DNA of 64,000 nucleotides from Pseudoalteromonas undina (lineage in GTDB: Bacteria > Pseudomonadota > Gammaproteobacteria > Enterobacterales > Alteromonadaceae): positions 558,001 to 622,000 of the forward strand of contig NZ_AHCF03000003.1 of NCBI RefSeq assembly GCF_000238275.3, in the 5' to 3' direction. The position numbers were made by a program, and so were the translations under genes. The notes beneath the pieces are model-generated. The model made no database searches and was not told where the DNA came from. It saw nothing but the letters and a program-made list of their open reading frames with translations. Shown piece by piece: positions 1-64,000 of the stretch; positions within the stretch are counted from its first letter, which is position 1; the number at the start of each line of letters is the position of its first letter.

Positions 1-277
1 GATGCGTACTATGGAGTTAATGCAAACCTCTCAAGCGAAAAGCTATGAATATACTATAATTCCAACTATGTATGATAAACGAACCAAAGCATCGCTTGAG
101 GCCTATAAAACATTACAAGAAACGTATAAAGAAAAAGTATGGCCAGGCGTTATTCCTGTTGATACTAAATTTAGAGATGCAAGTTTAGCGCAAAAAGTAC
201 CGGTAGATTTTTGCCCAAATGCGCGTGGAGTCTATGCTTATAAAGCATTACTTAAATATTTAATAAAACAAGGTTAA
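1..277 (+). CDS. parC: ParA-like ATPase ParC, C-terminal part (5' end outside window)
   Basis: This is the last ~91 residues of a ParA/MinD-type ATPase; the nucleotide-binding N-terminal half, with the Walker motifs, lies before the window. The visible part has the usual ParA C-terminal pattern (TMYDKRTKASLEA, then VIPVDTKFRDASLAQ). In Vibrio, a ParA-like protein of the chemotaxis operon (ParC) brings signalling arrays to the cell pole together with ParP. The next genes here are a ParP-like protein 3 bases downstream and cheW, which matches that order, so a polar-localisation role is preferred over plasmid or chromosome partition. The gene name is inferred from context. The in-frame ATG at position 2 is internal, not the real start. 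Confidence 0.8.
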   Translation, partial: MRTMELMQTSQAKSYEYTIIPTMYDKRTKASLEAYKTLQETYKEKVWPGVIPVDTKFRDASLAQKVPVDFCPNARGVYAYKALLKYLIKQG

Positions 278-280
278 TAA

Positions 281-1003
281 ATGAGTAAGCAATTATTTGC
301 TAATGAAAAAGTAGTCACTCAGTACTTAGGGGCGTTATTATCTGATGACGAACCAACAAAAGACCTTGAGCCTGTTGCTAAACTGCTTGAGCAGGTAACG
401 TATGAAGAGCAAAAAGAACAACCAGTAATAGTTGAGCCTGTTGTTGAAGTTGAAAAGCTTAATAAGCAAGTATCGAATGTAGAAATTGACACCCACCAAG
501 AGCAACACGTCGTGCCTGAGCAAGAGGTGGTTGTAGGTGGTGAAGCTGACTACTTTGATGGTGAGTTTCAAGCGCTGTTTTTTGAAGTGGCAGGGCTTAC
601 TTTAGCGGTGCCGCTAAAAGCCTTAGGTGGCATTCATGAGCTTGGAGAAGTAAATCATTTATTTGGCAAGCCTAAGTGGTTTAAAGGGGTTATGATAAAC
701 CGAGAAGAAAAGCTCAATGTTGTTGATACCGCTCGCTGGGTTATGCCTGAAAAGTACGATGAGCAGTTAGAGGCATCTTTAAATTATCAATATCTCATCA
801 CTTTAGGTGATAGCCAATGGGGTTTATTAGCAGAAAAACTAATAAATAACATTACATTGAGTAAAGAAGATGTAAAATGGCGTACAAATAACAGTAAGCG
901 CCCATGGCTTGCTGGAGTAATTAAAGAAAAAATGTGTGCTTTAATAGATGTTAATAATTTAAACGCACTATTAGAGAAAGGCTTAGATAGCCGTCACAAG
1001 TAA
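281..1003 (+). CDS. parP: ParP-like CheW-domain protein
   Basis: 240 residues. Residues 1-90 are acidic, Glu/Val-rich and probably disordered. Residues ~95-235 form a CheW-like domain (FQALFFEVAGLTLAVPL start). In Vibrio, ParP joins the ParA-like ParC to CheA and chemoreceptors through a C-terminal CheW-like array-integration domain after a variable N-terminus, the same architecture as here. It starts 3 bases after the ParA-like stop, so the two are translationally linked, and it is followed by cheW. It is distinguished from the ordinary CheW next to it by its long N-terminal extension. The symbol rests on architecture and gene order. Confidence 0.8.
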   Translation: MSKQLFANEKVVTQYLGALLSDDEPTKDLEPVAKLLEQVTYEEQKEQPVIVEPVVEVEKLNKQVSNVEIDTHQEQHVVPEQEVVVGGEADYFDGEFQALFFEVAGLTLAVPLKALGGIHELGEVNHLFGKPKWFKGVMINREEKLNVVDTARWVMPEKYDEQLEASLNYQYLITLGDSQWGLLAEKLINNITLSKEDVKWRTNNSKRPWLAGVIKEKMCALIDVNNLNALLEKGLDSRHK

Positions 1004-1024
1004 TGACCATTACGAGGTAAGAGC

Positions 1025-1522
1025 ATGAGTGAAGATAAATTACTGTCAGCTAAGAAAAATGCAGATAATAATGATGAGATTTTGCAGTGGGTTACGTTCA
1101 AGCTAGAAGATGAAACTTATGGCGTAAATGTAATGCAAGTGCAAGAAATACTGCGTTACACCGAGATTGCTCCTGTACCAGGTGCACCTTCGTATGTGAT
1201 TGGTATTATTAACTTACGTGGTAATGTTGTTACCGTTATTGATACTCGCTCTCGTTTTGGTTTACCTGATATTGAAGCGACGGATAATTCACGTATTTTA
1301 ATTATTGAAGCAGAAGAGCAAGTGATTGGCATTCTAGCCGATAGCGTTTCTGAGGTTGTTTACCTACGTAGCTCTGAAATTGACAGTGCGCCAAATGTAG
1401 GTACAGAGGAAAGTGCTAAATTTATTCAAGGTGTATGTAACCGCGACAATGAGTTACTTATTCTGGTTGATTTAAATAAACTACTTAGTGATGACGAATG
1501 GGATGAGTTAAGCGATATATAA
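1025..1522 (+). CDS. cheW: chemotaxis coupling protein CheW
   Basis: 165 residues, normal CheW length. Residues ~20-160 are one CheW SH3-like domain with the family landmarks: the opening WVTFKLEDETYGVNVMQVQE, the APVPGAPSYVIGIINLRG core, and the later LILVDLNKLL strand. CheW couples the histidine kinase CheA to methyl-accepting receptors in the cytoplasmic array. It follows the ParP-like gene in the same orientation with 21 bases between them and precedes a DUF2802 gene, a common order at the 3' end of polar flagellar/chemotaxis operons. A ribosome-binding site (GAGGTAAGAGC) precedes the ATG. Confidence 0.95.
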   Translation: MSEDKLLSAKKNADNNDEILQWVTFKLEDETYGVNVMQVQEILRYTEIAPVPGAPSYVIGIINLRGNVVTVIDTRSRFGLPDIEATDNSRILIIEAEEQVIGILADSVSEVVYLRSSEIDSAPNVGTEESAKFIQGVCNRDNELLILVDLNKLLSDDEWDELSDI

Positions 1523-1540
1523 GCTTCTCTACATAAAACT

Positions 1541-1942
1541 ATGTTATTACTTGGTATTGCTATTGCGGGTTTAGTTTTTGGACTATTCTCGCTGCTTTTA
1601 ATTGTGATGTTTAAAAAGCGCTATGCGAGTGAGCTTGGCGCGCAATTACAACAGTTTAAAGATTCATCAGAGCAGATTAATATTTTACGTAGCGAAGTGT
1701 CAGAGTTGCGAACCGGTTTACTGAGTATTGGTAAGCGTGTGCTTGAGGTAGAACAACAAAACCAAGAGCTGATACAGCAACAAGCAGCTCAAAAATACGA
1801 TGACCCCGATGCTAAAATATACTCTCGTGCAGTAAAAATGGTTGAGTTAGGTGCTGATTTAGATGAGGTTATTCGCGAATGTGAATTACCCCGCGCCGAG
1901 GCTGAACTGTTGTTTTCATTACACAAACAAAAAGGCGCTTAG
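1541..1942 (+). CDS. DUF2802 family membrane-anchored protein
   Basis: 133 residues. An N-terminal transmembrane segment (residues ~2-24) is followed by a predicted coiled coil (~30-85, rich in Gln, Glu and Leu) and a small C-terminal helical part with AVKMVELGADLDEVIRECEL, which resembles a helix-turn-helix-like end seen in DUF2802 proteins. DUF2802 genes commonly follow cheW in gammaproteobacterial polar chemotaxis operons; the molecular function is unknown to me. It is 18 bases downstream of cheW, so probably in the operon, and is the last gene: its stop codon lies inside a terminator hairpin. Confidence 0.8.
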   Translation: MLLLGIAIAGLVFGLFSLLLIVMFKKRYASELGAQLQQFKDSSEQINILRSEVSELRTGLLSIGKRVLEVEQQNQELIQQQAAQKYDDPDAKIYSRAVKMVELGADLDEVIRECELPRAEAELLFSLHKQKGA

Positions 1943-1952
1943 CGCCTTTTTT
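1929..1952 (+). terminator. intrinsic terminator of the chemotaxis operon
   Basis: An 8-bp stem (AAAGGCGC / GCGCCTTT) with a TTA loop runs into a T tract. The loop overlaps the TAG stop of the DUF2802 gene. It also has an A tract on the other side, so it may serve the facing FlhB-like gene as well. Confidence 0.8.
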
Positions 1953-1969
1953 GCTTTTATAACACTGCG

Positions 1970-2278
1970 TTATGCTTTTATATTTAGCTTTCCCTGAAAG
2001 TCTTGCCAACCAGGCGGAAACTTTCCTCTAACCACGTATGAAAACGCAATGAGCTCAGCAATAACAAAGTACAACTCTTTGGGGATCTCTTCTGCGAGGT
2101 CTAGTTTCGATAGTGTATTTGCAAGTGCTTCATCTTGATGGATTAAAATTCCTTTTTCTTTGGCTAGGGCAATAATTTCATCCGCCAGTTCACCAAACCC
2201 TTTAGCACTTACAATGGGTGAATGTCCCGCCTCGTAGAGTAGTCCAATTGCTGAATTGCTTTTTGATGACTCAGTCAT
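1970..2278 (-). CDS. FlhB C-terminal-domain-like protein (EscU/YscU/HrcU family)
   Basis: 102 residues matching only the cytoplasmic C-terminal domain of the flagellar export switch FlhB (AIGLLYEAGHSPIVSAKGFG near the start, then EEIPKELYFVIAELIAFSY). The membrane half and the NPTH autocleavage site of full FlhB (~380 residues) are absent. Stand-alone versions (often called FlhX or FlhB2) occur beside flagellar genes and may resemble the cleaved FlhB fragment. The gene is 2 bases downstream of the FliK-like gene on the same strand, so the two probably form an operon. FliK contacts the FlhB C-terminal domain to switch export specificity, which makes the pairing meaningful. No sign of truncation by mutation. 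Confidence 0.88.
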   Translation of the reverse strand: MTESSKSNSAIGLLYEAGHSPIVSAKGFGELADEIIALAKEKGILIHQDEALANTLSKLDLAEEIPKELYFVIAELIAFSYVVRGKFPPGWQDFQGKLNIKA

Positions 2279-2280
2279 GA

Positions 2281-4446
2281 CTAAACCTTAATATTAATAA
2301 TGGCATGGGATTGGTAAAATGCTTGATGGTTGTCATCCGCTCGTTTTAGTTTAAGCTCACCCACTTGTAAGCCTTGTTTTGCCAGTTTTGAGCGTAAATT
2401 ATCAAGATGTGGATGAGCTAAAGCGCTCACCGCTTGGGTTGAGGCTAACAACTGACAATCTAAAGCTTTATCCATGAGTTCTGCGATTATTTGTAGCTTA
2501 CCCAGTTCGGCATAATTAAAGTTGAGCCTAACAAACCAGACATTTTTATCCGCTAGTTTACCGCTACTGTGCTTTTTATACTGCCCTAAAGTTATTTCTG
2601 TTTGCGCCGCTTCAGCAGGCAGCTTCATCGGTAATAAAAATTGCACTAAGGCGTTTGTGTCAGGCTGCTGGCTCAAAACGGGAGCTTGTACTTGGCTTAA
2701 GGTGTTTTTAATTTGGGTTAATTCACCTGCTAATGCTTGTACTTGTGGTTGCTGTAATTGTTCCAACAATTTATTGGCGCTATTACCCACTTTAAACGTC
2801 GGTAATAAAACCTGCAGTAAAGCTTCTAAACCCGTTTGATTATTAATACTCACCGCACTTGGATTTTGGTTAATGATAGGCGCGGCTAAAATGCTTAATG
2901 AAAGCTGTTCAACACCTCTATTAAACGAGCTTTGTAAGATGTCGCTTTGAAGTTGTGTGGGTTTTATGGTGCTGAGTATTTCGCGCTGTATGGTTGTTGG
3001 GTGTAAATTAGTATCTGACAACATGCGATTAAAAGCCTGATTAACTAAACGATTTAAATCGGTTCCTTGATCCGTCAGTTTGCTTGTAATGGTATTAAGT
3101 TGGCTGCTTACTATTTGGTTGGTCGCATCTTTTTGTTCTATTAAGGTGCTTGGACTTTGTTTTATAACCGTCGCTAATAAGAGTTTTTCTAAAGGCTGTA
3201 AGCTCTGACCAAATGTAACCGCGTTAGTTGGTGGGAATGAAAAAGGAGTTACTAAAGGAGATAAAGTGTGTGCTACTAACGGTTGTTGTTGCCACATAGA
3301 AACGCTTGATTTTATTTGCTGGGTAAATTGCATTAGGGGCGGCGCTAAATTTGACACGTTTTTTAATTGTGTCATGTCAATTTTTTGCATTGGGGTGAGC
3401 CATTTTTGCTGAGCATTGCCTGTAAATTCTGGTTTTTGAGATGAGCTTACCGAGGTCGTAAATGGCTTGCTTTCAAAGTACTTTACCGCATCTAAAATAC
3501 GTGTTTTAAAATCAGCAAAACTGCTTTTTAACCATGATTGTATGGGACTGTTTATCGTGCTGAGCGGATGCTGTTTACTTGGCGAGGGATCAATTAGGCC
3601 TTGCGACTGTTGCAAAGAGAGCATCTCATTAAACGGTTTACTAAATGAGTTTTTAAGGCTCACAGTCATAGTGTGATAAGCGGTTTTGATCAGTAATTTA
3701 TCTGCTTGGTGAGTAATGTTTACCTTAGTCGGGATGGTAGGTAGTTCACTTAATTGTCGATGACTTAGGTTAATAGTTAATGAGTCTTTAAAAGAGTTTG
3801 GGCTTAATACCGCAAACTTAGGCATAGCATGAAGCTGAGCAGGGGTTAAATTACTGGCAAGCAACTGTGTTAGTTTGGCTTGGTTTATTGGCTGTGAGTG
3901 CACTATATCAGTAAAACGGTTAATAATATTAAGTCGTGTACCTTTGCTATCCGTTTCAATCATCCCCTTTATTAAAGGCTCATCTGCGAGTAATTGTGCA
4001 ACGTGTTTATTAATAGCAATACTGGCATTAAATTTTTCAATGACCAACTTTGGTGTGGGTTGTAATACCACCTGAAGTGATAGTGGACTGTTTTGAATAT
4101 CACTTTGGGTATTTATAAAATTTAAAAATCGTTGCAACTGAGCCGGTTGTTTAATTGTTAAAGTTGTATTGTTAGGGATGATGGTTAGGCTTTTACCATC
4201 TGCACTTAACTGTATGTTAGCGCTTGCTATTTTTTCAACGTTTGTGAATGTCTCAGTTGTCCCAAGGCGAATCGTTTGCCAATGCTTATTCATAAACACA
4301 TCAAGCGTGACTGAATCTTTAGAAAACTGAATATTTTTTGCCGCCAGCACTTCAGGTGGCAGTGTTGCTAACGCAGCCTTACCTGAATCAGTTGTTTGAT
4401 TACTAACCTGTGGGTTAGACAATGTGATGTGCGTTGGTGTATTCAT
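2281..4446 (-). CDS. FliK-like flagellar hook-length control protein
   Basis: 721 residues, much longer than a typical FliK (~400). The first ~600 residues are Gln, Ser, Thr and Leu rich and low in recognisable domains, as expected of a ruler-like segment. Residues ~620-705 resemble the FliK C-terminal (Flg_hook) domain: NVWFVRLNFNYAELGKLQII followed by LRSKLAKQGLQVGELKL. FliK measures hook length and flips the export gate from rod/hook to filament substrates by binding FlhB. This copy sits with a FlhB C-terminal-like gene away from the main flagellar clusters (as far as the window shows). It diverges from ccmA with ~110 bases between them. Confidence 0.8.
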   Translation of the reverse strand: MNTPTHITLSNPQVSNQTTDSGKAALATLPPEVLAAKNIQFSKDSVTLDVFMNKHWQTIRLGTTETFTNVEKIASANIQLSADGKSLTIIPNNTTLTIKQPAQLQRFLNFINTQSDIQNSPLSLQVVLQPTPKLVIEKFNASIAINKHVAQLLADEPLIKGMIETDSKGTRLNIINRFTDIVHSQPINQAKLTQLLASNLTPAQLHAMPKFAVLSPNSFKDSLTINLSHRQLSELPTIPTKVNITHQADKLLIKTAYHTMTVSLKNSFSKPFNEMLSLQQSQGLIDPSPSKQHPLSTINSPIQSWLKSSFADFKTRILDAVKYFESKPFTTSVSSSQKPEFTGNAQQKWLTPMQKIDMTQLKNVSNLAPPLMQFTQQIKSSVSMWQQQPLVAHTLSPLVTPFSFPPTNAVTFGQSLQPLEKLLLATVIKQSPSTLIEQKDATNQIVSSQLNTITSKLTDQGTDLNRLVNQAFNRMLSDTNLHPTTIQREILSTIKPTQLQSDILQSSFNRGVEQLSLSILAAPIINQNPSAVSINNQTGLEALLQVLLPTFKVGNSANKLLEQLQQPQVQALAGELTQIKNTLSQVQAPVLSQQPDTNALVQFLLPMKLPAEAAQTEITLGQYKKHSSGKLADKNVWFVRLNFNYAELGKLQIIAELMDKALDCQLLASTQAVSALAHPHLDNLRSKLAKQGLQVGELKLKRADDNHQAFYQSHAIINIKV

Positions 4447-4559
4447 TATTTTATATCAAGTTTTCTTTATTTTAAGTAAATCGATTCTAAAGCAATATTC
4501 GTATTACCCTATCATTATGGTAGACTTACGGCTAATTTTTGGCAGAGAGAATCGTCATC

Positions 4560-5180
4560 TTGTTACACATTAAGTCCGTTACTTGTATCAAGCAAGAGCG
4601 TTGTTTGTTTGATGAACTTAATTTTAGCCTTAAAAGCGGTCAAATCATGCAGTTAGCTGGCCCTAATGGGGCTGGTAAAACATCATTATTGCGCATTATT
4701 GCTGGTTTTTCGCTGCCGGATGAAGGTGATATTTTATACCTAAATCAATCTATCAAAAAATATTATGACGAATATGCCAGAGACTTATTATTTATAGGCC
4801 ATAAAACCGGTGTTAACGTACAACTTAGTGCACTTGAAAATGTAGCACATTGGTTGGCTATTAATGGTTATGTTGATACTCCTGACTTATACCCTTTATT
4901 AAGTAAGTTAGGTTTAGTGGGGCTGGAAGATGTACCTGTAAGAACGTTATCTGCGGGTCAACAGCGACGGGTGGCTCTCGTTCGATTATGGTTATCTGAA
5001 GCGAAGTTATGGATTTTAGATGAACCTTTCACGGCGCTAGATAAAAGCGGGGTTGCCTTTTTACAGCAACGTTTTACTGAGCACTTATCAAAGGGGGGCG
5101 CTATTTTGTTAACAACACACCAAGATTTAACCACCCACTTTAGTGACTTACAAACGTTGACTTTGGAGTACCGCCACTAA
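4560..5180 (+). CDS. ccmA: cytochrome c maturation ATP-binding protein CcmA
   Basis: ABC ATPase of the haem-handling CcmABCD complex; CcmAB hydrolyses ATP to release holo-CcmE. From the chosen TTG start (MLHIKSVTC, as in other CcmA proteins) it has 206 residues: Walker A GPNGAGKT at 34-41, signature LSAGQ at 130-134, Walker B WILDEP at 151-156. A longer reading from TTG at 4539 is possible, but an AGAGAG ribosome-binding site lies ~10 bases before 4560. It is first gene of the ccmABCDEFGHI operon, and its stop overlaps the ccmB start by one base. Confidence 0.93.
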   Translation: MLHIKSVTCIKQERCLFDELNFSLKSGQIMQLAGPNGAGKTSLLRIIAGFSLPDEGDILYLNQSIKKYYDEYARDLLFIGHKTGVNVQLSALENVAHWLAINGYVDTPDLYPLLSKLGLVGLEDVPVRTLSAGQQRRVALVRLWLSEAKLWILDEPFTALDKSGVAFLQQRFTEHLSKGGAILLTTHQDLTTHFSDLQTLTLEYRH

Positions 5181-5866
5181 TGACACGACAGCATTCATAT
5201 TGGCAGTTATTTGTCGCGGTATTTAGCAAAGACGTTAAGCTCGCTTTTCGTCAGCGCGCTGAAATAGTTAATCCTATCTTGTTTTTTTTAATTGTTATCT
5301 CGTTGTTTCCATTAGCCATAGGGCCTGAGCCAGGCTTGTTATCAAGGATGGCACCGGGCATTATTTGGGTGGCGGCTTTATTATCGACCATGCTTGGCCT
5401 TGATAAACTGTTTAGAGATGATTACCACGACGGCTCTTTGGAGCAGCTCATTGCTTCGTCATACCCATTATCATTAACGGTACTGGGCAAAGTAGCCGCA
5501 CACTGGGTGATCACCGGCCTCCCGTTAGTGCTAATGACCCCTTTATTTGCTTTACTACTAAATTTAGATACGACGGCCCTAATGGCTACGTTATTAACGC
5601 TATTATTGGGTACGCCTTTATTGAGCTTCATTGGCGCAATAGGGGCGGGTTTGACTGTGGGATTACAAAAAGGCGGCATTTTAATGAGTCTGCTCGTTTT
5701 GCCTTTGTATATTCCGGTTTTAATTTTTGCAACTTCCGCTATTGATACCAGCACTATGTCGCTGGATTACAGTGGTCAGCTTGCAATCCTAGGTGCAATG
5801 TTAGTCGTTGCGATTATCAGTGCGCCAATTGCCATATCATCAGCATTAAAAGTGAGTGTAAGTTAA
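5180..5866 (+). CDS. ccmB: haem exporter subunit CcmB
   Basis: 228 residues with about six hydrophobic membrane segments and the CcmB-typical N-terminus (FSKDVKLAFRQRAEIVNPIL). It is the membrane partner of the CcmA ATPase in the inner-membrane CcmABCD complex. The ATG overlaps the ccmA stop (TAATG), which points to translational coupling. The length matches the family (~220). Confidence 0.95.
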   Translation: MTRQHSYWQLFVAVFSKDVKLAFRQRAEIVNPILFFLIVISLFPLAIGPEPGLLSRMAPGIIWVAALLSTMLGLDKLFRDDYHDGSLEQLIASSYPLSLTVLGKVAAHWVITGLPLVLMTPLFALLLNLDTTALMATLLTLLLGTPLLSFIGAIGAGLTVGLQKGGILMSLLVLPLYIPVLIFATSAIDTSTMSLDYSGQLAILGAMLVVAIISAPIAISSALKVSVS

Positions 5867-5867
5867 T

Positions 5868-6605
5868 ATGTGGAAGTGGTTACATCCGTATGCGAAAGCA
5901 GAGCGAGCATATCAATTATGCAATACTCTACTGCCATATTTTGCAGTAGTAACGGTTATTAGTATGGTTGTTGGTTGGGTATGGGGATTAGGTTTTGCTC
6001 CTGCCGATTACCAACAAAAAGACAGTTACCGTATTATTTTTATTCACGTGCCCTCCGCTATTTTATCTATGGGCGCCTATTCATCAATGGCGATTGCTGC
6101 CATTGTTGCGCTTGTATGGCAATTACGCAATGCAGAGCTTGCGGTGATTGCAATAGCACCCGTAGGTGCCTGCATGACCGCAATAGCCTTAATCACCGGT
6201 GCTGCATGGGGTAAACCTATGTGGGGTGCTTGGTGGGTATGGGATGCAAGACTGACCTCTGAACTTATTTTGTTATTTTTATATCTAGGGGTGTTGTCTT
6301 TGTACCATGCCTTTGAAGATAAAAAATCAGCCGGTCGCGCCGCCTCTATCTTAGCTATTGTTGGGGTTATTAACTTGCCTATCATTCACTTTTCGGTGGA
6401 ATGGTGGAATACCCTGCATCAAGGGGCAAGCATCACTAAGTTTAACCGCGACGCGGTAGATCCAAGTATGTTTTGGCCGTTAATGATTAATATTTTAGCC
6501 TTTGCCGCGTTTGTTGGCACTGTGACTTTAATTCGTCTTAAAAATGAAATTTTACACCGTGAAAAGCACCGCCCATGGGTGCGACAGTTGTTAACTAAGG
6601 GGTAA
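5868..6605 (+). CDS. ccmC: haem-handling protein CcmC
   Basis: 245-residue inner-membrane protein with six predicted membrane segments. The tryptophan-rich haem-binding WWD domain spans residues ~114-129 (WGKPMWGAWWVWD). The axial histidines are visible at positions equivalent to those of E. coli CcmC: His60 (IFIHVPSA) and His184 (NTLHQGAS). CcmC loads haem onto the CcmE chaperone. It starts one base after ccmB and is followed by ccmD after two bases. Confidence 0.97.
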   Translation: MWKWLHPYAKAERAYQLCNTLLPYFAVVTVISMVVGWVWGLGFAPADYQQKDSYRIIFIHVPSAILSMGAYSSMAIAAIVALVWQLRNAELAVIAIAPVGACMTAIALITGAAWGKPMWGAWWVWDARLTSELILLFLYLGVLSLYHAFEDKKSAGRAASILAIVGVINLPIIHFSVEWWNTLHQGASITKFNRDAVDPSMFWPLMINILAFAAFVGTVTLIRLKNEILHREKHRPWVRQLLTKG

Positions 6606-6607
6606 TT

Positions 6608-6811
6608 ATGCAGTTTGACTCGTTTTCAGATTTTATTGCAATGGGAGGCTATGGCTTTTATGTATGGCTTTCTTTTGGTACATGCGCATTAATTTTATTA
6701 GGCATTTTATTTAGCTCGTTACGCGACAAAAAACAAATTTTAGCGTCGGTAGAGCAGCAAATTGCGCGTGAAACTCGAATTAAAAATTCTAAGCAGGAGC
6801 AAACCTCGTGA
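6608..6811 (+). CDS. ccmD: haem exporter protein CcmD
   Basis: 67 residues: a short N-terminal stretch ([15 protein letters not shown], the usual CcmD opening), one transmembrane segment at ~15-38, and a charged cytoplasmic tail. CcmD is the small subunit needed for release of haem-loaded CcmE from CcmABC. It overlaps ccmE by four bases. Confidence 0.92.
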
Positions 6812-7287
6812 ACCCTAGACGTAAAAAACGCCTTTTGGTTATTATTGCCGTACTCTTTGGTATTGGTGGATCAATTGGTTTAGTGTTGTACGCCTTACAA
6901 GAAAACATTAATTTGTTTTACACCCCCAGTGAATTAATTGATGGTAAAGGCCCGAATAAAGAAAAGCCTCATATAGGACAAAAGCTCCGCATTGGCGGTA
7001 TGGTTGTCCCTGGTACAGTGCAAAGAAATGAGCAAAGCTTACAGGTAAGCTTTAAGTTGATTGATACTGGCCCATTGGTCACGGTGCGTTATCAAGGAAT
7101 TTTGCCTGATCTATTTCGTGAAGGGCAAGGAATTGTTGCACAAGGTGTGTTAGTTGAACCTAACGTCATTGAAGCGTTTGAAGTACTGGCTAAACATGAT
7201 GAAGAATATATGCCAGCCGAGGTTGCCGAGGCAGTAAAAGGAATTAAGCACGAGAAACCAAAATACAATTTAGATAGTGGGAGCTAA
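6808..7287 (+). CDS. ccmE: periplasmic haem chaperone CcmE
   Basis: 159 residues: N-terminal membrane anchor (residues ~8-29) and a periplasmic OB-fold domain. The haem-attaching histidine is His130 in the motif KHDEEYMP, followed by Tyr134, the same numbering as E. coli CcmE. CcmE carries haem covalently from CcmC to the CcmFH ligase. Its GTG start overlaps the end of ccmD. Confidence 0.97.
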
Positions 7288-7288
7288 T

Positions 7289-9250
7289 ATGATCCCAGAA
7301 CTTGGTTATTTTTCCCTAACATTGTCCATGGTACTGAGTATTCTGTTGTGTATTTTCCCACTTTGGGGTGCACACACAGGAAACCTTCGTTTGATGCGCG
7401 CTGCGCCATCACTTGCTATTGGTCAGTTTGCATTTGTTGCTTTGTCTTTTGCTGCGCTTATTTATGCCAGCTTAACCGATGATTTTACCGTATCTTATGT
7501 AGCGTATCACTCAAGTAGCACCTTGCCTTGGTATTATAAAATAACCTCAACATGGGGTGGCCATGAAGGCGCTATTTTACTGTGGTTATTAATGCAGGCA
7601 GGTTGGACCGCCGTTGTTGCTTTGCGTTCAAAGTCACTGCCTTGGGTACTTCGTGCTCGCGTATTAGGTGTGCTTGGCTTTTTAGGTGTCGGATTTATGA
7701 TGTACACCTTGCTACTTTCAAGTCCGTTTGAACGTTTACTGCCCTATTTCCCTGTTGAGGGACGCGATTTAAATCCATTATTACAAGACCCGGGGATGAT
7801 CATTCACCCTCCATTACTTTATATGGGGTATGTCGGTCTTTCTGTTGCTTTTGCCTTTGCTATTGCCGCGTTGTTAACCGGCAAGCTTGATAACACCTGG
7901 GCAAAATGGTCACGCCCATGGACAATGACGGCATGGGGCTTTTTAACCTTAGGTATCACCATAGGTAGTTGGTGGGCCTATTCAGAGCTAGGCTGGGGCG
8001 GCTGGTGGTTTTGGGATCCTGTTGAAAATGCATCACTCATGCCATGGTTAGTCGCAACCGCGTTACTGCACTCTTTAAGTGTGACTGAAAAACGTGGCGT
8101 ATTTAAATCATGGACAGTGTTACTGGCTATTGCGGCGTTTTCATTAAGTTTACTAGGAACCTTTATCGTTCGCTCAGGAATTATTGTTTCGGTGCATGCC
8201 TTTGCAACAGACCCTGATCGTGGCTTATTTATTCTTGGCTTTTTGGCCGTAGTTGTTGGCGGCGGTTTAGCATTATATGGCTTGCGTGTCTCACAAGTTA
8301 AAAGTGAAGGGCGTTATAAATTTGTATCGCGTGAAGTGGCACTTTGGTTAAACAATATTTTCTTAGTGGTTGCTACATTAATTGTACTGTTAGGTACATT
8401 ATTACCTATGGTGCACAAGGAAATGGGGCTAGGCAGTATTTCAATTGGCGAACCTTTCTTTAATAAAATGTTTGCTATTTTACTGGTGCCATTTGCTATT
8501 TTAATGGGCATTGGACCTTTCCTGCGTTGGAAGCAAAATAAGTGGGCTTTTTTACAAAATAAAATATTTGTAGGCGCATTAGTCAGTATTATCATTACCT
8601 GTGCGTGGTTATTTAGTAGCTATGAGGTAGTGACTCCATTAACACTTTTAGCAACCACGCTAGGTGTATGGATATTTATTGCCACTTTTATTGATTTATA
8701 TACCAAAGCAGCGGTTCATGGCTCGCTTACACTCGGCATAAAGCGTTTAGGTTTAAGTTATTGGGCAATGGTGCTGGGGCATGTTGGTTTAGCCTTTGTT
8801 ATAGCGGGCATTACACTCACCTCGGCGTATTCAGTTGAGCGTGATGTATCGATGAAGCAAGGCGATATCGTGCAGCTTAACCAGTATCAATACCGCTTTG
8901 AAGGTGTGAAGACTATTCGTGGTGCAAACTACAGTGGTCATGCTGGTGTCGTGACGGTATTAAAAGAGAATGACACTGTAACGCGTTTATATGCAGAAAA
9001 GCGTCGTTACGATATTGGTATGCAATTTATGACCGAAGCCGCTATTGATGCCGGATTCACTCGTGATTTATATCTTGCGCTTGGTGAGCAACTAAGTGAA
9101 GGGGCATGGTCATTACGCATTTACCATAAACCGTTTGTACGTTGGATGTGGATTGGCGGTATTCTGATCTCACTCGCTGGTTTTGTGATTTTATTCGATA
9201 AGCGCTATCGCGCCTCACCGCGAAAAGATGAAATAGAGGGGGCAGTATGA
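7289..9250 (+). CDS. ccmF: cytochrome c haem lyase subunit CcmF
   Basis: 653 residues from the ATG at 7289 (MIPELGYFSL); a GTG 12 bases earlier is in frame, but the ATG follows a GGGAG ribosome-binding site better. It is a polytopic membrane protein with many predicted helices. WGGHEGAILLWLL and the WWD signature WGGWWFWDPVENASLMPW are both present. CcmF with CcmH/CcmI ligates haem to apocytochrome CXXCH motifs in the periplasm. It overlaps ccmG by four bases. Confidence 0.97.
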   Translation: MIPELGYFSLTLSMVLSILLCIFPLWGAHTGNLRLMRAAPSLAIGQFAFVALSFAALIYASLTDDFTVSYVAYHSSSTLPWYYKITSTWGGHEGAILLWLLMQAGWTAVVALRSKSLPWVLRARVLGVLGFLGVGFMMYTLLLSSPFERLLPYFPVEGRDLNPLLQDPGMIIHPPLLYMGYVGLSVAFAFAIAALLTGKLDNTWAKWSRPWTMTAWGFLTLGITIGSWWAYSELGWGGWWFWDPVENASLMPWLVATALLHSLSVTEKRGVFKSWTVLLAIAAFSLSLLGTFIVRSGIIVSVHAFATDPDRGLFILGFLAVVVGGGLALYGLRVSQVKSEGRYKFVSREVALWLNNIFLVVATLIVLLGTLLPMVHKEMGLGSISIGEPFFNKMFAILLVPFAILMGIGPFLRWKQNKWAFLQNKIFVGALVSIIITCAWLFSSYEVVTPLTLLATTLGVWIFIATFIDLYTKAAVHGSLTLGIKRLGLSYWAMVLGHVGLAFVIAGITLTSAYSVERDVSMKQGDIVQLNQYQYRFEGVKTIRGANYSGHAGVVTVLKENDTVTRLYAEKRRYDIGMQFMTEAAIDAGFTRDLYLALGEQLSEGAWSLRIYHKPFVRWMWIGGILISLAGFVILFDKRYRASPRKDEIEGAV

Positions 9251-9819
9251 ACCGTAAACTTATCGCAATTGCCCCTTTATTAATTTTTATCTTTATTTGT
9301 GTGTTTTTATACCAAGGGTTGTTTGCCAACCCGCGGGAAATACAAACAGGGCGAATTGGTCAAACGGTGCCTGCGTTTAATTTACCTGATTTAATGCAAG
9401 ACGATAAACGTTGGACTGATGAGCAGCTAAAGGGTGACGTGTATTTGCTAAACGTTTGGGGCACATGGTGCCCAACGTGTTTAGCTGAACTTGATTATTT
9501 AACTAAGCTTCGCGAACAAGGCATTAAAATTATCGGCTTGTATTATGTTCAAAGTTACGATGCCGATTTTGATGGCCCGTTTGATATGCAAGCACTGCGT
9601 GACGATGTGAGTAATATGCTTGCGCGCGCCGGTGATCCGTATCAGTTTAATATTTTAGATTTAGAGCGCTCTTTGGCGTTAGATTTGGGTGTGTCTGGAG
9701 CACCAGAAACATTTTTAGTTGATAAAAATGGCACTATTTTGTTACACCACACCGGTGATATAAACCCTCGAGTTTGGCGCGCTAAGTTTGCGCCTCTTAT
9801 GCAGGAGCTGCAGCCATGA
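9247..9819 (+). CDS. ccmG: thiol:disulfide oxidoreductase CcmG/DsbE
   Basis: 190 residues: N-terminal membrane anchor (~5-24), then a thioredoxin-fold periplasmic domain with the redox pair WCPTC at Cys75/Cys78 and the cis-proline region GVSGAPETFLVD typical of DsbE. It keeps apocytochrome c cysteines reduced for haem ligation. It overlaps ccmF upstream and ccmH downstream by four bases each. Confidence 0.96.
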   Translation: MNRKLIAIAPLLIFIFICVFLYQGLFANPREIQTGRIGQTVPAFNLPDLMQDDKRWTDEQLKGDVYLLNVWGTWCPTCLAELDYLTKLREQGIKIIGLYYVQSYDADFDGPFDMQALRDDVSNMLARAGDPYQFNILDLERSLALDLGVSGAPETFLVDKNGTILLHHTGDINPRVWRAKFAPLMQELQP

Positions 9820-10277
9820 GATTGTTTTTATTAACCCTTAGCTTATTTATTAGTTTAGCAGCGTTTGCTCAGCAAGATCGTTATCAGTTTGATAGCAATG
9901 AACAAGCGATTCGTTTTGAAGAGCTAACTAAAGAATTACGCTGCCCTAAATGTCAAAATCAAAACATTGCTGATTCAGATGCCGTAGTTGCAAAAGACTT
10001 GCGTGATCGTGTATTGGCGTTAGTAAAAGATGGTAAAAGCAAAGATGAAGTCATTGACTATATGATTGACCGCTATGGCTACTTTGTTCATTACGATCCA
10101 CCAGTAACGCCGGCTACGTTAATTCTGTGGGTGTTACCAGTACTCATTGTAATAATAGGCTTTGGTTTTATTGTTATTCGCCAACGTAAAGCGTCGGTAA
10201 AACAAACATGGAGTGACGCTGATGAAGTGATGCTCAATAAGTTGATTAAACAAAATAAACGTCAGGAGCAAAGTTAA
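9816..10277 (+). CDS. ccmH: cytochrome c maturation protein CcmH
   Basis: 153 residues: signal peptide (cleavage after SLAAFA), the redox motif LRCPKCQNQ at Cys43/Cys46, and a C-terminal membrane helix (~104-125). This is the short CcmH (CcmL type), without the TPR part, which is encoded separately by ccmI. It reduces apocytochrome disulfides together with CcmG. The next gene begins directly after its stop. Confidence 0.95.
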   Translation: MRLFLLTLSLFISLAAFAQQDRYQFDSNEQAIRFEELTKELRCPKCQNQNIADSDAVVAKDLRDRVLALVKDGKSKDEVIDYMIDRYGYFVHYDPPVTPATLILWVLPVLIVIIGFGFIVIRQRKASVKQTWSDADEVMLNKLIKQNKRQEQS

Positions 10278-11534
10278 ATGATTTTAATGTGGGCGTCTTT
10301 TGCTTTACTCACACTCATTGCATTGCTGTTTATTATTGTGCCTTTTTTAAAAAAAGAGCGCGTAGTAACTATTACTCACAACGCTAATGCACAGCTTATC
10401 AGCATTTATGAGCAGCGTTTAGTTGAACTGCAGGCTGATTTAGACAATCAACGTATAGACTCGCAAAACCATAACGAGGCTATTATTGAGCTAAAACGTC
10501 GTTTGCTTAATGAATTATCGCCAGAAAAGTCACTAAACAGTCGTGGTGATAACCGTATATTTGCTTTAACAGGGGCAGCGTTTTTAATTGCATTAGCAGG
10601 TATATTTTATGCGATGACAGGCAGCCAACAACAAATTTCGGCGTGGCATGATGCAATGGACAACTTAGCCGATTATGGTCAACGTGCCGTAATGCAAAAA
10701 GGTGAGCCGTTATCTAAAAATGAACTTCAAGCGTTTGCATTGGCACTGCGTACAAAGTTAAGTCAAAGCGGTGATGATGAAGTAGCTTGGATGCTGTTAG
10801 GGCGTGTCGCTATTATGCTTAATGAGTTTGACATGGCAAAACAGTCATTTGATAAAGCATTGTCAATGAATCCTGATAATATGCAAGCTTTGGTGAGCTA
10901 CTCGCAGGTATTACTACTTGAGGGCAGTGATGAGAATATGACTCGCGCAGCGGGTATGCTTTCTAAAGTGCTACAAGCGCAGCCAAATAATCTCGATGCG
11001 ATTTCGTTACTTGCGCTGATTGCCTTTGAGAGAAAGGATTGGGTACAGGCAAAAGCTGCATTTGAGGTACTTCTTGCCAGTATGGACGAGTCAGATACGC
11101 GTTATGCTATGATTTCTGAGCGCATTAGTGAAATCGATGGTCAAATAGCTCAGAAAAGCGAGCTGAATAATCACGAGCTGCAAGTTGTTCAAGGAATTCA
11201 GGTCACGGTTAAGGTTGACGAGCAACTCGAAGATAAACAGCCCAGTAACGGTATTTTGTTTGTGTTTGCTAAAGCTTCTGAAGGTTCACCAATGCCTTTA
11301 GCCGTTGTTAAACTGACTGACTATAGCTTTCCAATCACCGTTGAGCTGAGCGACGAGAACGCCATGATGGCAGGGCTAAATTTATCCAGTGCTAATGAAA
11401 TTGTTATTTCTGCGCGTATTTCCAATGATGATTCAGTGATGCCAAGTACTGGTGAGCTTGAAGGCCACTCTGAAGTACTGCTTCGTAAAGATGTGCGACA
11501 AGTGCAACTGAACATTGATACATTAATACCTTAA
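10278..11534 (+). CDS. ccmI: c-type cytochrome biogenesis protein CcmI
   Basis: 418 residues: one N-terminal membrane helix (~1-21), a cytoplasmic loop rich in charged residues (including LKRRLLNEL), a second helix (~93-112), TPR repeats at roughly 165-270 (LGRVAIMLNEFDMAKQSFDK is one unit), and a C-terminal periplasmic domain of the kind found in long CcmI proteins. It acts as an apocytochrome chaperone for the CcmFH ligase. Last gene of the ccm operon; mlaA starts 9 bases later. Confidence 0.93.
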   Translation: MILMWASFALLTLIALLFIIVPFLKKERVVTITHNANAQLISIYEQRLVELQADLDNQRIDSQNHNEAIIELKRRLLNELSPEKSLNSRGDNRIFALTGAAFLIALAGIFYAMTGSQQQISAWHDAMDNLADYGQRAVMQKGEPLSKNELQAFALALRTKLSQSGDDEVAWMLLGRVAIMLNEFDMAKQSFDKALSMNPDNMQALVSYSQVLLLEGSDENMTRAAGMLSKVLQAQPNNLDAISLLALIAFERKDWVQAKAAFEVLLASMDESDTRYAMISERISEIDGQIAQKSELNNHELQVVQGIQVTVKVDEQLEDKQPSNGILFVFAKASEGSPMPLAVVKLTDYSFPITVELSDENAMMAGLNLSSANEIVISARISNDDSVMPSTGELEGHSEVLLRKDVRQVQLNIDTLIP

Positions 11535-11543
11535 GGATTTGAG

Positions 11544-12275
11544 ATGTTAAAACAAGGCTTACTTTTATTATGTTTACTCGCCTTATCGGGCTGTGCTCAA
11601 GTGCCCGAGAGTAAATATGATGAGCGCGATCCCTTACAAAGTGTAAATAGACCCATTTATGACTTTAATATGGACGTACTCGATACCTATATTTTAAGGC
11701 CAGCAGCAGTGGGTTATATCACTGTTACACCGCAGCCTGTTCGTCGTAGTATTGTGCACTTTACCGATAATATTACTGCACCCGTTGATATTATAAATGC
11801 CGGCCTGCAAGGAAAACCAAGTAGTGCTGGAATTAATTTTGCACGTTTTTTAGTGAATTCAACGGTGGGTGTATTTGGCATATTTGATGTAGCCAGCTCA
11901 CTTGGGCTTGAAGTAACTAGCGAGGACTTTGGTCAAACGCTAGGTGTGTGGGGAGTGGGTGATGGTGCTTATTTAATGATCCCAGCAATGGGGCCATCTA
12001 CCGCGCGTAACTTAACTGGTGATGTAGTTGATAATGTTGTACTGCCTGAAATAGCACTGACTACACCACAAACTATTTTAGTGTTTGCACTAAAAGCAGT
12101 TGAAGCGCGTGCGTCTTTAATGGCTCAGGAAGGTTTATTAAATGATTCGTTAGACCCCTACTTGTTTATTAAAGACATTTATTTTCAGCGTCAATTATAC
12201 GAGTTATTTGATGGTAACCCGCCAATAAAAGAAGAGCCTGAAGATTTTGATGAGGATTTCTTAGAAAGCCTTTAA
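11544..12275 (+). CDS. mlaA: outer-membrane lipoprotein MlaA (VacJ)
   Basis: 243 residues with a lipoprotein signal (lipobox LSGC, Cys17), the family opening DPLQSVNRPIYDFNMDVLD, and DFGQTLGVWGVGDGAYLMIP in the middle. MlaA removes mislocalised phospholipids from the outer leaflet of the outer membrane and passes them to MlaC. It is 9 bases after ccmI, so probably co-transcribed with the ccm operon, though functionally unrelated. The C-terminus is acidic (EEPEDFDEDF). Confidence 0.95.
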   Translation: MLKQGLLLLCLLALSGCAQVPESKYDERDPLQSVNRPIYDFNMDVLDTYILRPAAVGYITVTPQPVRRSIVHFTDNITAPVDIINAGLQGKPSSAGINFARFLVNSTVGVFGIFDVASSLGLEVTSEDFGQTLGVWGVGDGAYLMIPAMGPSTARNLTGDVVDNVVLPEIALTTPQTILVFALKAVEARASLMAQEGLLNDSLDPYLFIKDIYFQRQLYELFDGNPPIKEEPEDFDEDFLESL

Positions 12276-12283
12276 TAAAAATA

Positions 12284-12309
12284 AAAACGCCAGCAGATGC
12301 TGGCGTTTT
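12284..12309 (+). terminator. bidirectional terminator after mlaA
   Basis: Near-perfect 12-bp inverted repeat AAAACGCCAGCA / TGCTGGCGTTTT with A and T tracts on both sides. It ends the ccm-mlaA unit and can also end the facing EAL-HDOD gene. Confidence 0.85.
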
Positions 12310-12331
12310 GTTTATGGGTATTAAAGATATT

Positions 12332-13555
12332 TTAGCTATCGATCATCACTCGCATTTGCTCACTAACCCAGTTGAGTGCTTCGTGATATGCATCAGGCAC
12401 TTCATCGCCTAAGTTTAATTGCTGGGCTTTATCGTTCGCAGCTTGCCAATCACCATGCTCATACAGAGTGACTAAGTTTAAGTATTCAGCAAGTAGTCCT
12501 TCATTTTTTAACAGCGCTGTTTTTATCTCATTAGACAAAGGTAATTTAAGCATTACGCTGTCCATTTCTTCATCTAATATCGCATCCATAAGCGACATCA
12601 TGCCGGTTAAGAACGCCATACCTGTATCTTTAAGTTTGCCATGTGAAATAGCTAACAACTCACAAAAACGCGCCCGTGTTAACGACAGTCTAATAAGTTC
12701 CAATGGCTTATCTGCAGATACTTGTGCTGCAAACAATAAAGAGAGCAGTTTTTTTATTTCAGCAGCCCCTAGTACAATTAGTGCTTGTTTTATAGTGTTT
12801 ATTTCAGAGCGGCGGGTAAATGCCGCTGAGTTGGAATAGCGCAAGAGCTTGTAAGATAAGTTAACATCACGCTCAAATACATCGGTGATCTTCTTAAGAT
12901 CCATTTCTACACTGGATGTTTCATAGAGCAGTTCAGCCAGTGCCATGCCAGATGGCGGTAAGGCTTTACTTTGCACCATCTCGGGTTTTGAAAAGAAAAA
13001 GCCTTGAAAGTACTCAAAGCCCAACTCAAAAGCTTGGTTGTAAAGCTCGTAAGTTTCAACTTTTTCTGCGAGTAACTTGATATGTGGGTAAGGTTTTAAG
13101 TCTTCAATGATCGTTTTAACGGTTTCCATATCGCACGTTAAAAAGTCAACTTTAATGATATCAATAAACGGATAAAAGTGACGCCATACCGGTTGATGCG
13201 CATAGTCATCTAGGGCGAGTGTGTACCCTTTCTCTTTTAGGTCTTTAACTATTGCTAGCAGACGTTTTCCTGGCTGAACGGTCTCTAGTATTTCAATCAC
13301 AACCCCGTTTTTGTTTAATAGCGTGGGGTAGCCTTTTAATAAGGTGTCTAAGGTAAAGTTAATATAAGCGGGTTTATTATCGGTTAAATCTTCAAGACCA
13401 AAATTAAACTGGCTGCCTTCAATTAGGCGAGACGTTGCTTCGTCGCCGTCAATGTTCGGAAATACGTTATCTACTCCATCACGAAATAAAAGCTCGTAGC
13501 CAATTAGTTCCTTATTGCGATCTAAAATAGGTTGGCGAGCAGCGTAAAAATACAT
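12332..13555 (-). CDS. EAL-HDOD two-domain signalling protein (degenerate EAL)
   Basis: 407 residues. Residues 1-205 form an EAL-like domain (YFYAARQPILDRNKELIGYE), but the catalytic signature is lost: the EAL motif position reads ELLFRDG, and other metal ligands look replaced (IEILETV, LALDDYA). It is therefore unlikely to hydrolyse cyclic di-GMP. Residues ~210-400 are an HDOD domain (SYKLLRYSNSAAF, then TFIVLGAAEIKKLLSLL-like). This is the YuxH-type architecture; some members link motility or biofilm signalling. It is monocistronic and convergent with mlaA. Confidence 0.88.
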   Translation of the reverse strand: MYFYAARQPILDRNKELIGYELLFRDGVDNVFPNIDGDEATSRLIEGSQFNFGLEDLTDNKPAYINFTLDTLLKGYPTLLNKNGVVIEILETVQPGKRLLAIVKDLKEKGYTLALDDYAHQPVWRHFYPFIDIIKVDFLTCDMETVKTIIEDLKPYPHIKLLAEKVETYELYNQAFELGFEYFQGFFFSKPEMVQSKALPPSGMALAELLYETSSVEMDLKKITDVFERDVNLSYKLLRYSNSAAFTRRSEINTIKQALIVLGAAEIKKLLSLLFAAQVSADKPLELIRLSLTRARFCELLAISHGKLKDTGMAFLTGMMSLMDAILDEEMDSVMLKLPLSNEIKTALLKNEGLLAEYLNLVTLYEHGDWQAANDKAQQLNLGDEVPDAYHEALNWVSEQMRVMIDS

Positions 13556-13887
13556 ATAAGATTCCGAAACAGTAGAAATTGATTAACATTGTAATAATAT
13601 ATTGGAAAACATTCAAAATAGCATCGGTAAAATGAATTTTATTAATAAAATATCATGGCTTAGGTGATTTTTATTAATCTAAACTCATTGTTTTTTATTC
13701 TATTTGTTTTAAAAGCGAGCGAATAGGTGGTTTTTTATCTACTTAAATTAGCGGGTTGGAGTTATTAGCAATTACCGTGTTATAGTTGGGTAGAAAGCTT
13801 TTATTCCAATACTGTCTTAATTATAAGATTTCAAGAGTCATTATTTGGATTACAAGCCTGTTATTACTTTTTTAAGTGGAGGCGAAT
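13556..13887. other. intergenic region between the EAL-HDOD gene and putP
   Basis: About 330 AT-rich bases between divergent genes, so it must hold both promoters. A perfect 16-bp palindrome ATTTTATTAATAAAAT lies at 13636-13651. A GGAGG ribosome-binding site at 13878-13882 sets the putP start. No ORF or RNA gene was recognised. Confidence 0.6.
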
Positions 13888-15412
13888 TTGGAAACAGGAA
13901 TGATTATTTCACTGGCATTGTACTTTATTGTAATGCTAGGAATAGGACTATACGCATATAAGCAATCTACCAGTGATATTTCAGGGTATATGCTAGGTGG
14001 TCGTAATTTAGCCCCCAGTGTAGCTGCCTTATCGGCTGGTGCATCAGATATGAGTGGTTGGTTATTAATGGGCTTACCCGGCGCAATGTATTTATTTGGG
14101 TTGAGTAAGGTTTGGATTGCAATTGGTTTAGTATTAGGTGCGTGGGCAAACTACTTTTTAGTCGCCCCAAGACTGCGTGTCTATACTGAAAAAGCCAATG
14201 ACTCCATTACTATCCCCGATTTCTTTGCAAACCGTTTTGATGACAACAAAAATATCCTACGTGTTATCTCTGCAATAGTAATTATAGTTTTCTTTACCTT
14301 ATACACTTCATCGGGTGTTGTTGCCGGTGGTAAGTTATTTGAAAACTCATTTCAAATGAGTTACGAAATGGGCCTATACATCACCACGGGTGTGGTAGTG
14401 GTATATACCTTATTTGGTGGATTTTTAGCGGTTAGCCTTACAGACTTTGTGCAAGGCTGTATTATGTTTGTGTCGTTGTTAGCAGTGCCAATTGCCACTT
14501 ATATGATGCTTGATCAACCATTTATGGATACCTTAGCAAATGCAAATTATCAGCAGTTACTAAGCTCGGCCTAAAGCAAGCGAAATTCATTCTTTAAGTA
14601 TGCTTGACTGGTTTGCTGGTGGTTCTACTATTGCTATTATTTCTGCAATGGCATGGGGTTTAGGTTACTTTGGTCAGCCGCATATTATTGTTCGTTTCAT
14701 GTCTATTCGTTCAGTAAAAGAAATGCCAACCATGCGTCGTATTGGTATGTCTTGGATGACGTTATCTGCTATTGGTGCGGTATTTACTGGCCTATTTGGT
14801 GCTGCATTTATGATTGAAAATCAAATGCCGATTGCCGATAAAGAAACAATTTTCTTAGTATTGGCTGAATTAATTTTCCACCCGTTAATTGCAGGTTTCT
14901 TACTGGCGGCTATTTTAGCTGCGATTATGAGTACTATCTCATCGCAATTATTAGTGTGTTCAAGTTCTTTAACTGAGGACTTTTATAAGATTTACTTAAA
15001 TCGTAATGCTTCGCAAACTGAGCTGGTATTAGTAGGGCGTATTAGCGTGATACTGGTTGCGTTATTTGCAATTTACTTAGCGTATGACCGCAATAGTTCA
15101 ATACTAGATTTAGTAAGTAATGCATGGGCAGGTTTTGGTGCTGCATTTGGTCCATTGGTATTGTTTAGTCTTTACTGGAAGCGTATGAACCTAAAAGGGG
15201 CTATTAGCGGTATGGTTGTTGGTGCTCTAACTGTGCTTGTATGGATTTATGCGCCTATTACTATTAATGGTGATAGCTTAAGCAGCGTGATATATGAAAT
15301 CGTCCCTGGCTTTATTTTAGCAAGTATTGCTATTGTAGTAGGAAGCCTTGTAACTGCTGAGCCGAAAAAGGAAATTACTGATCTGTTTGATGAAGTTGAA
15401 TCGTCATTATAA
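13888..15412 (+). pseudogene. putP: sodium/proline symporter PutP, frameshifted
   Basis: Two adjoining frames together encode one SSS-family Na+/proline symporter of normal size (~507 residues; E. coli PutP has 502). The 5' part (13888-14574; TTG start after GGAGG, METGMIISLALYF) covers the first ~6 helices, including GYMLGGRNLAPSVAALSAGA. It stops at TAA after QQLLSSA. The 3' part (frame +1, open from 14564; first ATG at 14600) continues with MLDWFAGGSTIAI and GYFGQPHIIVRFMS to the usual acidic end. The frame change must occur between 14561 (a stop in the downstream frame) and 14574, consistent with loss of one base. Both halves are otherwise intact, so this is a very recent mutation or a sequencing error. 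A normal terminator follows. Confidence 0.88.
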
Positions 15413-15440
15413 GTGATTAGTTAACCTAAGTTTTGGTTTA

Positions 15441-15476
15441 AAAAAATGCCAACCAGTTTAACTGGTTGGCATTTTT
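15441..15476 (+). terminator. terminator after putP
   Basis: Stem AAAAATGCCAACCAG / CTGGTTGGCATTTTT with a short TTTAA loop and a T tract; strong intrinsic terminator 28 bases after the putP stop. Confidence 0.88.
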
Positions 15477-15545
15477 ATTGACTGACTTTTAACATTAGCA
15501 AATAGTGATGATTTACTCGCTTTTAGCTATCATTATTTAAAGGCA

Positions 15546-15583
15546 TAAAAAAACTGAATTCGAATACCGAATTCAGTTTTTTT
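15546..15583 (-). terminator. bidirectional terminator after yebG
   Basis: Inverted repeat ACTGAATTCG / CGAATTCAGT flanked by A7 and T7 tracts. It lies just downstream of the minus-strand yebG and also faces the end of putP. Confidence 0.88.
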
Positions 15584-15611
15584 AATAATTACTATTAGGT
15601 TTTTAAAAGTA

Positions 15612-15911
15612 CTAACTTGCAGCTTTATCTTTTATATCTGCAACGTTATCTGACTTTGTTTTTTTAGCTTTTGCAGGTACTTCTTTAGTCCCCTTAAGTA
15701 CCGCCATAAAGTCGTCTTTACTTTTCGCAATCTCAAGTGCAAGCGACTCAACTTGTTGTTCACTTAGAGGCACATCTACTTTTTCAAGCATTAGTTCTAG
15801 TGACTCGGCGATATCGAGCATTTTGTCATAGGCATCAGCTTCTTTTTTAGTAGTAAACGTCATGCGCTCGACTCCGTTTCGTTCTACAACATATTTAACA
15901 ACAACAGCCAT
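15612..15911 (-). CDS. yebG: YebG family SOS-regulated protein
   Basis: 99 residues with the YebG opening MAVVVKYVVERNGVERMTF, the following KKEADAYDKMLDIAE helix, and a Lys/Ala/Asp-rich tail. YebG is a DNA-damage-inducible protein of unclear biochemical role. The regulation supports the call: a near-consensus LexA box lies ~50 bases upstream of the start on this strand. A ribosome-binding site (GGAGAAATC) precedes the ATG. Monocistronic, with a strong terminator. Confidence 0.92.
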   Translation of the reverse strand: MAVVVKYVVERNGVERMTFTTKKEADAYDKMLDIAESLELMLEKVDVPLSEQQVESLALEIAKSKDDFMAVLKGTKEVPAKAKKTKSDNVADIKDKAAS

Positions 15912-15962
15912 GATTTCTCCTGCTTACTTACGTGGCAATATGATTATTTTAAATCATTAGAT

Positions 15963-15982
15963 TACTGTTTTTATGTACAGTA
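15963..15982. promoter_or_regulatory. LexA (SOS) box upstream of yebG
   Basis: TACTGTTTTTATGTACAGTA fits the gammaproteobacterial LexA consensus TACTGT(AT)4ACAGTA, with CTGT-N8-ACAG intact. It lies ~52-71 bases upstream of the yebG ATG, a usual promoter-overlapping position. Damage-induced derepression of yebG follows by analogy with E. coli. Confidence 0.88.
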
Positions 15983-16207
15983 CAAGCTTGCGCGTTATTT
16001 TGCAAGCTTTAGCCTTAGTTTATCTGCAGCTTAATTGACAATAAAGGCCAACTCTACTTTATTTATTAAGTCACTTTATAACGCGTTGCAGTAAAGGAGT
16101 CGCAAGGAGTGATTGTTACCGTTAGTACTTAGTAACCACAACTTACTTAAAAGTGCTGGGTGTAAATAATCAACGAATGTTCATGTAGGAACACAAAAGG
16201 AAATAGT

Positions 16208-16501
16208 ATGAAATTAATTAAAATAATCTCGTTAGCAGCTGCTTTATGTTTATTACCTATGGGTACCACCTTTGCGCAAAGCGATATGCTATCAGAGCAG
16301 ATGCAATCAGCCATGGTTAATATTAATACTGCTGATTTAAAACAGTTAATTAAGTTACCAGGTGTCGGTAAGAAAAAGGCACAGGCAATTATCGACTATA
16401 GAGAAGCTAATGGTGATTTCACATCACTTGGAGATCTAGCTAAAGTAAAAGGGGTGGGTAAAAAAATGCTAGCCAAACTTGATGGTAAGGTAACGTTTTA
16501 A
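16208..16501 (+). CDS. ComEA-like helix-hairpin-helix DNA-binding protein
   Basis: 97 residues: signal peptide (residues 1-23, cleavage near TFAQS) then a double helix-hairpin-helix domain at ~37-97. VNINTADLKQLIKLPGVGKK is the first hairpin and AKVKGVGKKMLAKL the second. ComEA proteins bind double-stranded DNA in the periplasm during natural transformation and retract it across the outer membrane; short ComEA-like proteins of this size are common in gammaproteobacteria. No other competence genes are nearby. Good ribosome-binding site (AAAGGAAATAGT). Confidence 0.88.
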   Translation: MKLIKIISLAAALCLLPMGTTFAQSDMLSEQMQSAMVNINTADLKQLIKLPGVGKKKAQAIIDYREANGDFTSLGDLAKVKGVGKKMLAKLDGKVTF

Positions 16502-16503
16502 CT

Positions 16504-16524
16504 AAAAAGGGCGCTATGCGCCCT
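16504..16524 (-). terminator. terminator of the dsbB operon
   Basis: Stem AGGGCGC / GCGCCCT with a 3-base loop. The T tract (TTTTT) is on the minus strand only, so it ends the dsbB-16514 operon; it overlaps the last codons of the small membrane protein gene. Confidence 0.7.
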
Positions 16525-16816
16525 GATCAAACTGTTTTAAGGCAGCACCAAGGTGCTTTTTAGCAAAGTTAATATCTACTGGTGCTGTTAATAGCGGATA
16601 GCTCAACCCAGCTACAATTAAAAAGGGCACCAGTAACCAACCTTCGAAAAGAGTAAATATTAAAAAGAATGGGCTTAATAGCATCAGCTTTAGTATGCGT
16701 ATAAAGACCCTGTCACTGGGTGATAGCATGCTTAAAGAGATAGCTATAACAGTTTGTCGTTGACGAACTTTTAAATGTTTAAGTTCATCAACTTGGCTTG
16801 AAAAAAAAGTAAACAT
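16514..16816 (-). CDS. small inner-membrane protein, function unknown
   Basis: 100 residues. A charged N-terminus (DELKHLKVRQRQ) is followed by a hydrophobic hairpin of two predicted membrane segments (residues ~42-60 and ~63-82) and a short polar C-terminal tail. It starts one base after the dsbB stop, so the two are co-transcribed. I recognise it only as a type of small conserved protein found in Alteromonadales; no function can be assigned. A role linked to DsbB is possible only from operon position. Confidence 0.7.
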   Translation of the reverse strand: MFTFFSSQVDELKHLKVRQRQTVIAISLSMLSPSDRVFIRILKLMLLSPFFLIFTLFEGWLLVPFLIVAGLSYPLLTAPVDINFAKKHLGAALKQFDQGA

Positions 16817-16817
16817 A

Positions 16818-17336
16818 TTAAAGTGACTTTTTAGTAATTAATCGACTGGCCACTAATATAAACAGTGTGGCGGTAAAGAGTACAAAAATAATTTCCATCC
16901 ATGCTGGCATACTTAGGCTGGCAAATTGCCAATCTATATTTCCGCAATCACCTGTCGCTTCAAAAAATTGCGGTATCCAGTGATGTAACGGCATAAATTC
17001 TGGAAAATTTGGCTCAAATTCACAGCTAAATGCAAATGGGTCTGTTGTTGTTTGCATTTCAATATGCTCACGAGCTATTAGTAGCCCCCATACACTCGAA
17101 ATCCCCCATGTTGTATAGGCAACAATACGTACTGCGAGATTGTTTGGTTTACTAGCTCCAATAATACCCGCAAAAAGTAGACCTAATACTGCGGTGCGCT
17201 GGTAAATACACATAATACATGGCGCTAACCCCATGTTGTATTGAAAGAAAAGTGCAGTAACTTCAAGTAGAAAAACAATCCCACTGAATAATAACCAAGG
17301 TGTACGCTGAGTACTTAGATTAGCAAGCCAGTTCAT
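16818..17336 (-). CDS. dsbB: disulfide bond formation protein DsbB
   Basis: 172-residue, four-helix inner-membrane protein. Both periplasmic redox pairs are present: Cys40/Cys43 in the motif PCIMCIYQR, and Cys103/Cys129 in the second loop, almost the E. coli numbering. DsbB reoxidises DsbA and passes electrons to quinones. In E. coli, dsbB lies beside nhaB and fadR; here fadR is present in the expected divergent position but nhaB is missing. Confidence 0.96.
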   Translation of the reverse strand: MNWLANLSTQRTPWLLFSGIVFLLEVTALFFQYNMGLAPCIMCIYQRTAVLGLLFAGIIGASKPNNLAVRIVAYTTWGISSVWGLLIAREHIEMQTTTDPFAFSCEFEPNFPEFMPLHHWIPQFFEATGDCGNIDWQFASLSMPAWMEIIFVLFTATLFILVASRLITKKSL

Positions 17337-17725
17337 AACAAATCCGTATTTAAATAAGGGCTTAGATTATGACTTAGGATAAACAGCGGGGCAAGTAAAA
17401 GGAAAAAACGAGGGCTATGAAAGCTTGTCGTCCCTTAAAGTTAGAGATCCTGTGCTGCATGACTTCCCCTAATAGACCTACTCAGAGCCATCAAGTTAAT
17501 CTGATTCATGAATAGGAAAGAGGTATAGAATAATAGTTAAAGTGTCTCGTATGAATAATAGGTGGGCATTCATATTGTGTTTAATTTCTACCAGTAAAGT
17601 TACCCTTTTAATCACATACCTAGGTAATTTAACTTACTTTACTTGTTAGTTGTGACTTGTCTGGTACAATCAGTCAGTTAATCGTATGTAGCGATGTAAT
17701 GTGAATTAATTCGAGTAGGAATTGA
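17337..17725. other. intergenic region between dsbB and fadR
   Basis: 389 bases between divergent genes. It holds the fadR promoter and a FadR-like operator (listed separately). A 32-codon plus-strand frame (17417-17515, MKACRPLKLEILCC start, weak GAGGG ribosome-binding site only 2 bases away) is visible but unsupported. Nothing resembling an nhaB remnant could be recognised by eye. Confidence 0.5.
17643..17674 (+). promoter_or_regulatory. fadR promoter with overlapping FadR-like operator
   Basis: TTGTTA (17643-17648), 16-base spacer and TACAAT (17665-17670) form a plausible sigma-70 promoter. The -10 box lies inside TCTGGTACAATCAGT (17660-17674), which closely resembles the FadR operator core TCTGGTNNGACCAGA. 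FadR bound here would block its own promoter. The match is by eye. Confidence 0.55.
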
Positions 17726-18439
17726 ATGAGAATTTTTAAAGCGAAAAGCCCAGCAGGATTTGCTGAGGAATACATAGTAGAGTCAATCTGGAATGGTGAT
17801 TTCCCTCCAGGTTCAATTCTGCCAGCTGAGCGTGAACTCTCAGAGTTAATTGGTGTTACTAGAACCACATTGCGTGAAGTATTACAACGATTAGCCAGAG
17901 ACGGTTGGCTAACAATCCAACATGGTAAACCCACTCGCGTAAATAATTTTTGGGAAACGTCAGGACTAAATATCCTTGAAACACTGGCTCGTTTAGACGA
18001 AGATAAAATGCCAGAGCTAACTGATCAGTTACTTTCAGCTCGCACTAACATCAGCGCAATTTACACTCGTGCAGCAATAAAGCTTGCACCAGAGCGTGTT
18101 ATTGAAATTTTATCGCAAAGTGATGAACTAGAAGACAGCGCACAAGCATTTGCTGATTATGACTATAAAGTGCACCATGAGTTAGCTGTTGCTGGTAACA
18201 ACCGCATATATGTGTTGATCCTTAATGGTTTTAAAGGCTTTTATTCTAAGATTGGTTGTCATTACTTTTCAGATCCTCGTACCCGTGAGCTTGCACGTCA
18301 ATTCTATAAAGATTTAACTAAGCTTGCTGAGAATAAAGAGCACGATGGTGCGATATTCATGATGCGCAAGTATGGTCATCAAACCGGTGAAATATGGCAA
18401 CATATTCGCGGTGATATGCCTAGTGACATTATGGATTAG
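17726..18439 (+). CDS. fadR: fatty acid metabolism regulator FadR
   Basis: 237 residues. An N-terminal GntR winged helix (~8-75: [18 protein letters not shown], then [20 protein letters not shown]) and a C-terminal acyl-CoA-binding helical domain. FadR represses beta-oxidation (fad) genes and activates fabA/fabB until long-chain acyl-CoA binds. The length matches E. coli FadR (239). ATG is preceded by GTAGGAATTGA. An operator-like site at its own promoter suggests autoregulation. Confidence 0.95.
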
Positions 18440-18440
18440 T

Positions 18441-18469
18441 AAAAAAGCCTGCTTTAAGCAGGCTTTTTT
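18441..18469 (+). terminator. terminator after fadR
   Basis: AAAAAAGCCTGCTT / AAGCAGGCTTTTTT inverted repeat directly after the fadR stop, with A and T tracts. Confidence 0.88.
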
Positions 18470-18672
18470 ATGAACAATAATTCGTGTATTTATCAAGCGT
18501 TCGCTATTTTAGAACGGCGCTATCTATAAATACGATTGTTAATTTATTTTTGATAGCCATAGAATAATGATTAATTAGATATGGTGCTATTGTAATTTAA
18601 GAATTAGTGCCCATATTACTATCAGTATTGCGTAAGCAATTGACAATAAACTCAAAATATTTGGAGAATAAA

Positions 18673-19278
18673 ATGGGTGTATTAGTAGGCCGCCAGGCAC
18701 CAGACTTTACCGCTGCAGCTGTTCTAGGTAACGGTGAGATTGTAGATAGCTATAACCTTCACGAAAAAATCAAAGGTAAAAAAGCAGTAATCTTTTTCTA
18801 CCCACTAGATTTCACTTTTGTATGTCCTTCTGAGCTTATTGCTTTTGATAAGCGTTATGCAGAATTCCAAAAACGTGGTGTAGAAGTAATTGGTGTTTCA
18901 ATCGATTCACAGTTCTCACACAACGCATGGCGTAACACGGCTGTAGCAGACGGCGGTATTGGTAAAGTTCAATACGCACTAGTTGCAGACGTTAAGCACG
19001 AAATCTGTAAAGCATACGACGTTGAGCACCCAGAAGCCGGCGTTGCATTTCGTGGTTCTTTCTTAATCGACGAAGAAGGTAACGTACGTCACCAAGTAGT
19101 GAACGATTTACCACTTGGTCGTAACATCGACGAAATGATCCGTATGGTTGATGCACTAGCATTCCACAGCGAGCACGGCGAAGTATGTCCTGCTGGTTGG
19201 ACTGAAGGTAAAAAAGGAATGGACGCAAGCCCTGAAGGCGTAGCTAAATTCTTATCTGAAAACGAAGGCGAGCTATAA
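18673..19278 (+). CDS. 2-Cys peroxiredoxin (AhpC/Prx1 type)
   Basis: 201 residues from the ATG at 18673, which has a TTGGAGAATAAA ribosome-binding site; an in-frame start 66 bases upstream would add an unlikely leader. The peroxidatic cysteine is Cys51 in DFTFVCPSE, and the resolving cysteine is Cys172 in HGEVCPAGW, the typical 2-Cys arrangement. It reduces peroxides using thioredoxin or AhpF. Codon use is strongly biased towards preferred codons, suggesting high expression. Monocistronic, with its own terminator. Confidence 0.94.
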   Translation: MGVLVGRQAPDFTAAAVLGNGEIVDSYNLHEKIKGKKAVIFFYPLDFTFVCPSELIAFDKRYAEFQKRGVEVIGVSIDSQFSHNAWRNTAVADGGIGKVQYALVADVKHEICKAYDVEHPEAGVAFRGSFLIDEEGNVRHQVVNDLPLGRNIDEMIRMVDALAFHSEHGEVCPAGWTEGKKGMDASPEGVAKFLSENEGEL

Positions 19279-19300
19279 TTTAGCCCTTTAGTTTAAGATA

Positions 19301-19330
19301 AAAAAAACCGCCATATTGGCGGTTTTTTTT
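19301..19330. terminator. bidirectional terminator between peroxiredoxin and TonB receptor genes
   Basis: AAAAAACCGCCA / TGGCGGTTTTTT with a TAT loop, between convergent genes; A and T tracts on both sides. Confidence 0.88.
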
Positions 19331-19342
19331 ATTGCTTTTTAA

Positions 19343-21937
19343 TTAAAACGAAAAGCTCACTTTAGTGTAAATGTAACGACCTCGAGGGTTATGTACACCC
19401 GATGCGTAACCATACAGATCTGAATCACCATCACCAATTGCAAATGGTGGCTCTTCATCAAATAAGTTATTAACACCTAACGATACTTTAGCTGACTCAG
19501 TAATACGATATGAGGTTTGTAAATCAACCAATACTTGAGAATCAACAGTACGTGATGTATTACTATCGAAGTCTAAGTTGCCATCGAAATCGATATCTGG
19601 CGTATCTTCAAACTCACCCACATAACTAATGTTCATGTTCGTGTTGAATTGGCCAATTTCCCAGTTTGTTGAGAAAATCCAACGGTGCTCTGGGTAACCA
19701 TATTCACCGGTGTAATCGCGGCCGTCTTTTTCAAATTTATCTTGGTAAGCCCACTCTAAATTGAATTTCAGTAAGCCTAAATCATCCAGTGAATGGTTGT
19801 AGTTTGCTGAAATATCTACGCCAGAAACTTCTTGTGATGAAACGTTTTCAAAAGTACTGAAAATCTTTTGAATAGTTCCTAGGCTGTCTGTACCTGATGG
19901 TGGTAAGCGAACACATACTGTACTATTTTGGTTATTACACTCTGAGTTGTAAATTGGACCAAACTCTTGCTCATCAATCTTATTATCTTGGGTGATACTC
20001 CACACATCAACACTTAAACCAAAGTCAGTTGTGGGTGCCCAAATAAACCCGACATTCCAAGATTCAGACTCTTCAGCTTCTAAATCTGGGTTACCGGCAA
20101 ATTCAATGTTGTAATCTAGCGCATCACAATCTTTACCTGTTGCATCACAGCGGTAGTTATCAATAAAAAACTGACTCTCCTGAGATGGCCCTAAACCTAC
20201 TTGTGCCAGTGAAGGTGCTCTAAAGCCTTGCGCCCAAGAACCACGAACTGTGATTTCATCAGTAGGTGCCCAGCGTAAAGCGACTTTAGGATTTGTGGTG
20301 GTACCAAAGTCACTGTAATCATCGTAACGACCTGCAAGTTGTAGTTCTAAGTTCTCAGCAAGTGGAATTGAAAACTCTACATAGGCAGCGTATTGGTCGC
20401 GCTCTGCGGCAGCTGAAACTGACTCGGTACCAAAGATTAATCCACGTTGAAATTGATCATCTGGCGTATCAGTCACGTCTTCTTCGCGGTATTCAATACC
20501 GGCTGCCATCATGACAACATCATCACCAAAGTTAAATGCTTCACCTGAGATGTTAGCATCGAACGACGTCATATGAGACTCACCTTGGCGAACCAAGCTT
20601 GTAGTAATCCTGTCAATTACAGCCGGATCGTTGTAAGTGCCGCCAAATGGATTGTAGTTGCCAGCGTCAATTTCTTGTTGTAAGAAGTCGGTGCGAACCC
20701 AACCTTGTGAGCGATCGCCTGTTTGTAATGACTTGCTACGACCTTTTTGTACCGCTGTTTCCCAACTCCAGTCGTTAATTTCACCTTTTAAACCAGCAAC
20801 AAAACGTAATGTATCTGATTCGATATCCCATTGACGCGCGCCCGCATCCACTGTTCTGTATCGACCAATTTCTATATCTTGACCGAACGGGTTATTTGGA
20901 TGATTCCCTGGTACAGTTAAACCTGCATCTTCATCGAGTGGCGTTGGTGCACCCGCTGCAACTGAGCTGTTATGCTGTACAGCCATTTCTAAAAAGCCGG
21001 TGATGCCATTGTCAAAACGGTATTCAAATTGTGAGATTGCGCCCACACGTTCTGATGCAGGGGCAATATAGCCGAATGGACCATAGTCAAATAAACAACT
21101 ACCGCTTGATGTTGCGTTTTCTGCAGGACATGCAGGGTCGATTGTTTTAACGCCATCAACATAGAAGTAGCCAGGGAAACCACGTGAAGAACGGAAATCT
21201 TCACCGCCATATGGAGACTGATTAGCGGTACCTAAGCGGCCCATTTCATCTGATGATAAAGAAGTGTTTTTAAAGTAATCAATAATAACGGATGCACTAC
21301 TTTTTGCACTTGTTGTACCCCAAACAATGCTAGCCGTGGTTTCTTCATAGTTAGGACCATCTGTGCCGCCGTAACCTAAATTAACTTCAATACCGTCGAT
21401 GTCTTTTTTCAAGATAACGTTTACAACACCTGCTACAGCATCAGAGCCATAGATTGCTGATGCGCCATCTTTTAAAATATCAATACGTTCGATTGCTGAA
21501 ACAGGAATACTGTTTATATCAACAAATGAGTTGGTGATCCCTTCTGCAAATGCGCTTATAGCAACACGACGACCATTAATAAGTACCAAGGTAGCATCAG
21601 CCCCTAAACCACGAAGGCTGACGGCAGCCGAACCATTAGCGGTCGAGTCTTGGTTATTACCTCGGGTTGAAAAGGTACCATTACCTGCAACAGGCATTCT
21701 TTCAAGCAGCTGTTGTAGGTTGTCATAACCCATGTTTTCGATGTCTTCTTTATTAATGGATTGTACTGGTGATGGGCCTTCTATATCGGAACGTTTGATA
21801 CGAGAGCCTGTTACTTGAATACGTTCTACTTTTTCTGCAGTTTGCTGTGCAGCATAAGTTGTTGTACTAAAACCTGCTGACAATGCGATAGTAGCACCGA
21901 TGATTAAGCTCGGTGTAAATGCAATTGATTGCTTCAT
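19343..21937 (-). CDS. TonB-dependent outer-membrane receptor
   Basis: 864 residues: signal peptide (cleavage near TYAAQQ), a TonB-box-like segment VERIQVTGSRIKR, a plug domain (~50-170; LRGLGADATLVLINGRRVA, then ILKDGASAIYGSDAVAGVVN), and a long 22-strand-type barrel ending in the aromatic YTKVSFSF. Substrate cannot be told from the sequence. This plug subtype is abundant in Alteromonadales and often serves uptake of saccharides, peptides or other organic nutrients rather than only siderophores. Monocistronic; ~290 AT-rich bases upstream contain its promoter and a G-rich tract (22108-22118). Confidence 0.92.
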   Translation of the reverse strand: MKQSIAFTPSLIIGATIALSAGFSTTTYAAQQTAEKVERIQVTGSRIKRSDIEGPSPVQSINKEDIENMGYDNLQQLLERMPVAGNGTFSTRGNNQDSTANGSAAVSLRGLGADATLVLINGRRVAISAFAEGITNSFVDINSIPVSAIERIDILKDGASAIYGSDAVAGVVNVILKKDIDGIEVNLGYGGTDGPNYEETTASIVWGTTSAKSSASVIIDYFKNTSLSSDEMGRLGTANQSPYGGEDFRSSRGFPGYFYVDGVKTIDPACPAENATSSGSCLFDYGPFGYIAPASERVGAISQFEYRFDNGITGFLEMAVQHNSSVAAGAPTPLDEDAGLTVPGNHPNNPFGQDIEIGRYRTVDAGARQWDIESDTLRFVAGLKGEINDWSWETAVQKGRSKSLQTGDRSQGWVRTDFLQQEIDAGNYNPFGGTYNDPAVIDRITTSLVRQGESHMTSFDANISGEAFNFGDDVVMMAAGIEYREEDVTDTPDDQFQRGLIFGTESVSAAAERDQYAAYVEFSIPLAENLELQLAGRYDDYSDFGTTTNPKVALRWAPTDEITVRGSWAQGFRAPSLAQVGLGPSQESQFFIDNYRCDATGKDCDALDYNIEFAGNPDLEAEESESWNVGFIWAPTTDFGLSVDVWSITQDNKIDEQEFGPIYNSECNNQNSTVCVRLPPSGTDSLGTIQKIFSTFENVSSQEVSGVDISANYNHSLDDLGLLKFNLEWAYQDKFEKDGRDYTGEYGYPEHRWIFSTNWEIGQFNTNMNISYVGEFEDTPDIDFDGNLDFDSNTSRTVDSQVLVDLQTSYRITESAKVSLGVNNLFDEEPPFAIGDGDSDLYGYASGVHNPRGRYIYTKVSFSF

Positions 21938-22192
21938 CCTTAAGTCCTTGTTGATATGTTATAATTTACTTGTTTTTACAAGTCGAATTATTAATACCAT
22001 GTAACTTAAGTGTTATCAATTAGCCGCAAAGATGATTTTGTTATCGGCACGAATATGTACTTATTTTCTTAATAAAGGAAAACGATGGGATACTCGCTAT
22101 CTGGTGCGGGAGGGGGGTCTTCTCATTATTTAAAAATAAATCACCGAGCGACTTTAATTTGTAATAATTTGTATTTTGCTAAAAATTTAATT

Positions 22193-22226
22193 AAAAAAAA
22201 CGCCTAACATGATGTTAGACGTTTTT
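22193..22226 (-). terminator. terminator after smpB
   Basis: Imperfect stem AACGCCTAACAT / ATGTTAGACGTT with T5 on the minus strand, immediately downstream of the smpB stop. Confidence 0.8.
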
Positions 22227-22228
22227 AT

Positions 22229-22708
22229 TTAAACTTTATGTTTCATTAAACGTTCTTTTTCACGGGACCAATCTTTATTTTTGCCGTCTTCACGTTTGTC
22301 ATGCATTTTCTTACCTTTAGCTAAATGGAATTCAAGCTTCACCCAGCATTTTTTCCAATACATAGCGGTGGCAACTAATGAATAACCATCACGTTCAGTT
22401 GCACCAACTAAGCGGTCAAGCTCACGCCTGCTTAGTAGTAATTTACGGTAACGTAGCGGGTCACAAATAACATGGGTCGATGCGCTATTTAAAGGCTGAA
22501 TGGTACTGCCTAATAAAAATGCTTCACCGTTTTTAAGATGAATATAAGTTTCAGAGATATTTACTTTACCTGCTCGGATACTTTTTACTTCCCAGCCTTG
22601 GAGTTCAACACCTGCTTCAAACTTGTCGTGTAAAAAATACTCGTGTCGCGCTTTTTTATTTAGCGCGATGGTATTACTTGTCGATTTTGATGAATTTTTC
22701 TTAGCCAT
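22229..22708 (-). CDS. smpB: SsrA-binding protein SmpB
   Basis: 159 residues, standard SmpB length. Landmarks: [35 protein letters not shown], and the basic C-terminal tail ([18 protein letters not shown]) that enters the ribosomal A site. SmpB binds tmRNA and is required for trans-translation. The tmRNA gene itself is not in the window. It is divergent from ratA, the arrangement seen in many gammaproteobacteria. Confidence 0.97.
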
Positions 22709-22856
22709 AGTGCCCTATAATATACGTTATACAAGATGTTTTACATCGATTTTTTTAAATTATACATGCAAAAGCGAAGGATTAATTTAAGCGCGATGAA
22801 AGTTTGGGGAAACGCACAAAGCTTGCTAAAATTCCTGCACACAGTTGGGAGTGAGT

Positions 22857-23297
22857 ATGCCACAAATAGAAAAAAGCGCGCTGGTTATGTACAGCACTAA
22901 AGAGATGTTTGATCTAGTCAATGATGTAGAAGCCTATTCACAGTTTTTACCTAATTGTTCAGACTCAAAAATTATTAAGCAGCATGATAATAACATGACC
23001 GCTAGTTTAGAAATATCTAAAGCCGGCATAAAAAAATGGTTTACCACTGAAAATACGCTAATTGATGAGAAAACAGTGATGCTTCGCTTGGTTGATGGTC
23101 CTTTTAAAACCCTACAAGGTCGCTGGCACTTTCAGCAATTAGATACGCATGCGTGTAAGGTTAATTTACAGTTAGATTTTGAGTTTTCAAGTAAGCTCAT
23201 AGAGCTGGCGTTTGGTAAAATTTTTAATGATGTGGCTAAAAACATGGTGAGTGCGTTTACTCAACGTGCAAAAACCGTGTATGGAGAACGTGCATGA
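22857..23297 (+). CDS. ratA: RatA family START-domain protein (CoQ10-like)
   Basis: 146 residues from the ATG at 22857 (GGGAGTGAGT before it). Family landmarks: SALVMYSTKEMFDLVNDVEA, FLPNCSDSKI, and KNMVSAFTQRA near the end. RatA was named as a ribosome-association toxin in E. coli; its fold is that of the ubiquinone-binding COQ10/START family, so a quinone-related role is an alternative. It overlaps the rnfH-like gene by four bases and is divergent from smpB, a conserved trio. Confidence 0.92.
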   Translation: MPQIEKSALVMYSTKEMFDLVNDVEAYSQFLPNCSDSKIIKQHDNNMTASLEISKAGIKKWFTTENTLIDEKTVMLRLVDGPFKTLQGRWHFQQLDTHACKVNLQLDFEFSSKLIELAFGKIFNDVAKNMVSAFTQRAKTVYGERA

Positions 23298-23617
23298 TCA
23301 ATATTGAAGTTGTGTTCGCTTTACCTACTAAGGCAACCACGTTAAATATAGAAGTGCTGCAAGGCACAACGGCTGAGCAAGCGGTAATACAATCAGGGAT
23401 TATTAAAAAGTGCCCTGAGATTGATGCAACCGATTTAACTTTAGGCGTATGGAACAGAACGGTGAAGCTAAATCATGAGCTTAAAGATGGCGACAGAATT
23501 GAAATTTACCGCCCATTAATTGCCGACCCTAAAGATGCTCGCAGAAAACGCGCCGAAAAAGCTAAAGAAGAGGGCCGCGCTAATAAAGTCACTGGTGGCC
23601 GGCCGTTAGAACGTTAG
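23294..23617 (+). CDS. RnfH family ubiquitin-like protein
   Basis: 107 residues of the RnfH/UPF0125 family, a small beta-grasp fold (IEVVFALPTKATTLNIEVLQ, LTLGVWNRTVKLNHELKDGD, RIEIYRPLIADPKDARRKRA). The family is usually paired with ratA, sometimes described as RatAB; function is not established. The ATG overlaps the ratA stop. The C-terminal tail is basic and probably unstructured. Confidence 0.92.
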   Translation: MINIEVVFALPTKATTLNIEVLQGTTAEQAVIQSGIIKKCPEIDATDLTLGVWNRTVKLNHELKDGDRIEIYRPLIADPKDARRKRAEKAKEEGRANKVTGGRPLER

Positions 23618-23621
23618 ATAC

Positions 23622-23650
23622 AAAAAAGGTGAGCCATGCTCACCTTTTTT
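23622..23650. terminator. bidirectional terminator between rnfH-like and bamE
   Basis: Perfect 13-bp inverted repeat AAAAAAGGTGAGC / GCTCACCTTTTTT with a CAT loop, between convergent genes. Confidence 0.9.
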
Positions 23651-23671
23651 AATTAAACCTTAAGAGCTTTC

Positions 23672-24031
23672 TTATTGCTCTAAAGGCGTTGTAAAGTTTT
23701 CTGGCTGCTCATAGTCGCCCGATACTGTAACTAGCTTTTCATTTTCAAAGTTTAGTACTAATGATTTAAACTGTTCATTAGCACGTCCTTTATTGAAGCT
23801 GTATACATAACGCCAAGTATTTTTATCGAAGGCGTCTTCGGCAATGGGTCTGCCTAATACGTAAATTACTTGTTCGCGAGTCATATTAACGCGAAGCTTA
23901 TCAACGTCTGATTGTTCTAAAAAGTTACCTTGAGGGATGTTGATTCTGTATACCCAGCTAGAACAACCTGCGGCTGAACTAAGCGTTAAAGCGACGATAA
24001 GCCAAAGAGAAAAAGTTTTTAACGACTGCAT
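23672..24031 (-). CDS. bamE: outer-membrane assembly lipoprotein BamE
   Basis: 119 residues with a lipoprotein signal (SSAAGC, Cys23) and the BamE/SmpA-OmlA domain: INIPQGNFLEQSDVDKLR, then MTREQVIYVLGRPIAEDAF and WRYVYSFNKG. BamE is a subunit of the BAM complex that inserts beta-barrel proteins into the outer membrane. The smpB-ratA-rnfH-bamE neighbourhood is conserved in gammaproteobacteria. Monocistronic. Confidence 0.95.
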   Translation of the reverse strand: MQSLKTFSLWLIVALTLSSAAGCSSWVYRINIPQGNFLEQSDVDKLRVNMTREQVIYVLGRPIAEDAFDKNTWRYVYSFNKGRANEQFKSLVLNFENEKLVTVSGDYEQPENFTTPLEQ

Positions 24032-24137
24032 TGTTAGTTGTGATCCTTATTTTTTATAATCTGCATGATACCGATTAGTCACTCAAGGTAAAACCCTTTT
24101 GAGTAATTGTTTTTGTTTAGCGCGTTAAGGCGAGGTT

Positions 24138-24479
24138 TTGACCATTAATAATCAAAAAAGTTTAAACAATGAGTTGTGCAAAATTAAAAATAAACCGCCA
24201 ACTTGGTCACTTTATATTGTGCAAACACGGTTTGGTCATTGGTATACCGGTATTACTGTTGATGTTGCTCGACGTATCGCTACTCATCAAGCAGGTAAAG
24301 GAGCAAAAAACCTCAAAGGTAAAGGGCCGCTTATGCTGATTCATCAACAACAAGTAGGTACTAAAAGCGACGCAAGCAAATTAGAATATGCGATAAAAAA
24401 ACTTCCACGAGCAAAAAAAGAGGCTTATGTTGCTGCTTTTAAAGAGGGAGTTAATACCGCGGAGTTTGTCAAAAGCTGA
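24138..24479 (+). CDS. GIY-YIG nuclease superfamily protein (YhbQ type)
   Basis: 113 residues. The GIY-YIG core is clear: WSLYIVQTRFGHWYTGIT with the paired tyrosines (LYIV ... WYTGI), arginine in VARRIATHQAGKGAKNLKG, and glutamate in LEYAIKKLPRAKK. Small YhbQ-type proteins have been linked to DNA cleavage or repair; the physiological role is uncertain. Start is a TTG after AAGGCGAGG. Its 3' end overlaps the 3' end of the convergent M28 peptidase gene by ~55 bases. Confidence 0.88.
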   Translation: MTINNQKSLNNELCKIKNKPPTWSLYIVQTRFGHWYTGITVDVARRIATHQAGKGAKNLKGKGPLMLIHQQQVGTKSDASKLEYAIKKLPRAKKEAYVAAFKEGVNTAEFVKS

Positions 24480-25342
24480 TTAATAAATTCCTCAATTAGC
24501 AATACGGCTTCTTGATAGAGGGGAGCGTTAATATTTTCGAGCGTATCTTTGGCACTATGGTGGTAGTTATCTGCCCCCATAGAAAAGTACACATACGGAA
24601 TTTTTTGTTTAGCGAATGAATAATGGTCGCTGGCTCTGCGCCAATCTATTTGTTTCGTGTTGGTGAGTCGGCTCATTTTTCGTGATGAATAAACAGGCTT
24701 TAATTTGATCTTGTCCCCGTTAATCTGAGTAAATAACGGATTAAGCTGGGCTTTTAAAGATCGACTTGTTAGCGCGTATAAACGCTTATGTGACTTTTTA
24801 ATTGCCAACATATCTAAGTTAATATTTAAAACAATCGGGAGCTGGCGTATTGTTTTAGCAAAGTGCTCACTGCCGTGTAAACCATTTTCTTCAGCGTCTG
24901 TTGCAACAAACATAAAACGATATGAAGAAGAATCCGTTAGCGCATTCGATAAATAAAGTAATGCAGCAACACCCGAGGCATTATCGTTAGCACCTGGGTG
25001 TAATTTTCCTGCTTTTAGACCTAGATGATCATAATGCGCAGTAATAACAATTACAGGTAAATCTTTTACAGTATTAGTGGCAATAATATTAACGCCTTGT
25101 GCGCTAGAGAATAGCCCTGAGGAATAAGTAAAAGATTGTTCACTTACTGTAAGTTGATGCTCTTTGAAGCGTGTTTTTAAATACTCCCTTGTGAGCAAGG
25201 CTGCATGGCTATTCGTTTTTCTACCAGCTAACTCCGAGCTGGTTAATATAGTTAAATCAGCTAATAATTGCGGCTCAATCTGTTTACAAAGGCCGCTCCA
25301 ACTTATAAAAACTATGATACAGGTTAAGCTAAATAATTTAAT
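24425..25342 (-). CDS. M28 family zinc aminopeptidase, probable non-standard start codon
   Basis: The frame is open from 25369 and contains no ATG or GTG before the mature domain; the only TTG (25198) would remove the export signal and the LADLTILTSSELAGRKT segment typical of exported M28 peptidases. I therefore place the start at ATT (25342) or ATC (25345), 9 or 6 bases after an AAGG ribosome-binding site. This gives ~305 residues: hydrophobic signal (LFSLTCIIVFISW), then zinc motifs AHYDHLGL, GANDNASGVAA, TDAEENGLHGSEH, NLDMLAI and a late histidine. It removes N-terminal amino acids from peptides outside the cytoplasm. The start overlaps the stop of the upstream TPR gene, suggesting coupling. 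The exact start is uncertain. Confidence 0.82.
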   Translation of the reverse strand: MKLFSLTCIIVFISWSGLCKQIEPQLLADLTILTSSELAGRKTNSHAALLTREYLKTRFKEHQLTVSEQSFTYSSGLFSSAQGVNIIATNTVKDLPVIVITAHYDHLGLKAGKLHPGANDNASGVAALLYLSNALTDSSSYRFMFVATDAEENGLHGSEHFAKTIRQLPIVLNINLDMLAIKKSHKRLYALTSRSLKAQLNPLFTQINGDKIKLKPVYSSRKMSRLTNTKQIDWRRASDHYSFAKQKIPYVYFSMGADNYHHSAKDTLENINAPLYQEAVLLIEEFINQLLTNSAVLTPSLKAAT

Positions 25343-26528
25343 GATGATTCGCCTTAGCGGTGAGTGACTTTAATGCGATAAGCTTATTGTCATAGCGCTG
25401 TTTTTCATGATCAAAGTCTGCTTTTTTTCTAGCTTTACGCAAATGAAACTCCGCTCTAGTTATATTATTTAATTCAAAATAACTGCGCGCTAGCCCAAAG
25501 TGGCTTTCATGAAGTGTCGGTGACATAGCGTTTGCTTTTTTATAATGGCTAATTGCATTTGCGTAATCACCATTCACATAGTCACTGTTACCAAGCGATA
25601 TATGATAGTAAGGGTTTTCTTGGCGCTTTTTGTCAAGCTTTGCCAATAGCTTTTCGCCTTCGGCTACTCTATTTGTAAGTTTATATAATAATGCTAAATT
25701 ACCTTGCGCAGTATTATCATTGGCGTTTAAGGCAATAGCATAGCTGTACATTTGCTCCGCTTGCTTTAAATCATCTAATTGTTTAAAGAGTACCCCTAAA
25801 TTGCCCCAGCTAGCACTAAATGAAGCATCGGTATTAGTTGCGGCTTTGAAATAGCTATACGCTAAATCATAGTGTTTATTTACCAGTGCCTCACCGCCTT
25901 TATTATTATAAAACATGGCGGTCACTCGTTTTTTTGACAGCGATGAGGTTGTAAAACGGGCTTGTCGGCTATTGGGGTCAAAATCAATAATTAAGCGCTT
26001 ATTACGCTGATAAACAAGTGAGCTGTCTTTGAGCTTAGTTTTATTGTCTATGGCAAGGTTGATGTGCCCAGTGAGTAAATTAAATCCTTGATTTAACGCC
26101 CAGTACTCAGGAACATGTACTTTTTGAAAGCGGGCTTTAAGGCCTAAATGTTCGGCTAAGCTATACGCTAAAATAGAGAGGGAAAGACAATTAGCATTTA
26201 AATTTTGATAGCTTTGAGACGCCGTTTGTGTGCTAGTAGATTGGTAAGATAGTGAGTTATCACCATTTGTGAGTAAAAAACTAAGTAGACTATAGGCAAT
26301 TTTATCAGCCGATTTATTTTTTTGTACATAAGCACTTAATTGCTGTTTGAGACTCTGGTCGAGTTGAAATATTTGCTGCTCAGACTCGATAGGCTGCTGT
26401 TGAAGTTGCATTGGGGGAGTAATAATAGGGATTGGCACGCTTAAATTGGCGTTATTTGTAGTGCTACACGCACTTAAACTCAGCAAGCAGACAGCCAGTA
26501 AATAATGTTTACCTTGAACAGCACTCAT
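25338..26528 (-). CDS. TPR lipoprotein with transglutaminase-like domain
   Basis: 396 residues from the ATG at 26528 (AGAGG 5 bases before). Lipoprotein signal with lipobox SLSAC. Residues ~60-200 look like a transglutaminase/cysteine-protease-like fold: NANCLSLSILAYSLAEHLG with a candidate catalytic Cys, TGHINLAID with His, and LIIDFDPNS with Asp. Residues ~210-385 hold several TPR units (SASWGNLGVLFKQLDDLKQA, ESHFGLARSYFELNNI). The predicted location is the periplasmic side of the envelope. Its stop overlaps the start of the M28 peptidase gene, so both probably belong to one unit. Function unknown; catalytic activity is only inferred from the C-H-D pattern. Confidence 0.82.
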   Translation of the reverse strand: MSAVQGKHYLLAVCLLSLSACSTTNNANLSVPIPIITPPMQLQQQPIESEQQIFQLDQSLKQQLSAYVQKNKSADKIAYSLLSFLLTNGDNSLSYQSTSTQTASQSYQNLNANCLSLSILAYSLAEHLGLKARFQKVHVPEYWALNQGFNLLTGHINLAIDNKTKLKDSSLVYQRNKRLIIDFDPNSRQARFTTSSLSKKRVTAMFYNNKGGEALVNKHYDLAYSYFKAATNTDASFSASWGNLGVLFKQLDDLKQAEQMYSYAIALNANDNTAQGNLALLYKLTNRVAEGEKLLAKLDKKRQENPYYHISLGNSDYVNGDYANAISHYKKANAMSPTLHESHFGLARSYFELNNITRAEFHLRKARKKADFDHEKQRYDNKLIALKSLTAKANHH

Positions 26529-26533
26529 ACACA

Positions 26534-26582
26534 CCTCTGTACAAAAAACACACTTAAGTATAGTGGTTATTTTGTACAGAGG
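26534..26582. repeat. 13-bp inverted repeat upstream of the TPR lipoprotein gene
   Basis: CCTCTGTACAAAA (26534-26546) and TTTTGTACAGAGG (26570-26582) are perfect inverted copies separated by 23 bases, directly before the TPR gene ribosome-binding site, which lies in the left arm. It could be a dyad operator, a structured leader occluding the ribosome-binding site, or a readthrough barrier after the chemoreceptor gene. Not a LexA box. Confidence 0.7.
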
Positions 26583-26605
26583 TTATTTAAAACGTAACAA
26601 ACTAT

Positions 26606-28525
26606 TTAACGCTGCTGATTAAACGTGGCAACTAGCGCATCAAGTGTTTGTGCGCTGGTGGCTAAGTCACGAATTGCTTGTTCGGTATTTATTTGTTCAC
26701 TCATTGATTTATCACTGATCTCACTAATTTGCTCAATACTTCCACCCACATCGTTCACTACACTGCTTTGTTGTTCGGTGGCTGTGGCAATTAGAGTTGC
26801 CATATCGTTAATTTCATTCGCTGTTTCAGTAATAGTATTAAGTAACTCAACCGAGTTTTGCATTGCGCTAACGCTTTGTTGGGCTTTATTTTTTGATTGG
26901 CTAATATCATTTACAACATCATCTGAAATTTGAGTGAGCTCTTCAATCATTGATTGAATTTCAGTGGTTGATTGCGACGTACGATTTGCCAGTGCTCTTA
27001 CTTCGTCAGCAACGACAGCAAAACCTCGACCATGTTCACCTGCACGTGCAGATTCAATGGCTGCATTGAGAGCCAGTAAGTTGGTTTGCTCTGAAATCCC
27101 TCTAATTGAATCTACAATACTGGCAATGTCTATGGTTTTTTTAGAAAGCAGTGCAACTTGCTCGGTAATACCATCGATGTCGCTGGCAAGGGCTGAGATT
27201 GTCGTCTGGCTTTGTAATACTTGTTGATGGCTTTGTTTGGTATTATCGCGACTATCGTTGGTTAACTTAGCTGCATTCGCTGCACTTTGTGCTATTTCTT
27301 GCACTGTAGCGCCCATTTCATTGATCGCTGCAGCAACTGAAATAGTTTGCTCTTTTTGTTTATCCAGCGCTAAGGAGTTTTGTTTTGCTTGCGCAAAGAC
27401 ATGATCAGAACTTTGACGAATACCATGGCTTTCATCAGCGACTTGCACAATGGCGGTTTCTATTTTATCAATAAACTGGTTGAACCCTGACGTTAAATTA
27501 TTGAGTTCAGGTTGAGGTGATGCTGGTAGGCGATACGCTAAATTAGCATCACCGCGGCCTAAACGAGAAAACAACTCCGCCATTTTTGATAACGGTGAGG
27601 CTAAAGAGCGAGCTAACAAGTAACTGATCACGCTTGCGATAAGTGCTGTAATGATAGTGAATGTGAATATTTGCCACTCGAGGGTGTTTACACTTGCGAA
27701 TACCTCGCTTTTTGGTACTTGAGCCAACACAAATAAGTCGGTGTTTTTAATTGGTGTGGCAGCAATCAGCGTGGCTTGTCCGTTAATATTTACTTCTTCT
27801 AAAGTAAAACCATTTTCATCAAGTAATTTGTTATGAATATTAGCACTGTAAATACTATCTATATTAACCTTAGCGACTTTAGCTGCATCTTTGTGTAGCT
27901 GAATTAAGCCACTTTCATCGGCAATAAATACAAATCCTGACTGCTCAATTTTAAATTGCTGTAGTAGCTTTTGCATATCAGTAATGCTTTTTGCTAAGCC
28001 CGCCAAGCCGAATCCATTAGGCTGTTGGTGATTAACAAACATTTTTACATCGTTTGCCGACTCTTGATAAATACTGATTGAATAAGGTTGTTTTGATTGG
28101 GTAAAAGTAAAAAACCAACCATCTGCAGCATCATTTTTCAACACCCGTAAAAAGCCATCTTGATTCCAATATTGCGCGGTATTTTTATTTGCCCACGAAG
28201 CAGTTGCAAGATCATATTGCTCAACTAAACGATTAAGTTCTTTGAGTAATAACGCATCGTTGGTGCTGCCAGAGTTTGCCCAATCTAAAATAAAGGCATT
28301 GGCAGAAAGCTGCTGTGCTGCGCCTAAAAGTTCATTGATCTCCCCACCAATATGATTACTGATTGTTTGCAGCTTGCTTGGCAGTTCTGATTCGATCATG
28401 CGTTGCTCAATAATATTCTTTGAGTTATGTAAAGACGTCAAACCAATTAATACAGCAACACAAATAGCAATGATGCTTCCAAGTGCTGTAATTTTTTGAG
28501 TAATAGAGAGATTTTGTATCTTCAT
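26606..28525 (-). CDS. methyl-accepting chemotaxis protein (Cache-type sensor)
   Basis: 639 residues: transmembrane helix ~10-30, a large periplasmic ligand-binding region (~31-280) of the double-Cache style, second transmembrane helix ~283-305, HAMP domain, and a cytoplasmic signalling domain. The hairpin tip is highly conserved: [20 protein letters not shown] followed by [16 protein letters not shown]. It feeds the CheW/CheA arrays of the operon at the window start. The ligand cannot be predicted. Monocistronic. Confidence 0.93.
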
Positions 28526-28613
28526 GGTAGTGCTTATATATTTACAACTGAGGCAATGAGGCGATTATTCTAGCACATTATTTATTTTCGGCTATTGATG
28601 ATTAATTTACATT

Positions 28614-28645
28614 AAAAAAGCCCACAGCAAAATGCAAGTGGGCTT
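28614..28645 (-). terminator. terminator after ilvC
   Basis: AAGCCCAC / GTGGGCTT stem with an ~12-base loop and T6 on the minus strand, ~30 bases downstream of the ilvC stop. Confidence 0.75.
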
Positions 28646-28672
28646 GGTTTCTAACAAGTGAAAGTTCTAGGG

Positions 28673-30145
28673 TTAAACTATTTTTTTCATTGCCGACATA
28701 TAGCCACGTAATTTAGCACCAACTTTCTCAACAGGATGTTCACGCAGTGCGGTATTTATTTGAATCAAGGTTTGATTATCTACTTGATTACTCTGCTCAT
28801 TTAAGCCTTTGCCAATAACATCAGTATCAATATCTTGCATAAATTCTTGTAGTAGCGGTAAACATGCATGGTTGTATAAGTAGCAACCATACTCTGCAGT
28901 ATCTGAAATAGTACGATTCATTTCAAACAGCTTTTTACGTGCAATGGTGTTTGCAATTAACGGCGTTTCATGCAGTGACTCATAATAAGCTGATTCTGCA
29001 ATAATACCGGCTGCAGTCATGGTTTCAAACGCCAGCTCTACGCCTGCTTTAACCATGGCTACCATTAAAATGCCGTTATCAAAAAACTCTTGCTCAGTAA
29101 TTTCTACATCACCCGCTGGGGTTTTCTCAAAATGAGTTTCCGCGGTTTCAGCACGCCATTTTAGTAGGTTAGCGTCATCATTTGCCCAGTCTTCCATCAT
29201 GACTCGTGAAAATGTGCCATCGATAATGTCATCTTGATGTTTGTTATACAGTGGGCGCATGATTACTTTTAATTGCTCGCTTAATTCAAACGCTTTTACT
29301 TTGGCTGGGTTTGATAGGCGGTCAAGCATATTAGTAACACCGCCATACTTAAGTGCTTCTGTGATCACTTCCCAGCCATATTGAATTAGCTTTGAGGCAT
29401 AACCGGCATCAAGGCCTTTATCAATCATTTTATCAAAACATAAAATAGAGCCCGTTTGTAGCATGCCACATAAAATGGTTTGCTCACCCATTAAGTCAGA
29501 CTTAACCTCGGCGATAAACGATGATTTAAGTACTCCCGCTCGATGACCACCCGTACCTGCGGCATAGGCTTTTGCTTGTGCCAAACCATGACCCTGAGGA
29601 TCATTCTCGGGGTGAACCGCAATGAGTGTTGGTACACCAAAGCCGCGCTTATACTCTTCACGTACTTCTGAACCAGGGCATTTTGGTGCAACCATAATAA
29701 CGGTAATGTCTTCACGAACTTGCATGCCCTCTTCAACAATATTAAAGCCATGTGAATAGGCAAGGGTTGAGCCGTGTTTCATTAATGGCATGATGGCATT
29801 AACAACCGCAGTGTGTTGTTTATCAGGCGTTAAGTTAAGTACTACATCGGCTGTTGGGATTAATTCTTCATATGTACCCACTTTAAAACCATTTTCCGAT
29901 GCATTTAAGAATGACTGACGACGCTCAGCAATTGCTGAATCACGTAGTGTATAGGCTACATCTAAACCAGAATCACGTAAATTTAAACCTTGATTTAAGC
30001 CCTGTGCGCCACAGCCTACAATTACCAATTTTTTACCTTTAAGTGCAGCAACACCGTCGTTAAATTCGTCTGCGCCCATAAATTCACATTGTGCCAATTG
30101 CGCTAATTGTTCGCGTAAAGGTAAGCTATTAAAATAATTTGCCAT
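28673..30145 (-). CDS. ilvC: ketol-acid reductoisomerase, class II (IlvC)
   Basis: 490 residues, the long class II form typical of Enterobacteria and relatives (class I has ~330). The Rossmann motif [20 protein letters not shown] (~36-55) binds NADPH, and the duplicated knotted C-terminal domains carry Mg2+-binding acidic residues. It converts acetolactate and acetohydroxybutyrate to the dihydroxy acids in valine and isoleucine synthesis. Divergent from ilvY, the conserved arrangement in which IlvY activates ilvC in response to its substrates. Confidence 0.97.
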
Positions 30146-30177
30146 GATAAGTTTCCCATTAATTCAGTTTGTTAGAT

Positions 30178-30269
30178 GCAATGCTTTTGCTTTGCTTGGA
30201 ATAACCATATGAAAATTCTTTTCTTGCGTAAAATGATATATTTGAATTAAAGTGTTTCACAATATGAAA
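30178..30269. promoter_or_regulatory. ilvC-ilvY intergenic control region with two palindromes
   Basis: The 137-base divergent spacer has GCAA-N5-TTGC (30178-30190) near ilvC and TTTCA-CAATA-TGAAA (30255-30269) near ilvY. IlvY in E. coli binds tandem operators in this spacer, so these palindromes are candidates. Sequence agreement with the E. coli sites was not checked. Confidence 0.45.
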
Positions 30270-30282
30270 TACCGGTGTTGTT

Positions 30283-31188
30283 ATGGATCATAAGCATTTA
30301 AATTACTTTTTGGCGTTGGCAAAAACGCTTCATTTCTCTCGTGCCAGTGAGTTATGCCACATAAGTGCGCCTACTTTAAGTCGTAATATTAAGCAGTTAG
30401 AAGATGAAGTAGGGGTGATGTTGTTCCAGCGAGATAATCGCAGTGTCAAGCTTACTCGCGAAGGCGTTGCATTTAAGGAGTATGCTAGTGCAACGCTTAG
30501 TAATTGGCAGCGTTTTAAGGCCAATTTAAACGAACCGCAACAACATATTTATGGCAATGTGAGTCTTTATTGCTCTGTTACTGCATCTTATAGTTTTTTG
30601 CATCATATTTTGGAGCAGCTCAGGGCTCAGCATCAGCATATTGAAATCACCTTAAATACGGGCGACCCTGCTCTGGCAATAAATCGTGTATTAGACGGTC
30701 ACGAATCCATGGCTATTGCAGCTAGGCCCAGTAAATTACCTGCACAAATTGCATTTGTAGATATTGGTTACTCGCCACTGGTATTAATTGCGCCCACTAT
30801 TCAATGTCCGATCACAGAAAAGCTAACTAATAACAGCGAGACTATTGATTGGTCTGAGCTTGAATTTATTGTTGCTGAACAAGGGTTTTCACGACAAAGG
30901 TTAGAGCAGTGGTGGCGAAAAAATAACGTGCAAGGAAAAATCTATGCACAAGTCGCTGGGCATGAGGCTATGGTATCTATGGTGAGTTTGGGCTTAGGCG
31001 TGGCCATGATCCCAAAAATTGTTCTCGATAATAGCCCTTTAAACGATAAAGTTCAGATTTTGGATAGCAAAGATGAGCCCCCACAAGGTTTTAAAATTGG
31101 CCTAGCGGTATTACATAAAGAATTAAACGATCCTGCTATTAGTGCACTGTGGAATATTGCACAAAATATGGGAGAAAACATAATATAG
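30283..31188 (+). CDS. ilvY: LysR-type activator IlvY
   Basis: 301 residues: N-terminal winged helix (MDHKHLNYFLALAKTLHFSR, then SAPTLSRNIKQLEDEVGVML) and a LysR substrate-binding domain. Identified as IlvY by its divergent position next to ilvC and by the N-terminal sequence. IlvY activates ilvC when acetolactate or acetohydroxybutyrate is bound and represses its own gene. Length matches E. coli IlvY (297). Confidence 0.93.
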   Translation: MDHKHLNYFLALAKTLHFSRASELCHISAPTLSRNIKQLEDEVGVMLFQRDNRSVKLTREGVAFKEYASATLSNWQRFKANLNEPQQHIYGNVSLYCSVTASYSFLHHILEQLRAQHQHIEITLNTGDPALAINRVLDGHESMAIAARPSKLPAQIAFVDIGYSPLVLIAPTIQCPITEKLTNNSETIDWSELEFIVAEQGFSRQRLEQWWRKNNVQGKIYAQVAGHEAMVSMVSLGLGVAMIPKIVLDNSPLNDKVQILDSKDEPPQGFKIGLAVLHKELNDPAISALWNIAQNMGENII

Positions 31189-31278
31189 GCTTGTTGGATG
31201 ATAAAAAAGTGTTAATATAAGCCACTAATATTTATGTGTTTATTAACATCTTTGTTGTGATGTCTGAGAGTTTCAATT

Positions 31279-32325
31279 ATGGATAATACTGCCTCACTTG
31301 CTCATTCTGCCCAGTGTTTAAAAAAAGCCATTCCACTTATGGTGAAGTACAAAATGCCAGTAACGCCAATAAACTATGCGATTTGGTACTGTTATGTACA
31401 GGGCGATAACCCGCAACTAAATACAGAGCTTGATAAAGTTATCGGTCAGCACAATACTTGCTCAGCTCAAAATGCACAGGAAATATTTGATAAATACATA
31501 AACGACGAAGAATTAGCGTTTTTTCAACAAATGTCTGAAAAATTTCATGGTACGGTAGAGCAAGTACAGTTTGACTTGAGTGACTCCATTCAGTATTCAA
31601 AAAGCTTTACTACTTCGTTAGTTGACTCTCAAAATGAGTTAAAAACACTCTCTAGCATTAACTCATTTAATGAAATTCTATCTTGTGTTGAACGTCTAAC
31701 AGATGAATCAATCGCAATGCAAGATTATGCTCGAGGTTTCCAAACTAAATTAGCGCAAGCATATAATGAGATAAAAGATTTAAGAGAAGCCCTCACTATG
31801 ACTCAAGAAGCGGTTGATAAAGATTCACTAACGGGGTTATTTAATCGCGGTAAGTTTGATACTGACATAGTCGAGTTTTGTCTTCATGCATCTTCACAAG
31901 ATGAGCAATCTAAGTTAGCCGTGTTAATAATGTTCGATATTGATCACTTCAAGCGTTTTAATGACGATTTTGGTCACCAAAAAGGCGACGAGGTACTCAA
32001 ACTTGTTGCTCAGAAAGTTCAAAATTGTGTGCAAGAACAATATAATGCGTATCGATTCGGTGGTGAAGAATTTTGTATTACAGGTTACTTTGATAGCATT
32101 AATGATGTGATGACATTCTGCAATCAGTTGCGTTTGAGTATTGCTAAATTAACTATTCGTAAAAAAGAAGATAGCGATAATAAACGTAATATCTCAGCAA
32201 GTTTTGGTATTGCTTTAATGGAGCCTTTTAGTAAAAGCTGTTTATTAGTAGAAAAGGCTGATAGAGCACTTTATTTAGCTAAAACCCATGGTCGAAATCG
32301 AGTTGAAATAGCCGCCAATTTGTAA
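31279..32325 (+). CDS. GGDEF-domain diguanylate cyclase
   Basis: 348 residues. Residues 1-155 form a helical N-terminal region with no recognised sensor domain or membrane segment. Residues ~175-345 form a GGDEF domain: KDSLTGLFNRGKFDTDI start and the active-site GGEEF at 261-265, a functional variant. An RxxD inhibitory site is not seen at the usual position before GGEEF. It should make cyclic di-GMP from GTP in the cytoplasm. Monocistronic, 90 bases after ilvY. Confidence 0.93.
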   Translation: MDNTASLAHSAQCLKKAIPLMVKYKMPVTPINYAIWYCYVQGDNPQLNTELDKVIGQHNTCSAQNAQEIFDKYINDEELAFFQQMSEKFHGTVEQVQFDLSDSIQYSKSFTTSLVDSQNELKTLSSINSFNEILSCVERLTDESIAMQDYARGFQTKLAQAYNEIKDLREALTMTQEAVDKDSLTGLFNRGKFDTDIVEFCLHASSQDEQSKLAVLIMFDIDHFKRFNDDFGHQKGDEVLKLVAQKVQNCVQEQYNAYRFGGEEFCITGYFDSINDVMTFCNQLRLSIAKLTIRKKEDSDNKRNISASFGIALMEPFSKSCLLVEKADRALYLAKTHGRNRVEIAANL

Positions 32326-32436
32326 ACGTGTTCCGTTTGTATCAAATTTGTTAATGATTGTAACCCTCTAGAGCTTGTACTTATACTACTTGCTACTATA
32401 GGGTTAAAGCCACTTTATAAACTAGTGAATAACCCC

Positions 32437-33276
32437 ATGGTGTTACATCTGAGAATAAAAATATGCATTTTATTGGCGTTGTTTAGCGCTAATGCCATTG
32501 CTCAGACGCAGCAACATATCTCTACTGATGAACTTAAAATGAGTGTCAGCTTAGGGGGAGGGGTGATCAGTAACCCTTTACATGGTGCAGACAACATTCC
32601 TTTGGTGGTGGTTCCACAAGTGGCTTATTATGGCCAGAATTGGTTTTTTGATAACGGTCGTTTAGGCTACTCTTTTATACAAAGTGATACGCATAACATT
32701 AGCTTTGTGTCAGAAATTAACCCAGAATCACGATTTTTTATTGACTGGCATCCGCAAAATATATTCCCGCTCACAGCAACGGCTAATAACGAAATATTAG
32801 AATCGCAACACATTGAATCTCCTCGCCAGATTAATATTAATAACATTCAAAAAAGACGAGTGGTGCTGGATGCCGGCGTCAGTTATGTTTTTGTAAAACA
32901 ACAACATGTTTTTTCTGCGCAATTATTGCATGACGTAAACAGTGTTTATAATAGCTTTAGGGGCTCGCTACAATGGCAATACCATTTTGATCTTAAGGTG
33001 TTAGAACTTAAATCGACCTTAGGCGTAAACTACAAATCAGCACAACTAAATAACTACTTTTATGGCTTAAACAAGACAGAATCTTTATATGGTGAAATAG
33101 AAGTTGGTAGTAGCTGGCAACCTTATGCTAAAATCGACGTCCGTTGGCCGGTAGGTAAAGCCAACGCACTTCGTTTTCATTTAGCATATTATGACTATTC
33201 AGCAATGGATAGCAGTCCGCTCTTTGAACATGACTATTCAATGACCGCCTTTATAGGATTCGAACATACATTTTAA
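32437..33276 (+). CDS. MipA/OmpV family outer-membrane protein (module 1)
   Basis: ~280 residues from ATG 32437 (GTG at 32425 also possible; no strong ribosome-binding site helps). Signal peptide (cleavage near NAIAQTQ), then a beta-barrel domain with the MipA/OmpV opening MSVSLGGGVISNPLHGADN, and a C-terminal aromatic signature ending GFEHTF for BAM insertion. MipA-type proteins are outer-membrane proteins; some scaffold murein synthesis enzymes, others respond to envelope or osmotic stress. It is first of a four-gene module with DUF3019, response regulator and kinase genes, paralogous to 43460-44317. Start 1 base before the next gene ends the spacing, so strongly coupled. Confidence 0.85.
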   Translation: MVLHLRIKICILLALFSANAIAQTQQHISTDELKMSVSLGGGVISNPLHGADNIPLVVVPQVAYYGQNWFFDNGRLGYSFIQSDTHNISFVSEINPESRFFIDWHPQNIFPLTATANNEILESQHIESPRQININNIQKRRVVLDAGVSYVFVKQQHVFSAQLLHDVNSVYNSFRGSLQWQYHFDLKVLELKSTLGVNYKSAQLNNYFYGLNKTESLYGEIEVGSSWQPYAKIDVRWPVGKANALRFHLAYYDYSAMDSSPLFEHDYSMTAFIGFEHTF

Positions 33277-33277
33277 T

Positions 33278-33655
33278 ATGAAGTGTTTTATGTTGGTTGT
33301 GTTTGCAGCTTCATTTTTTAGCAACCTAAGTGTTGCAAAAGCCTCTTCACTTAACGTATCACCCAAAGTCTGTGTGGTTTCCGAACAACAAGAATTTTGT
33401 GATCTTGAGTTAAAATTTAAGTGGCAACTGTCTGAGCCAAGTGATGTGTGTTTATACCAGCAAGATACCCAATTGCAATGTTGGCAAGGGGTAAAAAAAG
33501 GGCAATTTAGTTATAAAGCGCGTGTTCAGGTGGAGACCATATACTCCCTGATTAATCCCCTTACAGGTGTGTCATTAGCGAGTGTGCAAGTAGAAGTGCA
33601 AACTGCATACGCTAAGAAAAAACATCGGCTACGCTCACCTTGGAGCTTTTTTTAA
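33278..33655 (+). CDS. DUF3019 exported four-cysteine protein (module 1)
   Basis: 125 residues: signal peptide (~1-22, cleavage near VAKAS), then a small domain with four cysteines in the pattern C-x8-C-x16-C-x9-C-W (PKVCVVSEQQEFCDLE and VCLYQQDTQLQCWQ), probably disulfide-bonded in the periplasm, and a basic-aromatic tail (KKKHRLRSPWSFF). DUF3019 genes are typically found next to OmpR-type two-component systems; the function is not known. It begins one base after the MipA-like stop and is followed 14 bases later by the response regulator. Its paralogue at 43084-43470 keeps the cysteine pattern and the tail. Confidence 0.85.
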   Translation: MKCFMLVVFAASFFSNLSVAKASSLNVSPKVCVVSEQQEFCDLELKFKWQLSEPSDVCLYQQDTQLQCWQGVKKGQFSYKARVQVETIYSLINPLTGVSLASVQVEVQTAYAKKKHRLRSPWSFF

Positions 33656-33669
33656 TTTAGGAGCAGTAA

Positions 33670-34362
33670 ATGCCAAAGATATTACTTGTTGAAGATGACT
33701 TAGGGTTGCAACAATTAACCAAAGACTATCTTGAGCATAATGGCTTAGAAGTTGACGTATTAGAACGCGGTGACGAAGTGTTTCCTTATCTGAGTGAAAA
33801 CCATGTTGATTTAATCATTCTAGATGTGATGCTGCCAGGAAAAGATGGCTTTAGTGTGTGCCGTCAAGTGCGCGACAAATACACCTTACCTATTTTAATG
33901 CTTACTGCAAAGGGCGAAGATTTTGACCAAGTTATCGGCTTAGAACTCGGTGCTGACGATTACGTTATTAAACCTGCAGAGCCGCGCGTACTATTGGCGC
34001 GAATTAGTGCATTATTACGCCGTGGACAGCCTAGCGTAAAAGCCATAGAAGAGCTTAAGTTTGGTGACTTATCAATAGATAAAACTAGCCGTATTGTAAA
34101 GCTAAGTGGTGTTGAAATCGTATTAACCTCACATGAGTTTGAATTGCTGTGGTTATTAGCTTCAAATGCAGGAGAAGTGCTCAGCCGAGAACATGTGCAC
34201 CAACATATGATTGGACGTGAGTACGATGGGCTAGATCGAACCGTTGATGTACGTGTGTCTCGAATTCGTAAGAAGCTTGGTGATAACAGTGATAAACCAT
34301 ACCGTATTAAGACAGTGTGGGGACAAGGCTATTTATTTGTATCAGATGCGTGGGACATGTAA
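33670..34362 (+). CDS. OmpR-family response regulator (module 1)
   Basis: 230 residues: receiver domain (1-118) with acidic pocket EDD at 8-10, phosphoacceptor Asp52 in LIILDVMLPG and Lys101 in DDYVIKPAEP; winged-helix DNA-binding domain (~130-228) ending TVWGQGYLFV. Cytoplasmic transcription factor, phosphorylated by the kinase encoded 26 bases downstream. Most likely targets include the MipA-like and DUF3019 genes of the same module (inference). Ribosome-binding site TAGGAGCAG. Confidence 0.94.
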   Translation: MPKILLVEDDLGLQQLTKDYLEHNGLEVDVLERGDEVFPYLSENHVDLIILDVMLPGKDGFSVCRQVRDKYTLPILMLTAKGEDFDQVIGLELGADDYVIKPAEPRVLLARISALLRRGQPSVKAIEELKFGDLSIDKTSRIVKLSGVEIVLTSHEFELLWLLASNAGEVLSREHVHQHMIGREYDGLDRTVDVRVSRIRKKLGDNSDKPYRIKTVWGQGYLFVSDAWDM

Positions 34363-34388
34363 TTAATGCAAGGTATTAGGCTAGGTTA

Positions 34389-35624
34389 ATGGGAAAGCTA
34401 TTTATTAGCCTTTACGTGTATATTATTGCTTCTTTGTTTATTGCCAGTGGTGTTATAGAGCAGCTTTGGCCGTATGATGAATCTGAGCAACATGTTTTGT
34501 TAGATAATGAATTTGGGCAGTCGTTATGGCTGCTTTCTCAAACGCCAGATGGTCTTGAGCAGCTAAAGCATAATTTTGATAGCCAAGTTATCGCCCAACA
34601 AGATTTGGTTCTCCCTCCTGAGCAGCAAACACAATTAGCTCAAAATAATTACCTTTACTTGTACGATAAGCAGCAACGTATTGTTTGGTATGTCACTTTA
34701 AATAACTCTCAGTTATTACAAATAGGTCCTGTAGGTGTTAAAGCTAAAAACACCGGGACCGTGATACCTTATTTATTAGTTTTATTTATTATTAGCTTAC
34801 CGATAGGGTTATGGAGCTTATTGTTATGGCGAGACTTTGCCAAGCTCAGTCAAGCCTGTGAAGCGGTCGGTGGGGCGCAAGATTTTCAATTAAGCGACAG
34901 CTCTAAATCATTCTTTTTACCCATCACTGATACATTAAAAGTAATGCAGCAACGGATAGAGTTTTTACTGAGTGCTCAACAAGAACTAACCTCATCAGTG
35001 TCACATGAGTTCAGAACACCATTAGCCCGTTTGAAGTTTGCAATCGCAATGTTAGAGAGTAAAGTTCAAGATGGCAAAGCACAGCACTATTTATCTGATA
35101 TGCAAATGGATATTCATGAGCTGGAATCCTTGGTATCAGAAATGTTGGAATACGCTCGTTTAGATACACAGCAACCAAGCTTGCAATTGGTTCCCTGTGA
35201 TATCGTCGCATTAATTAAAGCTAATATCGAAAAAGTAACTTTTGATACACCTATTAAATTAACCACAACGTTGCCGAGTCAATTTATAAACGTATGTGAT
35301 AGTCATTTCATGTCGCGAGTGCTACAAAATTTAATTAGTAATGCACTGAAACATGCTACGCAAACTGTGCATATTAGTTTAACTGCCAACGCCGAAAAGT
35401 TATTTCTGGTGATTGAAGATGATGGCCCAGGTATTGCGGATGCTGAACGTGAGAAAGTGTTTAAACCTTTCACCCGTTTAGATAAAAGCCGTGATAAAAA
35501 AACCGGTGGGTTTGGATTAGGGCTAGCAATTGTAAATAAAATTATTAGCTGGCATAAAGGGCAGTGTAAGATTGAAGACTCACCATTGGGTGGGGTTAAG
35601 TTTATTATCACCCTCGACAACTAA
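34389..35624 (+). CDS. sensor histidine kinase (module 1)
   Basis: 411 residues: transmembrane helix ~7-25, periplasmic sensor (~26-125), second helix ~126-150, HAMP-like linker, dimerisation domain with phospho-acceptor His206 in SSVSHEFRTP, and an ATPase domain with N box (LQNLISNALKHA), G1 DDGPGIADAE and G2 GGFGLGLAIV. It resembles the RstB/PhoQ type. Cognate regulator is the upstream gene. The periplasmic part is short and does not show a known ligand fold to me; the DUF3019 or MipA-like proteins are candidates for partners. Confidence 0.93.
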   Translation: MGKLFISLYVYIIASLFIASGVIEQLWPYDESEQHVLLDNEFGQSLWLLSQTPDGLEQLKHNFDSQVIAQQDLVLPPEQQTQLAQNNYLYLYDKQQRIVWYVTLNNSQLLQIGPVGVKAKNTGTVIPYLLVLFIISLPIGLWSLLLWRDFAKLSQACEAVGGAQDFQLSDSSKSFFLPITDTLKVMQQRIEFLLSAQQELTSSVSHEFRTPLARLKFAIAMLESKVQDGKAQHYLSDMQMDIHELESLVSEMLEYARLDTQQPSLQLVPCDIVALIKANIEKVTFDTPIKLTTTLPSQFINVCDSHFMSRVLQNLISNALKHATQTVHISLTANAEKLFLVIEDDGPGIADAEREKVFKPFTRLDKSRDKKTGGFGLGLAIVNKIISWHKGQCKIEDSPLGGVKFIITLDN

Positions 35625-35636
35625 ATCCCAAACAAT

Positions 35637-35663
35637 AAAAAAGCGCCATAAAGGCGCTTTTTT
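35637..35663 (+). terminator. terminator after module 1
   Basis: AAAAAAGCGCC / GGCGCTTTTTT with a 5-base loop, 12 bases after the kinase stop. It ends the mipA-DUF3019-regulator-kinase unit. Confidence 0.88.
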
Positions 35664-35731
35664 GCGGTTTAAAACCAAAAAATCAACAAGTAGCATATAG
35701 ATAGACAGACCATTTATAGAAAAGTTCTATT

Positions 35732-35962
35732 TTATTTACTATTTTTTTCTAGTAATGGCATCAGCATTTGCTCTAAGCCATTAAGCTTCACTTCGTACAT
35801 CATTGCGAGCTGAGAGCCAAGCTTGCTATCAGGAAAGCCTTGTTGTTTAAACCACACTAAATATGGCTCAGGCAGCAAAAGTAAAGGGCGTCCCGCATAC
35901 TTGCCAAATGGCATAATGGTGTTAATCGCTACTTTTAGTTGTTGAGGATCCATTACTGACAT
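35732..35962 (-). CDS. DUF3820 family protein
   Basis: 76 residues with the DUF3820 core INTIMPFGKYAGRPLLLLPE and YLVWFKQQGFPDSKLGSQL. The family is small and cytoplasmic, and its function is not known; some members are annotated as quorum-sensing-regulated virulence factors. Start may instead be the second ATG at 35953 (MDPQQL). Monocistronic. Confidence 0.85.
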   Translation of the reverse strand: MSVMDPQQLKVAINTIMPFGKYAGRPLLLLPEPYLVWFKQQGFPDSKLGSQLAMMYEVKLNGLEQMLMPLLEKNSK

Positions 35963-36008
35963 CTTTTATAAATAATAGGGATAAGTGTAAGGGATTTTGA
36001 GGAAATAA

Positions 36009-36040
36009 AATAGGCTGTAACGGGCAAGTAACAGCCTATT
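36009..36040 (-). terminator. candidate terminator downstream of the CPA2 antiporter gene
   Basis: Perfect 10-bp stem AATAGGCTGT / ACAGCCTATT with a 12-base loop; on the minus strand it runs into TTTTATTT. It lies ~200 bases after the antiporter stop. A second small hairpin (AGAGGG/CCCTCT, 36044-36061) lies next to it. Confidence 0.6.
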
Positions 36041-36238
36041 GATAGAGGGAGTAGGCCCTCTAATTTGAGAATCTTATTGGTCACTTAAAAGCAAGGGGTC
36101 CGTTATTTGTCTTTTATAAAACACAAACTTAGGTATTAGCTTTATTCAACCAACACAGACATTTTACCTGATTTTTTCACCAATAAAATACTCAGATGTA
36201 AAGGAATGTAAATGCAATCTATTTGCATCTAAGCCCGA

Positions 36239-37810
36239 TTACGGAAACAAGGTTTGCTTTACATGCTCCGCAAAACCGCTACCAGCCTCTAAATAAAAGT
36301 TATAAGTAGAATCTATTCCCATATCTTCTAATTCTTTTTGCTGATCGGGGTAGTTAGCAATCGCAGTTACTTGCCCTTTATAGCCTGATGCTTGTAATTG
36401 CTCTAAAGCAAAAATATTTTGCATATGCTTAGGCATAGTTAACATGACCATTTCCACATGAGAGTGATTAACGCGCTGCCAAAAATCAGGGTCGGTGGCA
36501 TCGGCAATTAATACTCTGCGTCCCCGTTTAATATGTTTATCGACCACCTCAGGTTTAATATCAATACCTGCAACTACATCAGGGTGAGTTGCGTTTATTG
36601 TTTCATAGGCACCAGTGCCAATTCTACCCATACCAAAGATCACTATTTTCGTATCATTTAAGTTTACAGGAAGCTCTTCTGCTAAGCGGGTCTTGCTTTC
36701 AAACTTCAATAAGAGGCGTTCAATTTTAACGTACAGCTCGTTAGAGCGTTTATTTAAAGGGGAAGCAATCACAAATGTAATTGATACGGCAATCGCGATA
36801 ACCGCGAGCCATTCAGAGGTAACCATGCCGCTAGATGCAGCAACGGCACAAACAATTAAGCCAAACTCACTAAAGTTAGCCAAACTAAATGCGGTGAGCA
36901 AAGAGGTACGAGCTCGCAGTTTAAATAAATTAGTTAGTATGTAGTAAAGCAGCGTTTTAACAGGAATAACCAATACTAAAATTAAAGCAACGACTAAAGA
37001 GTGGGCAGTAAGCTCTGCGCTTAAACCAATACTTAAGAAAAAGCCAACAAGTAATATATCTTTAAGGCTAAGCAGCGATTTAGACAGCTCACCTGCTTTT
37101 TTGTGAGGGGCGAACATCATGCCAATGATCAATGCGCCTAAATCGCCTTTTAATCCTGCGAATTCAAAGGCATTGTACCCAGCTACTAATGCAAAGAAAA
37201 AGCCAAATAACGGCAGTAACTCACCGTGTTTAGAGCGGTTTAAAACCCAGTACATAATTGGGCGAAACAAAGGTAGTGCAACAATTAACCCTAAGGCCCA
37301 AATGTTCGGTACTTTACCTGTACTGACCGCTAAGAATATGACTGCAAATATATCTTGCATAACCAAAATACCAATGGCTATTTTACCGTGCAAACTTGCC
37401 ATTTCACCGCGTTCTTCAAGTACTTTTACAGCAAATACCGTACTCGAAAAGCTTAAAGCAAAGCCGACTAACAATGCACTTTGCCAGCTTAAATCGACAA
37501 ATAATGGCAGTGCGAATACACCAAGCAGCAACATGAAGCCACTAAACAATGCGCTACTTAAAATAATATGTATGGTGGCAGGAGCCCACACTTGTGGTTT
37601 TATAAGGTTAGCAATTTTTAGTTTGAGGCCAATACTAAAAAGTAGCAGTGTGACCCCTAAAGAGGCAATCGTTTCGAGTAGCTCCGTGCTTTTGTAACCC
37701 GCTAAATTAAGAATAAATCCGGCCATAAGAAAGCCGATAAGCGGCGGTAACTTTAGCTGATATATACCAAAACCGCAGACGAAGGCGGTAGCAAAATAAA
37801 TTAGTTCCAT
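36239..37810 (-). CDS. CPA2-family monovalent cation:proton antiporter (KefB/YbaL type)
   Basis: 523 residues from ATG 37810 (MELIYFATAFVCG, the family N-terminus); in-frame upstream starts are possible. About 12 membrane helices (1-380) with KLPPLIGFLMAGFIL and GDLGALIIGMMFAPH, then a cytoplasmic Rossmann-like TrkA-N/RCK domain (~395-510; KIVIFGMGRIGTGAYE). It exchanges K+ or Na+ for protons and may be gated by nucleotides. KefB-type glutathione-gated K+ efflux is possible, but residues for that were not identified. Monocistronic. Confidence 0.88.
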   Translation of the reverse strand: MELIYFATAFVCGFGIYQLKLPPLIGFLMAGFILNLAGYKSTELLETIASLGVTLLLFSIGLKLKIANLIKPQVWAPATIHIILSSALFSGFMLLLGVFALPLFVDLSWQSALLVGFALSFSSTVFAVKVLEERGEMASLHGKIAIGILVMQDIFAVIFLAVSTGKVPNIWALGLIVALPLFRPIMYWVLNRSKHGELLPLFGFFFALVAGYNAFEFAGLKGDLGALIIGMMFAPHKKAGELSKSLLSLKDILLVGFFLSIGLSAELTAHSLVVALILVLVIPVKTLLYYILTNLFKLRARTSLLTAFSLANFSEFGLIVCAVAASSGMVTSEWLAVIAIAVSITFVIASPLNKRSNELYVKIERLLLKFESKTRLAEELPVNLNDTKIVIFGMGRIGTGAYETINATHPDVVAGIDIKPEVVDKHIKRGRRVLIADATDPDFWQRVNHSHVEMVMLTMPKHMQNIFALEQLQASGYKGQVTAIANYPDQQKELEDMGIDSTYNFYLEAGSGFAEHVKQTLFP

Positions 37811-37936
37811 AGTTATTAGTATCACTGCACTTGGCATTGTAGTGTAGCGAAAAACAATGCTTATTGACAATTTATCTACTTATTTCCTACTGCTAATTGG
37901 CTGATAGTGAGTATTTATCAGCTGATTGCTAAAACA

Positions 37937-37956
37937 CCTTTATGTATGCATAAAGG
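37937..37956. repeat. short perfect hairpin between antiporter and Spo0M-like genes
   Basis: CCTTTATG-TATG-CATAAAGG, an 8-bp stem with a 4-base loop in the divergent spacer of ~310 bases. No T tract; a regulatory dyad or a small RNA structure is possible. The rest of the spacer is AT-rich with no other recognised feature. Confidence 0.45.
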
Positions 37957-38120
37957 CGGCTGTAAAGTACAAAAAACACACATAAATGGCTAGTTTTATG
38001 GTAAACAGCATGTAAATAGCAGTTTTTCGCTGACAAGCGCTTTTAAATGTGGTTAAGATGCCATAACGAAGGAGTTTAAGTGTAAGCAAACAAGTGTATT
38101 GCTTAGCTTAAGGAGAAAAT

Positions 38121-38864
38121 ATGTTTAAAAAGATTTTAGCATCGGTAGGCATTGGTGCCGCCAAGGTGGATACTATTTTAGAAACCGAGCATCTTCAGCC
38201 TGGCCAACTATTCAATGCACAAATAGTTATTAGTGCAGGTGATGTAAGTCAAGAAATTGCGGGTTTAGATTTAATGTTAGTTACTCGGGTTAAAGTAGCC
38301 AGTGAAGACGGTGATTACTTTACTAATCATGTTATTGATCAATGGCGCATAACTGACATTGGTACTGTTGAGCCTGGTGAAGTTAAAACTATCCCGTTTG
38401 AAGCCCGTTTGCATTCAGAAACACCAATTACTGAAATTAATGCCGGTTATAACCAGTCTTATGTGTGGTTAGAAACAGGGCTTGATATTGACCTTGCGCT
38501 TGATCCAACAGATAAAGACCATTTGCACATCTATCCGAATGAAGCAGTTAAAACCTGTATGCAAGCAATGGAGAAGCTAGGATTTAATTTAGTTAAAGCA
38601 GATGTAGAGCAAGGCCATTTACGTGCTTCTACTTTTCAATCTGTGTCTGGGTGTTATCAAGAGCTTGAATATCAACCAAATAGTCGCAGCTTATTTGGTA
38701 TAAAGGAAATTGAACTGTCGTTTATTCCTGAAGCGCATAAAACGCATGTACTGATTGAGTTAGACAGAGCATTTAGAAGTGACGGTTATGTCGATTTAAC
38801 TATCGAGCATGATCATGTTAACTTATCTCAGTTATGTGATCAGTTAGAGCGATTATTTGCTTAA
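38121..38864 (+). CDS. Spo0M-like (arrestin-fold) protein
   Basis: 247 residues with the Spo0M N-terminus MFKKILASVGIGAAKVDTIL and ETEHLQPGQLFNAQIVISAG, an arrestin-like beta-sandwich in known structures. The family name comes from a Bacillus sporulation regulator, but this organism does not sporulate; in non-sporulating bacteria the role is unknown. Good ribosome-binding site (TAAGGAGAAAAT). It may be co-transcribed with the elaA-like gene 51 bases later. Confidence 0.88.
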   Translation: MFKKILASVGIGAAKVDTILETEHLQPGQLFNAQIVISAGDVSQEIAGLDLMLVTRVKVASEDGDYFTNHVIDQWRITDIGTVEPGEVKTIPFEARLHSETPITEINAGYNQSYVWLETGLDIDLALDPTDKDHLHIYPNEAVKTCMQAMEKLGFNLVKADVEQGHLRASTFQSVSGCYQELEYQPNSRSLFGIKEIELSFIPEAHKTHVLIELDRAFRSDGYVDLTIEHDHVNLSQLCDQLERLFA

Positions 38865-38915
38865 TAAGATTATGGGGCCTTTTAGTAAGGCCCTGTAATA
38901 ATAAAAGGTGTTTAA

Positions 38916-39359
38916 ATGGCGTTTAAATGTGAGCCATTCTCTGCGCTCGACTCCCAAACCCTGTTTGCAATAATGCGTGAACGTGTTGACGTATTTGTTG
39001 TAGAACAAGCGTGTCCTTACCCCGAACTTGATGATGTGGATATTGCAGATGCTACTCGCCACTTGTATTCACTCAATAGGCAAACAGTAAATGCCTATGC
39101 TCGTTGTTATGAAAAAGATGCACATTATAGTGCGATAGGGCGTGTTTTAGTTGCTCAATCACAGCGTAGCTCTGGTTTAGGCAAAGAATTAGTTAGCCAG
39201 GCTATTGCCTGTTGTAGAACTCATTGGCCTACTCGTGATATTTATATAGGCGCACAAACCTACTTACTAAATTTTTATCGCTCATTTGGTTTTGAGTGTG
39301 TTGGGGAGGAGTACTTAGAAGATGGCATACCCCATCAAGATATGATTTTAAAGCAGTAG
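38916..39359 (+). CDS. elaA: ElaA family GNAT acetyltransferase
   Basis: 147 residues. ElaA landmarks: LFAIMRERVDVFVVEQACPY near the N-terminus and the acetyl-CoA loop RSSGLGKELVSQAI (~84-97). It transfers an acetyl group to an unknown acceptor in the cytoplasm. Length and motifs match E. coli ElaA (153 residues). Confidence 0.9.
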   Translation: MAFKCEPFSALDSQTLFAIMRERVDVFVVEQACPYPELDDVDIADATRHLYSLNRQTVNAYARCYEKDAHYSAIGRVLVAQSQRSSGLGKELVSQAIACCRTHWPTRDIYIGAQTYLLNFYRSFGFECVGEEYLEDGIPHQDMILKQ

Positions 39360-39375
39360 ATAATTCTTAATAAAT

Positions 39376-39402
39376 AAAGGCCCACATTAGTGGGCCTTTT
39401 TT
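39376..39402. terminator. bidirectional terminator between elaA and the NSS transporter gene
   Basis: AAAGGCCCAC / GTGGGCCTTT, ATTA loop, T6 on plus strand; between convergent genes. Confidence 0.85.
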
Positions 39403-39408
39403 GTTTTA

Positions 39409-40764
39409 TTAGCTAAGTAAAGAATGTAAAAATACTAAGCTAATGGCGATAGGGCATACAAACTTAGTATACCAAGGCCATATTTTCCAAAATAAGGTGT
39501 TATGTACTTCAGGGTTACCTTGCTGGATTGCTTTGAGCAGTGATGACCTATACCAGATCCACCCTACAAAAATACAACACATAAGTCCTAATAAAGGTTG
39601 CGCGACTTTAGTTGTTAAGGTGATCACTAAACCAAATAACGTGCCTAAGTTGCACACTATGGTAATACTAACTATGGCAATTAAAGCACCTATTAACCAT
39701 GTTGCTTGCACACGCTTCATTGCAAAGCGCTCTACAGTGTACGATACCGGCGCTTCAAGCATTGAAATTGACGAGGTTAGAGCGGCAATACTCATTAATG
39801 CAAAAAAAGCAAAGCCAACAAATAAACCCACACCACCCATGCCATCAAATAAGGCGGGTAAAACCTGAAATACTAAGGTGTCTTCTGAAAGTAGTTTACC
39901 TGTTGTTGACGAGAATATTTCAACACCTTGGGCTTGTGCAACATACATCGCGGGGATAATCAGTAAGCCTGCTACAAATGCGATGAATACATCAATAAGC
40001 GTAACATAAGCCCCCAAAGAGACGAGGTTTTCTTTTTTACTGATATATGAGCCATAGATAATCATTACACTGGTGCCCAGTGACAATGAAAAGAAGGCCT
40101 GTCCTAGTGCACTGACTAATAAGGTGGGATCAAAAATAGAAGAAAAGTCAGGGACTAGGTAAGCTTTTAATCCCTCAACAGCGCCTTCTTGAGTCATTAC
40201 ATAGGCAATTAAGGCAAACAAAATACCGAGCAAAGCAGGCATTAAACGTTTTGACCATTTTTCAATACCATTTTCAACACCGCGGCTGATAATAGCAACG
40301 GTTAAAATAATAAATACCACAGTAAAAAGAATGTTACGTGTAAGTGACTGTTCACTTAACCACGAAGATGCCGCATCTGCGCCTATGAGAGTAGTAACCG
40401 GCTCTAAAGTTGCACTTAACATCCAACCAGCAACAATCGCATAAAAGCTTAGTATAAAGCCAGCACATAAAATCCCGCCAAAGCCAACAGCAAAGGCAAA
40501 CTGCTTTTGCCAAGGTTTAGTGGTTAATTTAGTTAGTGAAGAAACCGCATTAGCTTGTCCATGACGACCTATCATCAGCTCTGCCATTAAAGCAGGATAG
40601 GCTAAAAAGAAGGCCAGTACTAAGTACGCGACTAAAAAGGCAGCCCCGCCATTACTTGCTGTTTGTGTCGGGAAACCCCAAATATTACCAAGCCCAACAG
40701 CAGATCCTGCCGCAGCCATTATAAAACCAAAGCGGGAGCTAAACTCACCTCTTACTGCACTCAT
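39409..40764 (-). CDS. sodium-dependent transporter of the NSS (SNF) family
   Basis: 451 residues from ATG 40764 (MSAVRGEFSSRFGFIMAAAG), the standard NSS start with the sodium-binding motif GSAVGLGNIWGFP; a longer frame extends upstream but lacks family similarity. About 11-12 membrane helices, as in bacterial LeuT-like and MhsT-like carriers. It probably imports an amino acid or related amine with Na+; the substrate cannot be predicted. Ribosome-binding site AGAGAAG ~11 bases before the ATG. Monocistronic. Confidence 0.9.
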   Translation of the reverse strand: MSAVRGEFSSRFGFIMAAAGSAVGLGNIWGFPTQTASNGGAAFLVAYLVLAFFLAYPALMAELMIGRHGQANAVSSLTKLTTKPWQKQFAFAVGFGGILCAGFILSFYAIVAGWMLSATLEPVTTLIGADAASSWLSEQSLTRNILFTVVFIILTVAIISRGVENGIEKWSKRLMPALLGILFALIAYVMTQEGAVEGLKAYLVPDFSSIFDPTLLVSALGQAFFSLSLGTSVMIIYGSYISKKENLVSLGAYVTLIDVFIAFVAGLLIIPAMYVAQAQGVEIFSSTTGKLLSEDTLVFQVLPALFDGMGGVGLFVGFAFFALMSIAALTSSISMLEAPVSYTVERFAMKRVQATWLIGALIAIVSITIVCNLGTLFGLVITLTTKVAQPLLGLMCCIFVGWIWYRSSLLKAIQQGNPEVHNTLFWKIWPWYTKFVCPIAISLVFLHSLLS

Positions 40765-40961
40765 ATTATTTTGCTTCTCTATTTTTTCGACGCCGTGACA
40801 ATCTACTGGAATTGTAAAAAAATAAAAAGTGCTTATTTGACTTAGTCGCACAATTATTGCGTTTTATTTTCAGATATAAATAACACGTGCATTTTTTGAT
40901 TATAAATAGCACGATTTCTTTAATTATATTGCGTTAGTTAGAGCGGATGATACTTGTTTGA

Positions 40962-42251
40962 TTAATATCTAAACCGCGCAATCGTAAGTGTAAAGCAGGC
41001 CCCACCAAGGTGCTCACTTTTACTCACTTCTATTGAGCCATGATGCCAATCGGCTACTTTGGCAACGATAGCCAATCCTAACCCGTAACTGTTGTCACTG
41101 CGATTACGGTGGCTGCGTTCACGGAAGAACGGGCTAAATACTTTTTGATTGTTTTCTTGAGCTATACCTGGGCCATCATCGGCAATGCTGATGACTAGAG
41201 TGTGCTCTTGTAGCGAGGCGGTTACTTTAATGTGATGATGTGCAAAATCGCAGGCATTATTAATTAAGTTAGCGATCGCTCTTGCTAGCCAATGTAAGTC
41301 AGCAAAAATAGTATGATCATCACATTCTAAAGAAATATTAAGCGAACGTGCGGTTATTCTTGGTTCAAGCTGCAGCACAATATCACTTAGATATTGTTTA
41401 AGGTTTGCTGATGAGTAAGTAAGTTTATTGGCATTTTGTTCCAAAGTAGCAAATGCTAAGTAGCTTTTTAACATTGACTCCATATGATCCAAATCGGTTT
41501 CCATACGGGTTAGGTAATGCTTTATTTTGCTCTCATCATGGCTATCAAGTGCAGCGTCAACACCAAAGCGTAAGCATGCTATTGGGGTTCTTATATCATG
41601 GGATAGGCTTGAGGCCATCAGTTTATTTTCAGCAACTAACTTTTCAATTTGGCTTGCCATGCGGTTAAAGGTCAGTTCCACATCTTTAATATAGGTAAAG
41701 CGAGAGGGCTTAATTCGGGCTTTAACATTACCGGATGCGAACTGTTTTGCCGCATCATTTAATACTGTAAGACGTTTTGCTAAAGGGGTAATAATAAAAC
41801 CCATAAAAACACATAAGCCAGTATAAAATAACAAAGTTAAAATTATGTCGTTTCGCTGTGTGCTCTCGTAAGGCTTATCTAAACGCATGGTTAAATGGTA
41901 AGGGCTTAATGCATCATTAGTGTAGAGCATGTAAAAGCCTTGCTCGTCCTCAAGTATTAACCCGCCTTGAGTTTGCATTTTATCTAATAGGGCGAATGGT
42001 AATGCGAGCGACTGATTTAATTTGTAGTTAAGAGTCAGGTTAAAATCTTTGGCTAATTTAGTTACCTGTTCTGGTCGTGCCTGTGGCTTTATAGCTGTGA
42101 GCTGTTTACTTAACCCGACAATAATCTGGCTTTGTACGCTAAACTCATCCAAAGGTGCATGTGCTTGTTGGCTAAATGCATCAATAAGCCAACCTAAAAC
42201 AATAATTGAAAGCAGCGCACTGCCTAGTAGTGAAATATAAAACTTTTTCAT
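40962..42251 (-). CDS. sensor histidine kinase (module 2)
   Basis: 429 residues: transmembrane helix ~6-25, periplasmic sensor (~26-135), second helix ~136-155, HAMP (~158-210), His218 in SSLSHDIRTP, and an ATPase domain with ANLINNACDFAHHH, DDGPGIAQEN and SYGLGLAIV. Same architecture as the module 1 kinase but with a different periplasmic sequence, so the input signal may differ. It follows the regulator gene (42338-43042) by 86 bases on the same strand. Confidence 0.93.
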   Translation of the reverse strand: MKKFYISLLGSALLSIIVLGWLIDAFSQQAHAPLDEFSVQSQIIVGLSKQLTAIKPQARPEQVTKLAKDFNLTLNYKLNQSLALPFALLDKMQTQGGLILEDEQGFYMLYTNDALSPYHLTMRLDKPYESTQRNDIILTLLFYTGLCVFMGFIITPLAKRLTVLNDAAKQFASGNVKARIKPSRFTYIKDVELTFNRMASQIEKLVAENKLMASSLSHDIRTPIACLRFGVDAALDSHDESKIKHYLTRMETDLDHMESMLKSYLAFATLEQNANKLTYSSANLKQYLSDIVLQLEPRITARSLNISLECDDHTIFADLHWLARAIANLINNACDFAHHHIKVTASLQEHTLVISIADDGPGIAQENNQKVFSPFFRERSHRNRSDNSYGLGLAIVAKVADWHHGSIEVSKSEHLGGACFTLTIARFRY

Positions 42252-42337
42252 TGATGCTATTCCATAATAGGCTGGGTGTATTGAAGTGACTTTTATTATT
42301 GTCGCGCTTATTATTTTAAGCGCTCAGGCATTAAAAC

Positions 42338-43042
42338 TTACCACGCTGTAGTCACAAACAAATAACCACGCCCCCAAATAGTTTTTATTTTTTCTGGTTT
42401 TTGCGGATCATCATTAAACTTTTTACGCAAAGCAGAAATAAGCACATCAACGCTTCTATCTAGACCGTCATACTCCCTGCCTTTGGTTGCTTTAAACACC
42501 GCATCACGTGATACAACTTGTCCAGCGTTGCTGGCTAAGTAATGTAGTAATAAATACTCTGCGCTTGAAATATTCACATCTTGCTGGTTGAGTGTAACGT
42601 TACGAGATTCGGTATTAATACTTAATTGACCAATATTGATCATGCTCTCTTGAGCATCAGTTTTAGGTATGTCGCTGCTGTAGCGTAAAGCCGACTTAAT
42701 ACGAGCAAGCAGTGCGCGAGGGCGAACAGGTTTTATAATATAATCTGTGGCACCGACTTCAAGCCCAATGACCTCATCCATTTCTTCATCTCGTGCGGTG
42801 AGCATAATTATAGGGGCTTGATAAAAGCTACGTAACTCACGGCATACACTGATACCATCAAGTCCTGGTAACATAATATCGAGTAAAATAAGTTGTGGGT
42901 TTAAATGCTTTACTTGGCTTATAACTTCATCACCGCGATGACATACATGCACAATATAACCTTGCTCAGTTAAATACTCAGTTACCCATTGTGCAAGAGA
43001 GATATCATCTTCAACCAGTAAAATAGTACCGTAATTATCCAT
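42338..43042 (-). CDS. OmpR-family response regulator (module 2)
   Basis: 234 residues from ATG 43042 (MDNYGTILLVEDD); a longer frame from 43099 would overlap the DUF3019 gene. Acidic pocket EDD 11-13, Asp55 in LILLDIMLPG, Lys104 in YIIKPVRP, and a winged-helix domain ending TIWGRGYLFV. It is the paralogue of the module 1 regulator (both share VIGLE-GA-DY and YDGLDR-VDV segments). Probable cognate partner of the kinase at 40962. Confidence 0.94.
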   Translation of the reverse strand: MDNYGTILLVEDDISLAQWVTEYLTEQGYIVHVCHRGDEVISQVKHLNPQLILLDIMLPGLDGISVCRELRSFYQAPIIMLTARDEEMDEVIGLEVGATDYIIKPVRPRALLARIKSALRYSSDIPKTDAQESMINIGQLSINTESRNVTLNQQDVNISSAEYLLLHYLASNAGQVVSRDAVFKATKGREYDGLDRSVDVLISALRKKFNDDPQKPEKIKTIWGRGYLFVTTAW

Positions 43043-43083
43043 AAGCTTTCTTCGTATACCTGAATGATGTTTATAGTGTGTGG

Positions 43084-43470
43084 CTAAAATAACCGCCAAC
43101 GCCGCTTTTTTTGTCTATTTTGATACACCCATTGTAGTTTAACTTCGCTTACAGCAATCACTTGTGACGTATTACTATCAAACAGCTCAAATGAAATGCT
43201 CTGGGTTGAATCAAAGGCGTAATTAAGTGAGCCTTGTCGCTGTTTAAGCCAGCACTGCATAATGTATTTTGAGGTTGCATCGCGTAAACAATAATTTCCT
43301 ACCTCTGGTTGCTGCCATGATAAGACAACATCGGCATAACATTGACGCCCTTCACGTAAGGCTACACAGGTATCGGGAACAGCAGTAAGTTCACTGGGGG
43401 GTTGTGTAGTGGCTGCAAGCAAAGAGCCCGAATATGTAAACAACAAACAGTAAAAAAATCTAAAGTACAT
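43084..43470 (-). CDS. DUF3019 exported four-cysteine protein (module 2)
   Basis: 128 residues: signal peptide (~1-19, cleavage near LLAAT), then the same cysteine pattern as module 1, C-x8-C-x16-C-x11-C-W (TCVALREGRQCYADV, then YCLRDATSKYIMQCWL). The tail is again basic and aromatic (QKKRRWRLF). Sequence is well diverged from the module 1 copy apart from this frame, so the four cysteines and the tail are likely the functional core. Its start overlaps the end of the MipA-like gene by 11 bases. Confidence 0.85.
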   Translation of the reverse strand: MYFRFFYCLLFTYSGSLLAATTQPPSELTAVPDTCVALREGRQCYADVVLSWQQPEVGNYCLRDATSKYIMQCWLKQRQGSLNYAFDSTQSISFELFDSNTSQVIAVSEVKLQWVYQNRQKKRRWRLF

Positions 43471-44317
43471 AACGCAGGCCTACCTTGGCTTTGTGTTGAT
43501 ATCCTTGGGAAATAATTGGGCTGTCTTCAATTTCTTTTGAAAACCATGTAGTTAGCCAGCCTGCTAAAAATACCCAATCTTGATTGATGGGATATTCAGC
43601 ATGAAATTCAAACATAATACTGGTACTGGCATCGGTACTATAAATAGGGCGTGCTGCGTTTGCTTCATCGCTATCAATACCAAAGTAATAGTTTGTAAAA
43701 TCAGCAGAGTAGGCACTTAAGCCAATACCGGAGCGAAACTCCCAATTGCGCCAAGGTTGAATATGGCTGAAAAACACATTGGCAACCCAACCATTATGAG
43801 CACCGCTTATATCATGTAAATATTCAAATGAAATTTGTGAGTTTTCAAATCGACGTGTTAATCGAAGGCCGGTGTCAAAATCATAGTTACGCTTTTTTAT
43901 ACCACGCAGTGGATCAATTATTCCGTCGTTATAAAAGCCTAAACCTTGTTCATCAAAACCTGCTTGAATGTTGGTGCCTAATAAATCAAGACCCCAATCA
44001 TATTTGTTAATTAAGCTATAGCCTAAAACAAGTCCACCGCTGAGCTGATTATGGTCAAAATCTAGATAAAAATTATCGTAAGAAACTGCAATACTCAAAT
44101 CTAGTTCTGCACCAACATCATAGGAGTTCATGCCAACTAAATAAGAGTCTTCAATATAATAGCCTGCGCCAGCGCTCCAATCCCAGGCAAACCCAGTGGT
44201 GGGTTCCAAAGTGTTATCGGCATAGTAACGATTACTGGCGCTGCTTTGGGCACTAAAAATAGCGGCAACTAATAAGGCCGCACAACCAAAAGACTGTTTA
44301 AGAGAAGTATACGTCAT
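43460..44317 (-). CDS. MipA/OmpV family outer-membrane protein (module 2)
   Basis: 285 residues: signal peptide (~1-27, cleavage near SSASN), then a beta-barrel domain of the MipA/OmpV type (DWSAGAGYYIEDSYLVGMNS, later FEYLHDISGAHNGWVANVFF) ending in KAKVGLRYVL. First gene of module 2. It overlaps the DUF3019 gene at its 3' end. Similar position and size to the module 1 MipA-like protein, but clearly diverged. Confidence 0.86.
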   Translation of the reverse strand: MTYTSLKQSFGCAALLVAAIFSAQSSASNRYYADNTLEPTTGFAWDWSAGAGYYIEDSYLVGMNSYDVGAELDLSIAVSYDNFYLDFDHNQLSGGLVLGYSLINKYDWGLDLLGTNIQAGFDEQGLGFYNDGIIDPLRGIKKRNYDFDTGLRLTRRFENSQISFEYLHDISGAHNGWVANVFFSHIQPWRNWEFRSGIGLSAYSADFTNYYFGIDSDEANAARPIYSTDASTSIMFEFHAEYPINQDWVFLAGWLTTWFSKEIEDSPIISQGYQHKAKVGLRYVL

Positions 44318-44333
44318 CCTTGGAACCTTAATT

Positions 44334-44370
44334 AGAGTTTGCTAAAAAGGGTAGTATATTGTCAAACTCT
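44334..44370. promoter_or_regulatory. inverted repeat upstream of the module 2 MipA-like gene
   Basis: AGAGTTTG (44334-44341) and CAAACTCT (44363-44370) are perfect inverted copies separated by 21 bases, 17-53 bases upstream of the start. A candidate operator, possibly for the module 2 regulator; no experimental support. Confidence 0.45.
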
Positions 44371-44410
44371 TAGCTAAATCTGTAAAAAAATGTAGCGGTC
44401 GTCCTAACAA

Positions 44411-45220
44411 CTACTGAACTTTAATTTTATCAATAAGAATACTGCTTAAGTAAAATTGCATCATAGGTGTGAGAGCACTTATTTCGGTGCGTGTGCATGG
44501 CCCATTTAATTTAGTTAAACGACTCAGTTTTGTAATGGTTTTATAAGCAGGGGCCGTTACTTCATTATTAAGCTCAGCTCGTTTAAGGCGAGCCTGTTCA
44601 GTGTTGTGCTTGTGTATAAATGCAACAACTTCTAGCTCATTAGTGATCTTCTTTTCTTCGCTGAAGCTATAAACTAAAGGTTCACGATGAAAGCTTGCAC
44701 TGTCAATTGATGATTTAGCAAACCACACCACATCGCCCGATGCTTTGTGAGTAAGTCGCATGCTAACTTGGGCCAATATATTGGCGCATTGTTGCGACGG
44801 AAATTGCTGCGCTACTTTTGAAAACAGTGAATATGGCTTTTCTGGTTGTGCTAGGGTGTACTTGGCGTCATCTATAAATTCCAGATCAACTTGATGAATC
44901 GCTAACGTGTAATCGCTATTCTCGCTAGTGGTCACCTTAAGCTGTTTATCAATTAAGGCTTGGCTTATTTGAGAGACCAAAGTGTCGGTAACACTTGCAC
45001 GGTCTACGATTACTCTAACAGTTTGATTTTTTTTCACGTTGTGGGCAGGTAATTGTACCGACTTCACTTTTGGTGAAGCATGCTCAGTTTCATATTTTAA
45101 CTGATAAGTTTGGCTCTTAAGCATAGGCTTTGCAGGCATTGCTAAAGGCTCTGCGGGTTGTTTAACGACAGCACAACCTGACGCTGATATTATAAAAAGT
45201 GATACAACTAAAAAACGCAT
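44411..45220 (-). CDS. lipoprotein of unknown function
   Basis: 269 residues from ATG 45220 (MRFLVVSLFIISASGC, lipobox with Cys16); a TTG at 45241 is also in frame. Mature protein is mixed alpha/beta with no recognised domain; a segment resembling NVKKNQTVRVIVDRASVTDT and VDLEFIDDAKYTLAQ reads like outer-membrane-associated lipoproteins, but I assign no function. Monocistronic, divergent from the serine hydrolase gene. Confidence 0.65.
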   Translation of the reverse strand: MRFLVVSLFIISASGCAVVKQPAEPLAMPAKPMLKSQTYQLKYETEHASPKVKSVQLPAHNVKKNQTVRVIVDRASVTDTLVSQISQALIDKQLKVTTSENSDYTLAIHQVDLEFIDDAKYTLAQPEKPYSLFSKVAQQFPSQQCANILAQVSMRLTHKASGDVVWFAKSSIDSASFHREPLVYSFSEEKKITNELEVVAFIHKHNTEQARLKRAELNNEVTAPAYKTITKLSRLTKLNGPCTRTEISALTPMMQFYLSSILIDKIKVQ

Positions 45221-45335
45221 AAATATTTTACATCCACTCAAAAGCCATTAATCGGACATATTGTACGTTAGTCCGAGTAAAAGTTCATGATATTATAACG
45301 GTTGATTATGACTAAAAAAGAAAAATTAGCTAAGA

Positions 45336-46490
45336 ATGAAGTATTTTAACACCTTACCCTTTTACTTTTTTGCCGTGCTCCTTATCGGGACGCATTTACA
45401 GGCGAGCGCAAGCACAGATCCTGATTGGGAAGCATTTGTTAAAAGTTATGGACGCTATACAGAAAAAAAACTAAAAATAAAAAAAATCCCAGGAGGGGCG
45501 CTATCTATTGTCAACTCACAAGCACGTGACTACATCCATACTATGGGCAATACAAAGGTGCGCGGTGGGCAAAAAATTAACCCGCACACTCGATTTCGTT
45601 TAGCCTCCGTATCGAAAACATTTGCAGGGTCGTTAGCGGCTAAACTCGCAAATGAACAGCGGCTCAACCTTTATTTACCTGTTAGTTATTATTTACCGGA
45701 CTTTAAGCAAACTGACTATAAAGATGATTTAAAAGTTTTTCATATTTTAAGCCATTCTAGTGGGCTAGTTCCTAACGCTTACGATAATTTAATCGAATCG
45801 CGAATGGGTTATAAGGACATTGTTGAAAAACTATTGAATGTTAAACCCATTTGTGACCCTGGTGATTGCTATGGCTATCAAAATGTAATGTTTAGCTTAA
45901 TAGACGACGTAATTTTAAAAAGTACCAACAAAACCTATATCCAGTGGCTTAATGAGGCGTTTTTTACTCCCCTAGAAATGAATGATGCTAGTTTGGGTTA
46001 CGATGCCATGGTGCAGGATAATAACTATGCACACCCTCACGTGCGTGGCAAAAAACGTTGGTATAGCGCCCGCTTAAAAAAGAATTATTATAAAGTTGCA
46101 CCCGCGGCAGGGGTAAACGCCAGTGCGTCAGATATGGCTATTTGGTTAAATGCGCAATTAGGGCAATATCCATCGGTATTATCCTTAGATGCATTGGCCA
46201 CGCAAACACGCCCTTATACTCATACTAAAAAAGAACGCTACAGACGAGTATGGCGAGAGCACATGAACGAAGCCTACTATGGGCTAGGCTGGCGTGTGTA
46301 TGACTATGATGATGAAACGCTTTATTATCACAGTGGTTGGGTGCAAGGCTACCGCAGTGACTTAGTGGTTTTTCCGCACTTAAATGTAGGCTTTAGTTTG
46401 ATTTTAAATGCAGAAACTGGGCTCATTAATGAGCTTACTACTGAATTCATAGACCGTTTATTGGCATACAAACGAGGCAAAAAACAATGA
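45336..46490 (+). CDS. serine hydrolase (class C beta-lactamase-related family)
   Basis: 384 residues: signal peptide (~1-24, cleavage near LQASAS), beta-lactamase-like fold with active-site SVSK at 91-94 (FRLASVSKTFAG), a YxN-type motif in CYGYQNVMFS, and the third motif HSG in LYYHSGWVQGYR. Such proteins cleave D-peptides or esters in the periplasm; a true beta-lactamase is less likely. It overlaps the SixA-like gene by 4 bases, so both share a unit. Confidence 0.88.
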   Translation: MKYFNTLPFYFFAVLLIGTHLQASASTDPDWEAFVKSYGRYTEKKLKIKKIPGGALSIVNSQARDYIHTMGNTKVRGGQKINPHTRFRLASVSKTFAGSLAAKLANEQRLNLYLPVSYYLPDFKQTDYKDDLKVFHILSHSSGLVPNAYDNLIESRMGYKDIVEKLLNVKPICDPGDCYGYQNVMFSLIDDVILKSTNKTYIQWLNEAFFTPLEMNDASLGYDAMVQDNNYAHPHVRGKKRWYSARLKKNYYKVAPAAGVNASASDMAIWLNAQLGQYPSVLSLDALATQTRPYTHTKKERYRRVWREHMNEAYYGLGWRVYDYDDETLYYHSGWVQGYRSDLVVFPHLNVGFSLILNAETGLINELTTEFIDRLLAYKRGKKQ

Positions 46491-46978
46491 GTGTATTGAT
46501 AAAATCAGCATGGATAGCATTACTATTAATGCTATGCAATCCTGCTTTTGCTGAGCCTGAACAGCTTTATTTGTTTCGCCATAGTGAAAAACAAACAGGC
46601 AGTAATCCATTTTTAACAGAGCAAGGGCAAGCACGTGCTGAGCATTTGGTTTCGCTAGTTAAAACCCATCCACACATTACGTTATACAGTAGTAATTATA
46701 ACCGCACATTAAGCACTGCAGCGCCTTTAGCTAGGTATTTTAATATTAAAGTTATTACTTATAATGCTGCCGATTTAACGACATTGAAAAATCAGTTGTT
46801 AGCACAAACTGGTGTTGTGGTGGTTATAGGGCATAGTAACACCACGCCGCAATTAGCTTCGTTATTGAGTAACCAAACTATTGAGAATATGGATGAGGGG
46901 CAGTACGGGCACTATTACTCACTTAGTAGGCTTGAGCATGGCAGCTATAAAGCAAACTTGCGAATAATGGATTTTTAA
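46487..46978 (+). CDS. histidine phosphatase family protein (exported, SixA-like)
   Basis: 163 residues: signal peptide (~1-22, cleavage near AFAEP), then the RHG-type phosphatase core LYLFRHSEKQTGSNPFLTEQ and a second histidine in VVVIGHSNTTPQLAS. Export distinguishes it from cytoplasmic SixA; the substrate is unknown. It overlaps the serine hydrolase gene by four bases and is followed by a terminator. Confidence 0.88.
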   Translation: MSVLIKSAWIALLLMLCNPAFAEPEQLYLFRHSEKQTGSNPFLTEQGQARAEHLVSLVKTHPHITLYSSNYNRTLSTAAPLARYFNIKVITYNAADLTTLKNQLLAQTGVVVVIGHSNTTPQLASLLSNQTIENMDEGQYGHYYSLSRLEHGSYKANLRIMDF

Positions 46979-46984
46979 TCCATT

Positions 46985-47019
46985 TATAAAAAAAACCAGC
47001 CGCGGCTGGTTTTTTTATA
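46985..47019. terminator. bidirectional terminator between SixA-like and yhbY genes
   Basis: TATAAAAAAAACCAGCC / GGCTGGTTTTTTTATA, 16-17 bp stem with A and T tracts, between convergent genes. Confidence 0.9.
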
Positions 47020-47035
47020 GCTTTACAACGGGCTA

Positions 47036-47332
47036 TTAGCCGCGAGGTAACTGAATTTTTTTCTCTGGGCTTTGACGGTAAAGCACAATCGTATGACCGA
47101 TTGTTTGTAATTTGGTGGCCCCTGTTTCGCGAACAATGGCATCAAAAATAAGCTTTTTTGTTTCACGATCGTCAGTTGGCACTTTCACTTTAATTAATTC
47201 GTGAATTTCTAGTGCGCTTTGGATTTCAACTACTACGCCTTCGGTTAAACCGTTAGAACCTAGTAAAACTACAGGCTTAAGGCTATGTGCCTGGCCTTTT
47301 AAAAACTGCTTTTGTTTGTTTGATAATGTCAT
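47036..47332 (-). CDS. yhbY: ribosome assembly RNA-binding protein YhbY
   Basis: 98 residues, CRM domain: LSNKQKQFLKGQAHSLKPVV start, LGSNGLTEGVVVEIQSAL middle, and the conserved GxxG loop near TKLQTIGHTIVLYR. It binds pre-50S rRNA and helps assembly. Divergent from rlmE with ~90 bases between, the conserved arrangement in gammaproteobacteria. Confidence 0.95.
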   Translation of the reverse strand: MTLSNKQKQFLKGQAHSLKPVVLLGSNGLTEGVVVEIQSALEIHELIKVKVPTDDRETKKLIFDAIVRETGATKLQTIGHTIVLYRQSPEKKIQLPRG

Positions 47333-47420
47333 GATATTACAAATTTTGCTGAATATGGCTTGAATTAAGGGTATTCTAACGCCATCTAGAGAATATTACT
47401 AATTAGTTGCGTGTTAATTT

Positions 47421-48050
47421 ATGACAAATAAAAAACAGTCAGCCAGTTCACAGCGTTGGCTTAAAGAACATTTTGATGATAAATATGTTCAAGAAGCGCA
47501 AAAAAAAGGCTGGCGCTCTCGAGCTGTTTTCAAATTAGACGAAATTCAAAACAGAGATAAGTTATTGCGTCCAGCAATGACAGTAGTAGATTTAGGCGCA
47601 GCTCCAGGGAGTTGGTCACAATACTTAGCAGAAAAAGTAGGTGACAAAGGCCAAGTGGTTGCGTGTGATATTTTACCTATGGATTCATTAGCGGGTGTTG
47701 ACTTTTTACAAGGAGACTTTCGTGAAGAAGCTGTACTTGATGCGCTGTTAAAACGCATTGATGGTAAAAATGTAGATGTGGTATTGTCTGATATGGCACC
47801 TAACATGAGTGGTAATAACTCGGTTGATCAGGCGGGTAGCATGTACTTGGTTGAGCTTGCACTTGATATGTGTCACCAAGTTTTAAAGAAAAATGGCGCG
47901 TTTATTGTTAAAGTATTCCAAGGTGAAGGCTTTGATCAGTATTTGCAAGATGTACGTAATAGTTTTAAAGCAGTGAAGATACGTAAACCGGATGCCTCGC
48001 GTCCCCGTTCTCGGGAAGTATATATAGTAGCGACTGGATACAAACTGTAG
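47421..48050 (+). CDS. rlmE: 23S rRNA (U2552) 2'-O-methyltransferase RlmE
   Basis: 209 residues. N-terminal RNA-binding part ([20 protein letters not shown]), SAM motif [15 protein letters not shown], catalytic Asp in [11 protein letters not shown], and Lys in [15 protein letters not shown]. It methylates U2552 of 23S rRNA late in 50S assembly. Upstream of ftsH (57 bases), the conserved order rlmE-ftsH. Confidence 0.97.
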
Positions 48051-48107
48051 TACAGTTGCTTGGCGTTTAGTTGAATTTAAATTAATTGGATACAAGAGGT
48101 TAACCCC

Positions 48108-50090
48108 TTGAGCGATATGGCGAAAAATCTAATACTCTGGCTGGTTATTGCAGTTGTGCTTATGTCAGTATTTCAGAGCTTTAATGGCGGCGATCAAGTT
48201 GATCGTCAAACAAGTTACAGTCAATTTGTTAAAGATGCCCGTAGTGGCTCTATACAAGAAGTGTCTATTGAAAGTGGCAGTGGCACAATTACTGGCATAA
48301 AAAATAGTGGCGAGCGTTTTCAAACGATTATGCCGATTTATGATAAAGATATTTTAAATGATTTGTTAAAAAGCGATGTAAATGTCAAAGGTGTAAAACC
48401 TGAGGAACAATCGTTTTTAGCAAGCATTTTCATTTCTTGGTTCCCTATGATACTGCTAATTGGTGTGTGGATTTTCTTCATGCGTCAGATGCAAGGTGGC
48501 GGTGGCAAAGGCGCCATGTCATTTGGTAAAAGTAAAGCCCGCTTAATGAGTGAAGATCAAGTTAAAACGACCTTTGCTGATGTAGCTGGTTGTGATGAAG
48601 CCAAAGACGATGTAACCGAGCTGGTGGACTTTTTACGTGACCCTTCTAAGTTTCAAAAATTAGGCGGTAGTATTCCTAAGGGCGTACTTATGGTTGGTCC
48701 TCCAGGTACAGGTAAAACATTACTTGCGAAGGCGGTTGCCGGTGAAGCAAAAGTACCGTTTTTTACTATTTCAGGTTCCGATTTTGTTGAAATGTTTGTG
48801 GGTGTTGGTGCATCACGTGTACGTGACATGTTCGAACAAGCTAAAAAAGCAGCGCCTTGTATCATCTTCATCGATGAAATCGACGCAGTAGGTCGTAAGC
48901 GTGGCGCAGGTATGGGCGGCGGTCATGATGAACGTGAGCAAACGCTTAACCAAATGCTAGTTGAGATGGATGGCTTTGAAGGCAATGAAGGTATTATTGT
49001 TATTGCTGCGACTAACCGTCCGGATGTTCTAGATCCAGCATTACTTCGCCCTGGTCGTTTTGACCGTCAAGTTGTGGTTGGTTTACCAGATATTCGTGGT
49101 CGTGAGCAAATTCTAAAAGTACACATGCGTAAAGTACCGTTAGGTGATAACGTTGAAGCGGCAGTGATTGCTCGTGGTACACCTGGTTTCTCAGGTGCTG
49201 ATCTTGCTAACTTAGTGAATGAAGCGGCTCTTTATGCAGCACGTGGTAATAAACGTGTTGTTAGTATGGCTGAATTTGACGCTGCAAAAGATAAAATCAT
49301 GATGGGTGCTGAACGCAAGACCATGGTGATGAGTGAGCAAGAAAAAGAAATGACTGCTTACCATGAAGCAGGCCATGCCATAGTTGGTCGTATGGTGCCT
49401 GAGCACGATCCTGTTTATAAAGTATCTATTATACCACGTGGCCGTGCGCTAGGTGTGACAATGTATTTACCAGAGCAAGACCGTGTTAGTCACTCTAAAG
49501 AGCTACTTGAGTCTATGATTTCTAGCCTCTATGGTGGCCGTATTGCAGAAGCCATTATTTATGGTGAAGACAAAGTAACTACAGGTGCAAGTAACGATAT
49601 CGAACGTGCAACTGACATTGCTCGCAAAATGGTTACACAATGGGGTTTAAGCGAAAAGCTAGGTCCATTACTTTATGCTGAAGATCAAAACGAAATGTAC
49701 ATGGGTGGCGGCGGTGGTCGTTCTATGAGCATGTCGGACGAAACAGCTAAAGTAATTGATGCAGAAGTACGTTTGTTCTCAGACCGCAACTATCAACGTG
49801 CAGAATCAATACTGAAAGAAAATATTGATATTTTACACGCAATGAAAGATGCACTGATGAAGTATGAAACTATCGATGCGAAACAGATTGATGATTTAAT
49901 GGCGCGTCAGCCAGTACGTGAACCACGTGATGCGCATGACCGTCATGAAGCTAAACCTGAAAAGGAAGATGTTTCTAAAGATAAAGCAGTTGATGAAATA
50001 CAAAAACCAACTAGCGAATCTAAAAACGACGACTCTAAACAAGATGACTCTAAAAAAGATGAAACAAACCTTGATGATAAAGCGGAATAA
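48108..50090 (+). CDS. ftsH: ATP-dependent membrane protease FtsH
   Basis: 660 residues: two membrane helices (~5-24, ~101-122) around a periplasmic domain, AAA ATPase domain (Walker A GPPGTGKT 197-204; [14 protein letters not shown] region), and M41 protease domain with zinc motif HEAGH at 419-423. It degrades membrane proteins and sigma-32 or LpxC-type substrates in the inner membrane. Start is TTG ([11 protein letters not shown]) because AAGAGG is 8 bases before it and 17 before the ATG at 48117. The C-terminal tail after ~610 is long, acidic and Lys/Asp-rich. Confidence 0.97.
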
Positions 50091-50108
50091 TCGTTAAAAT
50101 AACGTATC

Positions 50109-50136
50109 CAAAAGCCCCGAAGTTCGGGGCTTTTTT
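50109..50136 (+). terminator. terminator after ftsH
   Basis: AAAAGCCCCGA / TCGGGGCTTTTTT with an AGT loop, 20 bases after the ftsH stop. Confidence 0.88.
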
Positions 50137-50160
50137 GTATCAGATTGCCGTAATTAATAA

Positions 50161-50272
50161 ATTATACCAATGCGCTTAATAAAGTTAGCTACTTTGGATA
50201 GGAAAACCGTGCATTGTTACCGTCCGACTTTCCTCGCTTAAAATGGTTAAGTATCATAACGAGTTGGTATTA
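50161..50272. repeat. MITE-like intergenic element between ftsH and folP
   Basis: A ~110-bp segment bounded by ATTATACCAA and TTGGTATTAC, inverted near-copies; ends extend further with partial complementarity. It lies after the ftsH terminator, has no ORF, and resembles non-autonomous dispersed repeats with ATACCAA/TTGGTAT ends known to me from Alteromonadales genomes (from memory, not searched). No second copy was seen in this window. Confidence 0.4.
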
Positions 50273-50301
50273 CACTGCAGAAACATATTTTAGGGTTAGC
50301 G

Positions 50302-51147
50302 ATGAATAATAAAATTAACCTTGCACGTGGTCGAGTGCTTGAACTCAGCGAACCCGTTATTATGGGGATAGTAAACGTTACTCCTGATTCATTTTCAGAT
50401 GGAGGCCAGTTTTTTAATACAACAGCTGCACTCAATCATGCGATGCAGTTACTTGATGAGGGAGCGACTATTTTAGATATCGGTGGTGAATCTACACGCC
50501 CGGGTGCTCCCGATGTCAGCCTTGAAGATGAACTACAACGCGTTATCCCACTTATTAATGCTATTCGTGAGCAAAGTGATTGCGTTATTTCAATCGATAC
50601 CAGTAAAGCTGAAGTCATGCGTCAAGCCATTGAAGCAGGTGCCGATATTGTTAATGATGTGCGAGCACTGCAAGAGCCTGGTGCAATAGAGGTGGTTGCT
50701 CAGTATCCTGACGTAGTCGTGTGCTTAATGCATATGCAAGGACAACCGCGAAGTATGCAAAACGCCCCTCACTATGATGATTTAGCAAGCGAGATAAATG
50801 ACTTTTTTAACCAGCGTATCGCCACATGCGAAGCTGCTGGTATAAAACAAAGCCAGTTAATATTAGACCCAGGTTTTGGATTTGGAAAAACACTTAAACA
50901 CAATTATCAAATATTGGCTCAATTTAATGACTATGCGCAGCTTGGCTTACCGCTGCTTGCGGGGTTATCACGTAAGTCAATGATTGGTAATTTACTCAAC
51001 AGAGATACAAAAGATAGATTAGCAGGCAGCTTAGCTGGCGCATTAATAGCTGCACAAAACGGTGCGCATATTATCCGTGTGCATGATGTTAAAGAAACCG
51101 CAGACGTGCTTGGCGTATATCAAGCCTGCAAACAAGGAGTACTTTAA
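50302..51147 (+). CDS. folP: dihydropteroate synthase FolP
   Basis: 281 residues, TIM barrel. Family signatures: MGIVNVTPDSFSDGG near the N-terminus, DIGGESTRPGAPDVS and GFGKTLKHNYQIL further on, then LAGLSRKSMIG. It joins para-aminobenzoate with the pterin diphosphate in folate synthesis and is the sulfonamide target. Directly followed by glmM (ATG immediately after the folP stop). Confidence 0.97.
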   Translation: MNNKINLARGRVLELSEPVIMGIVNVTPDSFSDGGQFFNTTAALNHAMQLLDEGATILDIGGESTRPGAPDVSLEDELQRVIPLINAIREQSDCVISIDTSKAEVMRQAIEAGADIVNDVRALQEPGAIEVVAQYPDVVVCLMHMQGQPRSMQNAPHYDDLASEINDFFNQRIATCEAAGIKQSQLILDPGFGFGKTLKHNYQILAQFNDYAQLGLPLLAGLSRKSMIGNLLNRDTKDRLAGSLAGALIAAQNGAHIIRVHDVKETADVLGVYQACKQGVL

Positions 51148-52497
51148 ATGAAAGAAAGAAAATATTTTGGCACAGACGGTGTGCGTGGTTTAGTAGGTCA
51201 AGGGCCTATTAATCCTGAGTTTGCAATGAAGCTAGGTTGGGCTGCAGGGCGTGTATTATCACAACATGGCACAAAAAAAGTCATTATTGGTAAAGATACT
51301 CGTATTTCTGGTTACATGCTTGAAACTGCATTAGAGTCTGGTCTAATTGCTGCCGGCATTGATGTTATTTTACTTGGCCCTATGCCAACGCCTGCCGTTG
51401 CTTATTTAGCGCAAACGTTTCGCGCAGAAGCGGGTATTGTGATCAGCGCATCCCATAACCCTTATTACGATAACGGCATTAAGTTTTTTAATGGCCAAGG
51501 CCTAAAGCTAGATGATGTTGTAGAGCTGCAAATTGAAGCCATGCTTGACGAACCTATGACCTGTGTAGCCTCTGATAAGCTAGGTAAAGCAACACGCTTA
51601 TCAAGCGCTGATGGCCGTTATATAGAGTTTTGTAAAAGTCAGTTTCCACAAGGCTTATCACTTGAAGGGCTAAAAATAGTTTTAGATTGCGCCAACGGTG
51701 CAACCTACCACATAGCACCTTCAGTTATGCGAGAGCTTGGTGCAGAGGTGATCACCCATGCGTGTGAGCCAAATGGGGTTAATATTAACCATGAATGTGG
51801 TGCAACTCACGTAGATACACTAAAGCAAAAAGTACTTGAGCATAAAGCAGATGTAGGTATCGCTTATGATGGCGATGGCGACCGGGTGATGATGGTTGAT
51901 CATAATGGCCGCGTATTTGATGGTGATGATTTAGTTTACATTATTGCTTGCCAAGCCGCTCAAGATGACAACCTAGGTGGCGGAGTTGTTGGTACTGTAA
52001 TGTCGAATATGGGTCTTGAAAATGCGTTAAAAGCCAAAAATATTGCTTTTGCTCGTAGCAAAGTGGGTGACCGTTATGTGATGGAACTACTGCAGCAAAA
52101 AGGCTGGAAAATAGGCGGCGAAAGCTCAGGTCATGTTTTAAATCTAGATTTGATTAGCACTGGCGATGGCATCATTTCAAGCTTACAAGTACTTGCTGCT
52201 ATGGTGGCTCAAAACCGTACACTTCAAGATTTAGGCGCTGGATTTACTAAGTACCCAATGAAAATGATTAATGTGCGATACACTGCTGGTACCGATCCAA
52301 CCCAAGCACCAGAAGTGCTTGCTATTGTGGCTGAAGTAGAGCAAAGCTTAGCAGATAAAGGCCGTGTATTACTTCGTAAGTCAGGTACTGAACCTGTTGT
52401 ACGAGTGATGGTTGAAGCGGAACAAGAAAAAATAGTTATCGATAGCGCTCAGAAAATAGCAGCGGTTGTCGAATCTATGAGCAAACAAACTGATTGA
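51148..52497 (+). CDS. glmM: phosphoglucosamine mutase GlmM
   Basis: 449 residues: N-terminal [13 protein letters not shown], phosphoserine loop [12 protein letters not shown] with Ser102 (E. coli numbering), Mg2+ loop [13 protein letters not shown], sugar loop [10 protein letters not shown], and phosphate-binding [12 protein letters not shown]. It converts glucosamine-6-phosphate to glucosamine-1-phosphate for peptidoglycan and lipopolysaccharide precursors. Same operon as folP, with no gap. Confidence 0.97.
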
Positions 52498-52569
52498 GAA
52501 CAATAACCTCTTGTAACTTTGGGCGAGTCGAGTTAATATCTCGCCCGCTTTCTAATGTGGAGTGGAAAA

Positions 52570-53319
52570 ATGGCAACACGCAAGGCGATGGTCGCAGGCA
52601 ATTGGAAAATGAATGGTTCATTAGAACTCGTTGAGCAACTGTCTGATGCTATTAACAATGTTAAATCTTCTGAAGTAAACATTGTTTTATTTCCTCCGTT
52701 TCCACTGATATCAGCAATGATTGCAAGTGGTGTAACTACTGGGACACAAACAGTTTCAGAGAATACGCCAGGTGCCTTTACTGGTGAAGTAGATGCCCAG
52801 TTGGTAAAACAGCTAGGTGCAAAATATGTACTGGTCGGTCATTCAGAGCGCCGCAGTATATACAAAGAAAGCAACGATACCGTAGCCGCAAAATTTGCTC
52901 GCGCCCAACAAGTAGGTTTAACACCTATATTATGCGTCGGAGAGAGTGAAATAGAGCAAGAAAACGGTCAAACAGAACAGGTAGTTGCTGCGCAGATTGA
53001 CGCAGTAATTAATAAATTAGGTGTAGCAGCACTGAAAGAATCTGTGATAGCATATGAGCCCGTTTGGGCTATAGGCACAGGTAAGACTGCATCGCCTGAA
53101 CAGGCGCAAAGTGTTCACAAATTTATCCGTGACAAAATTGCTTCACTAGACAGCGATTTAGCACAAGGGCTAACCATCTTATATGGTGGTAGCGTAAATG
53201 AAAAAAATAGCGAATTATTATTTGCACAAACAGATATAGACGGCGGCCTAATTGGTGGCGCAAGTCTAAAAGCAGAATCATTTACTGCTATCTGCAATAG
53301 TGCAAAAGGGACCGTATAA
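52570..53319 (+). CDS. tpiA: triosephosphate isomerase TpiA
   Basis: 249 residues from ATG 52570 (GGAG 7 bases before; the upstream ATG at 52555 adds five residues and overlaps the ribosome-binding site). N-terminus MVAGNWKMNG, catalytic His91 in VGHSERR and Glu163 in AYEPVWAIGTGKT, phosphate-binding LYGGSVN. Glycolytic isomerase; between glmM and secG, as in many gammaproteobacteria. Confidence 0.97.
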   Translation: MATRKAMVAGNWKMNGSLELVEQLSDAINNVKSSEVNIVLFPPFPLISAMIASGVTTGTQTVSENTPGAFTGEVDAQLVKQLGAKYVLVGHSERRSIYKESNDTVAAKFARAQQVGLTPILCVGESEIEQENGQTEQVVAAQIDAVINKLGVAALKESVIAYEPVWAIGTGKTASPEQAQSVHKFIRDKIASLDSDLAQGLTILYGGSVNEKNSELLFAQTDIDGGLIGGASLKAESFTAICNSAKGTV

Positions 53320-53320
53320 G

Positions 53321-53674
53321 ATGTACGAAATTTTATTAGTAGTGTATTTAATTGTAGCTTTAGCGCTTGTTGGTATGGTTTTGATCCAGCAAGGTAAAGG
53401 TGCTGACATGGGCTCATCATTTGGTGCAGGCGCATCGTCTACTGTTTTTGGTTCTTCGGGAGCCGGTAACTTTATGACGAAAACGACAACAACTCTGGCA
53501 ACTATCTTTTTTGTGTTAAGTATTGTTTTAGGTAACCTGACTGCCGGTCAAATCAAAAAGACTGACGAATGGGAAAACTTAGAAGCGGCTCCAGCTGTTG
53601 AAACTGTAACACCAGTTGAAGAAGATGTTCCAGTAACATCAACTAAAGAGCAAAGCTCTGACGTACCAAATTAA
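53321..53674 (+). CDS. secG: preprotein translocase subunit SecG
   Basis: 117 residues from ATG 53321 (MYEILLVVYLIVA): two membrane helices (~3-22 and ~52-72) and the SecG motif QQGKGADMGSSFGAGASSTV between them. The C-terminal tail is extended and acidic. It assists SecYEG protein export. Two bases separate it from the tpiA stop; tRNA-Leu follows, as in E. coli. Confidence 0.95.
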   Translation: MYEILLVVYLIVALALVGMVLIQQGKGADMGSSFGAGASSTVFGSSGAGNFMTKTTTTLATIFFVLSIVLGNLTAGQIKKTDEWENLEAAPAVETVTPVEEDVPVTSTKEQSSDVPN

Positions 53675-53750
53675 TTAGTTTAAATTGTTAAGTTGCTCTC
53701 TTTCCTCGAGTTAGCTTTAAGACTTAACGCTAAGCGATAGCTTAAAAAAT

Positions 53751-53835
53751 GCGGATGTGGTGGAATTGGTAGACACGCTACCTTGAGGGGGTAGTGCTTT
53801 CGGGCGTGGGGGTTCAAGTCCCCCCATCCGCACCA
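53751..53835 (+). tRNA. tRNA-Leu (anticodon GAG)
   Basis: 85 bases including encoded CCA. Acceptor stem GCGGATG / CATCCGC, D loop GGTGGAATTGGTAGACA, anticodon stem CTACC / GGTAG around loop TTGAGGG (anticodon GAG, reads CUC/CUU), a leucine-type long variable arm, and T arm with GGTTCAAGTCC. Located directly after secG, matching leuU in E. coli. Confidence 0.97.
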
Positions 53836-53840
53836 AATAT

Positions 53841-53874
53841 AAAAACCAGTAACAGCAATGTTACTGGTTTTTTT
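53841..53874 (+). terminator. terminator after tRNA-Leu
   Basis: AAAAACCAGTAACA / TGTTACTGGTTTTT with a GCAA tetraloop and T7, 5 bases after the CCA end. It ends the transcription unit here. Confidence 0.9.
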
Positions 53875-54085
53875 GTGCCTAAAATTTAAAATATTAAACA
53901 ACTCTTTTTGGATTAATGTTGAACATTGAGTAGAACACTCTATATTTCAATTGTAAGTGTTTATGAAAGAATACTACTGTATATTTAACTTTATGTATAA
54001 AAAGCATCAAAAGTTAAAAATAAAGTTAACATTTTTGTATCTTAAGCCGATAATAACTATAGATAATTAAACGGGGTAAATTAAT

Positions 54086-55714
54086 ATGGCTTCAGGTTTC
54101 TCTTTTAAAAACCTCAGCATTACTAAAAAAATACATGCAATTACATCTATAGCGATAATCGCATTTTTAGTAATTGTTTTGGTTAATTACTTTGCTATGA
54201 ACGAAAATCGCATATCACTTGATGAAATGGAGAAATCTTCTTATAAAGTTGCCAAATTAACCTTGGCTAATGTAAGCATTTTAGAAAAGTTAGATGAGTT
54301 ATATACTCAGGCTGTAACGTTTGGCGAGCAAGATTTAGTAACAAAAGCGAGTGAAACTTACCTGCAGCTCATCATGAATATAGACGCAATAGAAACAATT
54401 AATGCATCTTATATTAATAGCGACACAAAAACGCGACTGACTAATTATGAGAAAATATCTGCAACGATTGCCAACGGTATGGTTAATGGCACGGCTGATT
54501 TTAGTAAAATACAACAACAGGCTCAGCTTAAAACAAGCCTTTATGAAGCTGTTTTAACTAGCTTTAAAAGTGCGCAGCAAAAAGCAGATGATCGCTTCTT
54601 CCAGCTTGTTGCTAATACAAAAGCACGCTCAGATGATGCACTTAACTTAATGCTGGTTGTTGCGGTTGTATCATTAACACTGTTATTGCTTATGGCTATT
54701 TGGATTGCACGTAATATTGGTTCATCAGCCAGTGATGCCGCTAATAACCTGAGTCTTTTAGCAAGTGGTAAAGGGTCATTAAGTACAAAGCTTGCCGTTA
54801 ACTCTGAAGATGAAATAGGTCAGGTATCAATAAACTTTAATGCATTCATTAGCTTGCTTAGAGAAACCGTTTTAGAAGTCATCGCGGTATGTGAACCGTT
54901 AATGGAAAACTCAACCCGTCTTGTACAGGGGATGGAGCGAGCTGAGCGAGCAACCACTAAGCAAACTACCGATGCCGATGTTGTTAAACAGTCTATGGAA
55001 GAGATGAAGCAAAGTGTTGGCGATATTTCACAATCAGCAGCAAGCGCATCTAATGCCGTGCAAACAGCAGAAAAAGAAGTAGATCAAAGCCGTGCTCAAG
55101 TAAAAATGTCTGTTAACGCATCGCGCACTCTAAGCGATGAAATTAATATAGCGGCCAACACCATTAATAAGTTAGCCGATGACACTAAAAATGTATCGCA
55201 AATACTAAATGTAATTACATCCATTGCCGAGCAAACAAACTTATTAGCCCTAAATGCCGCAATAGAAGCTGCACGCGCGGGTGAACATGGACGAGGCTTT
55301 GCTGTGGTTGCTGATGAAGTCCGTGAGCTTGCATCACGCACTGCACAGTCAACCAATGAAATTCGTGAGTTATTAAGTACCCTAAGTGTCGCAGCCAATG
55401 AATCTGTGACGGCTATGACCTCTGCAAGAGATATGGCAACCGATAATGCCAGTGCAGCAGAGCAAACCGGTGTTTCGATTGAAAAAATAGCCGAGCAAAT
55501 ACTAGAAATTAATGGTATGAACTCGCAAATTGCAGCAGCAACTGAAGAGCAAACCTCAGTAGCCGCAATGGTTGTAGACAACGTATCTAATATGCATGTT
55601 TCATTCGAAGATACGATGAGCTCACTCAAAGCCGTAAGAGATGTGGCTAAAAACTTACATTACCTTTCAGATAACTTATTAGATGCAACTGCTAAGTTTA
55701 AAATTGATGAGTAG
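54086..55714 (+). CDS. methyl-accepting chemotaxis protein
   Basis: 542 residues: transmembrane helix ~18-37, periplasmic four-helix-bundle-type sensor (~38-188), helix ~189-209, HAMP (~210-265), and signalling domain with tip [20 protein letters not shown] and [16 protein letters not shown]. The sensor is short and helical. The ligand is unknown. Convergent with the phosphate-binding-like gene. No ribosome-binding site stands out except GGGGTAAAT. Confidence 0.93.
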
Positions 55715-55764
55715 TCGTTAAGGCGATATTTTAATGTTTTATTAAGGTTGTAAATAATAGGCAT

Positions 55765-55804
55765 AAAAAAGCCCGCAATAAAGTATTTATTGCGGGCTTT
55801 TTAT
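55765..55804. terminator. bidirectional terminator between chemoreceptor and phosphate-binding-like genes
   Basis: AAAAAGCCCGCAATAAA / TTTATTGCGGGCTTTTT, 17-bp stem, between convergent genes, T tracts both ways. Confidence 0.9.
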
Positions 55805-55819
55805 TTTTAATTTAGCAGA

Positions 55820-56227
55820 TTAATACTTGCCTACTACTTTGACTTTATCACTTGCTTTAGCGCTATCAATATAGCCAATCGCATCTGTATTAGCAGCTAC
55901 AAAATCAATCACGGCTTGGTCATTATCCAGTTTACCTGGAGGTGTGCCTTTACCAGTAAAAACCAGCTTTGACCAATAAGCATTTAACTGGCTGCCTGAC
56001 TTACCAACAAGCTTGTCGTTAAATTCATCAGCTACCGCAGTACCATTTTGGTTAACAGGGTTTACTTTGGTGCCATCAGCAAACGATTTGCTCTTGCCAA
56101 GGTATATTTTTTTAATATCGTCTTGGCTTACTGCATTGGCATTCGCTGGGTTAACGATTACTGCAACTTCAGCAAATGCTGCAGTACTACATAGTGTTAG
56201 CATACTGGCTAAAATTAATTTCTTCAT
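55820..56227 (-). CDS. short phosphate-binding-like (PstS-type) periplasmic protein
   Basis: 135 residues from ATG 56227 (MKKLILASMLTLCSTAAFAE; GGAG 6 bases before): signal peptide then a PBP-like domain (VAVIVNPANANAVSQDDIKK, YLGKSKSFADGTKVNPVN). Half the usual PstS length, so a single lobe; it cannot form the normal two-lobe clamp alone. No pstCAB genes are nearby. It sits 12 bases after the porin gene on the same strand, so the two are one unit. Role in phosphate or other anion binding is inferred only. Confidence 0.85.
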   Translation of the reverse strand: MKKLILASMLTLCSTAAFAEVAVIVNPANANAVSQDDIKKIYLGKSKSFADGTKVNPVNQNGTAVADEFNDKLVGKSGSQLNAYWSKLVFTGKGTPPGKLDNDQAVIDFVAANTDAIGYIDSAKASDKVKVVGKY

Positions 56228-56239
56228 CATTCGCTCCAA

Positions 56240-57385
56240 TTAAAATACTAAATCAACGCCAACGGCAACTACGTCAGTTTCAGTATTTGAGATATCATCT
56301 TTTAGGCGGCTAAAGTCTACTTTAAAGGCAGCCATTGGGTGGAAGTCATAACGAGCACCAATCGTGTATACATTACTCTTAGCTTTAGAGCCTTCCAAAA
56401 CTTGGTTAAGCCCAGCATTTAACGGCGGTACATTTGGTAGTGCATTATAACGATTACTATCATGCTCATCATCGTTGTTTTCATAGGTTAAATGAACAAG
56501 CCAGTCGTCCATACGGTAGCCTAAAGATGTGTAATATTGAGTTTGCTTAGCGAGCGCACTGTTATCTACTTCAAACTGTGTGTATTCAGCGTCGAACAAG
56601 ATATTGTTGTAATCAATTGAAAAGCCAAGTGCTAAAAATGCACCATCGTCTTCGTCAATAGCAATACTGTTTGCTTGATCAACAAAACCTGAGTTACGAA
56701 GGGCTTGTTCTAAGCCATTAAGCGCCATACCTTCGGCCGTATCATTTTCAATCTCAATACTTGTTTCAGCAACAAAGTAAGCAGCGCGAGCACTGAACCA
56801 ATCGTAACTCAATGTCCAGTTTAACCCTGCAATGTCGTTAAGCTCGGTATCACCGTTAACAGATACTACGGCAATGTTATCATCGAAGCTGCCGTAAATA
56901 ACCTGAAGAGTAGAGTCCCAATCACCAAGTTGAGTTGTATGTAATAAGCTTAGGCCTTCATAGGTTGAAAACGGTAAGTTATATACAGACTGAGGTGGGC
57001 GCACCCAGCGGTAGGTATAGCCAACATCTAAAAAGTCAGAGTAGCGATAAAAAGGTGCACGCATTTTACCAGCACTGATTTGTAATTCGTCAGATATCTC
57101 ATAAGTTAAGTATGCCCATTCAAAGTCGGCGTCAAAATCATTTTCGCCGCGAGCCACTATCTGCGCTGTAGCGGATAGCTTCTCTTGCAGGTCAGCGGTT
57201 AGCTGAAGAGCAAACACGCTTTCATTTTTAAATGAAATATCATCATCATATCCATATAACGTTTGATCACTATCGAGCGACTTACCACCGACAATAGAAG
57301 CAAACCCATTAATACGAACTTCAGCACTCGCGTTACTTGTGGCAAGTGCGCAACAAATTGCTACTGCTACAGATAGTTTTTTCAT
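56240..57385 (-). CDS. outer-membrane porin
   Basis: 381 residues: signal peptide (~1-21, cleavage near NASAE), then a beta-barrel with the porin opening VRINGFASIVGGK and many alternating strands, ending in VAVGVDLVF with the terminal Phe signature. General shape of the OprO/OprP or Alteromonadales porin family; selectivity cannot be read. The adjacent phosphate-binding-like gene hints at anions. Confidence 0.85.
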   Translation of the reverse strand: MKKLSVAVAICCALATSNASAEVRINGFASIVGGKSLDSDQTLYGYDDDISFKNESVFALQLTADLQEKLSATAQIVARGENDFDADFEWAYLTYEISDELQISAGKMRAPFYRYSDFLDVGYTYRWVRPPQSVYNLPFSTYEGLSLLHTTQLGDWDSTLQVIYGSFDDNIAVVSVNGDTELNDIAGLNWTLSYDWFSARAAYFVAETSIEIENDTAEGMALNGLEQALRNSGFVDQANSIAIDEDDGAFLALGFSIDYNNILFDAEYTQFEVDNSALAKQTQYYTSLGYRMDDWLVHLTYENNDDEHDSNRYNALPNVPPLNAGLNQVLEGSKAKSNVYTIGARYDFHPMAAFKVDFSRLKDDISNTETDVVAVGVDLVF

Positions 57386-57625
57386 TGTGTATCCTATTTA
57401 ATTTCATGTGTATCCCGCTGCAGTATAAGATGAGTATTAACTTTTTTCTAATTAAAATTAATAAATTAAGTACTTTTCACTACTTTTTTGCAACAAGAAC
57501 GCATGGCTGTGATTGAAAATTAAGGATTTTTTTATCTAAGGTAATGTAACCAACTGGGTTGTTTGAGTTATTTATGGTGAGGTTATGTTTATTGCAGTAC
57601 GCATTAAGTAGTAATTATTTTTTAG

Positions 57626-58222
57626 TTATGAGCGCGTATTTATATTTTTTAGGTTATCTTGGCACCAACGAATTGCCTGCTGTTTATTTTTGACCGCTAT
57701 TTTTTTATAAATTTTATGTAAGTGTACTCTAACCGTAGCTTCACTTATAAATAAACTATCAGCAATAGCACTGGAATGAAGACCACTAAAGAGTAGGTTA
57801 AGCACTTTAATTTCTTTATCGGTTAGGTTACTTGTTTGCAAAGCATTTTTTTGCTCTGTATCGAGCATTTGGCGCATCCAAATATCACTGATTGTGCGTG
57901 GAAACCACAATTCTCCTTGTGTAATTGCATCTAACCCCCTGTTGAATAGCTCTTCATTGGTGTCTTGATAAAAAAGACCTTTTAAGTTTGGCCATTCTTT
58001 TAGTGAAATAACATCAGTATCTTTAGGAATATTAAAAATAACCAATCCCTGATAATTATTGATTTGTATAAAATGGCTCAGAAGTTCGTAATTTGTAAGC
58101 GTATTGAGTGCTGAATAGCTGACTAACAATATGTCGCTATTTAATGTTGTAAAAAATAACGGATTGTAGGGGGTGTTATTAAAAAGCATGTTTGCTGATT
58201 GCGTGGTCTGTTTTTTTGTCAT
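57626..58222 (-). CDS. LuxR-family regulator of the CsgD/VpsT type
   Basis: 198 residues from ATG 58222 (AGGTGA ribosome-binding site). The N-terminal region resembles an atypical receiver domain as in CsgD (EWPNLKGLFYQDTNEELFNR), then a C-terminal LuxR helix-turn-helix (~135-195: LTDKEIKVLNLLFSGLHSS, SEATVRVHLHKIYKKIAVKN). The VpsT c-di-GMP motif W[FLM][TS]R appears here as WFPR, so c-di-GMP binding is uncertain. CsgD-type regulators control biofilm matrix or curli. It is divergent from a TonB receptor gene, a possible target. Confidence 0.85.
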   Translation of the reverse strand: MTKKQTTQSANMLFNNTPYNPLFFTTLNSDILLVSYSALNTLTNYELLSHFIQINNYQGLVIFNIPKDTDVISLKEWPNLKGLFYQDTNEELFNRGLDAITQGELWFPRTISDIWMRQMLDTEQKNALQTSNLTDKEIKVLNLLFSGLHSSAIADSLFISEATVRVHLHKIYKKIAVKNKQQAIRWCQDNLKNINTRS

Positions 58223-58597
58223 GCTTTTCACCTAAAAATGGTTTTGCTTAATATTTAAATATAAAGGGTCTTTGGATATTGTCATAACTTCAAGTAGCTT
58301 TAATGTGTTTTTTACAATAAACCAGCTGTATGATTAATGAGTAATATCGGTGGTGGTTAGTATTAAAGTCTTAATTTAAATTAGAACTGCGTCATTGTTT
58401 AGATAATTAGTTTAGGTTAAAAAGTTAAAAATTAATTTTTTTTTGCTTAAACTAAAGTTAAATATACATATTGTAACTTTTATGTAATACAATACACTCC
58501 CAGAGGAAAGATGCATCTAAAGCATCTTTTTTTATGCCTACAATTTATGTTTACACAGCATAACGCATAATTAAATTAATACTCTTTGGAGAAAACC
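58223..58597. other. divergent regulatory spacer between the CsgD-like and TonB receptor genes
   Basis: 375 very AT-rich bases carrying both promoters. A TACAAT -10-like box lies near 58489-58494. A terminator-like hairpin follows (58507-58533, listed separately), then a GGAG ribosome-binding site for the receptor. No ORF was recognised. Confidence 0.6.
58507..58533 (+). terminator. leader terminator-like hairpin before the TonB receptor gene
   Basis: AAAGATGC-ATCTAAA-GCATCTTT followed by T tract, ~65 bases upstream of the receptor start and in the same direction. Either a transcription attenuator in the receptor leader or the end of an unseen short transcript. Confidence 0.6.
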
Positions 58598-60820
58598 TTG
58601 AAATTACGCACCCTCTCACAGTTAAGTTTAGCGGTTATTGCAGCCCTAACAACTTCCGCAAATGCACAAGAAGCTAAAACGACAGCCAAACAAGACGCGT
58701 TTGAAAAAATTGAAGTGACAGCTCGTAAACGTACAGAGAGCTTGTTCGAATCTCCAACTGCGATTACATCAATAGGTGCTAACCTTATTGATAAAGCCAA
58801 TATGGGTAACTTAGAAGATATTGGTAAATACGTTCCTAACTTAAACATTACTCGTTATGGTGTTGGTAATGCAGCACATGCATCAGTGTTTATTCGTGGT
58901 ATTGGTTTGCAAGATCACATTATAACAACCGATCCAGGCGTAGGTGTTTACCTAGATGGTGTTTACTTAGGTCGCCAAATGGGGTCTAACTTATCACTTC
59001 CTAATGTAGAGCGAGTTGAAGTTCTACGTGGGCCACAAGGCACACTTTATGGCCGTAACACATTAGGTGGTGCAGTAAACGTAATTACTAAACAACCTGG
59101 TGATGAAGGTATTCTAACAACAACCGCTAAAGTGGGCAGTCGTGGTCGAGTTGCGGGTGATATTTACTTTAATAATGCACTAACTAACGATCTAAGCATG
59201 TCAGCAAGTGCATCATACAAACAACGTAATGGGGTAGGTACAGCAGTAAACTTAGCTAACCCTGAAAAAGAAATTGGTGAAGAGCAAGAGTTTAGTGGTC
59301 GTATCGCACTTAAATACGAAGCAACCAGTGATTTAGCGTTTACCTTCTCGCTAGATGGCGTTGATAATGAGTCAGGTCAATCGCCTTATACTATTGAACT
59401 GACAGATTCATTAGATTCAAATGATGTCTTTAATGGCGATTTCCCATTATTAACTGAAGACTTAATTCCTCAAAACCCTGATGATTTAGGCACAACGGTT
59501 GCAGGTATTGAGTCAACTTCATATTCTGGTTGGGGCACGTCATTTACAGCTGACTGGGCCATTAATAACACGTATACAGCTAAGTTTATTTCAAGCTACC
59601 GTACTTCTGAGTATGAAGGTGGCTTAGATGATGATGCATCACCACTTAACTTATCTGAGTTCCCAGAAGTAGGCGGTGCAGATCAATACTCTTTTGAAGT
59701 TCAGCTAAACGCAACGTTTGATAAAATGGACTTTGTATCGGGTCTATACTTCTTTAATGAAGATGGTTTTACTCGCTCAGAAGATTTTGTATTTAGCCCA
59801 TTTAACACGCCAAATGGTCTATTGAATGATGGTGTTACTCCGTCATTTGGTGGTTTTGGCTTTTTTGAAATCAATCAAGAAACAAACTCATACGCAGCTT
59901 ACATCAACGGTAGTTACGATTTAACTGATGATTTAACAATCGGCGGTGGTCTTCGTTACTCAGAAGATAAAAAAGATGCGAATGCTATTTTCCCAACCTT
60001 CCCTGAACGTAAAGACATTAGTGCAGACTTTAATGCAGTAACATGGGACATTAATGCTTCATACCAGCTTAGCAATAATATGAATGTCTACGGTCAAGTG
60101 CAAAAAGGTTACCAAACAGGTGGCTTTCCACCGCGCCCATTTGGTGGTCCGGATCAGTTTGTATCGTTTGATGAAACCAAAGCAGTTAACTACGAGATTG
60201 GTTTAAAAGGCCAGGTACATGAAAATGTATCTATGATGCTTGCAATGTTTGTTACTGACTACACTGATTTAGCATTGCCATTCTCAGATCCAACCGCGGG
60301 CGGTGGCTTTGTAACTATCGTTGAAAATGCAGGCCAGTCTAAAGCGCAAGGTATTGAGCTTGAAACCACAATTGCACTAACCGACGACTTTACTATTCGC
60401 ACTGCAGTAGGTTACTTAGATTCTGAAATTACAGAAGTGGCTGAGGGTGTACAAGGTATTGGTAAAGGTGACTCACCAGCACTGACACCTCGTTGGACAG
60501 TGATGGTTGCTCCATCTTACTTTGTTGATTTAAGCAATGGTGGCACTGTTGCATTAAATGCAAACTACTCGTACCGTAGCGAAATGCAAGGTCAGTCAGT
60601 TTTCAATAAAAGTGAAACGATTGATTCGCGTGAGCTAGTTGGTTTTAATATTTCTTACACTAATCCATACGGCGATATGGAAGTAACGCTATATGGTGAG
60701 AACGTATTAAACGAAGTTTACGATGTAGGTCGCCTGCAGCAAACTGGCTTTGTTGGCGTAATGCGCAGCAATGATCGTAGTGAGTTTGGTTTAAAATTCA
60801 AAAAAGACTTTGAACTATAA
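58598..60820 (+). CDS. TonB-dependent outer-membrane receptor
   Basis: 740 residues from TTG 58598 (GGAG 6 bases before; a TTG at 58586 overlaps the ribosome-binding site). Signal peptide (cleavage near SANAQ), TonB-box-like FEKIEVTARKRTE, plug domain (VFIRGIGLQDHIITTDPGVG, VEVLRGPQGTLYGRNTLGG), and a barrel ending FGLKFKKDFEL. Substrate unknown; this subtype is common for siderophores and for plant or algal compounds. Divergent from the CsgD-like regulator. Confidence 0.92.
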   Translation: MKLRTLSQLSLAVIAALTTSANAQEAKTTAKQDAFEKIEVTARKRTESLFESPTAITSIGANLIDKANMGNLEDIGKYVPNLNITRYGVGNAAHASVFIRGIGLQDHIITTDPGVGVYLDGVYLGRQMGSNLSLPNVERVEVLRGPQGTLYGRNTLGGAVNVITKQPGDEGILTTTAKVGSRGRVAGDIYFNNALTNDLSMSASASYKQRNGVGTAVNLANPEKEIGEEQEFSGRIALKYEATSDLAFTFSLDGVDNESGQSPYTIELTDSLDSNDVFNGDFPLLTEDLIPQNPDDLGTTVAGIESTSYSGWGTSFTADWAINNTYTAKFISSYRTSEYEGGLDDDASPLNLSEFPEVGGADQYSFEVQLNATFDKMDFVSGLYFFNEDGFTRSEDFVFSPFNTPNGLLNDGVTPSFGGFGFFEINQETNSYAAYINGSYDLTDDLTIGGGLRYSEDKKDANAIFPTFPERKDISADFNAVTWDINASYQLSNNMNVYGQVQKGYQTGGFPPRPFGGPDQFVSFDETKAVNYEIGLKGQVHENVSMMLAMFVTDYTDLALPFSDPTAGGGFVTIVENAGQSKAQGIELETTIALTDDFTIRTAVGYLDSEITEVAEGVQGIGKGDSPALTPRWTVMVAPSYFVDLSNGGTVALNANYSYRSEMQGQSVFNKSETIDSRELVGFNISYTNPYGDMEVTLYGENVLNEVYDVGRLQQTGFVGVMRSNDRSEFGLKFKKDFEL

Positions 60821-60846
60821 TCTATAACTTGCTCTAAAAATAAAAC

Positions 60847-60877
60847 AAAAAAGGTAAGCCATGGCTTACCTTTTTTT
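60847..60877. terminator. bidirectional terminator after the TonB receptor gene
   Basis: AAAAAGGTAAGCC / GGCTTACCTTTTT with an AT loop and T7; also faces the small lipoprotein gene. Confidence 0.88.
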
Positions 60878-60891
60878 ATGGTTAAAAATAA

Positions 60892-61257
60892 TTAACCTTC
60901 TTTATGCTCTTCACGTGCTTGCTCAATTTCTGCCGCAATTTCACGTGCTTTTTGCTTAGTTTTTTCAGTTAGCTCGCCAGCCGCTTCTTTGCTTTTGATC
61001 CATGCATCAACAGCTACTTCTTTGCCGTCATCGTACATGTCTAAGCCCATCGCTTTACTCTCTTCGAGTAGCTCATTTAATGACTCGTCATTTTTAAGCT
61101 CATTGGTTTTTTCTTTAACGTCGTTCCACGTTTCGTTTAGCTTTTCTTGAACTTCAGCGCTCGTTTGTTTGGCGTCTTGTTTCACTTCGTTGGCATCTTC
61201 ACACCCTGTTAGTGTAATTAAAGTGCCTAATAATGCTAAACCTGCTAATTTCTTCAT
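60892..61257 (-). CDS. small coiled-coil lipoprotein
   Basis: 121 residues: lipoprotein signal with lipobox LTGC (Cys19), then an almost entirely helical, charged region (Lys/Glu rich) with heptad-like repeats, similar in style to Lpp-like or apolipoprotein-like helices. No domain recognised. Probably an envelope-anchored helix rod. Monocistronic; ribosome-binding site AAAGGAGATAG. Confidence 0.75.
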   Translation of the reverse strand: MKKLAGLALLGTLITLTGCEDANEVKQDAKQTSAEVQEKLNETWNDVKEKTNELKNDESLNELLEESKAMGLDMYDDGKEVAVDAWIKSKEAAGELTEKTKQKAREIAAEIEQAREEHKEG

Positions 61258-61306
61258 TGACTATCTCCTTTAGTGAAAAATATATTTCAGAGGTAACTAT
61301 ACAACA

Positions 61307-61852
61307 ATGAAAATGAACATAGCTGTAACAACACGATTAAGTTTTAAATTAATGGACGAAAATGATTGGCAGCAATTATATGAGCTCGATCAAGACCCAG
61401 CAGTTATGCAGTATTTAACTCAAGGTAAACCTACCACTCTTGAAGAGATAAAAACGAAAGCCATTCCAAGAATGCTCGCTTATCGCAATGAGCAACAAGG
61501 TTGGGGGCTATGGCAAGTAACTCTGCGTGAAAGTAATACTTTTATTGGCTGGGTGCTTGTTCGGCCGATGGGCTTTTTTTCAGATACGCCTGACTTTAGT
61601 GATATTGAAGTAGGCTGGCGGTTTAAACGAGCGAGTTGGGGTAAGGGTTATGCAATTGAGGCGGCACAAGCGATTTGCTCAACGATTGAAAAACAGTCGC
61701 AAGTAAAGGTAATCAGTGCCACAGCGCTGACCGCCAACGTTGGCTCAATTAACATCATGAAAAAGCTCGGTATGCAGCTACAGCACTATTATATTCATAC
61801 TGATGATGGCTCAAACTTAACTGCTGCGCTTTATTCAAAGCCCTGCAGTTGA
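61307..61852 (+). CDS. GNAT acetyltransferase (RimJ/RimL-like)
   Basis: 181 residues: TRLSFKLMDENDWQQLYELD opening, EVGWRFKRASWGKGYAIEAA with the acetyl-CoA pyrophosphate loop, and ALTANVGSINIMKKLGMQLQ near the end, all typical of the RimJ/RimL branch. Acceptor unknown. Start may be at 61307 or the second ATG six bases later. Monocistronic, ~110 bases upstream of the transpeptidase gene. Confidence 0.9.
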   Translation: MKMNIAVTTRLSFKLMDENDWQQLYELDQDPAVMQYLTQGKPTTLEEIKTKAIPRMLAYRNEQQGWGLWQVTLRESNTFIGWVLVRPMGFFSDTPDFSDIEVGWRFKRASWGKGYAIEAAQAICSTIEKQSQVKVISATALTANVGSINIMKKLGMQLQHYYIHTDDGSNLTAALYSKPCS

Positions 61853-61961
61853 GCTAAAACTTCCTAAGCCTCAAAAATGTAGCATCTAAATATTGACCTG
61901 ATGTTTGTTACTATGCATTAATGTTTGCCATCAATGTATAAAAATAACCTAAGGATATGGG

Positions 61962-63626
61962 ATGGGATCACTTTTTTCACCACGTAAGCTAATTATCAGT
62001 AGTATTGTGGTAATACAGTTATGTGTTTTTAATGTAGTGGCTAAACAGAGTGCCGTTGCCATGCCAGACACTTTTAGTGCACATGCTGCAAAAGCTGTGT
62101 TAGAACAGGGGGGGAACGCGGTTGATGCCGCTATTGCTGCTCAATTTGTGTTATCCGTTACGCTCCCTGAGGCGGGTAATATTGGCGGCGGTGGGTTTAT
62201 GCTTATTCATAAGGATGGGCAAGGTGATTTTATAGATTACCGTGAAACTGCACCGAACGCCGCACATCGTGATATGTATTTAGACGCGCAAGGGCAAGTT
62301 ATTGCTAATAAATCTATTTATGGTATTCACGCCAGTGGCGTACCTGGGAGTGTTGCTGGTATGTGGCTAGCACATAAAAAGCATGGCACACTTCCTTGGA
62401 AAACCTTAGTACAACCTGCGGTTACATTAGCTGAGCAAGGTTTCGTGGTGCCCGAAAAGTTGGCTCAGTTAATTAAGGGCTACATAGAGCACCTAAACAA
62501 TAAAAACATTAAAGTAAATTTTGCCAGTTATTTTGCAAGCGCTACATCAGGTAAGCTTTTTAAACAACCTGAGCTTGCCGCGACACTCAAACGCATTCGC
62601 GATAATGGCCAAGATGGCTTTTATCAAGGTGAAACTGCAACGATCATCGCAAACTTTATGAAGCAACATGGCGGTATTATTACTCAAGACGATTTAAAAA
62701 ATTACCGCGCAAAGTCTCGTACTCCTATAAAAGCTAACTGGAACGGCTATCAAGTGCTTACTTCACCGCCACCAAGCTCCGGCGGTATTGCTATATTACA
62801 ATGGCTTAAAATGTATGAGCTTAAAAAGCCCATAGCTGCACCATCACATAATTCAGTAGGGTATGTGCACTTGCTTGCTGAAATAGGTAAGCGAGTGTTT
62901 GCTGATAGGGCAGAATACTTAGGCGACCCTGATTTTTACCAAGTGCCTAAAGCTAAGTTACTTGCAGAAAACTATCTTAAAAACCGCAGCAATAGTATAG
63001 ATTTAAAGGCCATTTCTACCACTGAAAATATTAAACCGGGTTTAAAAGAAAGCGAACAAACCACTCACTTTTCTATTATTGATAACATGGGGAATGCTGT
63101 TGCTAATACCACCACCATCAATTTAGGGTTCGGTAGTGGCGTAGTCGTAGAAGGCGCAGGCTTCATTTTAAATGATGAAATGGATGACTTTAGCGCTAAA
63201 CCCGGGGTTATGAATGTATTTGGCGCCATTGGCGGAAAAGCGAATGAAATTCAGCCACATAAACGTATGTTAAGCTCTATGACTCCAACCATTTTACTCA
63301 GTAATAACAAGGTGAAAATGGTAACAGGGTCGCCTGGCGGCACCACAATTATTAGTTCAGTGTATCAATCAATACTCAATGCGATTGAATTTAATATGAG
63401 TGCAAATGAAGTAGTAAATAGCCCGCGTTTTCACCATCAGTTATGGCCTAAAAATGTGATTAGAGCGCACTCGGGTTTGGAGTCCTCAGTAAAGCAACAG
63501 CTAATAAAAATGGGTTATACAGTGGATGAGCGTCACTTTGGTGATATGCATGTGATTATCAATAATGATGGCAAATTAGATGCGGCGTCTGAGCAAAGCG
63601 GAAGAGGGCAAGCGATAGTATTTTAA
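61962..63626 (+). CDS. ggt: gamma-glutamyltransferase
   Basis: 554 residues: signal peptide or anchor (~8-27), the large-subunit region with SAVAMPDTFSAHAAKAVLEQ and EAGNIGGGGFMLIH, then the autoprocessing threonine Thr367 in EQTTHFSII (self-cleavage after Gln366 creates the catalytic small subunit). Also PPPSSGGIAILQW and SPGGTTIISSV. It cleaves glutathione and gamma-glutamyl peptides in the periplasm. Monocistronic; ATG preceded by AAGGATATGG. Confidence 0.95.
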   Translation: MGSLFSPRKLIISSIVVIQLCVFNVVAKQSAVAMPDTFSAHAAKAVLEQGGNAVDAAIAAQFVLSVTLPEAGNIGGGGFMLIHKDGQGDFIDYRETAPNAAHRDMYLDAQGQVIANKSIYGIHASGVPGSVAGMWLAHKKHGTLPWKTLVQPAVTLAEQGFVVPEKLAQLIKGYIEHLNNKNIKVNFASYFASATSGKLFKQPELAATLKRIRDNGQDGFYQGETATIIANFMKQHGGIITQDDLKNYRAKSRTPIKANWNGYQVLTSPPPSSGGIAILQWLKMYELKKPIAAPSHNSVGYVHLLAEIGKRVFADRAEYLGDPDFYQVPKAKLLAENYLKNRSNSIDLKAISTTENIKPGLKESEQTTHFSIIDNMGNAVANTTTINLGFGSGVVVEGAGFILNDEMDDFSAKPGVMNVFGAIGGKANEIQPHKRMLSSMTPTILLSNNKVKMVTGSPGGTTIISSVYQSILNAIEFNMSANEVVNSPRFHHQLWPKNVIRAHSGLESSVKQQLIKMGYTVDERHFGDMHVIINNDGKLDAASEQSGRGQAIVF

Positions 63627-63650
63627 CGTTAACAATTGACGTTTGAATGG

Positions 63651-63682
63651 TATGCACCCCAAAACCATCATTGGGGTGCATA
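63651..63682. repeat. 12-bp inverted repeat between ggt and the permease gene
   Basis: TATGCACCCCAA / TTGGGGTGCATA, perfect 12-bp stem with an 8-base loop, between convergent genes. No T tract on either side, so it is a candidate terminator only by position. Confidence 0.6.
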
Positions 63683-63702
63683 CATTAGAACAACTATAGG
63701 GG

Positions 63703-64000
63703 CTAGCCTATAGCCGGTATAAGTCCTGCAATTTGCAGGCATTGTGCGCTAATAATTGAAATACCACACAAAGCGGCTATGGCCAAACCAATATTACCAC
63801 TGCGTACTTTATAGCCTTCTTTTTCAATCCCCTGACGCTGCTTGTAAACCATGCTAACAGGTAAAAATACTGCCAATATAACCAAAGCAATGGCTGCATA
63901 GCCTAATGCCATAATAAATCCTTGCGGGTAAAATAAAGCAAATCCAAGAGGAGGAACAAAAGTAATAAGTGCTGTTTTAATTCTATCAACCCCCGTGTCT
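63703..64000 (-). CDS. aromatic amino-acid permease (HAAAP family), C-terminal part
   Basis: The minus-strand frame is open to the window edge; the last ~98 codons are visible and continue upstream outside. The segment before the in-frame ATG at 63912 reads ITFVPPLGFALFYPQGFI, and then MALGYAAIALVILAVFLPVS, the typical C-terminal end of TyrP/Mtr-type carriers, with about three membrane helices. It imports tyrosine or tryptophan by proton symport. The specific substrate cannot be told from this part. Convergent with ggt. Confidence 0.8.
   Translation of the reverse strand, partial: DTGVDRIKTALITFVPPLGFALFYPQGFIMALGYAAIALVILAVFLPVSMVYKQRQGIEKEGYKVRSGNIGLAIAALCGISIISAQCLQIAGLIPAIG

Follow-up and report, generated by a model that had tools for sequence, protein, structure and literature searches.

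A recurrent MipA–DUF3019–regulator–kinase cassette of marine bacteria, a probable self-regulated outer-surface sensor

By what means Gram-negative two-component systems are informed of changes at the outer membrane is still an open question. The locus analysed here is from the marine bacterium Pseudoalteromonas undina (GCF_000238275.3, contig NZ_AHCF03000003.1, 558,001–622,000). In the window, by which we mean the whole 64,000-nt stretch analysed, we found two cassettes that each encode a MipA/OmpV protein (M), a DUF3019 protein (D), an OmpR-type regulator (R) and a histidine kinase (K); the two are convergent and 5.3 kb apart (Table 1). The original prediction of the same four gene types, in the same order and on opposite strands, was confirmed by open reading frames and Pfam. 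A search of the whole P. undina genome returned two DUF3019 and two MipA genes, all within these modules.

Table 1. Positions of the two modules, their candidate operators and the conserved neighbours of module 2 (window coordinates)
Feature	Position	Strand	Basis or remark
Candidate module 1 operator, TGTA-N7-TGTT-N6-TGTA	32338-32362	+	sequence; no match to strict pattern
Module 1 MipA/OmpV-family outer-membrane barrel	32425-33276, likely ATG 32437	+	PF06629 E 7.9e-27
Module 1 DUF3019, small exported protein, basic aromatic C-terminus	33278-33655	+	PF11456 E 1.3e-26
Module 1 OmpR-type response regulator, RstA-like	33670-34362	+	PF00072+PF00486
Module 1 HisKA histidine kinase, RstB-like	34389-35624	+	PF00512+PF02518
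Module 2 histidine kinase, RstB-like	40962-42251	-	Pfam, NCBIfam
Module 2 OmpR-type response regulator, RstA-like	42338-43042	-	Pfam, NCBIfam
Module 2 DUF3019	43084-43470	-	PF11456 E 1.5e-27
Module 2 MipA/OmpV-family barrel	43460-44317	-	PF06629 E 3e-34
Candidate module 2 operator, TACATTTTTTTACA	44381-44394	-	64-77 bp before mipA
Lipoprotein-like protein, conserved module 2 neighbour	44411-45241	-	present in 20/20 paired regions
Exported serine hydrolase, beta-lactamase family	45336-46490	+	PF00144 E 1.4e-55; 20/20 paired regions

Both MipA proteins belong to PF06629 (95 and 120 bits; gathering cut-off, 24.2) and both DUF3019 proteins to PF11456 (93.5 and 96.5 bits; gathering cut-off, 25), and the MipA of module 1 also gave a partial match, under cut-off, to the NCBIfam model OmpVVibrio. 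The best NCBIfam match was RstA for both regulators and RstB for both kinases, at scores that place them outside RstA/RstB proper (RstA, 240 and 245 versus 330 bits; RstB, 206 and 245 versus 478, with module 1 scoring 245 on each). The module 2 regulator starts at the ATG at 43042, within a TTG-started frame that extends to 43099. A hydropathy scan predicted periplasmic segments of about 92 aa in the module 1 kinase and about 106 aa in that of module 2.

The co-occurrence that the original prediction proposed to look for was found on a large scale. Within the taxonomic order, the exact M-D-R-K arrangement was present at 123 of 142 DUF3019 open reading frames, the window's two included, and is thus not due to chance. 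These frames came from 140 fetched regions plus the window (one region, L172, gave no DUF3019 frame and was excluded) and were counted with a length-filtered profile, which replaced an iterated profile that had grown to 290 matches. The same arrangement was seen in 68 of 80 loci of named genomes and in 6 of 7 DUF3019 loci from seven families outside the order, and at least 43 of 108 Pseudoalteromonas genomes carry the convergent pair. Partial forms also occur: D-R-K is found without M in 5 of the 142 cassettes, with a TonB receptor replacing M in one, and at 9 of the 80 named loci, as well as twice in the order set, the retrieved stretch contains M-D but neither a regulator nor a kinase. As for mobile carriage, there was no phage match and none was confirmed among viral contigs; the plasmid set gave only two matches, both on Pseudoalteromonas replicons of more than 1.2 Mb and at 29% identity. 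The M-D-R-K cassette is a real unit that recurs in other marine bacteria.

Trees of the four proteins, built from complete cassettes only (36 at the family level, 123 at the order level), agree with one another, as expected of a module inherited as a unit. Each of the four single-protein trees recovers module 2 within one common clade of 14 rows (SH-aLRT of 100, 96, 97 and 99 for M, D, R and K). The 16-row clade of module 1 was recovered in the M and K trees, and its nearest counterparts were a set of 17 rows in the D tree (overlap 0.94) and one of 22 rows in the R tree (0.73). For each of the six protein pairs, in none of 1,000 swap sets did the partner trees agree as well as in their native pairing. 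Tree correlation with the kinase (0.71 for M and 0.74 for D) exceeded that with the regulator (0.48 and 0.58), as expected of sensor partners.

The trees also bear on where the two copies came from. The modules had been taken for duplicates of each other, and an inverted duplication within this lineage, with the copies diverging in place, would suit two convergent modules only 5.3 kb apart, an arrangement that is conserved in the genus. However, the modules are not sisters: module 2 keeps to its 14-row clade in four trees, module 1 groups with other genera, and outside Pseudoalteromonas, too, several genomes carry one cassette from each lineage. Unless the trees are grossly misled, local duplication is rejected, and we give it next to no weight. 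By their position in the gene trees, the two modules belong to two different, old paralogous lineages, with members in several genera and families.

The genes between the modules had been described as unrelated. They do have other functions, but they form a conserved block whose order is kept in 20 of 20 paired regions (regions picked for having the pair, some with extra open reading frames), and the two modules are thus stable neighbours. The protein at 44411-45241 had no Pfam or NCBIfam match. The PF00144 serine hydrolase, a protein of 384 aa encoded divergently about 1 kb upstream of module 2, has an S-V-S-K motif by eye. A GGDEF gene (31279-32325) was rejected as part of the module 1 core because it is absent there in 6 of the 20 paired regions. 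More widely, characteristic neighbours (subtilisin, beta-propeller protein, TonB receptor or serine hydrolase) differ by cassette lineage, and in several genera a serine hydrolase lies within the cassette or next to it; module 1 has no beta-propeller neighbour, and no beta-propeller gene of this kind was found in the P. undina genome. Neighbour families were assigned by Pfam on representatives and for the remainder by BLAST clusters or custom profiles. On the order tree, made by FastTree with long-branch warnings and also built without rows having a MipA of 200 aa or less, raw counts of label changes were 5 for 21 subtilisin rows, 8 for 17 beta-propeller rows and 6 for 12 TonB receptor rows.

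Upstream of mipA, a strict direct repeat with exact 10-bp spacing was present in 52 of 136 cassettes, compared with 1 of 133 kinase coding controls and a maximum of 4 in 40 shuffles, the repeat having been discovered and counted in the same upstream regions. It was absent from the other 84, including all 23 of a Shewanella-type clade and module 1 of the window, and was found in 4 of 7 cassettes outside the order. In front of module 2 it occurs in 19 of 20 sampled Pseudoalteromonas regions (in region L279, before one of two MipA genes). A relaxed pattern, TGT(A/G/T)-N6-TGTA, matched 21 of 21 module 1 upstream regions, from which it was itself derived, and 0 of 21 mipA coding controls. An analysis of −10 elements following the repeat yielded no firm result. 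In form, the TACA repeat with its 10-bp spacing is similar to the E. coli RstA box, TACATNTNGTTACA. The repeat suggests autoregulation of the cassette and, with operator-like repeats before both mipA genes and agreeing trees, the original prediction of an autonomous module is supported as far as a self-contained unit is concerned.

The proteins themselves offer a possible interface. The module 2 MipA is a predicted 12-strand barrel with porin-type matches (AlphaFold pLDDT 88); by a strand-parity estimate its inward net charge is about −7, close to the mean of −6 in 37 rows, compared with only −2 in the module 1 row. Acidity was rejected as a DUF3019-specific signature, since MipA proteins without DUF3019 are about as acidic (mean −12.1, n = 12) as those with it (−13.7, n = 132), and it is thus not specific to the pairing. 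DUF3019 has four invariant cysteines (41-row alignment) and a predicted Ig-like sandwich, for which the structural matches indicate fold type only (no Foldseek E ≤ 0.001), followed by an Arg-rich aromatic tail that is predicted to be disordered and modelled at low confidence. The last 16 residues carry a net charge of at least +3 in 131 of 141 proteins, and Trp stands at −4 in 131 of 141; LPS or some other molecule would be just as plausible a binding partner of this conserved tail. Sequence searches of solved structures gave nothing for DUF3019 and one weak match of no clear meaning for MipA. The kinase sensor segments have a mean charge of −6.6 (n = 133), that of module 2 only −1.

The original prediction knew of no described function for this combination. 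This is true in part: a MipA protein beside a two-component system has been published, in that P. aeruginosa MipA and MipB are proposed polymyxin co-sensors for ParRS (Janet-Maitre 2024, PMC10936184). That study describes polymyxin binding by MipA, lower ParRS output after mipBA deletion, positively charged MipB domains modelled on the periplasmic side of MipA, and binding of the mip promoter by the regulator. By analogy, we favour on balance, if by a modest degree, a model in which each cassette encodes a circuit that senses the outer membrane and regulates its own expression, MipA and DUF3019 serving as co-sensor for the kinase. MipA would form an acidic outer-membrane barrel of 12 strands. 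DUF3019 would be a soluble Ig-like adaptor in the periplasm, its tail docked at MipA's acidic periplasmic mouth or inside the lumen. This docking would be altered by a change on the outside of the cell (a cationic peptide, altered divalent cations or LPS, or the substrate of the neighbouring hydrolase), and DUF3019, MipA or both would then switch the RstB-like kinase. The RstA-like regulator would bind the TACA/TGTA direct repeat before mipA and control the cassette together with its lineage-specific neighbour. The two modules would be separate channels, perhaps for two different signals; the form of the operator, the tail and the neighbours vary between their lineages. In a more speculative version, which we think rather improbable, DUF3019 would imitate a cationic amphipathic peptide from within the system: its tail, rich in Arg and ending in Trp/Phe, would plug the acidic MipA barrel until displaced by genuine cationic peptides or by damage to the outer membrane, and DUF3019 would then signal to the kinase. 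The cassette would have radiated into several lineages, each coupled to a surface protease, receptor or hydrolase of its own. If so, marine Gammaproteobacteria would hold parallel outer-surface sensing channels.

It is possible instead that MipA and DUF3019 are outputs only. OmpR-type systems often control adjacent membrane genes, and an RstAB-like system that senses alone and tunes a porin-like barrel together with a helper protein would make the gene order a simple autoregulated operon. The repeat before mipA fits this reading, as do D-R-K loci in which M is missing or replaced and M-D pairs without R-K. However, the divergence of M and D follows that of the kinase more closely than that of the regulator, DUF3019 is predicted to have a small dedicated fold with an exposed basic tail, and in P. 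aeruginosa loss of MipA-MipB lowers ParRS output (PMC10936184); we regard this as a serious but clearly weaker contender than the co-sensor model. Another reading, to which we give little credence, is that MipA, in keeping with its name, is a cell-wall scaffold that partners MltA and PBP1b. In that case the cassette would keep watch on peptidoglycan synthesis, and the serine hydrolase would be an enzyme of the wall. The MltA/PBP1b tether is cited in PMC10936184, and the PF00144 neighbour of module 2 scores, below cut-off, on the NCBIfam AmpH carboxypeptidase model. By contrast, in other lineages it is subtilisins, beta-propeller proteins and TonB receptors that recur as neighbours, and no known wall-synthesis gene was seen by eye among the window block genes read.

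The cassette is compact and recurrent, and in it one kinase is inherited together with a barrel of the outer membrane and a small protein of the periplasm. A domain of unknown function, DUF3019, gains a testable role and a predicted operator, and the natural paralogues and orphan pairs can be used for specificity tests. The co-sensor model would extend the idea of MipA as a co-sensor from Pseudomonas to marine bacteria.

Several known systems share parts of this architecture. Unlike E. coli RstA/RstB, the window proteins score well under the equivalog cut-offs, and we know of no MipA or DUF3019 partner of the E. coli pair. In Vibrio, the OmpV gene adjoins the OmpR-type system CarRS/VprAB, which is linked to calcium and polymyxin responses; a MipA/OmpV gene thus stands beside an OmpR-type two-component system there too, to our knowledge with no DUF3019. 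RcsF is a small envelope protein that relays the state of the outer membrane to a signalling system. NlpE does so for CpxA, a comparison drawn in PMC10936184. Both are lipoproteins, whereas the DUF3019 proteins of the window have no lipobox by eye and a different predicted fold. As in MipA-MipB/ParRS, a MipA barrel is tied to a two-component system, the kinase has a periplasmic domain of about 100 residues (102 in ParS), and an exported, positively charged partner is encoded with MipA (PMC10936184). In the window we found no counterpart of MipB, a lipoprotein encoded with mipA that has a degenerate beta-lactamase fold and two C-terminal domains; the divergently encoded PF00144 protein, at only 384 aa, is too short for these added domains. 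Unlike MipB, a beta-lactamase-fold lipoprotein of about 590 residues, the partner in the cassette is an Ig-like protein of about 100 residues, and, in contrast to the Pseudomonas system, M, D, R and K lie in one array with a regulator and kinase nearest to RstA/RstB.

Open reading frame (ORF) coordinates confirmed that the window carries two modules on opposite strands with the same four gene types in the same order: a MipA/OmpV outer-membrane barrel (M), a DUF3019 protein (D), an OmpR-type regulator (R) and a histidine kinase (K). Searches across the surrounding 4.03-Mb genome found no further DUF3019 or MipA beyond these two modules. Among named matches to DUF3019, the best come from Pseudoalteromonas, which points to this genus.

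Coordinates of the two modules and adjoining genes in the window
Feature	Position	Strand
GGDEF protein	31279-32325	
Module 1 MipA	32425-33276	+
Module 1 DUF3019	33278-33655	+
Module 1 regulator	33670-34362	+
Module 1 kinase	34389-35624	+
Module 2 kinase	40962-42251	-
Module 2 regulator	42338-43042	-
Module 2 DUF3019	43084-43470	-
Module 2 MipA	43460-44317	-
Lipoprotein-like protein	44411-45241	

The original prediction took the two modules to be duplicates of each other, which was not borne out. In a concatenated tree of 36 Alteromonadaceae cassettes, module 2 fell inside a 14-row clade and module 1 inside a separate 16-row clade, and local duplication was rejected as the origin of the pair. 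The matching topologies expected of the four proteins were found for module 2, whose clade was recovered in all four single-protein trees (SH-aLRT 100, 96, 97 and 99), but not throughout for module 1, whose clade came back for MipA (93) and the kinase (94) alone, with near misses in the DUF3019 tree (17 rows, overlap 0.94) and the regulator tree (22 rows, 0.73). When partners were swapped at random between copies in 13 genomes, each with two full cassettes, the native correlation was reached in 0 of 1,000 trials for each of the six protein pairs. Clade recovery and the swap test thus show that the cassettes pass on as units. An order-wide tree of 123 cassettes contained lineages that each covered more than one family.

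DUF3019 was present in 87 of 394 genomes sampled from the order Enterobacterales (143 matches), in all 108 Pseudoalteromonas genomes and in 9 of 369 genomes sampled from the class, seven of these nine representing seven families outside the order. The regions around all 141 non-window matches in the order (140 regions), together with the window, gave an order set of 142 DUF3019 ORFs, of which 123 lie in M-D-R-K cassettes. Incomplete forms were M-D (7), D-R-K (5), D-R (1) and M-D-K (1), and extra copies occurred as MMDRK (3) and as one MDMDRK array holding two DUF3019 ORFs. In five of the seven M-D cases, R-K resumes past a single inserted gene, encoding a beta-lactamase-family hydrolase (locus L052), a TonB receptor (L074) or a small protein, barrel-like in appearance, that was below Pfam cut-offs (L049, L164) or had no Pfam match (L059). 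In the D-R-K cassette of L071 (5061-8198), the position of MipA is taken by a TonB-dependent receptor of 872 aa (PF00593, PF07715). MipA reads as two separate ORFs in L098 and L161, with DUF3019, regulator and kinase ORFs intact, and a single 426-aa ORF in L094 (4769-6046) spans DUF3019 and the response regulator, through either assembly error or true fusion.

Among 80 named loci, we found MDRK in 68, MD in 9, MDR in 2 and MMDRK in 1. The nine MD loci (L210-L213, L215-L219) are all from Pseudoalteromonas, and no regulator- or kinase-like ORF was present in their fetched stretches or in those of L034 and L037; the MipA-DUF3019 pairs of these nine loci are possibly orphan sensors working through another cassette. 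Outside the order, six of seven cassettes are MDRK, and in the remaining one R-K precedes M-D. MipA frequently occurs without DUF3019, which directly followed it in 8 of 20 MipA-anchored family regions taken at rough intervals among the MipA matches listed, a figure biased low because picks landing on already-seen cassettes were swapped out.

Of the 108 Pseudoalteromonas genomes, at least 43, counting that of the window, have a convergent DUF3019 pair 9.7-13.4 kb apart among the matches listed. Twenty paired regions, selected because the pair was present, share one arrangement: four genes separate module 1 from module 2, and beyond module 2 lie a lipoprotein-like gene and then a serine-hydrolase gene in divergent orientation, with additional ORFs in some regions and two MipA genes in module 2 of one (L279). 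The lipoprotein-like protein, which has no Pfam or NCBIfam match, adjoins module 2 in all 20. Immediately upstream of module 1 in the window is a GGDEF protein, which 6 of the 20 relatives sampled lack at that position.

Other neighbours recurred in the order set, as raw counts: subtilisins (PF00082) in 22 regions from six genera, mostly divergent and upstream; divergent beta-propeller proteins (PF09826) in 17 regions from 12 genera (19 regions by BLAST cluster); TonB receptors in 13, for the most part co-oriented with the cassette and upstream of it; M16 peptidases in 4; and serine hydrolases in 7, counted inside fetched flanks. Among the named loci, mainly from Pseudoalteromonas, 42 of 80 also have serine hydrolases. 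In the MipA-anchored sample, the DUF3019 cassettes of L258 and L262 likewise have a divergent beta-propeller gene, and in L270 a hydrolase gene sits between D and R. On the order tree, all 21 subtilisin rows fall together in a 25-row clade; beta-propeller rows, 17 in number, occupy module 1's clade and adjoining clades, and the TonB-receptor and hydrolase rows sit within module 2's 43-row clade. The beta-propeller gene was absent beside module 1 of the window, and a search of its genome found none.

OmpR-family regulators fit direct repeats at 10 bp. A candidate operator, TGTA-N6-TGTA or TACA-N6-TACA, occurred in 52 of 136 regions upstream of mipA, the same regions in which the motif was discovered; the repeat at other spacings from 6 to 21 gave 0-6 occurrences. 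The strict repeat was found in 1 of 133 kinase coding sequences and at most 4 times in 40 shuffles. By lineage, it was present in 19 of 25 members of the subtilisin clade, 21 of 43 of the module 2 lineage, 9 of 22 of the module 1 clade, 2 of 9 of the nine-row beta-propeller clade and 0 of 23 of the Shewanella-type clade, and in 4 of 7 cassettes outside the order. Module 2's strict repeat was preserved in 19 of 20 sampled regions, and for module 1 a relaxed form, TGT(A/G/T)-N6-TGTA, was found in 21 of 21 upstream regions and 0 of 21 within mipA.

The ligand and the idea that an arginine-rich, aromatic C-terminal DUF3019 tail may dock in an acidic MipA barrel are the weakest links in the proposed mechanism, drawn only from charge, conservation and analogy. 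The closest precedent is the MipA-MipB/ParRS polymyxin sensing system of P. aeruginosa. As described in that study, MipA binds polymyxins, modelling places the positively charged C-terminal domains of MipB on MipA's periplasmic mouth, full ParRS output requires the MipA-MipB pair, and a two-component system adjoins mipA in most loci screened (PMC10936184). With the MipA-MipB pair as a template, DUF3019 would fill the role of MipB in M-D-R-K cassettes.
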